Part shown: positions 1 to 64,000 of the stretch, piece after piece
How positions within the stretch are numbered: the first letter of the stretch is position 1
Layout: each line of letters opens with the position of its first letter
Assembly (NCBI GenBank): GCA_004369085.1
Contig: ML210227.1
Coordinates: 1 to 64,000, forward strand
DNA: 64,000 nt
Source of the DNA: Coprinopsis marcescibilis
Lineage: Eukaryota > Basidiomycota > Agaricomycetes > Agaricales > Psathyrellaceae
Direction: 5' to 3'
Program-made: the position numbers and the translations under genes
Notes under the pieces: model-generated
What the model was told of the DNA's origin: nothing
What the model saw: only the letters and a program-made list of their open reading frames with translations
Database searches by the model: none

Positions 1-465
1 TACTATCATTCACCAGAGGTTCGCGCATTCCCACAAGTTCGCGCATTTTAGTATTCCAGCTCCTGTGACCACAATTCTACCCGGATTGCGCTCATACTCT
101 ATAGAAGTAATCTATCCACCACTGCGCTCAAGTTTATATAATTTTTTTGAAAAGAAATGGTGTCCGAACCAGGTGCCCAATTTGGAAGGTTGTCACGCTT
201 GCCGAAAGCCGGTGGGCGGAATTCAAAATCTGTGATCGCGTTTGTTGAGTGAGAGCCTGAGAACCGCGCAGACTTGTCGCGACTCGCGTCTTCGATCTTG
301 CACTTGTCTCTAATATCTAATTCGCTCTGACGGCACGCCCACTGCGCGCCCACTGCCCATGAGTTTGCCGAGTGATGTGCATCAGCTGAAATTGAAATGT
401 GTCACGGTCACATTGTGACATGCGCGAACTTGTGGGAATGCGCGAACCTCTGGTGAATGATAGTA
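1..465. mobile_element. MITE-like element with 46-bp terminal inverted repeats
   Basis: Bases 1-46 and 420-465 are perfect reverse complements; the left arm begins TACTATCATTCACCAGAGGT. Each arm carries a short internal direct repeat (GTTCGCGCAT twice, 18 bp apart). The 373 bp between the arms has no convincing gene, as expected of a non-autonomous DNA transposon. The window starts exactly at the left arm, so the true left end and target-site duplication cannot be checked. The right arm ends 12 bp before the stop codon of the minus-strand gene at 478-985, so the element sits in or next to that gene's 3' UTR. The superfamily is not identifiable from what is visible. Confidence 0.8.
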
Positions 466-477
466 CATAAACTACCA

Positions 478-985
478 TTATATATCCGACCAGGTGCCTT
501 TATTGTTCGCGTTATTGGTGACAGGGTCGGGGGTGCTGTCGCTCGCTATAAATGGTTGAATGGGTGGATAACACATGTTAACTTATTTAACTCACAGACA
601 TACTTGAAGAAAAAACCCAGATCAGTAAGGTGTTAAACGGCGGGATATCTTCAGCCGGCTAACCTTGGCAGTGATGCGACCATTGACGTCGACGAATATG
701 ATAACAATCCTGGTTTCGTCGTCAGAGGAAGTTCCACCTACTTGTACGCCCGCTAAATCAGAAGGGCTGTTATAGTAGAGGATACCACCATAGTCAGTGG
801 CTGCCACCAGAAGCCAATACGTTAGCAATGGAATAAGTTGAGAGTGTGTCTGGCTGTGACGGACGTTCTGTTGGCCCATTTACGGCCTTGAACCTCTTCT
901 TGATGTCGGCTGCATTGAGGTCTAGGAATGCACCCGAGTCGAGGTCGATGTTCACATCGGCGGATACTGCGTTGGAGAAGCTCAT
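478..985 (-). CDS. Family X small protein, copy 1
   Basis: First of eight paralogues in the window; function unknown. Proposed exons on the minus strand are 985-865, 800-664, 602-596 and 545-478, giving 110 aa. The protein starts MSFSNAVSADVNIDLDSG, has the family core 'GGILYYNSPSDLAGVQVGG' and ends 'GTWSDI'. Exon 3 is a 7-nt micro-exon (TATGTCT) flanked by AG and GTGAGT. The alignment with sister genes fixes exons 2-4. The exon 1 donor is less sure: at the position where paralogues have G|GT this copy has G|GG, so I used a GTCCGT donor 20 nt downstream, which keeps phase. No signal peptide or membrane segment is visible. A TATA-like GTATTTAAG lies upstream. Confidence 0.72.
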
Positions 986-1149
986 TGTAAGTAGCGAAAG
1001 ATGACGATGACCAAACGTTTACGTTTACACTGGGGGGTGCGTATGAGAAACGTAAACTGTCGCTTAAATACGAGCAGAACACGAATTTGCTTTTGTTTAA
1101 GGACAATCTTTAGAAGGAGCACCCCAAGTAAACAAACCTTTCTTAGTTG

Positions 1150-1690
1150 TCATGAAGTTTGAACCTCGTGGGTTGTCCTGCTGACACGCCAGCTACCAAA
1201 ACGAAGTGTTCGTAAGGAACCACTCTGGATTGAGCGGTGGAAGCTGGTATTGAATCGTTCGACTTGCTTGGCGAGCGACTCGGCATACTCCGACGACTTG
1301 GAACGAGGGTATACCTTACCAACCACGATAATCAGGGGCTCGAACCATGTTCCTTCTTCTTTCATAATCCAAGTCCAACTCTTCCATGTCATTCCATCAT
1401 GTCATGCCGTATGGCCCGGTATATGGGGAGCACCGGACACTTCAAAAGATGCCAATACCTGTGTTATTGTAGCAACAGATATCGAGATATCACGGAAATT
1501 AACAGCTTGAGCACAGGCAGCCCCGGACCAGGGTAATACCTTTCTCAGTGCATTGAAAAGCGCCGGATAATACAGCTCGACCTGGAGCCGTAGCAATGGC
1601 TCACCTCTCCACTGAGCTCGTGAGTCCAAGTTCAAACCCCGGTGAACTACTGGCCCCGGACGCTCCAGTGGGAAGAGAACAACCAAGACT
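1150..1690 (-). other. Possible coding exons, unassigned
   Basis: Two minus-strand open stretches (about 1402-1686 and 1150-1392) contain plausible protein-like sequence, for example 'LYYPALFNALRKVLPWSG' and 'EPLIIVVGKVYPRSKSSEYA'. I could not find a splice that joins them convincingly with a start codon, and I recognise no family. They may be a decayed gene between family X copies 1 and 2. Treat as a lead only. Confidence 0.2.
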
Positions 1691-1721
1691 CGCTATATTC
1701 TGATCCAAAGACTCTGTTTAA

Positions 1722-2878
1722 CTAATATGCACGAACTTCTTCCACCACAAAAGCAGGTTGTGGTCCTGACACCGTGGCTGTTACACGAATATGCAGAACG
1801 ACTGGCTTTCCATTCTGGTCGACTGCTTCGTACTCCTCAGAAGTGATGACTCCACCACTTGTTGACGCTGCTTTGTACCCATCTTGTGGGTTGGTGCTTA
1901 CTGCGACGCCGGCCTTGAAGACATTTGCGGCATTTGTGGCGAAGCCCTAGAGTGTGAACCGATGTCAGTCATTTGTGAGGCTTCCCTGTAGAGAAGAGAC
2001 CCACGCAGCTGAATGTGAAAGCCCATTCGGGGTCAAATTCGACTTCATACGTGAGGGCTCCAGCAAAGCCCTGAGTTGTACCCTCCCCATCGAAGGTACG
2101 AAGCGTGAACGGCGCGATTGATGCGTCCGGGGTATCGTTGTAATGTCCAGCGCTTACGTAGCACTTGGAGAAGCGAATGTAGAATCCAGTCTCGTTCCGT
2201 ATGGCGGGCTGCATCCAGTAGGTTGAGCTGACCAGATCTGCAGGCGGGTCTGGTGGGACGAGTGCCTGAACCTATATCCTCGATGGTGAAAAGACAACAA
2301 GACCAGAAGAAAGCATGCCACACCTCTTTTGATTTCTCCACCCAGGTATCCTTACTGACCAGCGGCTGCTCAATGGCATGCCAAGTTATCCAATCACCAC
2401 TGTTATTGATTGGTGGGGGATTGTCCGGTATGTTCTCAGAGCCTTGTATGAATATAAGTGAAGGACGCGAGGAATCTTTTACTATGCTGACGCACTAATG
2501 AACTGCCGTCAAAGAGGTCAGAGGCTACACATCTAATGGAGAGTTTTGAGGACAACTTACCAAAGCCACCGTGCCAAAACGCACGGCGAGCTTGTCGTCG
2601 ATGACAGCAGTCGTACCGACTTGCTTCACCTTTCCTTTGATGTCATCCAGATTATTGTAGTAGAAAACGCCTCCGAGATCAGTATCTGTGAGCAGCGTCA
2701 GTGGTACAAGAAGTATAATGGTTGCCTGAAGTTCCATGGATTTGCACCTACCATTACCGGCCGTTACGAGGAACCTAAGCTCGAGCGGCGTAACAGTTAG
2801 ATTGTAGATGCGTCCTTCGTCAAGGTCGATGTGGATCTCTGCTTGGGCTACGTTCTTAAACGCGTCGCTTTCGGTCAT
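1722..2878 (-). CDS. Family X protein with extra C-terminal domain, copy 2
   Basis: Proposed exons (minus) are 2878-2752, 2685-2561, 2502-2496, 2442-2324, 2265-2005 and 1946-1722; phases agree and give 287 aa. The first four exons match the family plan, including the 7-nt exon TTCATTA and the 'NNSGDW' end motif. Where sister proteins stop, this one continues for about 180 aa: a linker ending 'PPDPPADLVSSTYW', then a region with alternating strands and motifs such as 'SIAPFTLRTFDGEG' and 'YEVEFDPEWAFTFSCG', ending 'VRAY'. The overall look is an all-beta domain. I do not recognise it; aegerolysin- or actinoporin-like sandwiches would be sensible comparisons, but this is only an impression. The start is the first ATG in frame with family residues. 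Confidence 0.7.
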
Positions 2879-3471
2879 GATACTAGACACTAGTTAGCTG
2901 AAAGATAGGAGGAAAGGTTAGGGGCCTAATTACTGCCTAAATTCAATCGCTTATTTATCACAATCTCCTCAGGTGATCTCGGGATCTATGATGCACCTAC
3001 TCAAACCCCGGCCTCTAATTATGGTCATGATTCAGACATAAGTTGACAGCGAATCAGTTGTCCACACTGTCTGGCCCGACGCTCTGGTACTTGAATGACT
3101 TCTCTCATATTACTCTAATTATAAAACTAAATGAAAATCTAATGGTCTCCCTGCGCGTTAAGACGCAGCCGCCGACTGTTCAAAAACCTGAACCTGGTAC
3201 TCGCAGATTAAGTTACATTATCTACTAAACCCGAAGAATCCGAGCTAGACGCACTACTTGCTATTGGCATTTTACTTAGGGAGTAAAAGAGAAGCAAACG
3301 TTCGATGGTTATATCTGCTACTGCTTCATCATGCATGGTACCCTCCGTCTGTTGCACACGTCAAGATGATATTTTGGTCATACTTAATGCACGAATAGCT
3401 ATAGATTCGCTTCATATCTCGAGCTGGCACCACATTTGTTAGTGCTAGCTGGCTGGTAGCATCGGCGAGGC

Positions 3472-3971
3472 TTAAATGTTGAGCCATTTTCCGAAGCTTT
3501 CGGCCATGGAAGGAATAGGAGAGGAGGGTATGTCAGCAGCTGCGTCATTTATAATTAATGTTCATATCCAATGGGAGTAGATAAAGACTTACTGACGAAC
3601 TGGGATAGGGACGAAAAGAAAGAAAGGTTGTCAGATTGGTTATGTGAACTCAAATCAAAATGAAATAGCCTGACCATTGCAATCTCCTGCCCGTCCTTGA
3701 AGAAGGCAACGGTAGCCCTCTTTCTGTCATTGCCGGTGGTACCGAATTGTGGGCCAGAAAGCTCGCCTGTGTCGTTGTGGTAGAGGATCCCAGCGTAGAG
3801 GATAACTGGAAACCTGTCTGTCAGGCAGGAACGCAGTGGATGGTAGATGAGCCCTTTACCTTCGCCGACCTTGACTTCGAACTTCTTTCAGATGGTGGCA
3901 ACACTGACGGAGTAGATGAAGCCACTGTTGATGTTGAGGGTACCAGTGGTAGTGTTGCTGCAGGCCGGCAT
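3472..3971 (-). pseudogene. Family X, copy 3, with an in-frame stop codon
   Basis: The four-exon plan is fully kept: 3971-3860, 3805-3675, micro-exon 3599-3593 (TTCGTCA) and 3539-3472, with correct phases and splice sites, for 106 codons. Codon 28 (bases 3890-3888) is TGA, between 'VATI' and 'KKFEVKVGEG'. Paralogues have His or Lys there. A C-to-T change of an Arg CGA codon would explain it. Nothing else is broken, so the lesion is recent, or a sequencing error, or it truncates the product to 27 residues. The tail differs from the consensus (ends 'GKWLNI'). Confidence 0.7.
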
Positions 3972-6900
3972 GATGAGAGGAGGGCGCTGAGAGGGTAGGT
4001 TTATATTTGAGTAGTTAAGGCTCGATTTGATAAGGCTGAACTGAACAGTTAAGTTGCATTACTTTTACACTACAAGCTGCTCTGGACTTGACATGTGTGA
4101 TACAGCGAATTTTCTTCTTTAACGCCTCGGGCGGCCTTGTCCCGGAGCTACATAGCGCCGGAAAGTGGTGAGCGACCCTTTCGATAAATCAGCCAGAGCG
4201 TTCGATTGGGACGACGACAAACAGTATTTGTCCAAAATGGAGAAATACGTACATGTTCGTCCTTCTGACCTCCGCAGAGTTTGATAGAGTGAAACACGAT
4301 TGGCAGCTTGACCGGTTAAATTCGCTCACCGACCAGAATCCAGTCAGGTCACCACAGTGCTGCACTGGAATAATTGGATCTGTCTCCCAGAGCAGGAGCT
4401 CTCGCTCAAAGACGCGTCGGTTAGTACGGACAGACGCATTTACATTTGTTTTTGTAGGTAATGTTTAAACATTGAATCACGGTTGGATCACGGATTGATC
4501 AAATTTGGTGAGCTACTTCCTTTCAGTTCGTTTGAGGGCACACAGCCTCCCATCACGGTGAAATAAAGTGAACCGTGAAGTTCCTTGACTTCGATTGCAA
4601 CACTACATTCAGGCCTCAGAAAAGGACTGCATTTACATATCCAACCGGAAGCCTGGTTATTTTACTTACATACCTCGAAATTTTGACAGACACTACTGTG
4701 TTTTTATTTCTATTTCATGTGCTATAATCACTCAACATTCGGAGTTTCCGTGATTATAGTGCATATTGCAGCACGTAGCCGTGAGCACTGAGGGAACAAA
4801 AAACAAGGAAAACGCCTCCTCTCATCCTCGAACGGATGACCGCTCGAGGAAGGGGGACGTGAGTTATCTTCTATACTAATATGCCTTTTAAATTGGCCAA
4901 GCAGGCGCGGTGTAAGACACACGGTGAAAGCATCTGGTTCACTGAGATTCTTGCGAAGTCGATTTGGATCGCGATGAGAGATGCCGGCATCAGGCCGGCT
5001 TAGTAATATGGGTACAGACTGGGTTTTCGATGCAGGGTGTGACAAAGAGTCCCGAAACTCGGAAATTCGACTCACAGTTGAGTCGAATCGTGCCTCGGCA
5101 ATTACCGACCGCCCCTTTTGCGCCCTTGCGTGGCAGCCCCAGCCCGCCCATGATCTATTGACATTCTCAATAGCTCATTTCTGCTTCGCCAGCAGGATGA
5201 GACGAGAAGAGCCTATTTTTCGTGTTTGTACCTCGGATATCTCACCATCTGAGGACCATGCTCTGAGCAGTTAGCACGATAGTACTTGGATAGCACGGCA
5301 CTCTCAGTCGGCTCAACCCGGTCATCAACGCAGATATTCTTCTGTGCTGAACTGAAGAGACCCGAGATGTGATTAAACTGGGGTTAATGGAGACCCCTTG
5401 GTAACATGGCGGGCTTAATGACTTTTTAATGACACGAAAAGTTTGTCACTTAAACTTTGAAAAAATTCTGACTAAATGTCCAGCATTAAAGCAGCACCTA
5501 TGCACTTCTGACAACCAGTGGAGCTTGATTAAGGGTCATTCTATCATCCATGAGGGATGGATTTGAATGTATATGGCTTGGTGGTGCATACTTATTACTG
5601 TGTGCCCCAATGGAGCCGGCGGTGGGCGCGCACAGGCCATTTGAACAAGTTTGAACATTTAAAAACTACCAGAATTATTGAGAAAGGTTGCGATAGAGTT
5701 ATACGGTCATTAAATGGTGAAGGAACGAACGATGAGAAGCAGGATCAACCGTGAGACCGCGCCAACGGCGGCGGCGGGTGCGGCTCCGATCATTCCGATT
5801 TAGGCAGGTGAGTCGAATTTCCAGATTCTGGGGTGTCCTCGGGTGTGAAAGCTCCCTCCCAAAAGATTGGTCCGAGATGCCGACCGACGGCCAACTGATA
5901 GGATCGCTCCCATCAGCGGGGCTTTGCCGTGCCCAGTGACCGCCCAGTCCTGTCTGTGGCTCGCCTCCGGAGCACGATCCAGTCCCCCGTCTCCGAAGAT
6001 AAGGGGAAAGCATCGTCTCTGTGTGAAGGGCGCCTGTAGGGCTCGAACCCGTAACCGGAGACTGCACACTCACCTCAAGAACCCTGAAGACTTTACTTTG
6101 CACTCTGTTCGAGTCTGTCGTTCGGCAGTCCCCGAACCTTTAAATACAGCATGTGCAAACAAATGATCGTACGATCAATGATCCTCGAATTTCAGTTTGT
6201 TTTCTACAACAACACTTTTGACTTGTTCGGATATCTCTCAAGGCCGTATAAGACTCCTTAAATCATATTGTAATATGCGTACACATGGAAAAAAAGGGAG
6301 GTCGAGTGCAGATGCTCAGCACGCATTTGTGAATATATCCCTAACGCTCAAGGTTGCGACGCCTGTCAAGCAATCGTTGTGGTAAGGGTCTTGGAAGGCT
6401 TGTGTATGGCGCAAGGATGGTTGTTGGATAAAGTAAACTTGATTGAGGCAAGTTTCGCTCAGATCTTTTTCGAAGTGACACAGGGACTGACCTCGATTGG
6501 TAGACTCCACCCATCCTCGTTGCGACGGATGGACATCTATCTACCCTTGGGGATGGGACTGTTTAGGCTCTGTCAGAAGGATGGGATATGACTCGGGCAT
6601 GGCTTGCGGGACATCGCTGGTAACCGTCGCCATAGCCATGTCTTCCTTTCCTTACGAAGCCACGCGCTTTCAAACACCAGTGGGCTCAAATGGACTGTCA
6701 AAAGAGTCACTTACGTATTTGCAATACGGTGAGCTTGCAAGTTTCGTGGTGTGAATGCTGCTCACTCCTTCTGCATAGCCCGTTGTGTATCAAAAAGTCA
6801 AAGTTTTCTCAGGCGAATGGACCATCTCGGAGAATGAGACTTGGACTTGCCACATTTGTTTAACAGCACGACGTGGTAACGAAGCTGGAAGCACGATACT

Positions 6901-8227
6901 CGAAACGAGGTGAACATTTATATTTATATGTATATTATTGGTCACTTTGACAGTCAGCTCGTCTAGAAACACCCGTCTGTTCGAAATGGAAGGGGGATGG
7001 CCGACCGAAATAGTCATCCCTTCTCAAACTGCCGCTGCCGCTGAGTTGGAAGATGACCCCAGCTTTGGAATATCCAGGTTTACGGTATGCGGTGGATGCA
7101 AGTGTCGTACCGGCGAACCCTCGCACACTTTTACCGCCTTTCGCTTTATGCTGTATTACGCACTCGTTTTTGCGGCCCCGACCAATGGGTTCTTAGGAGT
7201 TGGTATGATCAACAGTCGCACGGAGCAGAGTTTCTTGCTTTCCCTTAAGAGTTTTTGACAGAAGTATCAATGCCCGGTTAACAACATCAACCATCATTGC
7301 AAGTACAACATACTATCATCAGAGCCCTTTCTGATTCGTTTAATTTAGACTAGGAAGCAACAATACCCTATTTTCATTGCGGTCAATTTCCCGTGCCATA
7401 CACATGAGTGGCCTCCGTCTGGACATTCGGGAACACTGTACGTCTTGTCAGACCCGAGGCTATTGATATTACTCATGCGTCTGGGTGAGTCTCCTGTCCC
7501 TGGTAGCTGATTGTTGATGTCATTTTGCTTACGCCCCTCCCTAACAAACAGTTGTATCAGTCTGATCTTCGTTCGACATCTTTCAAAGGCACGATACTGC
7601 TGATCTCGAACTGCAAACCTACTCCTGACCAGCCCAATTGAAAGTTTAGCTCAACTGCTACATTCCTGCCTGAAAACATGATTTACACGCCAGTCTCACG
7701 CAGACCGACCGTGCACACTCGCGTTCGAAAACCCATTGTTCTTATAATATTCCCGGTCTTGCTAGTCTCAGCTTAGCCAGTCCTTTCAGTTCTAGAGCGA
7801 ATTCCAGCAATGTTCCGTCTCCACCGTTTCCCTCGAACGCCGCGAAATTCAGCCAGCTCCGGTGATTTTGTTCCCAAAACGGAAGGATTCCGGCGCCAGC
7901 GCCGATATCACGCCACAGTCAGAGGACACAACCGCCCATGACGCCGATTCCTCCATTTCACTGAACTCATATCAAGGATCAATCACCGCCCGGGACTAGC
8001 AATTTACTCGCATCTTGTGCGTATCTCAGTGCCCGTGATGCTGAGGTACCAGATTGCTCGGCCTTCTTTGGGGATGCGGACACACAGGGAACCTCCTGAG
8101 TATATATAGTACTCGTGGAATACCTGTTATTCTTCTTCTCTGGATGGTTCTTCCTTGCCTCCATCTGCCACGTTCCTTTACTTTCTGGGCCCTCCGAGGT
8201 CGACCTCTCCCTTTCGTCTCATGAACA
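3972..8227. other. Intergenic stretch with no supportable gene
   Basis: About 4.2 kb with only short, mutually overlapping open frames on both strands and no family motif, splice chain or start context that I can defend. A segment near 6020-6070 resembles the TpsiC arm of a tRNA on the minus strand (GGGTTCGAGCCC) but no cloverleaf can be drawn. This stretch separates the minus-strand family X genes from the plus-strand transporter and receptor genes. Confidence 0.4.
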
Positions 8228-10099
8228 ATGTCACAATTCTCGTCTCTCATCGCACGGTTGACTGAAGGAGTCAGCCACATCGAAATAACGCGTTATTCCC
8301 AACGTGAGTCACATGTACCGCCTATCCTCTTCTAAACTGAACGATTGTTCAGTTTCTTCCAGTTCCATTATCATTTATGACCACTGTAAGCACCCTCCGT
8401 ACTTCGTGGGCGCACAGGACCTCATTCGCCGGACGTCTCGCAGTGATTACATTGGAACAGGAGGTGCGTAAACTCTAGCTTTCTGATGATGTATCCTGAT
8501 TGTGAACACTCTTTTCAGATTGAACTCGTTTGGGTATGTTTCGTCGCGTAAGCCGAAGGAATCTGGTGCTTAATTGTCGCGTAGAAGGCACCATGGTCCA
8601 AGGGGAAGGTTTTGTTCATTCTCGTGAGTTCTTTTGACCCCCAGAAATCGCTGTCTTACTCAACGTTACTTAGAATCGTTACTATTCTCTCGCCTCCGTT
8701 ATGTGAGCTTCCAATCTCTATCCTCTGCGGACCTTCGCTTATCCTTGTCACCGAATGGCCAGTTTCAATAATTACGGTATGTGTTGATGCCGCCCTCGTA
8801 TGCGTAACGGCTTTCTGACAACGATCTCTCATTGTGTAGGATTTTTTAGCCCAACTCTCACACCCTCTGTATGTTTTCATCCGTTCTTGGTGATTACTTC
8901 GCTCTAATCCCGGATCTATTCTCGCTTTCTTATAGTTGTACGAAGTCTCCACCGAGGTGCACCACGTATCCATGCTGACCATATGCCTTCACGTCTCTTC
9001 TCTTGATTGAACAGCTGTGAGTCCGATGTTTTCGAGTGTTCCATTCATAATTAAGCCGAGCCTAGGCCTTCGCTTCTTTCAATGGCAAGGATGGACAGGC
9101 TTAATTGCCTGTGTTCTCGCCGAAGGTATGTGCTTCAAACGCGTATCTTTAGAACTTTCGCTGATTGGTAGCATCGATCTACACCCAGTTATCCTCCAAA
9201 TGCGGCTGTACGCAATGTACTCGCTGAACAAGGCCGTCCTTGCCTTGATGATTGTATCCTTCGTGGCGTCCACAGCTACCTCGGGTTGGATTATGCACAC
9301 AGTACTCGCCGGAATCACCAGTATGTCTATTTTACGTTTCTGCTTCCTCGCTGCCACTACGACCTGAAACTCACGCTCGTGCTCACAGCGAAAACCGTGT
9401 CTCTCCCGAACGGAAGCTTCTGTGTGCCGGTCGGTGTACCGGACAACTTTTATACGTTTTGGATACCGATGCTCGTGTTTGAGTGTTTGCTGTGCACGCT
9501 GGCTTTAGTGAGGGGCTTCCAGGCGTTCCGGGCAGATGGCTCCCTGTTTCGCGCCGGGAGGGATCTGGTTCGAATTCTCATTAGAGATTCTGTTCTGTAC
9601 TTTTTAGTGTGAGTACCTCAGTCTAATCTTATCTTTCGTGAGAGGAGGACACTAATATCTCTGTCAGCATCTGTTCTACCTATTTATCGTGCCTTCTCGT
9701 TTGGATCATTGCTCCGGTAAGTCTTATTTCGTCTGTTTTCGATCAACTGGATTTTGGCTTCAAGACTGATAATTGGTGTGTTAGGTCTCCCTATTAGAAG
9801 TCCCCATCGGGTTCTCGGTTGCCATGTCATGCGTCCTCGCCAACCGCATTATCCTCAACGTCCGCGTAGTCAACCGCGATCTCGAGCTCTCAAAGCTGCC
9901 AGTCTCCAATGAAGTCAAGGACATTACGTTCTCCGACAGCTATTTGAATGTGGAGCAGGACAAGAGTTTCGGGAACTGCGGGACGTTGACGCAGTATGAG
10001 ATGGACGAACTGAGAATGATGAGGCCTGCTGCGCCCGAACCAGGCAAAATGGTGAATAGGGACGATGATGATTTGTATCTCCCGTTTGTTGTATTATAA
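8228..10099 (+). CDS. Seven-TM membrane protein, DUF6533 type
   Basis: Many short exons. N-terminal exons give MSQFSSLIARLTEG..., then the diagnostic stretch 'IIIYDHLITLEQE' followed by 'IELVW' and 'KAPWSKGKVLFIL', then 'NRYY'. Later exons give 'VILQMRLYAMYSLNKAVLAL', 'FWIPMLVFECLLCTLALVRG', 'RILIRDSVLYFLV' and 'ANRIILNVRVVNRD', each a hydrophobic helix or a conserved loop of this agaricomycete family. The C-terminus is a cytoplasmic tail rich in acidic residues. The family is widely expanded in mushrooms and its function is unknown; a receptor-like topology is inferred. Joins around 8890-9060 are uncertain. The ATG at 8228 is in frame with the first helix; the ATG at 8221 is out of frame. 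Confidence 0.78.
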
Positions 10100-10424
10100 T
10101 CCAATCCCCCTAGCCCCTATCTCTTACCTCCCATTATTCCTGCATTGCGCATTAGCATACCCATAGTCCCTAGTCCATTTGTACTATCACATATTCATCA
10201 TCAAGGTTTGTTGCACTAAAAATTGAATTTTATTTCGTTCTTCCCTCCCTCCCCGTCGTCCCTGACATGCCGAAAAGAGATGAGTCATATGATATTTCGT
10301 GATCCGATTTCTTGGACCGAGCTCCACGCGCGTGGGGTAAGTTGCGCATTGACCACCATGTCCCTGAATTCATACGAAAATTCATTCTTTTCCTTTTACC
10401 ACTACGACTGGCAGGAGGGTGACG

Positions 10425-12512
10425 ATGGCCCACGAGGATTCGGCGCTGCTGGTAGTGTCTGGGACTGCTGACAACAACGACAATGAACGAACCTATGGTA
10501 CGAACGGGCCTTCCAGCCAGGCGTCAGCATCCTCAGAAGCTGTCCAGGCCTTAACGGCTGTTATTAGTGGGGATGTGGAGGGCCAGAAGGAAGATAGGAC
10601 GTCTTATCTTGCTGTGGTATGTCGTTCTCTGGTTGTATCGGGTCTGGGTCTCACTCTGAATGTGTAGGTCGCGCCCATGGCAATTGGAATATTTTTGTTC
10701 GCGATGGACGGTACTATTGTCGTTTCCTGTGCGTCCTTTCTGGCACTGTGACCAGGTAGAGATTATAACAACCACATATAGCGTATGCTGCCATTGGGAG
10801 CGAGTTGAAAGAGCTGCAAAGCACGAGCTGGATTGCGACGTCGTATTTGTTAACGACGACCAGTTTCCAGTATGTGGTTGATGTCAACGTCAAATATTGT
10901 TCTGACAGTTCTCTAGGCCACTATACGGCAAGCTGAGCGACATATTTGGCCGTAAAGGCTGCCTCCTGTTTGCTTATACCGTATTTGCTGTTGGCACCCT
11001 GCTCTGCGGATTGTCAAGGAACATGACGGAGCTTATCGCCAGCAGAGCTCTGGCTGGAATCGGAGGTGGTGGGATGCAGACGTGCGTATTACTTTGAGAC
11101 TCTACATGAACGGGCTCTGACGTGAGAAAACAGCGTGGTCAGCATCATCGTCTCAGACGTCGTGCCTCTACGAGCTCGGGGAACCTGGCAAGGCGTACTC
11201 AACATGGGTTTTGCGGTCGGGAACGCAACTGGCGCATCACTGGGAGGGATACTTGCAGATACCATCGGCTGGAGGTGGTCTTTCCTCCTTCAAGTACCCA
11301 TTGCTATCCTCGCCGCGCTTTCAGTCGCATTCACTCTCCACCTGCCCAAAATCGAAAACGTCGACTTCAAGACCAAGATCAAGAGAGTGGACTTTGGCGG
11401 GGCAATCACCCTTATCATTACTGTTTTCCTCCTTCTCCTTGGGCTGGACCGCGGTGGGAATGTTGGGTGGGATGATACCATTGCTCACTACTCCCTGGCC
11501 GGTTTCGTCTTCTTCGCATCGCTGTTCGCTTTCGTCGAACTGGCCTGGGCCAAGGAACCCCTTGCACCTCAACGCATCATCGTCAACCGATCTCTCATCG
11601 CCAGCTACCTTGTCAACTTTCTCGGAATCGCATCTGCGTATGCGGTGCTGTTCCATATCCCGCTTTTCTTCCAAGCAGTGTTTAAGATGAGTGCCTCGCA
11701 AGCGAGCATTTGTCTGATTTATGCGGTTGTGATGTCGTTGATTGGCTCGCTGGGTGGTGGACTTCTTATGCAGTCAACTGGGAAATACTATTGGTTGACA
11801 GTTGTAATGTATGTCTTCCACCTTGTGGGTGTGATCATCGTGACGATGGGCTCCGGATACCTTGTTTCTTCCGTCTTGATCATCAACCTTGGTATGTGTA
11901 TTTTCGGTTATGGACTTTTATGTTGCTAATTATGTTACTTAGGTCTTATGCTCTCCAGCGTTGGAAACAGTAAGCTGTGGTTATATTGAGATAGGGACCT
12001 TGACTAATCGCATTTTAGGTGCTGGCATCACGACAACTTTGATATCTTTGATCGCCAACGCAGGCGCAGAAGATCAGGCAATCGCGACTGCTGGTGAGTG
12101 CCCCTTGTCCACTCGTAGTGTACATCTTTTCTGATCCGTTCCTACTCCAGTATCGTACCTCTTCCGATCCCTTGGCTCAGTTGTTGGTCTCTCGGTCGGC
12201 AGCACCCTTGTGCAGACCACCCTAAAATCCACACTGCGAGAGAGGCTTTCAGGTGGAAATGATGTCAACGAGGTGAGCATTTTTACTCTGCAGATTCTTA
12301 TGCGCACTGACGACGACCTGATGCAGATCGTACGGCGGGTGCGCGAGTCGTTGGCCTACCTCGACGAGCTCGACGACGTGACTCAAGCGATCGTACGTGG
12401 GTCGTATGCCAACGCCATTCAGAACACGTTTTGGTTCTCGGTTTGGGTTGCTGCGGCTTGTCTTGTTGCGTCGCTATTCATCAAAGAGAAGCCGCTTCCT
12501 AGTAGAAAGTGA
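10425..12512 (+). CDS. MFS transporter, VBA/Fnx1-like (DHA2 group)
   Basis: Spliced product about 570 aa, starting MAHEDSALLVVSG after a GTGACG context. An acidic, polar N-terminal tail of about 60 residues is followed by TM1 'APMAIGIFLFAMDGTIVVS'. MFS motif A is 'GKLSDIFGRKG'. The loop 'RALAGIGGGGMQT' precedes a motif C-like 'GNATGASLGG' after TM5. About 14 hydrophobic helices fit DHA2-type carriers; the overall pattern is closest to fungal vacuolar basic amino acid permeases (Vba/Fnx1). The likely role is proton-coupled transport of amino acids or drugs at the vacuolar or plasma membrane. At least eight introns; all joins keep phase. The C-terminus is short and basic (PLPSRK). Assignment to substrate is inferred. 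Confidence 0.88.
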
Positions 12513-13327
12513 GGCTTATAGAGGTCTGAGGCTTGTCCATAGAATATAATTATCTTGATGCGACTACATTATTCCATTCCGCACCTCTTATTCAACCCTC
12601 AATATGTCTGATCCAGACCATTGCTATTTTTTGTGCTGCTTCATTCTCAATCCCTCGTCATATTCCTATCAGTTATGGTTCTCCCTCTTCTACAGCCCGG
12701 TGAAGCTTGTCGCCGACAACAAAACACCCGGTCAATCCCAAATGGAAAGGACGATCATCTTCTGAATGGTGGCTGAATCATTCGCCCACAACAATAAAGT
12801 CGATGATCCAGGGCGTCAATCACCCTTACTTCTAACGCCGCAACTATCCTTAAATAGGTTTCTTAACAGGGGGACAATGAACTGAGTTGCTTACCATAGT
12901 TCCTGTGGCCAGTTGGAGACTCCACAGACGTGTGCCTTCCATTCGTCCAATTGAGAAGTTCTGCCAGGGTCTTCTGCGTTTCCTCTACCTATATCTGGGA
13001 TGGATTCGTAGGGCAGTCGGAGTTGAAGAATGGCTCAAGGCTGTGTAGCTGGGCAAGTCAGTGACCAGTCTCTGCATCCGACATACGTCGTATCCGGTGT
13101 TCCTTCATATCCCTGATCCAGGTTAGGAATCATCAAAGGGAAGGAGTAGCATTCACGTTGGTGGGGAGCAAAACCCCCCGCAGTCATCGAATAAAGTACT
13201 GAAGAGTCTGAGAGATTACCCATGAGTGAAGACAACGGTATAAATAGGCTGGCGAGAGACCATGTTCTGCAGAATCATTAACTTCCTGAATTTCCACTTC
13301 TACCACCACTCAAAGCCTTCTCTCGCC

Positions 13328-13844
13328 ATGTCCTACAGCAAGACCGCCAACGCTACCCTCAACATCCTCATCAGGGATGGTCGCATCTACTCCCTCGATG
13401 CTGCCAGCATTCACAAGAAGTTCCTCGTCAAGGGTGGCGCTGGTATGGGACCACATTGCCTCAGGTCTAATTCGCTCTTTGACATGACTACACTAGCTAC
13501 CAGCTACGCTGGGACTCTCTATTACAACGACAGCGACGACTTGTCGGGCAACCAGGTTGGTGCCACCAGCACCGACAGCAATAACAGGGCTGTCGTCACC
13601 TTCACCAAGGGTACCACCGAGATTGCCAAGGTAAGTGCTTCATCGAGTCAACGCCGGTGGGCTCAGCTGATCTGACAAACGCTTTCTTTCTTCTTGCTCG
13701 CGTTATTTATCAGTTCGTCAGTAAGTCGATATTTACCCCGCTTATATGATATCAGAATTGACCCAAATGACCCCTGCAGCTGCTGACAGCCCCTCCGACC
13801 CAGTTACTCCCAAGGACAACGCCGGCGCCTGGTCTGACGTTTAA
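13328..13844 (+). CDS. Family X small protein, copy 4
   Basis: Exons 13328-13442, 13497-13630, 13714-13720 and 13780-13844 give 106 aa starting MSYSKTANATLNILIRDGRI. Intron 1 is phase 1, intron 2 phase 0; exon 3 is the 7-nt TTCGTCA between CAG and GTAAGT. Core 'YAGTLYYNDSDDLSGNQVGA', end 'TPKDNAGAWSDV'. The protein is small, soluble-looking, rich in Thr/Ser/Asp, with no signal peptide and no Cys. A TATA box (GGTATAAATAGG) lies about 90 bp upstream of the ATG. An upstream in-frame ATG at 13262 would add 22 hydrophobic residues, but paralogues support the start at 13328. It is almost the same as copy 6, introns included. Confidence 0.88.
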
Positions 13845-14689
13845 GCGCCTGCGGAATCCTCGCGACGCGGCGATACCCACAATCAACCCAACCTGTGCTC
13901 GAGCTTTGTACTTAGTCTCATGTTTGATGTGTAGTTCAAAAAACCAGAAAATATATATAAGACGATTGTTGGTGTGTAATATAGATGAGAAAGTGCAATG
14001 ATCGGTCCTCTGTTGTGTCGCCGTCGTGACTGTGTTGACTGGGTGAGAGTTTGGAGAAGGAATCTTCCGGAAGCTCTCGCTCTCCGATATTTTGCCCTTT
14101 ACGCAGTTGAATTCCACAACTACGACTTTGAGAAAAGTCCCATGCTTCATCCTTTTTCAATACTCGATACTCGCAATTCATTTGTTTGAGAGTGTTATAT
14201 CATGCCAGTGAATCATGTTCGCCTTCAAATCACCCTCTGTAATTCTCAGAATTGGACGGTATGCATTGAAGCCGGGAATGCCATATTCCGGGAAGAGCTG
14301 AGCATGGATCATATAAACGAAAGTCGGGAATGACCTCAGCCCGGTGTTTCGACCCTCGTAGAGTGAGGTGATAAAAATCAGGCTTCCATATTGGCATCTC
14401 AATTCGTGATATGCGAATTCTATTCTCCAACTATCACAGCGCAGATTTATCCATCAATCCCAATGTTAAGGCGCGGCGGAGGAGTCTTCTTTGAAGTCAC
14501 AAGGACGTACATGAGGCAGGACACACTCTAGTCGCATTAGTTTATTCTCCGGAGTCCGTGCTTGGAAATATATAGAAAAGCTCCAATCACCGTAACACGA
14601 GCAAAAAACTCTTTGACACTGGACGAATATAAATAGTGCCAACGATCGCTTTCCCGGCTTTCCCAACTTAAAGCGCTAGTCTTCCAGTC

Positions 14690-15402
14690 ATGTCGGATTA
14701 CAAAAAGATCGCTTTAGATGTTATGCTCAACGTCCTCGTCAGGGATGGCCGAGTATATTATCTCGAAATCCCCTCGCTCAAGAAGAAGTTCGATGTCAAA
14801 GAAGGAGATGGTACGCGCATACTTATATTACCCAGCCACACATTCCACCACTCTCAATCACTCTCCATTCATTTCCCCCTGTATTTCCATATCCGATGTA
14901 CTCGTAATCTAACTCAGGGTTTCTTAGCCTCCACCTACATTGGAACCCTCTTCTACAATGACTTGAAAGACCTGATTGGCGACCAGCTTGCAAAGACTGA
15001 CACAGATGAAGCACATCATGGTACTGTCACTTTCTACCAGGGCACCAAGGAAGTTGCAAAGGTGAGGAGTGTCTTTGAAGTAGTGTCTTGCCTCGGTCTA
15101 ACGCCTCTTCATCTCATAGTATATCACTCACTCAGATGGATTCGATCGCAGTGCGTGCTTTGTGTTCTTAATCCGTATTGTCGAGTATGCTCACTCTGAC
15201 CCCAACGGCAGGTCCCCTGACTCCGAAGGACAACTCAGGAACCTGGACATATTACGAGCCACCGACGCCGCCCGATTCACCAACCGACCCGCCAACCGAT
15301 CCGCCAACTGACCCTCCAACTGACCCGCCAACCGAGCCCGTTGAACCAATTGAACCAGTTGAACCAACCCGTCAGGCCACCGATAGCAGAGTATCAGGAT
15401 AG
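14690..15402 (+). CDS. Family X protein with Pro/Thr repeat tail, copy 5
   Basis: Exons 14690-14810, 14928-15061, 15120-15150 and 15212-15402 give 158 aa starting MSDYKKIALDVMLNVLVRDG. The family core is 'YIGTLFYNDLKDLIGDQLA' and the family end motif 'TPKDNSGTW' is present. Exon 3 is 31 nt here instead of 7 nt (same phase, 24 nt longer). After the family end the reading frame continues for about 50 residues with a (PPTD)n then (VEP-IEP) repeat. TATA-like AATATAAATAG at about 14625. The stop is at 15400-15402. Confidence 0.82.
15277..15368 (+). repeat. Tandem repeat coding for Pro-Thr-Asp units
   Basis: Twelve-nucleotide units (variants of CCAACCGACCCG) repeated about five times, then nine-nucleotide units (GTTGAACCA variants) about four times. 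They code for the PPTD and (V/I)EP runs at the C-terminus of family X copy 5. The units differ at third positions, so the array is not brand-new. Confidence 0.8.
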
Positions 15403-16608
15403 ATATTTGATATATGCCATAGCTGTAATTTCTTTTCGATGTGCGATGTTCTAGAGTATAGTAGAATTGAATTTTATGTACTGCGGGCGAGGCTCGAACT
15501 CAAAACCTTCTGGCTCGTTGCCGTCACGCGTTCGGAGCATGACATCTTTTTACAGGCTTTAAAATTCAAGGCTTCCCTTTCTTTTCTCCCCTATCCTCAA
15601 GGTACTTAAGGTGACCTAGTTGTGTGTAAACTGCAAAAGGTTGCTAGCTCCAACGACTTAAGATGTATCATCCTCGCCTCCCCCGTTGTTTTGCCACCTG
15701 GAAAGTGTCACGCGGACAGGGACTGCCACCCGAGGAATTCACAATTATCAATGGAAGCATTGAGCAAACCAACAGCAAACTCAAAACAAACCGGCGGCGG
15801 TTCGACCCGAACACACGAACCGAACCTGTCAACCAACACTCCATATGACACCAAACCAACCTGGTCCATCATCGGTATCTGGTCATGCGCCTCTCTAATT
15901 TATTCGCTATTGTGAACCAGGCTCCTGGCAACCTCTGATCATGGATAGTTAATTTCGGGATGTAGCGAAGGCTGTCTGAGGTAACGTCACTTGGATGTTT
16001 TGACATGAAGACTGGAACTCTCTGTCAGAACATTGTCGACATCTACCAACCATCTGGGAACGAAACACACTCCAGGCTCTACTGCTGAAGCCTGGGTCAC
16101 AAGGCAAGCAACACTCGCCTCTACCCGTCGGAAATAACAAAACCAGGTGTCCTGGTCGCGGATTTGGGCGATGGTGATGAAATCAGTCACGCCGCCTGCG
16201 GAAATCATCTCATTAGGAGGACGAGGTAAAGGCGTGGTTTGTTATATATTAGATCTCCCACACCATGGCAGCTCTCTGACGGGGAGACTAGTATTGCCGT
16301 CGCCCATCTTTGGAGAACGACCTCCTTCCAAGACAGCTGTCTACGCTCCCGGCAGTCTTGGGACGAGGAATAGTACCATAACTGCGCTAAGATCACATCA
16401 TCCTTGCGTCTGACACACTCCATAATACCATGTTCAATTTCACAGCATAACGGCGTTCTCAACTTCCGATTCCTAGTTTTGGAATCTTAAAGCGAATTAC
16501 CGACAATGCACGGAGTAGATACCAACGTTGAAGTACCACAAGACCTGCAATGTAACAGAAAGAGGGTGTGGTCTTGTCATGTGCTCACATTTCACGCCAT
16601 CTAGAGGG
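15403..16608. other. Intergenic stretch between family X copies 5 and 6
   Basis: No gene could be supported. Near 15485-15530 the minus strand resembles the 3' half of a tRNA (anticodon-arm-like and TTCGAGCC B-box-like sequence) but the 5' half is absent. Two overlapping minus-strand frames at 15949-16208 have no family motif. Confidence 0.35.
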
Positions 16609-16644
16609 TATAAAAGCCATGGGTAAGATGGGTTAGACGGTATC
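16609..16644 (+). promoter_or_regulatory. TATA box and shared start-site motif of family X copy 6
   Basis: TATAAAAG at 16609-16616 is followed, 24 bp from its first base, by TTAGACGGTATC at 16633-16644, 65 bp before the ATG. The same 12-mer stands at the same spacing from a TATA box in front of copy 7 (17830 and 17854-17865). The position suits the transcription start region. Confidence 0.5.
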
Positions 16645-16708
16645 GAATAACTCGCAACTTCAAACCTCTCTCAAGCCATCTCTCTCTCTCAACTCAATCT
16701 CTCTCAAC

Positions 16709-17220
16709 ATGTCCTACAGCAAGACCGCCAATGCTACCCTCAACATCCTCATCAGGGATGGTCGCATCTACTCGCTCGATGCTGCCAGCATTCACAAGAA
16801 GTTCCTCGTGAAGGGCGGCAATGGTATGTGACCGCATTGCCTCAGGTCTGATTCGTTCTTTGAAATAACTACACTAGCCACCAGCTACGCTGGAACCCTC
16901 TACTACAACGACACCGACGACCTGTCGGGCAACCAAGTCGGTGCCACCAGCACCGACAGCAACAACAGGGCTGTCGTCACCTTCTCTAAGGGTACCAAAG
17001 AGATCGCCAAAGTCAGTGTATAGGTGCAATGCTAATTCAGTTGATCTGACTTGAACCCTTTCTTTCTTCTTGCTTGTGCTATCTCTCAGTTTGTCAGTAA
17101 GTAATGTTTGCGCAGCTTATACGATGCCAGCATTGACGATAATTGACTCCTACAGCTGCTGACAGCCCCGCCGACCCCGTTACTCCCAAGGACAACGCCG
17201 GCGCCTGGTCCGATGTCTAA
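16709..17220 (+). CDS. Family X small protein, copy 6
   Basis: Exons 16709-16823, 16878-17011, 17090-17096 and 17156-17220 give 106 aa. It differs from copy 4 at only a handful of residues (for example NG for AG at the end of exon 1, DTDD for DSDD, FSKGTKE for FTKGTTE). Intron 1 is also close to that of copy 4, so the pair arose by a recent duplication of a segment holding at least exons and introns. The micro-exon is TTTGTCA. A CT-rich tract (CTCTCTCTC) precedes the ATG, which is common in highly expressed fungal genes. Confidence 0.88.
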
Positions 17221-17829
17221 GCGCCCGCGCCACCAAATCAAACGGGACTGCTTCCGCGCCCTGAACATTCAATATGTACTTCTAGCTATGTGTAGAATGA
17301 TTGATGTACGAAAGCCCCAGAAAACTGTATACGATAGTGAACGCCGAAGAATTGGATGATGTTGAGCTTTGCCTATGTTCAACTCTTCAAGTTGTACTCA
17401 GTAGTATGAGCGCAGCGTTTAATAACGGTAGAGGAAACGTACCTTCTTGGGATCTAGACAGTCCCGATACTGGGTTCTGGCAGGAATAGCAGGTTATTTT
17501 CTCACTACTGACTTTCGTCCCGTAGGTATACTCACAGATCAAAATATGTAAGGACAACTGTCAAAATCACTCATCCCCATTCCCATCGTATACAGGCACT
17601 GTGACATATATCGACTCCTATAAATATCATCCGGAACATTTCAGCAAGGCTCCTGTCAATGATTCAGGGGGCTTATGTGTGTCTATCCCCGCAATTTTTG
17701 CATTGTAAACTACAGTCCATACCTGGTCCATACATTTAGGTTAAGGGACTCGCCAAGGACCGGTAAGCTACGTTCTGGACACAGCGCCACTCACTTGTGA
17801 CTTGACAAATCGAACACAGACTCAAAGAG

Positions 17830-17865
17830 TATATAACACCGTGATTGAGCGAATTAGACGGTATC
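17830..17865 (+). promoter_or_regulatory. TATA box and shared start-site motif of family X copy 7
   Basis: TATATAAC at 17830-17837 and TTAGACGGTATC at 17854-17865, the latter 59 bp before the ATG. The arrangement matches copy 6 exactly, although the copy 7 coding region is much more diverged. This argues that the core promoter is under selection or was copied by conversion. Confidence 0.5.
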
Positions 17866-17923
17866 TTGATCCTACCTATCCATACCAACCGTCCCGCGCC
17901 TGCTGATATTGAGACACTCACTC

Positions 17924-18521
17924 ATGCCATATCCGGAGACTGCTCCAGCCAAGCTCATTTTTGATCGAATCAGTGGCGAAGTCATCCTGTTTTCCGTTCC
18001 TGACCTCCATAAGTCGTTCATTGTTAGGGGGCTGCAGGCCCAATGGACATGCGTATGTGTTCCATACTTGTATCACTCATTCCAATCGTTATTATATATT
18101 ATAGCTGACACTTTTGAGGGTACCCTCCACTATACACACTCCAACGACTTGGTCAGTTTGCAAGTCGGCGCGATTAGTGTCGCAGAAGATAAAGCCGTTG
18201 TGCGCTTCACAGATGGCTTGGACCTAGCCGGCAGCCCCACTGAGATGTTAAAGTGAGCGGGGCACTTTACGATGTTCAATGAGCCTAGGGCTTCCTCTAT
18301 TCTTGCATCTTTCCCCTCCCAAGCTTGTCTGTGCGTTGTGTTATTTCCCATTCTTATTGTCACTCACATTTCTCATAACAAGTATCCGCCTTACAGCTGA
18401 CAGAACTGTGGATAGGAATGGCGAAGGCTACTGCTTCACCCCAAATGCCGAAGATAATAGGGGTAGCTGGTTTTTGCCACGCTTTGGAGTTGTACAGGAG
18501 TGGCGTTGGTGGTGGTACTAG
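17924..18521 (+). pseudogene. Family X, copy 7, probably decaying
   Basis: Starts MPYPETAPAKLIFDRISGEV and contains recognisable exon 2 ('TFEGTLHYTHSNDLVSLQVG'), a candidate micro-exon CTTGTCT near 18330 and the end motif 'NAEDNRGSW'. Three things do not fit. The GTATGT donor of intron 1 is in the wrong phase for exon 2 (only a GC donor or intron retention saves the frame). The exon 2 donor lacks one base compared with paralogues (TTAAA|GTGAG rather than AAG|GT), shifting the end of the protein. After the family end motif the stop codon is missing. It may be a pseudogene, or a gene with altered splicing. It resembles copy 8 most. Confidence 0.55.
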
Positions 18522-19075
18522 TAGTGGTAATATTTTTATCGTGCCATGCTACATACTGCGCCAAGCGATCCCTGAGGCGCAAATTCAGTCTATCTACCTT
18601 TTTCGGAGCCATGTTTTTGCGAGGTAGCGCTTGCATCAATCATTTTGAAGTACGCCAACACTCGTACTAGCAGCCAAGGACTCGCATCGAAAAAGTACTT
18701 CAGTGTCTAAGACTCGTTGATGCTTGTTAAACACACTGTGGCTTTCAAGTCTGGCTATTTATAAAGAAATACAGCGATGCAGACCGTTAGCATCAACAAG
18801 CCATCACCTCAACTTGGAAATGCATAACATCGCTGGGGGCGGTTATTAAGGTACGGTGAAAGGGCCCAGGACAACGGAGGAGGCTGTGTGCACTTGCAAT
18901 ATTGGGAAGAGGGGGTTATCATAGTACCGTGTTTCTGGACATTCAATACCCCATTTTTGTTGTGCCAAGCTTATATAACTTAGGTCAACGTGACACTTGC
19001 GATCGCAGGAATCTTATTCGCTATATCTCCAACCTCCGCCGTGCTACACATCCCAAGCATACCCTCCTACTAATC

Positions 19076-19652
19076 ATGTCATCTCCCATTAAGAACGTTC
19101 CTGCCACTCTCGTCGTTAATCCTGGCACCGGCGAAGTTTTCAAGTTCTCGGTTCCTGCTCTCGGAAGGAAGTTCGACGTTGAGGGTGGGCCATGGTCATC
19201 TGGCACACGTATGTTCAAGTTCCAGCACCATTCTGCAGGCTGATCAGCCTGCGTTTTCTCCTTCTACTGACTCTGATCTCCAGCTGCCACCTACGACGGT
19301 GTCCTATACTACATAGGCTCAGATGACTTGGAAGGGTTACAGACGGCTGCGGTCAGCGTCGATGCAAGCTCCAAGGTTGCCGTGAGCTTCATAGATGGGT
19401 GGTCCTTGACAGGCAACCCACCTGCGATCGCCAATGTCAGTCAACCGTGACCATTCTTATGCATCGAAGCCTCGAGCTTACTTTACTCTCGCTGTTACCC
19501 TCATTTTTGAAGTTTGTCTGTGAGTTGGAATTACCTTCAGTCCCGTGTCCACCGCCACTAATGTCGTCGATGGGATTCTAGCCAACAAAACTGCAGCCAG
19601 TGCCATCGTACAAAACGCGGAAGATAATCGGGGAACTTGGTCCCGCGTCTGA
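19076..19652 (+). CDS. Family X small protein, copy 8
   Basis: Exons 19076-19208, 19284-19435, 19513-19519 and 19582-19652 give 120 aa starting MSSPIKNVPATLVVNPGTGE. Core 'YDGVLYYIGSDDLEGLQTAA'; end 'NAEDNRGTWSRV'. The micro-exon is TTTGTCT, between AAG and GTGAGT. The first exon is slightly longer than in copies 4 and 6 and intron phases are the same (1, 0, 1). A TATA-like TTATATAAC stands about 105 bp upstream. No targeting signal is visible. Copies 7 and 8 form a subgroup with 'G(E)V..FSVP.L' in the first half. Confidence 0.82.
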
Positions 19653-20256
19653 TACTGTGTATAGGATCGCCTCTAGGACTCCGTATTAAAGTCGCTCACG
19701 TTTGTTCAAGGATCACTCACTCTGTTCGATCTGAAGTATAGTCTATTCTGTAGTGCGGTACTTGGTACTTTCCAACTTGCTATGAAACTCCCTTCGCAAA
19801 ATATAAATGTAGATTCTGACTTCGGCATTTTGTGTTACGCGGTTGATGTACAATTGAAACACACATATTGGATGGTATATTACAGGTCTAGCTACAGAGG
19901 ATATCTGTGCGATCTAGATACAAGTACAAAGGGAGAGCGATAAACAAGATTGTGCTCTGTTCGAAAGGTATAAATGGAAGTAAGTCGAGAGACATACAAA
20001 AAGAATCCACCAAGAAATTATGAAGGATTATGAAGGGGAGGGCTTAAAGGAGTGGTGTAGGTAAAGCAAGCATTATGAATTCGAATGTAGATGCAAGTGT
20101 TACAAAGCTATCCAAGGTTGATTATGGCATAGGAGCACCTATCCCCTTGTAACAAGAGGTGAAGGAGGACCCGACTGTCTATCAGCGTTCGAATCTACGT
20201 GTAGGGCTGTCCTCTGGGTGTAATGGATAAAGCAAAGAGTCCATCAAAATCATCGC

Positions 20257-22050
20257 TTAAGATGAGGCCGGAACGGGTTCCACCTTCTCGTTACTCGACC
20301 GGCTCGAGGTGGGCAAAGTGATGTTCTGGCCAATTTCTTGCTCGAGGCCGACATAGTCGTAGGCGAACTCGCCCATCTCCGCATCGTCGATACCGAGGAT
20401 CTCGGTTTCCTCAGTAGCGCGGAGGCGGAGACCGGGGATGAAGTGCATGGTCCAGAGAATGATGGTCTAAGAGGGAGCAAAGATTAGGATTGGATCGACA
20501 GTGGGGGATAGAGTACCACGTACTGTAACGATGAAGGACCAGGCAAATCCAGCAACGGAATCGGCAATCTGGTAAGCGAATTGGATGAAGTTGCGGTCCA
20601 ACCAACCTCCCGCGATCTCGGTTGTGCCATCGAGGGCAGCAACGCTAGCCTGAGCGAAGATGCCGGTGAGCAAGTTTCCAACAATACCGCCAACACCGTG
20701 AGTGGCGAAGATCTAGATCACATGTCAGACTCGAGACATAAGAGAACAGATGCGAAGATTGACTTACATCGAGGGCGTCATCATATCCGAGAATAAACTT
20801 GAGCTGGGTGGCAAAATTGCAAATAGTACCGCCGAGAACACCGAAGGCAATAGCGGCCGCTGCATTGAGTCAATAACTGATGTATCAGGAAAATTTGTAG
20901 GCACTTACGGGCACCAACATAACCAGAGGCGGGAGTGATAGCGACGAGACCAGAAATGGCGCCGGAGCAGAAGCCAACAGCACTCCACTTCCTCTCAATT
21001 CGGTAATCCCAAAGCATCCAGGTGATACCACCGACGGATGCGGCAATGTTCGTGACGACGCAAGCTTGGACAGCGCGCAAGTTGGCGGAGAGAGCTGAAC
21101 CTCCGTTGAACCCGAACCAGCCAAACCAGAGGAACACGGTACCGAGTATAACGTAGGTGGTGTTATGGGGCTTGTAGGCAAGTCTCTCGGTACCGTAACC
21201 ACGTCGCTTGCCGAGATAAACAGAGATGGCGAGGGCGGCAGTTCCGGAAACGATATGGACAGGAGTTCCTCCGGCAAAGTCGAGGCCGCCAAGGACGTAA
21301 GACCAGCCTTTGGCGTTCCAAGTCCAGCAGGCAACAGGGTCATAGACGAGGGTTGTCCAGACGAAGATGAAGACGAGGATGGGGCCGAGGCGTCCACGCT
21401 CAGCAATGGCACCGATGGCGAGGGCAGCACTGGAGCATGCGTCAGCCACGAGTACTGGGAGTAGATTTAACTCTAACTCACGTAATAGCGGCGAAAGCAC
21501 CCTGGTAAAGCATGAAGAGGAGCGAGGGAATGCGAGCGCTGCCAATGGAAGGTGTTTCTGCAACCTTCATGAGAGCAAAGTGCTCTAGAGACGGTCGTCA
21601 GTCCTGGCCATGAGGAAATCACTGGATGAGTCGCTTACTGAGAGTACCGATGAATGGGCTAGCATCATCGGCGAAGGCAAGGGAAAAGCCCCAGAAAAAC
21701 CACTAGTGCACCAGTTGGTACCAACTCACTGAAGAACAAAGTAGGAACAACGTACTTGGAAACCGACAACCGCAACTGCAATCAACGAGCTGAAAATCAT
21801 TGACAATGCATTCTTTCTCCTCAACAAGCCCGAATAGAAGAAGCCAACTCCAGGAATCATAATCCAGACGAGAGCCATGGACAAAATGATGAAGGACATG
21901 TCGCCCATGTTGTAGACGTATGTCTCGCCATCCTCGGGGTTGAAGTAGGTAATCTCGCCGGCTAATCCAGTGGTCAGTAAATTTGTTAGTACGACCAGGA
22001 GCCAGCGAACACTTACAGGCGTCAGAGGAGATGTTAACTGACAAGGACAT
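20257..22050 (-). CDS. Ammonium transporter, Amt/MEP family
   Basis: Spliced product about 480 aa with six or more introns. The order on the minus strand is MSLSVNISSDA; 'MSFIILSMALVWIMIPGVGF' (TM1); 'FYSGLLRRKNAL'; later 'DFAGGTPVHIVSG', which fits the Amt signature and holds the first pore His; 'WFGWFGFNGGS'; 'HGVGGIVGNLLTGIFA' with the second pore His; and the final TM 'LWTMHFIPGLRLRATEE'. The cytoplasmic tail contains 'LGIDDAEMGEFAYDY', the conserved regulatory C-terminal motif, and ends 'VEPVPASS'. It is expected in the plasma membrane, taking up NH4+ and possibly signalling nitrogen status. All key residues that I can check are present. The promoter contains a bZIP palindrome (22237-22257). 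Confidence 0.95.
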
Positions 22051-22236
22051 TGGGAAAGAACAAGGTCAATTCCGTCAACAGTAAAGAGGACAGGAAGACC
22101 GCAGGTGAGAAAGAGAAGGCGGGCTGGGAATCTGCTGGAAGAAGACGCATTGCCTCGTTACTCTATATACGAATCACCGGAATAGAACCAGATCCCAAGT
22201 CGATCCCATACAACTCGGCGTGAAGGAGATATCAGG

Positions 22237-22257
22237 GTTTTGCTGAGTCAGCAAAAC
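22237..22257. promoter_or_regulatory. Perfect 21-bp palindrome with extended AP-1/Gcn4 core
   Basis: Two 10-base arms (GTTTTGCTGA and its reverse complement) around a central G. The centre, TGCTGAGTCAGCA, contains TGAGTCA, the binding site of Gcn4/Cpc1-type bZIP factors, and matches the longer Maf-type element. It lies 187 bp upstream of the ammonium transporter start codon, so control of that gene by amino acid or nitrogen status is a reasonable inference. Confidence 0.55.
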
Positions 22258-25200
22258 ATCCTATCGTCCAATCACAGCGTTTGCTTTCACCTTATCGTTA
22301 CATACACATACAGCACCCACAATCTCAGGAACAAAACAAGATACCTACCGCCAAGCGGGCTATCATACCCCTTTCTCCATCCTCCCCTCCAACATTTATC
22401 AGCGTATTTCTGCGTTCTCTATCGGTCGTTCCGCTTGATTCCGCCCATTTTGGCTATGTCTTGGCAAACGTTCGCAACAAAATGGCGGATCACATATGTA
22501 CTCGGCAAACGCCGAGTCGGATTCACAGTGCTCGGAAGTACGCATCCAGATGCACGTCCCCGACGTAAGAATGAGTACTAGGACTCCTGGTAGTAGTACT
22601 GACAAGCTCAGCCAAGGGTGGGATCTACTAGATACGACCTTGAGAGTGAGAGCGACGGCGGTGAGACCAACTGGGATCATTTCAAGGACAAACAAGGAAA
22701 AAGCTTTCATATTTCACAGACCTGTGTTAACCTGTGATGTCGTAGCAATCGCGGGAGGGCATTACAGTTGAGAGCATGCGGGTATGCAGCGGAGAAGCCC
22801 AGCGAGCATCATCAAAGGGCACGACGAAGTCACCCTGTGAACGCGAAGAACGTCCGCGATAAGGGCGCTTGTCGACATGTGTCGAACCTGCCTCCCACAC
22901 GGGCAAAATCCAAGGTAGCGGAGACGTGCAACGGCAACAGAAGATGGATCCACTAACTTGATGTTGACGTTCCGACGGTACTAGGCTTCGAAATGCCTTG
23001 ATTCCTGGTGGCGGTTGGGTATCTACACCTTCTATAACTGATTGAATCATCAACCCTGTGCTCTGATAGTCTCTCGAAGTCTTGCACCGTATGTATTACC
23101 ATTCCGGGTTTTGTCAGCAACTTCTCTCTACCGAGTCTTCGACTTTGACGAGGTCTTCCCCGCCAGTCTCAAGGACATCCTGATGGAGAGCAAGTTCAGG
23201 TTGTTGTCGATCCTCAATGGTAATGCATGTAGACATACCCACCTCCGAGGATCTTCGTGGTAACAATCAACAAACTGCACGCAAGTAAATAGACAGGGTC
23301 GGAAAGGGATCTAACACCATCACGCCTGACTCTGGGCCGAAATCTTACTGCAGACTAGCGTTGAACACGGTGCATGACTACATTCCCTGCATCTGTCCTT
23401 TTCTCGAAGACGTGGACAGTCTGATCGCTCTCACCTGCTTGCGGTACATTGAACACCAGCAATAAATTTAGCTCCCTAACAACTGATGTTCAAATTTCCT
23501 TGACATTCCGTTGATGATACCTTACCTAGTAGTGGTCGCACCTAGTTCTCGCTTCCTTCGCCAGTCTATCCTCAACTACATACATAAGGCTGATATCGTT
23601 GCCTTGGCATTCAAATTGGTCTTCCAATTCGGCAGGAATGCCAACAGCGGGCCAAGAAATGATCCAGGGCCTTTATCTCCGATTACGGACGGCGGGGGCA
23701 TAGCTCCCTTTTTGTATATCGTCCGAACTGTCAGGCCTCTGTCGCTTGTGTTTACGGCATTGGAAGAAAAAGATAAGAAGCTCTGATTTTCGACGTGCAG
23801 TTTGAATTCTATAGTTTGTATACTTACAAGTGTGAACATTTACTGCGGTGGGCGCTCTGAATCAAAACGTGTAGTCTTGTCGCTCAGTTATGAGCGCAAG
23901 ATAGCGTTGCCACTGCCAAAAAGTAACGTTAACCGTGATGTTTGAGCGTGGGGAGGGTCGATATAAGTAATTCAATTGCTTAGCCGAATGCTATCTTTCA
24001 TCTTTGACAGCGCCCACTCAGCCAAGATGGACGAGTCTCGACTCGACTCATGACTCTTGCCTATCGCAGATAACGTCGGGAACCAGCACGACATTCATCC
24101 CTCGCGCGCCCCTACGTATCCTCGTTTCCCAACGCCAAGCCAACAACCCGTATCTTCACCAAGGGCACTCGGTGTATTTTAGGACCTGTCCAGCATTGGC
24201 AGGAAGCCTCGGTATGTGGCAGCGGCAAGAGACGCTGCGCATCCCTAATATGTGGTGGTCGCGTGTTCAGTGCGGTGGCGGAGTTGCGGGCGTCTATGCC
24301 TCATGATATCATCGGTGCAGGCGGCTCGGAAGACCAGGTTCCGACAACTCTCGATCGCGAGTCACGGTCCCAATGTACGTGCCCACCACCTCCGATGTCC
24401 ACCGTCCCTGTGTGCGCCCCTAGTCGTACTTGCATATATGAAATTTGTTTTCCGTATCATGGCCACCTCTTCCCGTTCACCGCCTATCTGGATACCGTTA
24501 TCGTCGCAATTCCCAGCATTGCGTGCCGTTATCCATCCAGCCCGCGACTGCGCATTGCTCTCTCCGTCGGCTGGGCATCTTTCCAAGAGCGGCTATCGAC
24601 GTTATCGACACACCAGGGGAGATGGGGGATCCGAAATACGAAATTCGCGTATAGCCCGAGGGAAAGATAACGAGTGTCAAGGAAGCTCTGAGCTCCTCTG
24701 CGGAATGAGATGGGGTGGTTCGGAAGAGGGCTGGAACTCGTGTTCATTGATTTCATCGCTGTCGTTGCATCTGTTCATTCTGTCGTTGGGTAAATGTTTG
24801 GAGTGGGGTGGGGTAAAGGGGTGTAGCGTCCTGTCCTTGGCACCGCACCCAGTTTTCCTGTTACAGGGTGCCTTCGGGGATAGGCCGGAATAGGGTGGAC
24901 AATGTGTGCGTTGAGGATGGGGATAGACGCCGGAATTAGTTATTCTTCAGGAACGCGGTACGGTGCGAAGATGGGGCAGGTTATCTACGAGCGGCTGGCT
25001 TGGTCTGGTCGGTTGACCGAGGCAATTCCGTTGGTCTGGGCATTGCGGAGGCATTAGGATCTACTTCAGCGGAAAGGCTGATTGGGATACGGAAGTTCGG
25101 GCTCGACCTTGCGTTAAAACGAGGCAGCAGCTAAGCTAATAATTCATCTTTAATTATGTGATTATCATTAACTTGGAATGAAGAGGTACGTATACCGAGG

Positions 25201-26383
25201 TCCATCGGCGGTGTGGGGAATGATCAGAACGTTCAGAGCATCGCCTACTTCATAGAATGGCCTCGAGTACAGATATATTACGGCAAGGGACTCTTATCTC
25301 TCCTCGCTAACTCGGGAGACCAACCCTCAACCGCTGTGTGCTGTTACAATTGCAATTCGGATTGAACTAAACGAATAGGGGTTGATCCTATTTTTAAGAC
25401 AAGTAAGGGCGATGACTCTGCACGTACTTATCTCCTGCTTACAGACGCAGCTTGAAGCGGTTATATGCCTGATTGACGCTGTGTCAACCTCAGGCACTAT
25501 TGAGTACATAGCCTATCTAGAAAAACAACAATCGCGAATGGTTGTATTATGAGAGAACTTGGCGTTTATAAATGATTCCACCGTACTATCTGTACTATCT
25601 CAATTTGTCTTCGCTCTATCTTGCTCGGTTTTGATTCATTGTGATGCTAGATAAGTACCAGTGGCTATCACTACGGCTAGACTACCGAGCATACTATACT
25701 GATTTGGGCAGGTATGGCATGTATTTCGCCTCTGTTCGTGGTCTTAGCCTCAAAGGCGAACACTCAAGCATAAGTACATCGGTACCAATCAAGTGATATG
25801 CGAACGCACTTCGGGACCACGAAAGACAAGGACCATCGCCAAACCACTGGAGCCGTTTAATGAACTAGAATCCCATCGATCAAGCTTCTTCCTTCTTTTC
25901 GTTACCTGCTGATACCCCGCATCGACGGCCAGAGGCACAGAAGCTGCGGTAGATATGTTATCGATACATGCCTAAAGCAGCTAACAAACGCGTGTGCACA
26001 GGTGTGCACATAGATAACGGATTTTGAGCTAATAATACCGGGGTATCCGGTCGAAATGGGCCAGGCTTTGGGTGACAGAAAACTGTATCAGGTGAGGAAG
26101 GAGCTATATAGTCTTAAAAGGTTGTTGTTGAAAGGGAGGAAATGGATAACTATTCTTGGAAGACGGCAGGGGGTGGCGATAGCCTTGAGGTTTTGGCGTG
26201 TGCCAAGCTCAGAATTTGTATGACGTATCATAGGCTTGAGTCTGACTAATTGCGAATCCTTGGAACAAGACACGAACTCCATGAGCTACCCTGCCTGTTT
26301 CTTTCATTCGAATAAACAAAAAAGGTGACTATTATACATCAATGGCTAGAGAGTAGAACCACTGATAAGGTCGAGGAATTAAA
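22258..26383. other. Gene-poor stretch
   Basis: No gene could be assembled. A minus-strand open frame at 22399-22710 has two hydrophobic stretches ('FVLEMIPVGLTAVALTL' and a Leu/Val-rich segment) and could be a relic of a seven-TM gene; no conserved loop motifs accompany it. A plus-strand region at 24000-24890 is open in two overlapping frames but matches nothing I know. Confidence 0.35.
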
Positions 26384-27114
26384 TTAATCCAACTCTTCAA
26401 GCGCAAATTCACGCCCTGCGATGTGACTATGTCGGTCATCCCTATCGATCGTACCCTCGTTCCTCCTTCTCGCAGTACCGTGACGCCCCTTGAAGTCATC
26501 GTGGTCAGGCTGGTTCTCGTTCACAACTCTTCCAACAAGGTCCACATCGTCTCGCAGCCCCAAGGTGGAAGCGACATTCGAAACCGTGCCGGCAACCTTG
26601 CCAACCTTGCTCGCAACGTTCTTTACCTTCTTGATGATGTTACGGAGTTTGAAAGGTTGTGGAGAGCGGGCTTCGAGGGAGGGGGATTCGAAAGCGGAGA
26701 TCACGTCGCGAATATCAACGTACTCCAAGTCTTCTGTGAGGTCGCGAAGGTCGTAGTGATCGTCTTCGCCGAGCTCTCGGATATACATGTTGCCCTCTTC
26801 GTCTCGGAGGAGCAGGGCAGCTGCAGGTGCGACTTTGACAGCGGTCTTGGCGATCTTTCCTACAGCACGCAAGGCTTTCTTGAATGAGAACCGGGCGTCA
26901 AGGTCGTCAAAGTCGCGTGCAACTGAGACAGAGTCTGTGTAACAGGATTTCAATTTCCGAGTCAGCACTGAGGTGTTTGCTGCATACGAGCTGGAAGAGG
27001 TAACTTACGATGACGGCCGGCGCTGTGCGTTCCATGAGCAAAATGGCCATACGGTGCTGCCAGGACAGAGGTGGACGCGATGGACGCGATGAAGAGGGTG
27101 GCGATGAGTGTCAT
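26384..27114 (-). CDS. Secreted precursor with cationic amphipathic segments
   Basis: Two exons, 27114-27009 and 26934-26384, giving 218 aa. Residues 1-20 form a signal peptide (MTLIATLFIASIASTSVLAA, cleavage near A-A-P). After a His-rich bit come two Lys/Ala/Val segments: 'KKALRAVGKIAKTAVKVAP' and 'RNIIKKVKNVASKVGKVAG', both able to form amphipathic cationic helices. They are separated by an acidic stretch ('LGEDDHYDLRDLTEDLEY'). R-D, R-E and E-A-R steps recur at segment borders and might be processing sites. The tail is His/Arg/Asp-rich. This layout resembles a proprotein in which acidic spacers mask basic peptides. Antimicrobial or membrane activity is inference only; no family was recognised. 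Confidence 0.75.
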
Positions 27115-27965
27115 TGTGGAGGATTAAGTCAAATTAAAAGGGTTGTATGTGCGAGGATGAGGAAGACTCTTTGCAAGCGTCGAGCTTGAGTGGTGTCTGT
27201 TAGGTTGAAGTGGTGCTTGTGGTATTTGGGAGGCCAGCTCTGGGAATTTACAGTCAATTTCTTCGAGGTCTTATACCCCCAGGGCCCTAAGAGCACCGCG
27301 AGGAAGATCTGGGTGAAATGATTCTTTGCGTTCGTTTCCTCGCTTCCTCGACAACAAATTTCGATGTGTACCACAAGAGACTATTTATGGTCGTTGGCAG
27401 GGATCTACAAGTGGAGTGCGGTGTGGCCCAAAGCTAGAGTAAAACTTCAACTTCGGAGTGAAAATCAAGGGGGTGGTGACAACGAGACGCCGAGTGGAAT
27501 CCCGTAGTCTCTGGGCACTGACCCGTAACCGATCAAAGTGTTACGACTCAGATAATAAATGTCCAGATCTAGTAAGCATTATGCGCCGAGCAGTGAATCA
27601 AACATTTTCCAGAGGTCCCCAGAGATACATTTGTCGTTCCTGACGCGTATAGAGCGCGTCCCCAGAGGATCCGTATCAAAAAATCGCGAGAAAAGCTGGC
27701 AACCGTCGCATCAAGGCCACCACTGTATCAGAGAAGCTGCGCCACCTATTCAAAAATTATCAGTTATGTCCTGCGGCGTCGTATGGGTGTCGGAAGAGAA
27801 GAAGAGAAGGGTGCGGTTCAAAATTGTGGTCCAGTTTGGGCTTGCTTGTTTTGAAGGCTGTATGCCCTCAGTCCAAACACCGGCAAGGCCCGCCATCATT
27901 TTGGCGTTGGCGTCGACGAAATCGTACTCGTCGCCCTCGGTTCACGTCCAACAACTGTTTGCATT

Positions 27966-29030
27966 ATGCTCACGACTAACTCGATAGCCAGGCAGGCCTT
28001 GTGCAGCTTCAGAGGTGCTCGTACGGTCAGGCCTGTCCTGCCGTCAGCGCGGTCGCTGCACGCTTCTCCCCCAGGTACGCAAATTCAGTCGCAAACTGCT
28101 GTGACGTTGCTGAGGATAGTTAACTAGTGATGAAACGGAAGAGGGTGGAAGAAGTTGAGGATCTCTTTGGAGAAGAGTTTGAAGTCGTGGACGCGTCTGC
28201 CACGCCGATAGCTGCTGAAGCGTCAATGGAAACCAGCAGCAGTTCAACGGCGGGACGGGTCAAGCGGGTATTGAACCCAGAAGAACGCGAATATAGGCTG
28301 TCGAGGATGGTTGAATTCATGAAACCACGTCTTGGACGTAAGCCAGAGGTCAAGACGCCTCAAATTCGCCATGGTACCTGGGTAGAATGCTTGCAAATGG
28401 CCAGGACCAAGGAGCAGCTCGAAGGGATCGTAGAACTGCTGCCTAAGTGGAAGGAATCGGGTCACAAATTCAAGTCGGGTTTCGCCGAGTCTTTCGTTCG
28501 TAAGTTGTTTCTAAAGTCTTATGGAATAGCTCTAATGGATGTATGTAGAACGTTGCCAAGAACTTGACGCATCGCAGCTCGCGCTGACTGTGTTCGGAAA
28601 TTACTCGAAATACAATGTTTCCCTTACTCTCCCTGCGGCGCGTCGTCTGCTTCACAGTCTTCACAGCAAGCACTCTATTCAAGACCTGATGACCGCATCT
28701 GCCCTCTACGCCATCTATGACCTTCCCCCTGTAAACCAGGATTTCGTCTCTTGCGCGATAATTGTCGCAGCCTGCCTCCGGAAGAACACTGCCCACTCCA
28801 ATGTCATTGCCGAAGCTCTCATCCCGAGTCTGCGACAAATGAAACTCGAAACTCGGATTGACAAGCAAGACACATATAACCGCGAGAACGTCTGGCTGCG
28901 ATCTGCCATCAGCGAGATTAACGGAACCCTCTGTACTCGAGGAAAGGAACGTATTGGCCGGATCAAGCCTCTCAAACCCACTAGCGACCTTCAGAAAAGC
29001 AACCCCGAGGAAGCTACAGTTACTGTGTAG
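27966..29030 (+). CDS. Probable mitochondrial helical-repeat protein
   Basis: Exons 27966-28074, 28128-28499 and 28549-29030, product 320 aa. The first exon has the features of a mitochondrial presequence: 'MLTTNSIARQALCSFRGARTV' and following residues are Arg/Ser/Ala-rich without acidic residues. A charged linker follows ('VEEVEDLFGEEFEVVDASA'), then a conserved-looking block ('RPxL' type helices, 'WVECLQMARTKEQLEGIVEL') and a run of helices ('LHSKHSIQDLMTASALYAIY', 'FVSCAIIVAACLRKN') like a PPR or other alpha-solenoid. A role in mitochondrial expression is inferred. Without the first exon, the protein would start at 28130 and lack the targeting signal. Confidence 0.75.
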
Positions 29031-29105
29031 AGGTCCCGGTTTGTCCATACTAAAATTATGCTAATAATATATATTCACTTTGATATCCCAAGCGCCGATG
29101 CCTGC

Positions 29106-29648
29106 TTAAATTCCCAGGAGTGCTCTTTCTTCAAGCCCTATCTCGCGGCTCTCCTGCACTTGTTGACAGCTGGAACAAAAGACAGTGGTGGCAACATCCG
29201 AGAAAATGTTCCCTCCGACGTCATATCGGTCCCTTACTGTCCTGCGGTTTGAAATCTAAGGACCAATTTGTTACCCATTGCATTGAACAACAGAACGACG
29301 ACGAATGCGCACCTGAAGCGGCCAGGCCATGCAGATCAAGGAAAGTGCGGCGTGCGCAGCACAGCTCCCAGAAAAGACGGATTCGTCCATAGGATTCTGG
29401 GGCCTTTCGAATCTGACAAGATGGTCGATTCTCGCCTTATTCTGGCCATATACGATTGAAGGGCAAACAGCTGCGAAGCATACTACAAAGCGGCGGTGAG
29501 CATCAATGAAACCATCCTGTGACGTGGCACTGAAATCTCCCTTACAGGCAGAAACACCCTCGTCTCCCAAGGATAGAAGATCAGTGCTCCAGTCGCGGTC
29601 ACCGTCAATCGAGTACGGCTGGTTCTTGACGTTTCGGTTAAAACTCAT
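29106..29648 (-). CDS. PLAC8-family Cys-rich protein, diverged copy
   Basis: At least three exons. The last (29255-29106) reads 'RYDVGGNIFSD...VFCSSCQQVQESREIGLEE', which matches the C-terminal half of the two PLAC8 genes at 31.7 and 33.2 kb ('TPCDLVQESREIELEE'). The exon ending at 29313 has 'FVVCFAAVCPSIVYGQNKAR', equivalent to the 'CFPC.TYGKNKNR' centre. The first exon begins MSFNRNVKNQPYSIDG; an acceptor 55 bp upstream suggests the true start may lie farther 5'. Several of the paired cysteines of the sister genes are missing (for example the GCGDCC motif is replaced by NIFSD), so metal or disulphide chemistry may be lost. Confidence 0.65.
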
Positions 29649-29819
29649 GCTTGGAGTAGGGTACGGCTGTTCAGACACGTATATCGGCTGTGAAGCACCC
29701 AACTGCGGTTTTCCTCTGGCCCTACTACTTTCCCTGACGGTTTTGGCGAATACTGGATAGCGAGACTCGGGATCGAGTTCTGAAGGTCTGCCTGTGTTCT
29801 GTTTCGTCGGATCAGATGT

Positions 29820-30891
29820 CTAATGCTCGTTCATTGCAGGAAATGGCTGCTTTACCTTGAGTTTGACAACGAACAGCTGGCCTGCAAGCTTTGGCGTGTC
29901 AACCCCCGTTCCACTTCCCTCCCTTTCTCTCCCTCCCTCTGGGATTATATGGAGACTATCCCTTTTCCCTCTCCTTTCTCGACGCGGGGGAGTTTGGAAG
30001 TCTCCTCTTCCTCCTCCTTCGTATCCGCCATATCCTCCTTCGTATCCGCCATATCCTCCTGCGTATCTACTCAAAGAAGGAAGCCCCGACAAAGGTATCT
30101 CCTCCGTCGAGTACGCACTACCCGAATCGGACGTCTGCGAGCGCGCGCGGCTGGGTGTTACAACCGACAGCAAACCACGCCTCCTCCCTCCTAGCCCTCC
30201 CTTCAAGTCCCTGTCGCGCCGGCAATACATCATGGCCTCGTCGTGCTCGTTTTCTTCGTAATCATACTCGTATTCGTACCCTTTGTCGTGACCATCCAAG
30301 CCGAGCACCCCCTTGCCTGGTACTTCGTCGGCGCGGATGAGAGGGTGTAAATCCCATATCTCGGTCCCTCCGCCCGATGCGACGAGTATGGGAGAACCAG
30401 GTGTCGAGTACGGGTTGGGTAGGGCAATGGTGTCCTATACGTTGAAGCACGACGCGGGAAAGGGGGAGGATGGAAAGAGGGATTGCGTCAGTCAAATAAA
30501 GTTCATTCTCGATCAGGAGGACTACCCCGCCCAACACCCAATAGAAAGGAAGGGGTAGAGACGAGCGACGTACGACTGATAATTTTTTCCCGCCCCCGTT
30601 ATGGCCCCACATGCCATAAGCCGGTGCTCTGCCATTGCCCTCTTCCCTCTCTCTTCCTCTTCCTCTGGGAGCACCAGAAGGATCGGTATCGGAATCATAA
30701 CCTGCTCCAACAAGAGGTGCTCTACCCCACGATGCACGCCGTCTCTGGATACTGCTTGCCTCGCTATCGGCGCAGCTTTTGAATGGGAACGACTGGCGGC
30801 GTCGAGAGATGGTCGAGGAGTTTGGACCGGAGGGTATATCGCCCAGAAGGATGATGGGCTTAAGACTCGCGCTGCGGTCTTTATTTAGCAT
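29820..30891 (-). CDS. Gly/Tyr-rich, low-complexity protein of unknown function
   Basis: Two coding exons are clear. The upstream one begins at or before MLNKDRSASLKPIILLGD and is Ser/Arg-rich ('GAPRGRGREREEGNGRAP'). The downstream one starts around 30430 with 'TIALPNPYSTPGSPILVASG', then an acidic Tyr/Glu stretch ('GYEYEYDYEENEHDEA'), a 24-nt tandem repeat coding for 'GGYGGYEGGYGGYEGG', basic PRRERRGKR, and ends 'PAMNEH'. An acceptor at about 31000 and in-frame Thr-rich codons (TTTPATGTPITRTSA) hint at another upstream exon. The sequence is largely disordered. It lies between PLAC8 genes on the same strand, and its stop codon is only about 170 bp from the next PLAC8 start. Confidence 0.6.
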
Positions 30892-31707
30892 CTGGCCTGT
30901 GCTTTTTGGGATGATCTGGGTGGTGTAGATGGCGCTCGTACGGGTGATGGGTGTGCCTGTAGCTGGTGTGGTTGTATGAAGTATATGGGGACCAGTCTAG
31001 CATTGTTATCGAGGCGTCAGGAGAGTTCCTGGGTTTGAGACTGAGTGGTTAGGGGGTTGTAGTGAGCGCCAGGATCGATCGTCGGTCCCGTTCGCATTGA
31101 CAGTTTGGGCGTGGGTCTTGCGTCGCTCCTGGTGAATGGGGAATTGGCTAATCAGGGATAGTGCGATTCTATATTTGGGTTGTGTGGTATGATGTGGTGC
31201 CCCTATTTTTGTCGAATAGGATGCTTCAACAGGGCTGGCTGTATTGATAGACATACAGTTGAGCCATACAGTCGGGGCTAGCATGGCAACAGGATGGGCT
31301 GATTTTGGATACACCCAGGTATGTGACTGTAGACTTTCGGGTAGTACATATCCGTGCTGACTGAAGCTTATAGGTTTCCATTATGTTTTACTAGGGCGAG
31401 CAACCCGGCAGACTGTGACAATCACCGCCCGAGATGCAGCGCTCAGTGTCAATATGTCAGGATCATCTTGGGCGCTGCTCAAGCCTGTGCACTGGCGCTT
31501 CTCGCCTGTTTCCAGTCCTATGTTGAATCCGTGAATCCGTGTCCATTTCGATGGGGGCGAGAAACGCGTGTACATTTCGACTTGGTTCAATAATACACTG
31601 CGCAATGCCAATTGGTGTACTGCTACTACGCTAATGAGACTGTAGCGAAAAAAAAACCACATGCAGGGCAAGTAATATAATCAAATATGAACCACCGCCC
31701 GACCACA

Positions 31708-32341
31708 TTAATGCTTCACCCCGACAGCCCCTCCAAAGCTCTTCTCCTCCAATTCGAGCTCTTGACTCTCCTGCACGAGGTCACAAGGGGTGCAGCAGAG
31801 CGTCGTACAGCAGTCGCCACAACCACCGCCCTCAATATTGTACCTACCCCTCACTTCACCTCGGCTTTGGCATTGGAGAAGGCAGGCAATGCCGCAGGCG
31901 GCAGTTATGGCATGCACGCAGCAGTCGCCTGAACACATGTCGCCGCCTGTGGGGTGTGGGGTGCCATGAGAAGAGAGGTGCTTGTAGCGGCTACGGATTT
32001 GTCCGTAGGCGAGGCAGGGGAGGCACCAGGCCAAGAGACCTGTAAGTGTGTGGTGAGTAGGTGTTGCAAGTGTGTATATGTGCGTGAATTAAATGGATGT
32101 GGGAGGAGCATGTAGTACTGGGAGGGCAGACCACTTACAGAGGCCAACGTCGTCGCCGCAGGAGAAGAGTCCGTTACTCCATCCGCGTTTACCGTCTTTG
32201 ACTGGAAGGTTTTTAGCGTTCCTGTTGCCACCGCCGCCCTGGATGATGGTCATCTGTGGTTGAGCCTGATATAAACATCAAGCAGAGCATAGTAAGCACA
32301 TCTTCCAATGTAATGTTGGGTTTGCGAACCTGATAAGACAT
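31708..32341 (-). CDS. PLAC8-family Cys-rich protein
   Basis: Three exons: the first is only MSYQ (32341-32330), joined to 'AQPQMTIIQGGGGNRNAKNL' and then a Cys-rich domain with 'GGDMCSGDCCVHAI', 'ACGIACLLQCQSRGEVRGRY' and 'CGDCCTTLCCTPCDLVQESQ', ending 'AVGVKH'. PLAC8 domains occur in plant cadmium-resistance/cell-number regulators and animal onzin; fungal members are mostly uncharacterised. The hydrophobic Cys-rich centre suggests a membrane-associated fold. About 145 aa. Its closest relative is the gene at 33224-33808, arranged the same way with the same two introns. Confidence 0.88.
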
Positions 32342-33223
32342 AAGGATCGAAACGTAGGTGAATAGGCTTGCTGCTAGCTTGGGATCAAGGTTGGGTTAGT
32401 GGGAAAGGTGGCTCATAAAATTGGGGCTTTTATATGACCTAGGACCTATCTCAGTCCCAGGGTTGTACTAGTACTAGATTCTCTCCCCGGGTTGGGCGCT
32501 GTCTGCCGCTTGAGCCATGAATAAGTCTACATGTTTTCTACGGCTGCCGCGTCCCTCGGGATGATCGGCTAATTCTAAAATCCACCGCCGAGTAAATGAG
32601 CGCCGCAACTTGCAAGGTATTTGTATTTCAAAAATAGGTGGTGTAAATCTGCAACTCTTAAATGATGTCACCGTGAGCAAGTTAGCGCTTGATTTTGATG
32701 TTGATTTGGGCGACGACGAAAGAGGAGTTGCGCTCAGTTTTGAGCGTCTATAAGATGTAGGTGGCACCGGTATAATGATATCGACGAGAAAGAAAAAGAC
32801 TAATTCTGTACATCTCTTGACAGCGCTCGTATTAATGAACACTGCGATATAGTATGCCAGAATTGGTGCCAACTGGTATAGGTAAAATGTACTACACATA
32901 ATTTGTGCTATACGTACTTGTAAGAATCTTTCCGGTTATTGGATGAGTCGTATGAATATTATGGCTGGTTTGAATCGGTGATCACGGCGATTCAGATTCC
33001 CCTGAAATTGACTTCCGATCATGCGTGGGCGCGTTGCAATGCCACTTCCCGCAAGAGACGCACACACGCTGCCATGTGTCTTCCCAGCTATTCAGTATGT
33101 ACGAGGTGTAGGAGTCCCGTATAGGAGTCTGGGGACTCGAGTGCCCCAACTAAAGACAAAGATACATTCTGAAGAAATAAACCAGTGGCCTAAATACATA
33201 CGCAGATTAGATCACAAGAGTAA

Positions 33224-33808
33224 TTAGTGCTTGAGATAACCCATGCTCTGTTCTTCCAACTCAATTTCACGAGACTCCTGGACCAGGTCGCATGGGGTGC
33301 AGAAGCAGGCCGTGCAACAGTCTCCACACCCACTCCCTTTGATGTTGTATCGAGTACGGGTTTCCCCACGGCTCATGCACTGAAGCAGGCACGCAATGCC
33401 GCAGCTCGCGACAATAAAGTGAATACAGCAGTCGCCTGTGCAGCATCCACCACCGTCTGGATGCGGGACGCCCTTTGCAGAGAGGTGCTTGAAGCGGTTT
33501 TTATTTTTGCCGTAGGTGATACAAGGGAAACAACATGCGACAATGCCTGTTATCACATAAACTCGAGTCTGCGTAGAGAAAAATCGACCAAGGACTCACA
33601 TGTTCCTGGAGCTGAGCAACAGTCACAAAGGCCATGACTCCAATCACGACCGCCCGCAGTCACTGGTAGATTCTTCGCATTTCTGTTCCCGCCCCCGCCT
33701 TGAACAATGACCATCTGCGGTTGAGCCTTTTTCACGAGAAGGGAGCATTTTCAGGGAGGTGAGTTAAAGTCGGCTGTACTCAGAACAAGAACACACTTTG
33801 TACGCCAT
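33224..33808 (-). CDS. PLAC8-family Cys-rich protein
   Basis: Exon 1 is MAYK (33808-33797), then 'AQPQMVIVQGGGGNRNAKNL', 'GRDWSHGLCDCCSAPGTC', an intron, and the Cys-rich half: 'CCFPCITYGKNKNRFKHLSA', 'GGCCTGDCCIHFIVASCGIA', 'GCGDCCTACFCTPCDLVQES', ending 'SMGYLKH'. All Cys pairs of the family are present. It is a tandem duplicate of the gene at 31708-32341, with a 0.9-kb spacer. The TATA-like TTTATAAAGG at about 33920 fits the short 5' UTR. Confidence 0.88.
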
Positions 33809-34776
33809 TTGACACTGTGAGCTGGACAAGGACGTTACGATGAAGGTAATTTTGAGAGATGGGGTATGCTTGGGGAAGAATCCAAAGTTGTTGTTCCGAC
33901 AGCCGGGCCCCCAATGTTTTATAAAGGTGGAGCGGAGAATGAAGCTTGAAGGTCATCTCGGTCCCCCTGGCGTTATTCCAGTGCCAGTTTTGGCGCTGTC
34001 AATGTCACCGTGATGCTCTCTGTTCATTGATCTGGTTGTCTCAGACCTGGCGCCCAACAACCCAGCCATGCAGAGGCCCAAACCTTGTTACTCCCACTGC
34101 GTCTGAAAGCCAATGACAGTTTGACTCGAACAGTTACCTTGCTCTACTGGTAAACAAAGAGCAGTATGCTTGGACGTATAATATGCCTTTGTTTGCGCGA
34201 CGAACAAAGATCGATCAGCACGCATTGAACTTTGACGATGATGCATCACAACTGCTTTAATTGACACATTTTGCCGTAAGGAATAGGGCATGAGGCCTGA
34301 GGCCACAAGATGCATGCCAAGAACCAAGGAGCACTGGCTAATTCGATTTCTGTAGTAATAAAACATATATGTAAGATATGAGTGTGTCGAGGTGTCGGCC
34401 TAAATATAGATACATGTACACATTCTGCACCTGCGCAGAATATGCGGGATGGAGCTCTTACCGAATCTAAAGTCATCCAGTCAAGCAAAGTTATATTAGA
34501 TTACTAAACATAATGCTAGCTATCTACTGCATGTATCGTATAACTATCGTATTATACGGTATCTTAATCCCATAAGTAATCCAATTAATGATCCTTAAGA
34601 CCTAAGCCGCAAAGCAGCATCTGAGCACCAAATAAAACAACGAGAAGCGGGTGATCATAGAGCAGGGAGAAAACACCGAGAGCATGAACAAAGGAGAGCA
34701 TAACGAGACGTTAAAGGGGTTCATAAGCATCATAGCACCATACGTGAAATCATTCACTAAGTTGTTCATTTCGTGT
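33809..34776. other. Intergenic stretch
   Basis: Holds the PLAC8 promoter at its left end. No gene or repeat is recognised in the remaining 0.8 kb, which is rich in A+T. Confidence 0.4.
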
Positions 34777-37421
34777 TCATTCCGTTAGGGTTGGAGCCGC
34801 CTGAGGAGACGCTGTCTTCTCGATGCATAGCAGACTTTCCCCATGTGACCAACTAGTGGAGAAGCGGAAGTCAGTCGAGTAGAGCGGATCTCGGCTTAGC
34901 AGTGCACCCACCCCACTTATAGGTCTTGAATAATCCTCGTGATCTCGCAAGCTAGCCTGGCTCGCCTGCAACGCCATTCCTAGTTTCGGATGGAGAAGAC
35001 TTTCTTTCACCACGAAGCTAGAGGTGTCTGTAGCCGCAGGGGAAGGTGGAGTCGGATCCCCGCTGATTCGAAGTGACGGGGGAGGGGGAGAAATAGACTG
35101 TACTGTGTAACTGTTGCCAGTAATGCCGCGCGGGAAGGAAAGCAGGGGTTGCGGAGGAGTAGAGGGAGAATTGGAGACCGGAAAAAGCACAGCAGGGGAA
35201 GGATTAAGGAGAGAGTCGTAGGGCAAAGTATGCGTCAAGAGAATAGGCTCCGGGCTCTTATGTGAGTTGGCTGAGCCAGATGGCATATTCTCGACCAGCG
35301 ATTCCGTTGAGCCGAAGAACGTGTGGACATGGGTTTGGGAGGATATCGAAGGCGACTTGACGGTAGCGTTACTGTGAGATGAAGTCGGACGTTTGGTGAG
35401 CTTACTCAGTAAGCCCCGAATGCTGCCCTTCTCCGACTTGCGATCGGTCTCACCCATTTCGCTGATCGGGAAGCTGATCGGAGGGGTTGAATATGACGGC
35501 CGCCGAGATTCAGGACGAGGTCGGGGTCCTGAAAGTGAAATTCGCGTACGGCTGGACGCTCCATTAGCTCCATCGTCGACCGTATATCTGAATCCCCGTT
35601 CCGCGTGGGATTCGGAGGATGATGTCGAGTTTCCTCCAGTAACGTGACTTTGGGATGACGACGACTGAGACTTTTTCGATAAAATAGGACCTCCATCGGG
35701 GCTCGTGATAACAGCGCAAGACAACTGGCTGACAGCCCCATCCTTCCCAGAGCCTTCAGAAACCCTAGGAAGGGCAGCCACAAACCCAACACTCCCCGTA
35801 TCAGCTCCATCCACGCTCTTCTCATCGTGACCCGAGCTACTCCTGTTGGATAGTTTCCTGACCAGTCTCGTCGCCGCCGCCGCCGCGCCCTGGAATATTC
35901 CACGAACACTCTCATCCTCGTCGCGGAACGGTGGCCGCCAAACGGCTTCTTCGAGTTGAGGCCCACTTGACTGTCGACTTGACCGCCTGTGTCTTCGACA
36001 GAAGAAGAACAGCAGTATAATAACGACCAGGAATGCGAAGGTAGAGCCGAGGGTAACTCCGATTATGGCTCCCGAGTTGCTGGAAATACTGTAGAAGTAG
36101 TTTCCAACGGTAAGAATGACTTCAAATTAAAGGTAGTTATGCCCGTACCCGAGGTTCCTCATTGGCACATCTGTTCGTAGGATCCCTGTCTCTATCAAGC
36201 TGGTCACCGTCGCTTCGTAGGTTCCGTTGTATGTAGTGGTATAAACGCGAGTGACGGTGACAGTCGTTTGGCTCGATTCCACGACAGTCACAACGGGTGG
36301 AAGTGAGGTGGGTTCATCTGAAGTCGTTTAGACTTGAGCCATTCTGACAGTTTAATGAACATATCACGTACCTGCGGTAGATATGGAGGGCAGTGGCGTG
36401 TCGTAAACAGTAAATGGAACTCTGAAATTAATATTGTTGCGTGAGAGATTATGTTTTACAAGTGACGAGAATAGATCGCTTACGAGATCGTTGACGGTTC
36501 CAGCGTCAAAGTAAACGTAGTTGGCGAAGGTAAAGGGAACGAAATCTGATATGGAGGGGTGGTAGTAGACGGGGAGGGTTGGGGTATAGAGACCTCTGAG
36601 GTGGAGTCTACTGTTGGGGTTGGTTCTGGGTCTACGGACGTGAAAGGGGGTAGCGTTGTGGGGGACGCATCCAAGTCTGAGCTGGGCGTCTCTTCCGGTG
36701 TGGACGACGAGCGCTGTTGGGAGTCTGAGCTCGACGGAGTGAAAACAGACGACTCGAAGCTTGTGGGCGCGTCGGATGTTGGCAGGGGGAACTCGGAAGA
36801 GGATGAGAAAGGCCAATTCGAGGTAGAGGGGTCTGACGCCGAAGTCGACATGGTACCTTCTGCGGTACTTGAGAGCTGAGTAGTGGAAGTGTCAGGGAAT
36901 ATTGGCGAAACGATGTCTGTCGGGAGTATAGAGCTTGAGTCTTTCGGGGTTACTATCTCAGATTGGCTGGTATCCATATCCATGCGGTATTTGGGATGAG
37001 CTGGTTTGTCGGTGTGTCGTGACACTGGAATTATAGGATCGGAACAAAGGTATCGCGGATAGAAAGAAGATAGAGCTGGGAAGCGATGGTATTTAGTTAC
37101 AAAGGGATCCAACGAAGAGAAAGGTTTAAGGGGCCTTACCGTTGGCAAATATATCAAGGATCGTGAGGGTAAGGAGAAAGGTTGGAGGGACGCGAGTTCA
37201 ACATACGAATGAAAGAGAGATGAGTGAGACACGAACCCAAGGAGAGCCATTTCGCGCGTCGATTGTCTTTGGGAGATACATCTATATGGAGTGTTCAGTC
37301 CTAGCACTGGGAGTGGGGAATCTGCCAGAGAAAACGCACCCAGATTGTAGCTGTTCGGCGAGTTTGAGACATCGGATTGTTGTTGTCGTGAAGAAAGGCT
37401 AGTAAAGGTGCTAAGTAACAA
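34777..37421 (-). CDS. Ser/Thr/Pro-rich single-pass membrane protein
   Basis: The middle of the protein is an ectodomain of Ser/Thr/Pro ('STSASDPSTSNWPFSSSSEF' and similar) likely to be O-mannosylated. A single TM follows at about 36000-36080 ('AIIGVTLGSTFAFLVVIILL', then FFFCRRHRR). The cytoplasmic tail of about 380 aa is disordered, Ser/Pro-rich, with an Ala run ('GIFQGAAAAAATRLVRK') and ends 'TASPQAAPTLTE'. The layout is that of Wsc/Mid2-like wall sensors and related mucin-like fungal proteins, though no WSC domain is seen. Exons 5' of 37140 are hard to join; coding-like sequence continues to about 37850 ('KWNVSGPCMPPLQNLSLLPG'), so the real start is probably upstream of the one given. Confidence 0.6.
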
Positions 37422-37953
37422 GATACGGGGTCAGACACGGCTGCGGAACCAGTCTTACAATAAATGGTACCTTCGTGGTCTTCGAGTCCTTCGAACGCGG
37501 CGGAGAAATAGGTGATCGTAAAGGCTAGTGTCCCCTGCAGGCGATGAAATGTGATCTTGAGAGGATTCGGTCGAGGTGGGCTGACTTGACGCCTGGATAA
37601 TCAATGTTGGTGTCGAATCCGACCCGGGCAACAAGGAGAGGTTCTGCAGGGGTGGCATGCAAGGGCCTGAGACATTCCACTTCCGACGGTAAGGAGTTAT
37701 ACAATGCGGTTGCTGAGACATCTCTGGTGGTAAAAATGCCGTTGCTGAAGGTATCGTCAATCCGGATTGAGGCTCGCAACGGACGGTATGGTAACTTGGA
37801 AACCCGGCGAATCGATCGCCTTGAGGTCACAGTTGATTGGCCAGCAACCAGGATTCTCTGAATAATAACCAGCAGAGGAATCGTAGGTTAAAACCTGAAC
37901 CTTTGAACGAAAAGAAGGGAGGGGAGCGCGGTGCTCATCAAAGAGAAGGAAAG

Positions 37954-38523
37954 ATGGCGTACGTCAAGCCATCGAGGCTTTGGAAAGGAAGGGTGCAGGA
38001 TGATCTATCGGAGTCGTTTCAAATTGGTGCAGGTTGGCAATCACGCAAACCGGTGCACGTTGTCCACAAACATTCCTTGCGTCAAAGTGTTGACAACGAC
38101 TCTGATGTTGGGTGTACCTTTTGTGCGGCATCTGAAGGCCCGGCCTGCGACAAAAATCGTTTCAATATGAGCTTCGCCCAACACGTTCTTAATGCCTTTG
38201 AAATAACCTTTGGCTTTATGGCTTCCGAAGCGTCGATGCTGCTCTCTGGCTCGAGCGAGGAGACGGGCAGGGCTGTCTTGTGGCAGATGACAATCTACAA
38301 CATTCATCAGTGGCTTCGGAACTCGTTCCCAATTATCTTGGGTCCCGAAGAGCTGATCTCCTTATTCGGTCAAATTTGTGCCTCGATTCCGATGACGAAG
38401 GATCTCATCAGCTTACCATCAATTCAATTATCGAATGACGAAGCGTTGCCCCAGGTTACAATGGGACAAGCTTATAATTCGCCTCAAAATCGGCTATTCC
38501 TACATGGAGTAGCGTTGTATTAG
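37954..38523 (+). CDS. Orphan open reading frame
   Basis: An uninterrupted 189-codon frame from the ATG at 37954 (MAYVKPSRLWKGRVQDDLSE), ending 'NRLFLHGVALY'. The frame is open for another 117 bp upstream without an ATG. It contains a CTFCAAS...C segment and a helix-like middle part. No family, signal peptide or TM is recognised, and there is no intron, unlike most genes nearby. It could be a genuine orphan, a retrocopy fragment or chance. It faces away from the minus-strand membrane protein gene. Confidence 0.3.
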   Translation: MAYVKPSRLWKGRVQDDLSESFQIGAGWQSRKPVHVVHKHSLRQSVDNDSDVGCTFCAASEGPACDKNRFNMSFAQHVLNAFEITFGFMASEASMLLSGSSEETGRAVLWQMTIYNIHQWLRNSFPIILGPEELISLFGQICASIPMTKDLISLPSIQLSNDEALPQVTMGQAYNSPQNRLFLHGVALY

Positions 38524-39216
38524 CATGCCGCATCTAAGTTGATTCAGTGGATTCAACAATACGAAGTAAACAATAATTCAGTCTCACCTAGAAAAGTACA
38601 GCTGAGAGAACGTGCAAGAACCCCTTTCGATGAAATTCGATCCAATTTGCAAATGTAACTCCGGCGGTGGCCAAGGAACTTGTGCCTGGTAAAAGCCAAG
38701 AAGGTGGTTGTTTCCTGCTAGCTCAAAAAAATAGAGGCTTTGAAGCTTCTCAATCTCTTTGAGACATCTGGGTTCATGTGTTCCATTAGCTGCACACTTT
38801 ACCTTCACCTACTTTACCTTCTGATGCTGCACAAAATCGACCCGAACAAGAGAAAGAAGAAAAGACAATGGGATGCCCTTGGCGTGGGCCGTGGGAATCA
38901 CATGCGCGCGGCAAATCCCGGTTGCCGGAAGTTGCCGCTGCGAACAAGCTGCAAATTGTTGGAAGTTTCAGTTGAGGACAACGGTGACTAGTTGATTCGA
39001 CAACCCAACGACAACCCAACTTCCTGAAATGTCACTTCAAATTGATGTTGGTAGGATCCTCGATGTATCCATGAAATTTGTCTCAGAGACAGGTAAGTAC
39101 TTGAAAGGCCAAAATGACTATTACTTTAGGTGAGCAAGAAAGATGGACTGAATGGATATTTGCGCTAACTTCACTAATGTTACATGTTTTGGCTTTAGAA
39201 AGGTTTAGAGCGTAGC
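38524..39216. other. Intergenic stretch
   Basis: No gene recognised; it lies at the 3' end of the DUF2264 gene. Confidence 0.35.
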
Positions 39217-41262
39217 TTAATATGCGTTAGCCTGAACCAGCGATCGGAAGAGGGACAATGGAAGGCTAGCCGCCTTCTTCTCCCATTCATTCAGCCATGA
39301 TTCGTGCTGCTGGAAAGCACTACTCGGGAGGCCGAATACGCCAGTGATCAACCAATGGTCTTTTTCGCTGGCACTGTGCTCTCCAATTAACGTGGGCAAA
39401 ACCGTTCTTGACTCGACCAGGTTGGTATTTGGGTCCATCCGCAGCGCCTTACCGACACGCCTTGAATCCGCCTCCAGACCTGCGATCCCAACCACGCCAG
39501 CAAGTGATGTTGCTCTTGCTCTGTTCCCACTCTCTAAAATGCCCTCGTCTTCTCCTGACGAAGGTTCCAATGCTCGCCCGTTCAGGGCCTGCTGTCCGAA
39601 TAGAGCGAAGCCACCTTCAGCCGACTGCAGCTTCTGGTTGGTTCGGATCCTATGCACACGCAGGTGCCACAAAGGGCTCTCTTCAGCAGGGGGGATTAAC
39701 CAAGTCTCGACCTTCACACCATTCCATGGATACCACATCGACTGCAGCCATCTCCCGTCTACAATCCTCGCCTCCTTCGTTTCTCGCCTACACTTCCACG
39801 TCTCACCACCATCATTGCTCAGCGCCAACGTGTTGTCTCCGCCAAGTTCCTCCAACGTGAGGTTCCCAGATGGAACGCTGTAACCAAATGCGGACGAATA
39901 CGCAAATTTCCCGTACTTGGCCGCGCTCTGTTTGACGGGATAAGAGCACTGCTGGCCTGATGATAGGAGGAATGTGTGGCCCCCGAGGTTGGTCGTGATG
40001 TGGAGCGGGTTCGATAGGAACTTGGTCGTTCCTCGCAAGGCCTCTGGATACGGTTCCTCCTTCGAAGTCCAGAACGGATGTGTCTCGGGCAAGGCGAGGG
40101 TGACGAACGACTTACAGCACCAGTACACTGATCCAGCTGAGTTGTAATTCTCCGTCATGTTCATGTTCAGGTAATTGTACCCGATCGTTAACGTGCCATC
40201 GGGGTTGTACGCTCCTGGTTGGTTCGCCCAGTACCGGACATTTCGAAGTTGGAGCCCTTTGATCACACCCCAGGTTAGGGGTGCCGGCAGTTCGACGTCA
40301 GCAAACGCCAGGGCACCCCAGAACGACGACATCGCGAAGCGGTACACCATGCTTCGCCCGAACGCGATAGGTCGACCTGGCAGATTTGTGAGTCTTCAAT
40401 CTTTCCGAACGGCATTAGCTGGCTTACCTTCTTCGTCCCAGTAATGCACGAAGTCCTTGACAAAGTTTCGAGCCCGGTTTCTAAACTCCTCGCATCGTTC
40501 TGGATCTTCCTTTTGCATCAGCTTCGAATACGCCAGCTGAGCAAATTGGATGGCGAATGATGAAGAGTAATAATCGAGTTGCACGATTCCTTCCGGACCG
40601 TCTCTCGACCAGCCATCGCCTATGTAGAACGTGTCAAGGTGGTCCAAATCTGCCTTCATTCTCGCCGCATCGAACCGCTTCGACCCAACCTTAGATAGAC
40701 CCAAGTTCGCAAAAACCTGGAAGCACAACGTCAACTTTAAGGCCGGAAGCTCAAATCCCATCACACTCACTCTGAACCACAGCCAATTCGTGTTCGGCAT
40801 CTCCTTCCCATTCATAATCGCCAACCAGTTCTCCAGATTCTTCTTCGCCTCATCTGGGAGAGGATCCCAGATCTTATCCTTGGCGACTGCCAGCGTGAAC
40901 CCAATGGCTGAACACTCCACCATCCTCTGGTCCTTATCCCTCATGTCACCCCAAAACTCTTCGCTCTCCGGATCAGTGCCGTTCTTGAAACCGTTCACCC
41001 ATCGACTGGTACCCTCGTATTCGCCTCCACCAGCCAGCAACGCCGCTAGACCCCAAATCGGACGAGAAAAACCTTCCAGCTGTGCCGCCACGTCGTCATA
41101 GTGCGTGCCGGTGTAACCAAGCTGGATCCGTGCGCCGCCGGGGCTTGTGTGAGCTGCCAACGGGTTCAAGAGGTCCTTCAAGAATTTCGCCAAGTCATCC
41201 CTTGTCTCGAGCGGGTTGGAAGAGTATTGTGTTTTGCTGAAGAACGACACGACAGGTGGCAT
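39217..41262 (-). CDS. DUF2264 protein (GH154-like)
   Basis: Exons 41262-40428 and 40376-39217; if the 54-nt stretch 40770-40717 is also removed the product is 646 aa, otherwise 664 aa. It starts [20 protein letters not shown]. Motifs typical of DUF2264 as I remember the family are '[20 protein letters not shown]', '[20 protein letters not shown]', '[16 protein letters not shown]', '[20 protein letters not shown]' and '[20 protein letters not shown]'. The N-terminal half is an alpha-toroid-like region and the C-terminal half beta-rich. CAZy places related proteins in GH154 with beta-glucuronidase activity in bacteria; the substrate here is unknown. No signal peptide, so probably cytosolic. 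Confidence 0.88.
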
Positions 41263-44200
41263 GTTTGTGCACCCTGGGAATGAAGGAACAAGAGTATCGT
41301 CGTTTCTTATTCGCTTTATGAGAGCCTTGTCCTGATTAATTGTTCTCCAAATGCCTCACGGCCCGACAATTCCAGTGGGTTCTTGCTCGGAGAAATTCGA
41401 TGTAGACCACATTGGTAAATCGCACGAAGCGATACGATGTCCCGACCTGTTCAAGTTGGCGGTGCCCTCATCAAAGGTATCTCTTCAGCTGCACTTCGAA
41501 TTTACGACTTGAATGTGCAAGGCTCGCCCCCGCATGCGTACGATATCATCGCGCTGCCGATCTCGACGAAGGACGGCGCTCCGAACATTCTCCGTCAATA
41601 CTGCTTGTGACCTCCGCCTTTCTCATGGACGAATACGCCCATAACAACTGATCTCACCTAAGAAGCACCAAGCACATTGTAAGCCCGGTAGTATATTGTT
41701 CCTCGATCACCTGGGCAGGGTTGTCTATTTCCTGTTCAAGGAAGACATTTGCCCGGAACGTTAATCGCCGACTTTCCCAAATTGTGCGAAATCTCAGCGC
41801 GAACCCCACAATGACCAATATTAGTATGGCAGTGAGATTGACTTAAGGGAATAAAGCCGACCCATTTCACTGGCCCCGGGGTCCTCGTGGACACAGGCCA
41901 GCGATCATCGACACAGCACTGATCCCCAGTCCTATCTCCGGGATTCAGCTTTCGGCGCATTGTTACTTTCACTCCAATGGTGAAAGGTCGCACGACTCAG
42001 AGGACCAGGGAGCTACATATATGTTGCGAGGATAAGAACGCTAGTAGAGATAACCTTGAGCTGGCTCTTACTCAGCTTCAACGAGATTGCCCATTGAGTT
42101 TGAATAAAACCCGCGCACTCCTTACCCTCTTATCGAAAGACAAAGCTAGCCTTCGCTCTAAGCTCTTGAGATCGAACTCCAACATAGAAGAACGACATCA
42201 AGTCAATGATCAAAGAGTCCGTCTCATGAAATAAAAAAGAATCTGTTACGAGAAGCACATTGAAAGCTTGCGCTCCTTCACATATGATTTGTTCAAACGT
42301 GCACCGCATATTTCGTTGAAGCAGATGTCTGTTGAACCTTAAACGTGGGCAATGTCCTGCAATGTCTCAAGAAACTCTCAACCTGATTTGGGAAACTCGC
42401 CATGCTAACATGCGGTGTAGCCAGCAAAAGTAGTTGCCGGCTTGGTAGATTGGGTCAATGATTGATCGTGCGCTCGAGATGTGAGTCTTGGCGGTGAGAG
42501 CAGTGCTGGAAAGTCCTCACTCTAAATCTTGCAATCCGCAGTCCGTATGATCGTTGGTCACCTGGCTGCACATGCTTCAACTGATCCAAACCCAAACTCA
42601 ATTCTCTTCTACTACTAGGGATCGCATGGTTGAATGATATTGTGAACTCTTCCGTGTACCGTTTCTCTTTTTCCGACTTCATCGTTTCGGCCCTCTGTTC
42701 TATTTTCGTCTGTCTCATTTCGCTGGAACTTGGCACGGGAAAGTCTTTCTTCCACCACATTTACATACAAGGCAGGGTCGCTTTCACGAGTGAATACTAT
42801 CAGTTACCTGATGTTAACACGAGATATGTGGCATGTAACATTGAGGTAATAAGTATATCACGTCCATCTTATTTTGCATTTCATCTCGTTTAAAACGGTA
42901 CACCCGCACTACTAGTACTAAATCAGCGACATCAAAGTCGCTTCGACAACGAGTCAGATGCGCCAATTGGTGAAGCCTTCGACAAATACGCAGCCTCAAA
43001 CACTAATATTCCAACCCCCAGCTTCTACTAAACTTTGTGCTCACCCAATGCTCACCGCACACACCGACACAGCCCCTGGAATTTTAATTTGCAAATGACT
43101 CATGACAGACGTCCTGGGCCTGATGCATGATGGGCTGATGGATTGATGGATGATGGGCTCCACGTGTAACGACACTCACCATTAACGCCGCAGGCCCTCG
43201 ATTTGTTCTTTTCCCTTGTACTTCTAGTGCAGGTACACAGGCACATATGCCGACCTCTTACATAAATTGTATACTTGATCAGGGTTTGGTCAGAACTTCG
43301 CCCAAGAGGTGACAGATTCACCGATCTTGGAACGATTCCCACGGCAGGGTCCCCCCCCCACCCCCCCCCAAATAGGGAAGTTCGCGTGTCATGTTTGGCA
43401 CGGGCTTCTACGGCACACACGAGCGAAGGTCGACTACAAGTTCAACTCTTCGCTCACGTCCGGTGATTTCCTTCCGAACCTTCTCTCAAACTGGTCAAAG
43501 ACAGACCTTGACTGCATGGTCCTGAGAAAACATGTTGTCTACGCTCCTCTGGACATAGGTTGGTCTCTGCTCCCTGGCCAGCCGAGCAATGCCGTTCCTC
43601 GGAGTGTTCCGATCACCATCACTCCCGTTCAGATCCTGTTCCACTCCTGGCCGATTTGCCAGCTCTTGACTTCGCCTGTCTTCCATGGGCGCTGTTTATG
43701 CCATTTAAGGACAGGTTACATACCCTCACACTTCAAAGATTTAAGATTGGTACCAGCGTGCATACATGCGTCTCTGTATGGATGGACCGTGATTTTGCAC
43801 ATGGTGAAGACTCGGAGCCTGACTGAGCCGGAAGCACCATAAATGCTAGAGGGCCGAGAATTTGACTCCTGAACGAAGATCCTTCGCACAAACCCGATAC
43901 AATTGTGGCTTGATGCGAGCCACTTACAACCCGAATTTTCGCAGGTTACACATATGAATCTACATGCATTCAACCAAATTCAGCCCCGAGAGTCTCTCAA
44001 TTCCCGGTCTCCGTGCTCAGAGGATCTGCAGAATCGCAAAACCGGAAACAAGTATCCGCAAAGTACGGCGGGCCTGCAAGAATATCAGAGGGCCAATCAC
44101 ACCGAAGGTACACCGTGTGTTGCACATCATGCGGACACAGGCGGTAGGCTCCTGTTATGGGAATCATCAATGGAAGTCTCTCTCTGACCACTCCGTTGTT

Positions 44201-44506
44201 TCCCGCTGTCCGCAGTACACTCTGTACGAAGATACGGCCGGAGCCCATGTGTCGTTTAAAATTAGGGCAGCAATAGAGACCGACGCCGTCGCTCGGGCTG
44301 GATTGAAGTCTGGCATGATTTATGCTGCGCAGGACGTTCGGATACATTACAGACACGAAGTTGCTCTTATGTAAATGATGGCCATCATTTGACATCAAGT
44401 GTGTGTGAAGTGGCGACTTTGGAGATCAGATAAGACGAATCAGGATTTTACAAACATCCGTCCCCTTTTCAATTCTTTCTCCCCTACTACCACCACACTA
44501 ACAGCA
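41263..44506. other. Gene-poor stretch with a poly-C tract
   Basis: No gene supported. Small frames at 41432-41608 and 41977-42234 (85 codons, polar, helix-prone) have no family features. A C-rich run at about 43350-43370 is a low-complexity tract. Nothing else is seen. Confidence 0.35.
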
Positions 44507-45291
44507 ATGTCCAACGTATTCGTGAGTCTTGATTTTTTTCGATAAAAGGCGGTTGCGCTTGGGCGGCGATATGGGGGATAATGTTGGATGGAAAATACCT
44601 GGAACACGACAAGCAAGAGGCGGACGATCCAGAAAACAAATCGATGGCCACAAACCCGAGCACAACCACCTGTTTTGTCCGTGAATGAACAAGAGCTGAA
44701 CATTTGCTTCTAGTTTGACATCACCTTCGACGGCGCCGATGCCGGTCGTATTGTCTTCAAGCTCTACGACGACGTGGTCCCAAAGACCGCCAAAAACTTC
44801 CGTGAATTGGCTACTGGCCAACACGGGTTTGGCTACCAGGGCTCGTCTTTCCACCGAGTCATCCCCAACTTCATGCTCCAGGGTGGTGATTTCACCAAGG
44901 GAAATGGAACCGGTGGAAAGAGCATCTACGGCGAGAAGTTTGCTGGTGAATGCCCTGTCTTTGAGTTACATTGGGAGAAGCGACTGAACGATCTGTAGAT
45001 GAGAACTTCCAGCTCAAGCACACCAAGCCCGGTCTCTTGTCGATGGCCAACGCCGGCAAGAACACCAACGGATCACAATTCTTCATCACCACCGTCGTCA
45101 CCTCTTGGCTCGATGGTGCCCATGTCGTCTTCGGTACGTAATTTCTTCCCGTTTTTCGAACACGTAATCTAACTTGCTGTTCAGGCGAGGTCGTAGAAGG
45201 CTTGGACATTGTCAAGGCAATCGAGAAACTCGGAAGCGCCAGCGGTAAAGTCAACAAGAAGGTTACGATCGCCAAGAGTGGTGTCGTTTAA
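44507..45291 (+). CDS. Cyclophilin-type peptidyl-prolyl isomerase
   Basis: Exons 44507-44521, 44714-44945, 44999-45133 and 45185-45291 give a 162-aa single-domain cyclophilin (MSNVF then [17 protein letters not shown]). Catalytic and cyclosporin-binding residues are present: '[16 protein letters not shown]' (Arg and Phe of the active site), '[20 protein letters not shown]', '[16 protein letters not shown]', ending 'VTIAKSGVV'. The length is usual for cytosolic cyclophilin A. The first coding exon is 15 nt. It is the left member of an inverted pair with the gene at 45956-46723. Confidence 0.95.
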
Positions 45292-45955
45292 ATCGGTGGA
45301 GATGAAACGATGAAATGAAGTTTATCAGGACTTTTTTTTTGGCTTCTACAAGCCACTATCAGTGATACATCTGTAAATTGAAAGCAAAATTGTATCAATA
45401 CCAGTGTTTGGATTCGGATTTTTCAAGGCTGGAGCGGGCAGTCTATCGATTTGTACCAGAAAGTAGGCATCGGATCAGATGATACTCCAAAGAACAACAA
45501 TTCTTGAAAGCCCTGTTATGTAATTTTTAATTATCTCACTAAGCTCGTCTGTGCACTGTGCAGTCTCAAACTCCATGTGCTTTGTGAATGTGATGTGTGA
45601 TACAGGTTCTCAGACTGTCGCTCAGATCGCTCGCAAAGATGACGAAATCCGTGACAAAATCTCGCGATTCAGATTCCGTGAGATAAACAGCGAGCCCAGA
45701 AAGATAAGTCAACGACGGAATCACCACAAGTTGGATATGCACTGATGACTTGGTCTTGGAGGAGCAACGCAGGCGGTTAGGTTTCAATGTTTATGCACCA
45801 TTATATTTATGCGGCATTTCTACTTTGGTTTCGGTACAGTGTACTCTGTAGAAAGCCCCAGAGTAGGTGCCGTTTCTTTACATCTTCAAAGGCTAAATTA
45901 ATTTGCAGCACCTATTGAGAAGAGGAAGAGAACGAACTTACCTATTGTGGGTTCG

Positions 45956-46723
45956 TTAGACGGTGCCACTCTTGGCGATGGTGATGGTGGCCTTTGGGGT
46001 ACCGCTGCTGCTCCCGAGACCCTCGATTTTCTTGACGAGGTCCATGCCTTCTACGACCTCGCCTACGCAGCCAGTCAGATCCCCGTTTATAAATCGGAAA
46101 GGAGATACACACCGAAGACTACATGTGCCCCGTCAAGCCAAGAGGTGACGACGGTGGTGATGAAGAATTGTGATCCGTTGGTGTTCTTGCCGGCGTTGGC
46201 CATCGACAAGAGACCGGGCTTGGTGTGCTTGAGCTTGAAATTCTCATCTACAGCACGTTTAATCACTTCCCTCAATATACTAAAAGGCGGGGAAGTCACC
46301 AGCAAATTTCTCGCCGTAGATGCTCTTTCCGCCAGTCCCGTTGCCCTTGGTGAAATCACCACCCTGGAGCATGAAGTTGGGGATGATACGGTGGAAAGAT
46401 GAGCCCTCGTAGCCAAACCCGTGTTCGCCAGTGGCCAATTCACGGAAGTTTTTGGCGGTCTTTGGGACGACATCGTCGTAGAGTTTGAATACGATACGAC
46501 CGGCGGGCTCGCTATTAATGGTGATATCAAACTAGAAACAAGTTGTTCAGTATTCATTTTCAGCCATTGTCGGGCGAACTAGACCCTTTCGCTTCTTCGG
46601 TGTCGTTGACCATCACTGCCATCACCGACGGCGCAAATCGCCGACGTCATCACGCCGCCCTCCAAGCGCGCCCACCATTCGTAGATTTAGGAGGAAGTAG
46701 AGACTCACGAAGACGTTGGACAT
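45956..46723 (-). CDS. Cyclophilin-type peptidyl-prolyl isomerase, second copy
   Basis: Same plan as the neighbouring plus-strand gene: a 15-nt first exon MSNVF, then '[20 protein letters not shown]', '[20 protein letters not shown]', '[20 protein letters not shown]', and the last exon with '[20 protein letters not shown]' ending GTV. All active-site residues are kept. The two genes converge, with 664 bp between stop codons. Most differences are conservative, so both probably make active cytosolic enzymes. Confidence 0.93.
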
Positions 46724-48558
46724 TGCGTATACTATAGTAGTTGTTTGAGTGCAAGGCGACGATGGGCGGGAGCGTTCAAGAGGCAAACGATAATCAAACC
46801 AGTTTTGACCTGATCTGGCCTAATCCAAACATTTCACCTGATCAGGATCGATTGCCGCCATGTCTCCGATTTGGAACGTTCAAGAATAACATACCTACGT
46901 CATCGAAGGTCTGTTCAAGAAATCAGAAAATTTCATGTGCTCGGATATCTGTCTTTATCAGGGATGTGATACAGAGAAACTGGGGTACTTTCGTCTCGAG
47001 CTCCGTTTGGCTCGGTCAGATCCCACTGCCTGTCCTGCTCTGAGAAAGACCGTCGAACCCACGTCCCTGTCCATTGATCCAGCTTCAGAAGAAGAATGTA
47101 CCCGAATTGGGAGGTGCTGGATGGTGCTGAACTTGAAAGCATAAGTATCTCGAGATGCGGTACATAGGATAGAGCTATCGGGGAAATCGGGATCACCTCG
47201 AGGCCGTAATTGCGGAAACTAGGTACATAGTGAACAAGAATGGATGGATGACAGGCACAGATGTGTGTGTAGCGGTGTGTTGGTGCTTCAGAGCAATAGA
47301 ATGTGATTAGAACGTGAGTTCAAGTGAGCCCCCGCTGCCAGCTGAATACAGTCGAACGTGTGAGGTGTCCTACATGTGCGAGTACATCTACGAGGAGCGG
47401 GGACGAACGCGAACGCTCGATTTATCGAAATAACGATGGGTATCCACATAGAGCTCCAGCGTCGTGTACCAATTGGAGTATCCATCTGTAGACGGAGATT
47501 ATGCAGGGAATTGGTAACTCCGCGACAGTCTTCACGACCCTTGCTTCGGTGATATAGTGGTAATCGCTGTTAACCATCGCCGATGAGCTCGTCGAAGGAG
47601 CTCCGTGCCTAGCCATTATCAAAGAGCTTCACGAGCATTCCAGAAGAATCCACAGCAAGAAGACATCGAACCTGAAGACTTCTACGGAGGAGAAGACAAG
47701 ACTGTCTGACGAAGAATCATCGGACATCCTCGTGACAGGAGCCTTTCGAGCCACCCACCGAGGACTCATGCCACGAGTGTCCTTCGGGTGGTCCAATTCA
47801 TGCCTGTAAGTGTTCACTTCCCCAAGGTGGTTTAGTCCGGCATTCAACATTCAACGAGTCGACTTGGATCCTTACACCGCTTCCAGAAAACGACGTCGGA
47901 GATCACGCAGAATGTCGAGAATACATGAGCCTCAGATCAAGCGACAGCTTTCTCCTGGTAGTATAGTAGTCCTGTGAAACGAGGGGCCCCTACCTGTAAA
48001 AAAAAGAAACTTTTCGACTGGTCAATGTCTCAGATAGGGGGTGGCTGTGTCTCCGCGAGCCCGAGCGCACGCCCCTATCGTCAACTTTCATGTTTCGCTG
48101 GGGACATAATGCGAGCGCTAGGCTTTTTAGTTTTGCCCGGCTTTTAGTTTTACCTGACGCCCGACGAACCCAAGCAATAAAATCTTTTCTTGTTGACTTT
48201 GTTGTTCCGACGCTGATATATCATGACCAGAAGACCATCGTTATCCTAGATCCACAAACCTTTCAATGAAGCTGTATGACCCCCATCCGACCAGGCTCTA
48301 CAACACCCTCATAAGCTCGCACAGTACCGTATGCTGAGCGCTTCCTGGGGCCGAGTGTACTGTTATGATAGTTGAGCAGTCACAGATAATCAGCGGAGAA
48401 ACACCAAATCTTAACGAAGTTCATTTCGGCAAGAATGAGAGAAGAAGCATTGCTCCGATGAGCTCGACCAGTGGGCTATAAAACGAGTGCACTAAGGTCA
48501 TTTGTATGCTCGAATAAGTGCCGCTTCAAATAAAACTTGGAGCACCTTTTCAACCGAC
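46724..48558. other. Intergenic stretch
   Basis: No gene supported. Open frames at 46933-47196 (minus) and 47629-47850 (minus) lack motifs and have no convincing splice partners. A TATA-like GGCTATAAAACG at about 48475 belongs to the secreted-peptide gene that follows. Confidence 0.35.
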
Positions 48559-48764
48559 ATGCGCCTCAGCTTCAATCTTTTATCGGGTGCCGTAGCCATT
48601 GCCGTCGCCTCTTACACGGCCAGTGCTACTCCTGGTAAGCAGCTATATGCTCTCGGCCCAAACCTAACCCGGCTCACAAATTGATACCAGTTGGATTCCT
48701 GCCCAACGCTGCTGTCAGGCCACCCCCGCCGTATGAAGGTTGCCCCGGGCGCATTTGTCTGTAA
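48559..48764 (+). CDS. Secreted peptide precursor A, Cys-x3-Ile-Cys-Leu end
   Basis: Exons 48559-48634 and 48691-48764 (phase-1 intron of 56 bp) give 49 aa. Residues 1-24 are a signal peptide (MRLSFNLLSGAVAIAVASYT, then ASATP). The mature part is about 25 residues and Pro-rich; it ends RPPPPYEGCPGRICL followed directly by the stop. The two Cys are four residues apart and would form a six-residue ring if bonded. A TATA box stands about 80 bp upstream (48477). Too short for most gene finders. The same arrangement recurs in three neighbouring genes (49466, 51458, 52529), which is the main support for calling it a gene. Confidence 0.72.
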
Positions 48765-49465
48765 GCTAGGGCCTGAGAGCTCCGCCAAGGTATGCTGCGC
48801 CAAGATGACTACCGGAAAGTCTCCGTAGCTAATAACTTATAAGCCTCTGCCACCAGGTTTGGTTCGTTGAAATGATAGGAGCGACTGGAATTTCTGCTAG
48901 TTTCTGGAGTTGCTGCTCGCCATGAACACTTTGTTCTCTGTAGTCTGTCTCCAGAGATCACCTGTACATCTGTTTATATAGCGCTTGTACTCTTTATAAA
49001 AAATGTCTCTCGTACGTTCCCGCGTTTACCACAAGGTCTTATCTTCGGCATCTCTCCCCGGAACAAAAGGAATCCCTTGGGACTTTACCTTCCACCACTT
49101 GAACCGTCTTCTTTATTAAATACCCTCCCCCAGGCTTGACAGAGCGTGAGTTTGTTCCGGTTCCGAAGGACTTGAACTCTCCAGTATTTGCAGTAAATGG
49201 TCTGTCCCCGCTCAAGCGTGATTCTCTATAGGGCCGGTTAATCCACAACAAGCGTGAACTGAAACTCAAAATTGTATGCTGCAAGGACATTGTCGCAATG
49301 TCCTTTTAATGGTTTATGGGTCCCAAGAGTACCTTGGCTCGGGATGCGGTATTATAAGAAGCCTCAGAGGGGCTTATCTTGACATCAGACAGCAGCTGTC
49401 TCCTTTCTCCCTTGACACCGCCAGTCCGACGTCAGCAGCGTCGAAAGGACTACCCCGTATCACAT

Positions 49466-49686
49466 ATGCATTTTGTGAATTTTCTATGCGGGGCTCTTGG
49501 AGCTCTGTATCTCGTAGCGGCAGTGCAATCAGCGCCTAGTGAGTATATCATTGCTTGCACCATCGTATCAAGCCATCTAATGCAGAAATATTAGTCGATT
49601 CAAAAGCAGAACCCGCAGCAGAGCTCGCTAGGCCAGTTCCGCCCGATTCAGAAGAAGGGGGATGCACGCCATTCATATGCATTTGA
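49466..49686 (+). CDS. Secreted peptide precursor B, Cys-x3-Ile-Cys-Ile end
   Basis: Exons 49466-49538 and 49595-49686 (phase-1 intron of 56 bp) give 54 aa. The signal peptide is MHFVNFLCGALGALYLVAAV followed by QSAP. The mature part, about 30 residues, is acidic and Pro-containing, and ends ARPVPPDSEEGGCTPFICI-stop. Its central hydrophobic 'GALGALYLVA' is close to 'GVLGVLYLAG' of precursor C. A TATA-like element (TATTATAAG) lies about 110 bp upstream. The intron sits just after the predicted signal cleavage site, as in A and C. Confidence 0.74.
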
Positions 49687-51457
49687 AGAAATTTACATTG
49701 GGCTCTGTCGTTCTGAGATCCTATGTGAGTTTATCTCGGCTGGAACGCTTGTTTACCAAGTACTGATATTGCAGCTCGCCTTTTTAGGAATTCGAAGGGC
49801 CACAATTAATCTCTGTGTAATAATAGTGACAAATAAAAATTTCTCTAGCGTTGCTTTCAAGAGAGGGGGGCTGTAAATGGGTTCAATGAAAGCACCAGTA
49901 TCTCAGGTATGATGCAAGGACTTTGCTCGGATATAAGTAGAGGAATAACCGACAACGATGCGCCACGTCAGTTCAGTCCAGGCCCGGGTCAGCGCGTCTT
50001 ATGCACATATTGATATATGACAATTAACCCGTGTTGACTGGCATAGCACGGTTACGATATGTACAGTGACTCTGGCAACACGAGAGGTTCAGCCAGTGAC
50101 AAGTGCACATAAGCGCCAAAGACTTTGCGGCGAGAGGGCATACACTACTGTGTGTTGAAGTCTCGTTTCACAGTAACCGATAAACATTTGGCATCTCCGG
50201 GATAGTATTATCACCGTAGCACACTATCTCGCTACAGACTCAGTGCTAGGAGTTTACGTTCAAACTTCAGCCTCGCTCCCAGAATGCGGCGTCTCGCTGG
50301 TCTTGGCGCCAAGCAAGCGCCCGAGCTTCCGAATGTATCCTCATCTGTGTGAAGATAGTCGCCTCCGGAGTCCGAGTTACCCCATATCCTTGACGTACTA
50401 TATGTTAGCACCTGAGTCCCTAGGTCCGTTTTGCCCGGCTCTCTCGATCATGCGCCACATAATGTTTGCGCTGGTGGAGGTTTGCCCACGTCACTGCATG
50501 GTCATTGCCAGCCCACTACAATTGCCGCGTTCCTAAAGGTTTGCATGTGCTCGAGGCCTACAGATACCCCACAGACTCCAGCTGCAATCGAGGGAATCCA
50601 ATCCACTTCGGATTTACTCCGTCTGGACCAAGCTTGGTCATGGGCAAAATCGTCTCATCGTGGCTTGAGCTTGGTCCCAAAGGATATTATAGGGAGGTGC
50701 AACTTGCTTGAAGGCTTTGATGCAGTTCCCAACTCCTTCTTCAGCTATCTGGCACCCGGAGACCCGGATAATTTCATTGTAGCGTAGAAATTTGACAATC
50801 ATCAATCTCTCGAAGTTGATACACCAGTGGAGTGAGTAACTTCAACTTGAGGCTTCTAAGCCCGCACGCCTAGCCAATGGAAGTCGCTTCTTTGTCTATG
50901 TCCAGGGTATATCTTGCTCCTCAAGCCGTGCTTGAGTGACTTCCATTTGGATCCATCTGTCTAGTGGTGCTCCGGATCCATGCTTCTTTGCATGTACCTG
51001 GTATATGTCAGTACCACGATGTTTTGAAGGGCTTCCCAGTCTCGGCATCTCTCTTCACAACAAACCATGATTTCTTGGATCCGTACATAGCAGCACTACA
51101 TGGCACTGTACCCAATACCTCCCGATCTGCCATATGTGACAGAGTGTGTGTTTTCTCCAGAGCCGGAGAACCCTGAATTCACAGTTTGCGACCAAGAGCA
51201 GGTCAGGGGAGAATCTTTCCGAAGTCGCCAAGTGAATTTCTATCGGTCGGGTAATCGATGACAATAGTTGGGGCATGGAATAGCACTGCATACTCTGAGA
51301 AAGGGTGATATGTCTCAGGAGTACCTGGTTCTAGATTTGCAGGGGCGGACTCGGGAATGTAGTGGGTACGTATAAAAGCGTATCACTGTCTTGATATCAG
51401 TATCTCTGTTCTCGTTCCTCCCCCTTGCCATTACTACCGCTCAGGCAACAACCAATT
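49687..51457. other. Spacer between peptide genes B and C
   Basis: No further peptide gene with the signal-exon/Cys-exon plan was found on the plus strand here. Open frames at 50243-50787 overlap each other and have no recognisable features. Confidence 0.35.
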
Positions 51458-51711
51458 ATGCTCTTCAAGCAATCTGTAAACGTTGTACTTGGTGTACTCG
51501 GGGTCTTGTACCTCGCAGGAACTGCATATTCCACGGCATGTGAGATTCTTGAAACAATTCGTAGTAGATATTATCTGACGAGTGTGCGGAAATAGTCGTG
51601 GCTACAGCTGAGCCTGAAGTGACAGCCGAGGCGATTGTCAAGCGCGATACTACTTCACTCATGAGCGGCAGTCTTCCTAAGCCTTGTCCTCCGGCATGCC
51701 ATCACGGTTAG
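51458..51711 (+). CDS. Secreted peptide precursor C, variant end
   Basis: Exons 51458-51539 and 51596-51711 (phase-1 intron of 56 bp) give 65 aa. The signal peptide is MLFKQSVNVVLGVLGVLYLA followed by GTAYSTA. A propeptide-like stretch with Glu/Ala/Val ends in Lys-Arg (a Kex2-type site), after which the last 21 residues contain 'SLPKPCPPACHHG'-stop. The Cys pair is three residues apart, not four, and the Ile-Cys-Ile end is replaced by Cys-His-His-Gly. So gene organisation is kept while the terminal motif has changed. TATA box GTATAAAAGCG at about 51370. Confidence 0.7.
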
Positions 51712-52528
51712 GGAATATTTGTGCGTGCTCAATTTCTTGTTGAATTTGAGTAGTTGCTCAACTTTGGAAATAGACCGTCTTTTATAAAGATCTCAGCGCT
51801 ACATTGCCCCGATGTATATGGTTAAAAGAGAGCTAGATAACATACAAAGGTGTTTAAATATATACGAGATGTCACCGATAACCCTGTGTCAAGTCAGCTC
51901 AGCGTACTCCGCACGTCTTGAATGTTGAGTGTACGTCTTAAGGCAACCATTTTGGTGGCATGAGAGTGGCCCAATGGGGAGCGCGGTGGGCACCTTTTGC
52001 GGTCAATCGAGTGTTGCAATGAATCCTACCTGTGAGCGCAACAGTGCTATACATCAACTTCAGAGCGAGAAGGACGATTTGCTGGTTTACAGAGCATCTG
52101 CTATGTGAAACACAGATCGGTACCTGCGGTAGCATAGCGACACATCCTTGGTATCTGGGTGACGATCATCCAAAGCTTCTAATTTCCCGTAGCTTCCTGG
52201 TACAAGGACAGAACTCAATTGCGTAGAAGGGCTTGGGATTACAGCATAATAGTAAACTTGGGGACCCGAGCTCAGCCCTATTTAAACTTTTGCGAATGAG
52301 TGCGGCTTCTGGCAACAAAAGCCGCGCAAGTTGCAAGACTCAGGACGAACCCATAGCCGACCATCACGAGACGCGCTGATGCATGTCAAACGCTGAAGTG
52401 TATAAGTGTATCCCTGCGCGAGTGCTCACAGACAAAGGTTTCAACTTCACAGTCCTGGTTCGACTGGCGGCACCAACCATACTCTTTTACTCTTAACAAA
52501 GAATTCAGTACCCATCCTCTCCAGGACC

Positions 52529-52835
52529 ATGTCGATCACGCAGTCTAGCTTGAAGGCATATGTCTGGGTCATCGCAGTTCTTATCTTCCAGACGACCAGG
52601 CCCGTCTTCGTCGCCGCTGCACCAGTTACGCAGCTGGTTCCGTCGCTACTCAACAAGCCCGTACTGGCAAAGCCTAAGTTACTCGTTCCCCTCAAGCCTG
52701 AGATTTTGATACCTCCCGGTACGCTCTTCATATGCACAAGATGATGTCAGACCGCTTACTTGTGGCTCAGTTAGGATCCCAATAGTCAAGCTTCCGGTCT
52801 TTAACCCCGAGTGTTCTCGAAGTATCTGTATCTAG
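52529..52835 (+). CDS. Secreted peptide precursor D, Cys-x3-Ile-Cys-Ile end
   Basis: Exons 52529-52718 and 52771-52835 (phase-1 intron of 52 bp) give 84 aa. N-terminal hydrophobic segment 'AYVWVIAVLIFQTT' with a likely cleavage after 'FVAAA'. A Pro/Leu/Lys-rich middle part (KPVLAKPKLLVPLKPEI) precedes the intron. The last exon reads 'RIPIVKLPVFNPECSRSICI'-stop, matching the end of A and B in Cys spacing and final residues. It has the longest pro-part of the four. A TATA-like TGTATAAGTG is at about 52400. Confidence 0.7.
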
Positions 52836-53248
52836 TTGACCCCGTGGCGTTGCCTGGCTGTAGATCTATTAGCTACTTACTTGAGCCTGTCTACTCGTGT
52901 TTAAATCTAAATATGTGCCATTGATCAATTGGCAGTGAGCACGAATCGAATGAAGGCAATATAGAGGCCCAAACTACAAAAGGGGGAAGAGGATCAAAGA
53001 TCCGGAGTTTGCCGAACATGACCAATCATTGCCAAACAGTCATCCAAAGGCCGTCCTCATCATCGGCAACGACATCGACGCTTCAAGACTCGACGACGAC
53101 AAAGTAAGTGCCGAATTTCTGCTGGTATATCGTTTTGGACAGTGGTCCAGAGTGTTCTGCTGCATTTTTGTATTGGAATTCGAGCTGGATCACGGTGGAT
53201 GGGTTAGATTCGTGTTGGATGACATACTGATTTAGCTCTTTCTGCAGA

Positions 53249-53944
53249 ATGACTTTCTCGGAGTACCAGGTCGTTGGCCGCCATTTGCCAACTGAAAATG
53301 AGCCCACCCCAAAAATCTACCGCATGAGGATATTTGCCCCCAATGAGGTCGTCGCCAAGTCGCGTTTCTGGTACTTCTTGAGGTGCGCAAATTTGCAACA
53401 TCGTATACGAAACCTTGCTGAACGTTTTGCAGGCAGTTGAAGAAGGTCAAGAAGGCCAGCGGAGAGATTCTCGGTGTGAACGTTGTCAGTATCATGATGT
53501 CCCTTGCAGCCCTCAAGAGGCAGGCGGAATGGGTTTACTAACCATGCAACAATATGTTGTTTCCTAGATCCACGAGAAGCGTCCCTTGCAGGTCAAGAAC
53601 TTCGGTATCTGGATCCGCTACGACTCTCGCTCCGGTACCCACAACATGTACAAGGAATTCCGTGAGCTTTCCCGCACCGATGCCGTCAAGGCCCTTTACC
53701 AGGACATGGCCGCCAGGCATCGTGCCCGATTCAGGTCCATCCACGTACGTTGGCGATGTCTCGACCTGCCACTGTCTCTGACATCATCATTTAGATCCTC
53801 CGCGTCGTCGAGATCAAGAAGACCGAGGATATCCGCCGCCCTTACATTAAGCAGCTCATTACCCCCAAGCTCAAGTTCCCCCTTCCCCACAGGATCCCCA
53901 AAATCCGCTCGACCTTCATCGCCCACCGCCCTTCGACCATCTAA
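53249..53944 (+). CDS. RPL20: 60S ribosomal protein eL20 (L18a/L20)
   Basis: Exons 53249-53382, 53433-53484, 53568-53744 and 53795-53944. The product of 170 aa starts [20 protein letters not shown] and includes '[20 protein letters not shown]', '[19 protein letters not shown]', '[20 protein letters not shown]' and '[20 protein letters not shown]', all characteristic of eL20, plus the C-terminal '[20 protein letters not shown]'. The length is normal. Lys/Arg-rich, cytosolic large subunit. Sequence before the first intron suits a ribosomal protein gene with a short 5' leader. Confidence 0.96.
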
Positions 53945-54594
53945 GTGCACCTTACTGGTGTTCTTGTTGATTTCGGGCCAGCCTTGGAGCGCGCGAAAGG
54001 TCAGGACGACTTCGTGGACAAGGGCTATATGTATTCTGTTGTACCTATGTCTTATGTCGAGTATCATACAACACCCTCCGCGTCGTGCTATCATATTTCT
54101 ACCTCCATTATCCCCATTCGAAAAGGCGTAGGCGCCCTTCAAAACGCAGGTCTAACAATGGCTAATCTAAGCTATATCTTTCCGGGTTAAGATGTAGGGG
54201 TGTTAGGAGTTGTCCGGCGATCAAGAAATGGGTTATTTTGTTTCGGGGAGTTGAAATTTGAAACGCGTTTCGCTTCATAGCCGAATTGAATTTGTCGACA
54301 TTGTATAATGTATTAATCGTCAGAAGAGTTTCTCCTCGTTACGACTGACGCTAAGAGGATCCCAAAATTAGCTATATAAACTTACATACTGTAGCATTCT
54401 TCCAATAACATTATAATAATAATTGTGGGGACACCAGAAAGAGTTCATTTGCGAACTATCCTCCCAAGTTCATATCGGATCTCAGTAGCCGAAACCTGCT
54501 GGGTGGAAGCCTTCCGTGCGTGCGTTAAAGTAGGGTCGCCTAGGCCTTTGCGTTGCGTAATATTATTCAGTTGACCATTTTCATCTGATGAAGC
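53945..54594. other. Intergenic stretch between converging genes
   Basis: The 3' regions of the eL20 gene and the minus-strand seven-TM gene. No other feature is recognised. Confidence 0.5.
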
Positions 54595-56088
54595 TTATAA
54601 GCACATACCGACTTCGAGATAACTGGTGTAGTTATCTGGTCCTATCTGCGACGAGACGACTATAGACCGGCTTTCTTGAACCGGCAGCCTTGTTAGAGCT
54701 GCCTCTTTCATATTCAGAATGAGCCTTGAGACTATAAGCGTCGTTATTCTGCATCTCATGTCAGCGTTTCTGTTCGCGCGCTTAATAGCGGTAATGAACT
54801 TACAATGTGCTGAAACTGGCATTCATTGCTTTTATGTCAGGCTGAAATGTGTGTACATATCACATCAGAATCCTGGATGAATTGAAAATGGTGAAACTGC
54901 CGACCGGAGCAAGCTAAGAACAACATGTGAGGAAGAAGGTTGTAAGATTGAATACGAATCCGATTCTTGCGGGTCTATTAGGACATACCAAGAACATCAG
55001 GACCGTGACCACATTTGCTACAAAGATGACGGCAAAGTAAATGACACCTGATGCGGGGTTAGTTATGACACTGGCCTTCTCTGACAAGTGACGCACCATC
55101 TCGAATAACGAGGGTGAAAAGGGACATTGGCCGGGCACCCTGTCGGCGGTAGAGTGTTACCGTTCTCCAAAGTGTTAGAAAGAAGATAACAGAGTCTAAT
55201 TAAGAGACGTTCTGTCAGTTATTTAATTCCCAGCCACGAACAAAATGCGACTCACCAAATAACAGTTCTGCTATCCATGAGAATACAAAGCGACTATTGG
55301 AATAGGTTGAGATCAATTTCCCAAGCCGTTTCACGGTGAGACATGCACCCACATGTGGTTCCTCCCGACGAGGATACACCCAACAATTCCTAGAGAACCG
55401 ACGTGGTTACTCAAAGGGAATAAGTAGCTGGAATACGGTGTTATCATACCTTCCGGAAGAACCAATCTCGTTCCGTCCGTAAACGCCCACTAATTGGGGA
55501 TGAGCTCTTATGCGTCAAAGTCTGAATCAGCGCTTACCGCTCCATACTCACAATTTTCACCGCGATCTCAACCACAAGCATAGCTGCGGCGAAGAGGGTG
55601 ACCACGAGGCCCCTGTTATAGATGGCGTGTATCCGGAGCACGAAGATCACGCCGACGACGCTAGCCGTCACGACTTTGAGGGCTTCTGGGAAGAGGATGT
55701 ATCGGTCGCAAACTTCGATACTCCACGGCTGATGAAATGCTATGGATGACGTTTCGGTTTCCAAGGGTTCTTAAACCAGGGAGAGAGAAGCCCTGCTCAC
55801 ACACAATGATGACAATGTATCCCAGGGGGGTAAGATACCTGTTCTGGTTCCAGGTCAGCGTGAAATGTTTGGTAGTTCATCGCCGAAGGGGCAATGATAA
55901 ACCCACCAGAGCGTAGAGGAGAGTTATCCTCGAGTAGCGTTCTTGCATCCATATCCGCTCAATTTCGTCTCCGGCTGTGATCATCATGTCGTAGAAGAGC
56001 ATCACTTTCAATATAATTCGCGGTCTGTGAGCTTCTGTTACCGGGGATTTCAATAGTTATGCCTACCACAAGAAGCAAGAGAGTACAT
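54595..56088 (-). CDS. Seven-TM membrane protein, DUF6533 type
   Basis: About ten short exons. Recognisable pieces in order are 'KVMLFYDMMITAGDEIERIW' (the DUF6533 start), 'NRYLTPLGYIVIIV', 'FHQPWSIEVCDRYILFPEAL', 'VGVIFVLRIHAIYNRGLVV', 'WAFTDGTRLVLPEG', 'RFVFSWIAELLF', 'DSVIFFLTLWRTVTLYRRQG', 'GVIYFAVIFVANVVTVLMFL', 'PDIKAMNASFSTL' and 'TTLIVSRLILNMKEAALTRL', ending 'YLEVGMCL'. All expected helices and loop motifs are present, so the gene looks intact. The first exon is unsure: ATG at 56088 gives MYSLASC, but joining it to exon 2 in frame needs a very short intron of 32 bp. Its closest relative is the damaged gene at 59103-60703. Confidence 0.78.
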
Positions 56089-57532
56089 CTTCGCAGCTTG
56101 ACTAGTTGATAAGTTCAGAGTAGCGCCCTTGCCTGACTGTTAATGGAAACCCACAGATGGTATGCCGTTTGGACCAGCTCCGCTCCAGGTACAACATTGC
56201 TGGTTGACATGGTACTAGCCTGTGACCTGGAGGGTCAGCAAAACGGGATCGAAAGGGGGGTGACACTTTCGAGGAGCGAATCCCTCTTTAAACCCCACGT
56301 ACCAGGCCTCGCCTGGGTTTCATATGTAACAAACAGCTCGATGGAGCACCTAGAGATTGCTATTTCCGTATAGACGGTCGAGCAGCCACCGAACTTTGGG
56401 AAACGCATGAGGGCATTACGTATGTACCTATCAGTGCAGTGAGGTCCAGTGACCTTGCATAAACATCAAGAGTACTAAATGGAGTGAATCCGCTTACATG
56501 GCCAGACAAGCAACGTGTTTGGCGCAGACTCCTATCAATCCCCACCGTAATGAAGCTATACAACGGCCATCAAGAAGTAGAGTCTGATGTCAAGTTCCGT
56601 ATGCTTATGTCGAGCTCGACACCACATTGACGATGTCCACCGTCGGCAGGTTGCTAGGGTTGTTGCTTCTTCAATGAACCAGTGCTAAAGCGCGAGGATC
56701 TCGCAGATCAACGGTCGCTAAAGCTATGCTCGGACAATGAGTGCGTCGAAATTAATCGCAGAGGATTGAATGATCGCTATCATCCCGGGGCTGTCACAAA
56801 GCGATACGGACAGGCAAATCGGTCGCTGTGACTTTGTGGCGAGCACCAGTGAGGTGTGTATCTCAACCTACAGAATGATTACCCATCGCGAGAGATATCA
56901 AACATGTTCAGATTGGTATCCCAATGCTTGTTGATGCCAGGCTTCGTATTGTAGAAGGGCTAATTGGCTTGGTTGAGAGGCACCTGTTATGCATCGCTGG
57001 GGTACCTCGCGCCATTGCACATATTGATGCCTCTTTGGAGTAGGGTGCTATGGGGACAATGAGACAGTACAATGCGATAAAGATCTCCTCTGAGTATGGC
57101 ACGGCTTAGCCCAGGGGCTACAGTCCAGAAGATTGGACAGTTGGCGACCAGAATACCTATTCCAGTGTTGCTTGACATGGGAATCCGTTTTGAAGAATTA
57201 ACAAAGCGTGTGTAGCACACTTCAGCTTGCACTATGTCTCGAGGATTAGAGAGGGTTGGAAAGAGCAGGAGAGAGCCCACAGCGCCGGATACTTGTGACA
57301 TCGGGCCTGTCAATGGTCCGATTGTTTTGGATAAAGGGGTTTTAGACAGTGGTAGACTAGATCGCTAAAAGGCCTTACCAGGCACATTCATCGTCGTGTC
57401 TGCAGCGCCAACTCAGGCCAGCTCACCACAACTCGCCGCCAAATCTTTGGATCATCGTTGTGCCGATGCTGTGGAAACTTCCTCGCTGGCCGCAAGCTCT
57501 TTCCAGCCGATCGCTTATGTGCGCTTACTAGT
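56089..57532. other. Intergenic stretch
   Basis: No gene supported. A minus-strand frame at 56987-57313 is open but has no recognised motif. The stretch ends at the putative target-site duplication of the hairpin element. Confidence 0.3.
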
Positions 57533-57540
57533 AAGTCTGT

Positions 57541-58237
57541 ATGGCGGGCGTTTTGGCGAAAAATTAAAAACACACACACATTTTGATTTCCATACACTTT
57601 TCACTGAACTTAGTCAAATTTGCTCATAAGTCATTGAAAGTGTATGCTATATAAAATAAAGAAAAACCCACACACTATTTCAAGTGAAATGGGAGACCGC
57701 ACACACACTTTTCGATGTGCCCGGAAATCCACACACACTTTTTGATGCCCATGAACTTACACAAACATTTTCGAAATTTGCGAAAGACCACACACACATG
57801 TCGTGCATACGTTCCTGACCTGAACAGCCGTGAATAGCCATCTGAGATCTCAGGAGGAATATGGAGTCGGTGATGAGGTTGCCCAAATGATGATTATGGA
57901 TTGTGCCGCCACCAATGCCGGTCATTATTGATTGGACTGGGAATCCACATTTGGTATTATGCATCTTGCCCTCTTGTCCTAATTCCAGTGATAAGAGCAA
58001 CTCATCCCGAATCAAGGTCTGCAGCTACAAGCTCTGGTGCTTCCAAAATGACACCTGCATTCACCGNNNNNNNNNNNNNNNNNNNNNNNNNNNNNNNNNN
58101 NNNNNNNNNNNNNNNNNNNNNNNNNNNNNNNNNNNNNNNNNNNNNNNNNNNNNNNNAAATTTGACTAAGTTCAGTGAAAAGTGTATGGAAATCAAAATGT
58201 GTGTGTGTTTTTAATTTTTCGCCAAAACGCCCGCCAT
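57541..58237. mobile_element. Inverted-repeat element with perfect 81-bp arms
   Basis: Bases 57541-57621 and 58157-58237 are perfect reverse complements over 81 bp (left arm begins ATGGCGGGCGTTTTGGCGAA). The right arm runs directly into the run of Ns, so the repeat may be longer. The flanks are AAGTCTGT (57533-57540) and AAGTCTGG (58238-58245), an 8-bp candidate target-site duplication with one mismatch, or a 6-bp AGTCTG duplication if the element starts with TATGG. Inside the left part are several spaced copies of a CACACACAC-TTTT unit. No transposase is visible. hAT-like by duplication length, but this is a guess. Confidence 0.78.
58067..58156. other. Assembly gap (90 Ns)
   Basis: A run of N at 58067-58156 directly beside the right arm of the inverted-repeat element. 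The unresolved sequence is probably the inner part of that arm; the two identical arms can form a hairpin or collapse in assembly. The real gap size is unknown. Confidence 0.95.
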
Positions 58238-58245
58238 AAGTCTGG

Positions 58246-59102
58246 GAGTTCCTGTCCTACAAAACTTTAACGCAAGCGAAAACAGCTTGAAGATAGCAGA
58301 AATTACTAACAGACAGACTTCAAAGGAACTATTTACGTGGGCTTGCATTGAGAGCGATCAAAAATCCAAGGGAATCCAAGAGCCTAGGAGTGAGGAGTGT
58401 CTGGTGGCCAAGATCCTACTACGAGATCGGACCCAGTACTCCGGTATATCTACATACATCCCTACACTATATACTCTTATATACTCCACAACTTCACTCG
58501 CTCACGAATGATTATCGGCCAGCCCTGGCCACCCACCCCTCCCATTAGATTATAGAATCGCACATCAGAGGCGGCTTATTGTCCGAAAGATCGACCTCTC
58601 GTCACATTTCGCTAATCAAGGACAGTAGATAACTATCAGATGTATCAATCTTGGTTTTCATGAGTCGATGAGACTGGATGCTCAATGTGTTGACAACAGT
58701 TGGCGGCTTGGAACCTGTGACGGTCGTTAATCCAGCATCAAAGGGTCACTATCCGGGACCGGATTACAGCGAATCACATGTGCAGCGCATGAAGGCACAT
58801 TGGAATTTATCCACACTCTGAAGATGAGAAGGATTCTGAGTGCAGAGGATGTATGTACATACGATACGATATCCGGACGCACTGGCAGGCTCAAATCTTT
58901 TGGCCAGATTCATAGAGTATGTCGTTGACATGCATCAAAGCTCCTTTCCCCTGTTCATGACCCCCGGCTGGCGCCATGGCCTCCCCAGATGTCTCCTCAA
59001 AGCTGTTTGCCCAGACTGCTTATAATCTGTTTGTTGCTCTTCAACTTGCGCAGGGGCTTAGGCTGAATTAACCTTTTCCTTACAATTAGGAGGGCTGCGA
59101 AG
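58246..59102. other. Intergenic stretch upstream of the damaged seven-TM gene
   Basis: No gene supported; only short open frames. Presumably contains the former promoter of the gene at 59103. Confidence 0.3.
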
Positions 59103-59341
59103 ATGTACTCCTTGGCCAGCTGTGGGCATGGCGTAGAGAGCTGATTCTCGAGAACTGTAGTGATGGTATTCTATGATATGGCGCTCACATCTGGACAGGA
59201 GATTCAGGTCATTTGGATGGCACCAAAGTACAACTATATGACGATTCTATGGGCATTGGTGAGTGGTTCTTTGCTTCAAGGGACCGTGAAGAACTCGGCT
59301 TGACAAAGCCTGAAGAATCAATATTTGACTCCTATTGGGTA

Positions 59342-59363
59342 CATCATCATCATCATCATCATC
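59342..59363 (+). repeat. (CAT)n microsatellite within a coding exon
   Basis: Seven CAT units plus one base. In the reading frame of the exon it codes for a run of seven Ile in the second membrane helix of the seven-TM copy. The intact paralogue has IVIIV here, so the run expanded after duplication. Confidence 0.85.
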
Positions 59364-59901
59364 TGTGCGTAATAAATGTTTTTTATTTAATTTTTGGGTT
59401 CTGGTGTCTTAAATATTCAACAATGTTTCACCAGCTGTGGCCTGTACATACATGTGAAAAGTACATCCTGTTCCAGAAACTCTGAAGATCATCACCGCAT
59501 TTGTCATTGGAGGTGCGTATTTACTGCAACCGGCGTTGTAACGACTCCCTGAAACGAAACCCACCTACCTCAGTCATCTTCATCATCCGGATACACACCC
59601 TCTATGGAAAGAAGAAGCTTATAACAGGGGTAGTCTGCGGCCTTCTTGCGGTCCAGCTAGCTGTCAAGACTGTATGTCGTCGATCCTGTTTGTGATTAAA
59701 GCAGCGAGATTTAGGGTTTGTGGGTAGTGGGCATTTACCGATGGGACGCGACTTGTGCTCCCTGGAGGTGAGTCATATTACTTCAGTCCCAGAGATTTGG
59801 CAAACAAGGCTAACGAGGGGACATCTAGGCTTAGTGGGATGTATATTAACAGGGAAGCATGGGTTGTGCGTGGGTTTGGCTTGATTTAAGTAAAACCAGA
59901 C

Positions 59902-59939
59902 TCAAACGCAATCTTTCTTTTCAAACGCAATCTTTCTTT
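59902..59939 (+). repeat. Tandem duplication of a 19-bp splice-acceptor tract
   Basis: TCAAACGCAATCTTTCTTT occurs twice in direct tandem just before the CAATAG acceptor of an intron in the damaged seven-TM gene. It doubles the pyrimidine tract; a replication-slippage event. Confidence 0.8.
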
Positions 59940-60703
59940 TCAATAGCCGCATGGCGTTCACTTGGATTGGGGAGCTCTTCTTCGGTATGTACACCTGTTT
60001 TGACCCCTAGATTCCTTTCTTAACGTTCCATAGACACCGTTATCTTTGCAATGACGCTATGGAGGGCCATATCGTACTACAGACTACAGAAAAGAAATCC
60101 AAAATCGCTATTCACTCTCATCGGACGTGATGGTATGCTGCCCTTCAGAGTCAGCAGGTATCAGAGTCGTTGACGATTGAATCTTCTGCTCCAGGTGTAG
60201 TATACTTTGGGGTCATTTTTGCAGCGAACGTCATGAACGTGTCTTTCTATCTTGCTGCACAGGTGCGTTTACTCAGTCCAATTTACCATGGCTTTGTTGA
60301 CACATTTATATATAGCCTGACCTGAAGGCCGTCAATGCGAGTTTCAGCACACTGTGAGCATAGAAGCTATTCTTTGATGCTGTTCTAGTATCCTGATCGC
60401 GAAATGAATCATCTAGGATCACAACATTGATGGTCTCGAGACTTATCCTCAACATTCGCATCGCCATAGTGCCTGCAGACGACTCCTACCTAGTCAATCG
60501 ACCGACAAGTCATCTTCCAAGTCGCCCCCGTTATTGGTCGCGAGTGTTTCACCATCCAGAGTTCGGTAAGCCTGGTGCAACGTCTAACGTTTCCAGATAC
60601 TGATGCATGTATTTGGCTGCGTTGAACAGGTCTCGCAACTCGGGGAGCAACCATTGCTGTTATGAGAGAAGTCGATGTTGTACGAGACGTCATGGACAAG
60701 TGA

Positions 60704-61305
60704 ATAATGTCCCTTTCACCGAGTCTTGATGTTCGGGCGTTGACTGCATGAACATTTGCATTACATTACTGTACTATATATTCTGGATTATTTCTAGCAT
60801 CCTATCTTGCATTCATTACTGTCTTTACAGAGTTCCACTCACTGGCTGGATTCAAAGGGAGGTATTAGGCTTGTCAATTTACAGCGGAATGAGGAGGGTG
60901 TCACGCGAACCAACACAACGCTCCAGAAAAACAACGCTCCGGCAAAAAAGAAAATGTAAGAACCGCGTGGGACGGGTTCGAATTTGCGAACTTGATTTTG
61001 GTGACGTCAATAATAATGTTGGTCCGTGCGCCAACTAGATCGACCTCGTTTTCAGCTTTGAACGTTTGAACAGTCGCAGAGGATCTGTGTGCCACCTCAC
61101 GTAGGTTTATCTCCCAAGTTAGCTTCACCAGGACGCCGATAGTGAGTCTTTCAAAGCGTCGAAATAATAAAAAGTAGCTCGACGTTCAAGTTGTTCGCTG
61201 TCGGCTTCCAGAAATCTTTGCATCATATACATGCTACGAAGCAGTGATGAGAGTCTGGGCTGTTAAACACAATTTATGACATTGCATCTAGTTGATATTG
61301 AGCTG
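60704..61305. other. Intergenic stretch
   Basis: Separates the converging seven-TM pseudogene and the kinase gene. No gene recognised. Confidence 0.45.
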
Positions 61306-64000
61306 CTATCCACTTGTCTTCACCACCCGCATCGCATTTCTCAACTGCGATGCTGTAAGACCCTTCCACGTATTAGGTGGACGCGAGTCAGTTGTCTCCA
61401 GCCCCAGGAACGGCTCCTGCATCAAGATCTCAGACGCAGAAGGCCTTTTCAAAGGGTCGTGCGCCCAGCATCTCTCCATGATAGGCCATAAGTTCTCCAT
61501 CATTCCCCATCGCGAAGATATTACCTGGTTTTGCGTTGGCTTCACAGGCCGTTGGCCTGCCATGACTTTGAGACAGACGGCAGAGTCCCGCGGGTGCTCG
61601 TGAAAGGGTACTTTGCCAGTGAGGCCCTGAGATTTGTTCCCATCCCCTTTAGCTTTAGAGCCCTTATTTTTTGATGTCCGAGGCAAAGCTCACCTCGTAA
61701 CAGATCCCTCCGAACGAGTACATATCGGACTCTTTATTCGCAGCGATGTGCTCAGATTTGGGGTTCATAAGCTCAGGTGCTTGCCACCTAGGGGTACCAC
61801 CCTGCTGTGCCGTACTGTACAGGGATGTCCACGAAAGCACTTTCGAGTCAATTAATTTTGACAGTCCGAAATCTGCCAGACAAGCCCTTCCCGCCGGGGT
61901 TACCAGAATGTTATCCTGTGTGTCGTTAGCGTATCATCGACCGATTCTCGACTGTGGTATCTTACCCCTTTTAAGTCAGAGTGTACAACATCTTCTCCGT
62001 GAAGATATCGTACGCCATGCAGTATATCAGAGATCTCCAAGCTGAACATCAGCCTGGCTCTTGAACTGATCATTCCAACTCACCAAAAGCAAACAATCAA
62101 CATTGGGTTTCTTCGCCAGATATTCCCTCACATTCCCATTCTCCATCCAAGGAGAGATAAAACATAACCGGCGATCCACATGATCAAGATGGTAGATGCC
62201 ATAAAACGGGAGGAGATTTTGATGAGACAACTGGCTCCAGAGGATGCTCTCTCTGTAGAAGACCTAGTTTCATGCAGGGCGCGTTAATCCACATATCTAT
62301 GCCATATACGGGGGACGCACCTTCAAGACCTGCTCAATATCCGAAATCTGGTATATCCTCACGACCTTGATAGCGACGGATCGTCCACAGAAGGTACCTT
62401 TGAACACTTCAGAAAAGTGTCCCGCTGAACAAGGGTATGGTTCACTGGTAACCTCTTGTAGAGCCAAGCATTCTGGGTACAGTCCTGTGCTTATCGAGAG
62501 CCGTATCAAGGCTTTCAAGAGTGCCTTCTTGTCGCCCTGGTCAATGAGTAGAGGATGATCAAGTAGCTACGCAATCGTTAGCATGAGATAGGCGCTCTAA
62601 ATACCAAGGACCTACCAGTTGCAGTGTATCCAAGACCAGCTGCGCATCTGTCTCTTGGTAGTTGAGCAGTGCTCGATAGCTTTCCTTCGCCGACACAGAT
62701 TCCCTGAACAGCGTAATCAACTGCCTCACAGTCGGTCCCTCGTCCGCATTAACAGACTTCAACGAGTTTAGGTTTTCCTTCGCCTCCCTAACCCGCTCAA
62801 CGAGATTAGGCTGATTTACTCCTTCTCTTGATCCACCAGCTGCTACTGCAGAAGCATTACCAACTCGAGTCCCGGGCCCCCGAAACGTGTTCCCCTCATC
62901 GAGTATTTCTTTAACGGCAACAACAATAAAAACAACGCTGAGATGATGGTCAATAATTCGTCTGCCGTTGGAGATTGGATTGCAAAACCTACGCGGAAAC
63001 AGTGGGGTAATGACGAAAAGCGGTCGCATAGTATGCGAGAACTCCTGCCAGTCTCCATGTATCAGAGGTTGACATGGGCCTGTTCAACGATAGTGCCATG
63101 CTTGCTCCCTCTTGGAGTGACAAGGCAACAAGCAGAACCGTGAAAGGCGAGATGCCTAACTCGCGGGTGAAGGCCAGGATAGTGAAGCAGACCACGGTAC
63201 AAATCATTGCAGTGCAGGCATAAATCGAGTAGCTCCTCATACACTGGATGACGTTAGGAGATTGGCGGATGGCATAGAAAATGGTCGAGAGACCAAGTTC
63301 AGCCAAAACGGTATCGGCAGCATGTCGATCAATGTTGACGACACCCTCGACGGCGATTCCACCACGCATGCGGGATAGATTAGGCTTGCTGCTGGTCCCG
63401 TCTCCAGTCTTTGGGAATAGGTCACCGAGTGCTTGAAGTTGTCGGACAATTTGGGATTTGTCATTGGCGAAGACATCAGCGAGGGTTGCGGAACTACCAG
63501 GCCCAGCGTTCATGGTCATTTCGTACAAGTTCTTGAACTTGCCGAGACCTGAATTCTCACTCGCGGTGGGCTGATCACTGGCGCCCACTTTGACCTTGAC
63601 ACCAGGCTCACGAGGCGGATCGAAATTGGCCAACAGACCTATGAGCTCAAATCCGTTCCCGTTACTGCGGCCCTGGAGTTCTGCGTAGGCGATAGCGAAC
63701 ACTTGAAGGCCATTTTGTGCGTAATCCTCGACTTCTTTCTCCAGCTGGTTCGTCTTGTTTTGGGTGCAAAGCTCAAGGATGGTGCCGGCCAGCCCTATGG
63801 TTACACGATTGAGCTTGCCCGTCAACTCTTCACGATAAGTGATCTCCGTTCGCTCGTCCGCGAGGTTGAATGGCTTGAAATCCAAAAGCGTGATACCTCG
63901 TCGGAAAACCGCCGTGTCGACAGAAGCAACCCCACTATCAGTGTGGTTCGGATTCTTGCTATGACTCACGCAAGCCGCCAACAAGATGACTTCGTCAGCG
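61306..64000 (-). CDS. P3A-type H+-ATPase (degenerate) fused to a protein kinase; 5' end outside window
   Basis: Reading from the right edge, the frame is open from the first base. It gives the N/P-domain of a plasma-membrane H+-ATPase ('GITLLDFKPFNLADERTEIT', 'GNGFELIGLLANFDPPREPG', 'TGDGTSSKPNLSRMRGGIAV', 'MRSYSIYACTAMICTVVCFT'). A GTAGGT...TCTCAG intron of 55 bp (about 62935-62989) joins 'YPTVSA' to 'VVFIVVAVKEILDEGNTF', which resembles the last helix of such ATPases and is in frame with a linker and a kinase. The kinase has the agaricomycete lead-in ('LLDHPLLIDQGDKKALLKAL', 'STGLYPECLAL'), 'VAIKVV', 'HSDLKG', 'ADFGLS', 'TPRWQAPELM' and ends 'MRVVKTSG'. The ATPase hinge GDGVNDAP is lost (GDGTSSKP); the phosphorylated DKTG would lie beyond the window. 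Two overlapping genes remain possible. Confidence 0.7.

Follow-up and report, generated by a model that had tools for sequence, protein, structure and literature searches.

Four tandem plus-strand genes, g1 to g4, occupy positions 48559-52835 of contig ML210227.1 of Coprinopsis marcescibilis (the window analysed is the first 64,000 nucleotides of this contig), and three of them, g1, g2 and g4, encode short chains that end in C-x3-I-C-[IL] immediately before the stop codon. The cluster sits between genes for cyclophilin and ribosomal protein eL20. We put at about even the prospect that the genes represent a small secreted peptide family, to date recognised in C. marcescibilis alone, in which diversifying tails closed into a C-terminal ring would act as extracellular signals.

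Gene models and the C-terminal motif

All four two-exon models are present in the sequence, and each consists of a signal-peptide-like hydrophobic first exon, a phase-1 intron (56, 56, 56 and 52 bp in g1, g2, g3 and g4, respectively) and a short last exon (Table 1). Four such plus-strand genes with phase-1 introns of 52-56 bp had been proposed in the initial annotation and are confirmed here; g1 and g4 are identical letter for letter to the deposited C. marcescibilis hypothetical proteins FA15DRAFT_705839 and FA15DRAFT_705840, respectively. The signal-peptide-like character of the first exons and the tandem arrangement, also proposed there, are supported by the gene models and by a home-made filter, which combines a Kyte-Doolittle window with consensus splice sites (thresholds 1.7, 1.9 and 2.2 in successive scans). 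The choice of splice sites is not unique: g2 has four possible acceptors, g3 allows an alternative intron of 86 bp, and a 67-bp intron is also allowed in g4, with the C-terminus unchanged in every alternative. Loose patterns, applied without a chance control, pick out branch-point-like CTAAC, CTAAT, CTGAC and CTTAC in g1 to g4, respectively, and TATA-like hexamers at -82, -114, -87 and -128. The rule that yields possible 3'UTR introns after g1 and g2 finds none after g3 or g4.

Table 1. Features of the peptide gene cluster on contig ML210227.1
Feature	Coordinates	Strand	Exons	Product and C-terminal end	Layout or evidence
g1	48559..48764	+	48559-48634 + 48691-48764	49 aa; ...YEGCPGRICL-stop	signal-peptide-like exon, Pro-rich part, CPGRICL-stop
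possible 3'UTR intron of g1	48790..48856	+			donor, branch point and acceptor consensus only
upstream region of g2	49033..49465	+			resembles g3 upstream; local alignment z 15.5 against 60 shuffles, z 15.9 against 300
g2	49466..49686	+	49466-49538 + 49595-49686	54 aa; ...EEGGCTPFICI-stop	signal-peptide-like exon, acidic Pro-rich part, CTPFICI-stop
possible 3'UTR intron of g2	49725..49787	+			consensus only
upstream region of g3	51027..51457	+			resembles g2 upstream; local alignment
g3	51458..51711	+	51458-51539 + 51596-51711	65 aa; ...LPKPCPPACHHG-stop	tandem duplicate of g2; one internal KR; CPPACHHG end, without the motif
g4	52529..52835	+	52529-52718 + 52771-52835	84 aa; ...FNPECSRSICI-stop	signal-peptide-like exon with long Pro-rich basic stretch; CSRSICI-stop

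The C-terminal Cys pair had been noted in three of the four products, and this is supported for g1, g2 and g4; g3 ends in CPPACHHG instead. The final eight residues are not conserved as a whole, as had been claimed: across g1, g2 and g4 conservation is confined to four positions, namely the cysteines at -7 and -2, I at -3 and I/L at -1, with three variable residues inside the tail (PGR in g1, TPF in g2 and SRS in g4). The more general form C-x4-C-[aliphatic]-COOH is likewise found in g1, g2 and g4 and not in g3. Apart from the two in the tail, the mature chains predicted for g1, g2 and g4 contain no cysteine, so these two can pair only together or with another molecule. One KR is found in g3, and g1, g2 and g4 share no dibasic site that could release the tail, which leaves the earlier suggestion of a cyclic peptide with the remainder as leader no more than plausible. 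AlphaFold, applied to g1 with no alignment, places a helix at residues 3-22 and no secondary structure beyond; the tail of the model is of low confidence (block means of 53 and 51).

Distribution of the motif and kinship of the genes

In the 36.3-Mb genome, C-x3-I-C-[ILVM] is matched 54 times if TGG ends are included, versus 26 times for the reversed pattern. There are 37 true-stop matches, of which three lie in the cluster; three of the 37 carry a stop within the motif itself. A two-exon signal-peptide model is found for all three cluster matches (filter scores 2.47, 2.35 and 2.78 for g1, g2 and g4) versus one of the 34 elsewhere (L032, score 2.31), and three of these 34 gave one-exon frames of 13-19 residues. 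Random placement, in a model that ignores duplication, put three same-strand matches within 4.1 kb in 2 of 20,000 trials. Cys-pair tails, by a pattern that may miss some of them, number 116 over 84 kb on both strands; seven pass the loose signal-peptide filter, and the cluster contributes four of them. The minus-strand tail at 49999 (CHISICA) has a poor signal peptide, and the tail at 26907 lies, by eye, inside a longer secreted-protein gene with other splicing; both were rejected. The third non-cluster tail is at L095 3815.

A second cluster of the motif, with CQSHICL-stop three times within about 15 kb on contig C10, was discarded: the frames are short, no signal-peptide model exceeds the threshold, and the triple looks like repeat copies, which resemble one another. 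The variant with Val in place of Ile, C-x3-V-C-[ILVM] followed by a stop or TGG, has 72 matches against 68 for its reversal, and therefore no excess. Its true-stop matches number 52 by count from the list; among the 27 that were read, four gave only short one-exon frames, and the sole two-exon model (L080) was rejected as an implausible poly-Phe chain.

Judged from sequence comparison, g3 is a tandem duplicate of g2 whose similarity has been lost in the tail. The upstream regions of the two genes align locally (Table 1), and alignments against 300 shuffles give mixed results along the rest of the unit. Exon 1 scores z 3.5 locally and 4.1 globally; the intron scores 3.3 globally but 0.7, not significant, locally; and the first 53 bases of exon 2, a cut chosen from the end point of an earlier g2/g3 alignment, score 4.7 globally but 0.3, not significant, locally. 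Taken whole, exon 2 scores no more than 2.2 globally, the tail encoding the Cys loop does not align (global z 0.3), and the downstream region scores 4.2 locally and 1.3 globally. Over the 20 codons compared in exon 1, third positions account for 14 of 27 differences. Alignment against shuffles finds no significant DNA similarity of g1 or g4 to the remaining cluster genes, which leaves architecture and the tail as the basis for a shared ancestry of the four.

Protein-database searches, of limited sensitivity, returned no relative outside C. marcescibilis. Since genes of about 50 codons are often unannotated, and even queries that included g2 and g3 retrieved no record of either, this absence of protein relatives is weak evidence. 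Protein searches of the species' own genome with g2, g3 and g4 gave only self matches, plus one weak match of g3 on C179 (E 0.735), which on reading is due to chance. Diverged copies could well escape such searches, in which g2 missed g3 and g3 missed g2. Pfam assigns no family to three of the four proteins and gives g3 one match below the cut-off (E 0.14, 12.2 bits versus 25). A profile search against solved structures produced nine matches (E 0.15-1.1), all to unrelated proteins.

A putative disulphide ring and competing explanations

On the best reading, the genes encode orphan, diversifying secreted peptides on the plan of urotensin II, with a C-terminus that probably forms a disulphide ring. 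The signal peptide would be removed in the ER, where the two tail cysteines would pair and close a C-terminal ring of six residues, leaving a single aliphatic residue outside it; the Pro-rich stretch before the ring would remain as a flexible, protease-resistant arm, and the peptide would then be released. The ring, whose interior varies, would be the target-contacting part and would be diversified in duplicated copies. The most likely role would be in extracellular signalling or in self/non-self recognition among hyphae, an antimicrobial role being less likely.

Secreted, Pro-rich peptides with a C-terminal loop might instead serve in defence, acting on bacteria, fungi or animals like the frog Rana-box peptides, which we consider rather unlikely. 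Tandem copies with an altered tail would suit such a role, as would the mature chain of g4, Pro-rich and +5 as cut here, and the Rana box of ranatuerin-2 peptides is a cyclic hexa- or heptapeptide at the C-terminus. However, the chains are not uniformly cationic (net charges of +1, -4, -1 and +5 for the mature g1 to g4 as cut here, and of 0, -2, +1 and 0 for the last 12 residues), and even the ranatuerin-2 paper gives a divided view of the need for the Rana box in antibacterial activity. The confinement of the conserved positions to the extreme C-terminus, on mature chains that vary from 26 to 54 residues as cut here, would also agree with a tail that is an enzyme or sorting recognition signal, like CaaX or the follower of a ribosomal peptide, the variable Pro-rich part being the product. 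This is unlikely: we know of no recognition signal with C at -7 and -2, and among the 10 nearby ORFs scanned with Pfam no dedicated modifying enzyme is recognised, nor any receptor.

A Pro-rich arm with two cysteines could also belong to a wall or matrix component rather than a free ligand, in which the Cys pair would cross-link the molecules mutually or to cell-wall proteins. We find this improbable, as a pair of cysteines spaced by four residues easily forms an intrachain ring. It is barely credible that the genes are products of chance or decay and form no functional family. The lack of relatives outside the species in protein searches, the missing motif of g3 and the passage of one unrelated place (L032) through the two-exon filter would fit such an origin, but the clustering of the motif, the filter results, the common intron phase, the likeness of g2 and g3 upstream DNA and the deposited models for two of the four genes all argue against it.

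As far as we know, mushroom-forming fungi have few described secreted peptide signals besides lipid-tailed mating pheromones. Short genes such as g1 to g4 can escape annotation, and a defined C-terminal signature, together with exact gene models, gives peptidomics and surveys of related genomes something definite to look for.

Comparison with known peptide systems

CaaX mating pheromones have Cys at -4 and no signal peptide; in g1, g2 and g4 the cysteines are at -7 and -2 and a signal-peptide-like exon is present, and the exclusion of this class in the initial annotation stands. Qsp1 of Cryptococcus neoformans is not known to have a Cys pair, unlike g1, g2 and g4. It derives from a basidiomycete secreted pro-peptide, as the cluster products would, and acts as a signal; it is an 11-residue peptide.

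KEX2-processed repeat proteins (KEPs), including dikaritin precursors, are fungal small secreted peptides with a signal peptide, and the home-made filter finds a hydrophobic N-terminal stretch in all four cluster proteins. On reading, these four have no internal repeats and a single KR, in g3 alone, and do not belong to the KEPs, for which the pipeline requires three or more fragment repeats bounded by KR/RR/KK sites (PMC6339444). Ascomycete alpha-type pheromones resemble the cluster in being secreted peptides of fungi, some groups of which have a Cys pair, but usually carry several cores per precursor between KEX2 sites, and basidiomycete mating pheromones are of the a-type only (PMC6339444). 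The IGY proteins of Dikarya share with the cluster small size, secretion, low overall similarity, conserved terminal motifs and a unified gene structure; however, 105 of 107 are 187-268 aa long, with mostly three exons and an N-terminal IGY motif, and g1 to g4 (49-84 aa, two coding exons, no IGY on reading) are not members. Rana-box antimicrobial peptides likewise have a C-terminal ring, predicted in the fungal case, on a poorly conserved chain, but come from amphibian skin and have a helical part, whereas the chains of the fungus are rich in Pro and differ in the sign of their charge.

Urotensin is freed by cleavage, and no counterpart of this step is recognised in g1, g2 and g4, whose disulphide is itself a prediction. 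Vertebrate urotensin II and urotensin II-related peptide end, as is predicted for g1, g2 and g4, in a six-residue C-terminal ring plus one aliphatic residue (CFWKYCV), the cyclic hexapeptide being conserved while the N-terminal part varies in length and sequence. The ring interior is conserved in urotensin and variable in the fungal peptides, and the likeness claims no sequence relation. Doubtful as we hold it to be, the cluster may represent a convergent fungal counterpart of animal ring-ended peptide hormones, that is, a basidiomycete ligand family with a C-terminal disulphide ring and tails diversified in tandem; if true, orphan receptors of fungi might find their ligands in such a set.

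Gene structures and surroundings

The cluster formed by the genes g1 to g4 is real and well delimited; its members are orphan genes for secreted peptides, three of the four having an unusual C-terminus in common. As the initial annotation had it, each gene has a hydrophobic signal-peptide-like exon and one phase-1 intron (56 bp in g1, g2 and g3, and 52 bp in g4), and the Cys endings that it had placed at the stop codon are found there in g1 (CPGRICL), g2 (CTPFICI) and g4 (CSRSICI); g3 ends in CPPACHHG and contains one KR. The deposited Coprinopsis marcescibilis proteins FA15DRAFT_705839 and FA15DRAFT_705840 are identical at every residue to g1 and g4, respectively, and an outside gene model thus exists for two of the four genes, the 52-bp g4 intron included; protein-database searches with g2 or g3 among the queries returned no deposited record of either. 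Alternative acceptors are admitted by g2, g3 and g4, with the same C-termini whichever is used. By loose patterns, counted without a chance control, all four genes have a TATA-like hexamer 82-128 bp 5' of the start codon, and each of their introns contains an element resembling a branch point.

The cluster is flanked by a cyclophilin gene pair on one side and a gene read by eye as that of ribosomal protein eL20 on the other; the two cyclophilin-like genes, in opposite orientation (44714-46578), may have arisen by inverted duplication. Among 10 window ORFs scanned with Pfam, none was recognised as encoding a receptor or a peptide-modifying enzyme.

Features of the window
Feature	Position	Strand	Basis or remark
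g1	48559..48764	+	
g2	49466..49686	+	
g3	51458..51711	+	
g4	52529..52835	+	
Possible intron	48790-48856		just 3' of g1 stop codon
Possible intron	49725-49787		just 3' of g2 stop codon
Secreted-protein gene	26387-27112	-	by eye; start MTLIATLFIASIASTSVLAAP, Arg-rich sites downstream
DUF2264 gene	39.2-41.4 kb		Pfam
Cyclophilin-like gene	near 44.7 kb	+	read by eye
Cyclophilin-like gene	near 46.5 kb	-	Pfam match
eL20 gene	about 53.25-53.95 kb		read by eye
Stretch of N	57.9-58.2 kb		masked

Relatives and the chance occurrence of the tail

Three protein-database searches at E up to 10, in which 70, 7 and 4 candidates were scored, gave g4 and g1 themselves in the first, no match in the second and g1 itself in the third, which is not proof of absence, because their reach is limited to annotated proteins sharing five-residue words. 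No Pfam family scored above cut-off for the cluster proteins. Searches of the same genome with g2, g4 and g3 gave self-matches and one chance match, and leave room for diverged copies, since g2 and g3 failed to match each other. The nearest model species, C. cinerea, is remote, given a split put at either 131 or 181 million years in a comparative study whose abstract and main text differ on the date (PMC10182949).

Across the 36.3-Mb genome, C-x3-I-C-[ILVM] followed by TAA, TAG, TGA or TGG has 54 matches, against 26 for the reversed pattern; the Val variant shows no excess (72 versus 68 for its reversed control). A true stop follows the motif in 37 matches by count, all read by script, and in three of these a stop codon lies inside the motif itself. 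Our two-exon signal-peptide filter, based on hydrophobicity and splice consensus, was passed by all three matches in the cluster versus one of the 34 elsewhere; one-exon frames of 13-19 residues occur at three of the 34. The sole motif match outside the cluster with a filter-passing two-exon model, L032 (contig C36, about 118.1 kb), ends in CYVSICV-stop, and its models score 2.31, close to g2 (2.35). Random placement of the 37 matches gave three on the same strand within 4.1 kb in two of 20,000 trials, a test that takes no account of duplication. The exon-2 DNA of g1, g2 and g4 has no detectable similarity, whereas a triple on contig C10, where CQSHICL-stop recurs three times within about 15 kb (58384, 63902 and 73671; loci L016-L018), looks like repeat copies; its tails end short frames that resemble one another and lack signal peptides.

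In an open scan that took in both strands of the window and a further 20 kb, 116 Cys-pair tails (C-x2-5-C-x0-4-stop) were found; seven passed a signal-peptide filter, four of them g1-g4. At L095 (plus strand, end at 3815), the loose filter was passed by a two-exon model whose start (MEIFLLSFFALLFGLASAS) is strongly hydrophobic and whose Cys-pair tail reads CERTCAHR.

Duplication of g2 and g3

Judged from their DNA, g2 and g3, which lie about 2 kb from each other, are tandem duplicates. Their upstream regions align at z 15.5 (60 shuffles). Fourteen further pairings of upstream and control regions were scored: 13 are at z <=1.8, and the remaining one, g2 upstream against a control region, reaches 2.8.

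Segment-wise comparison of g2 and g3 (300 shuffles each)
Segment	z, local	z, global
Upstream	15.9	9.4
Exon 1	3.5	4.1
Intron	0.7	3.3
Whole exon 2	-0.4	2.2
Exon 2, first 53 bases (favoured, because the cut was placed at the end of an earlier g2/g3 alignment)	0.3	4.7
Rest of exon 2	1.1	0.3
400 bases downstream	4.2	1.3

With free end gaps, exon 2 of g2 and g3 gave no alignment at all. On a plain reading of these scores, the stretch encoding the Cys loop is the segment where alignment is lost. In exon 1, third codon positions hold 14 of the 27 base differences (20 codons compared). The DNA of g1 and g4 has no significant similarity to the other cluster genes; at the protein level, R-P-x-P-P ahead of the tail is common to g1 and g2.

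Proposed mode of action and known systems

In mature chains delimited by hand, with the cut after the hydrophobic stretch, the tail cysteines of g1, g2 and g4 are the only ones, with four residues between them. These chains would travel through the oxidising secretory pathway, and closure of a six-residue ring between the tail cysteines would be the simplest outcome. The mixed charges of the mature chains (g1 +1, g2 -4, g3 -1, g4 +5) argue against a uniform membrane-active role and fit ligands with different targets. That g1-g4 encode secreted, ring-ended, diversifying peptides seems to us an evenly balanced proposition.

The earlier statement that these are not CaaX pheromones holds, the peptides departing from the definition of that class. 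KEX2-processed repeat proteins require repeats, according to PMC6339444 and PMC9769878, and g1-g4 lack them; nor do g1-g4 match the defining features of IGY proteins described in PMC4367982. In the open-licence literature, no title or abstract start among the matches listed describes this C-terminal ending. Qsp1 offers a basidiomycete example of a secreted pro-peptide used as a signal (PMC7537855). The proposed design of g1, g2 and g4 matches that of urotensin II, in which an aliphatic residue comes after a cyclic hexapeptide and the N-terminal part is variable in length.
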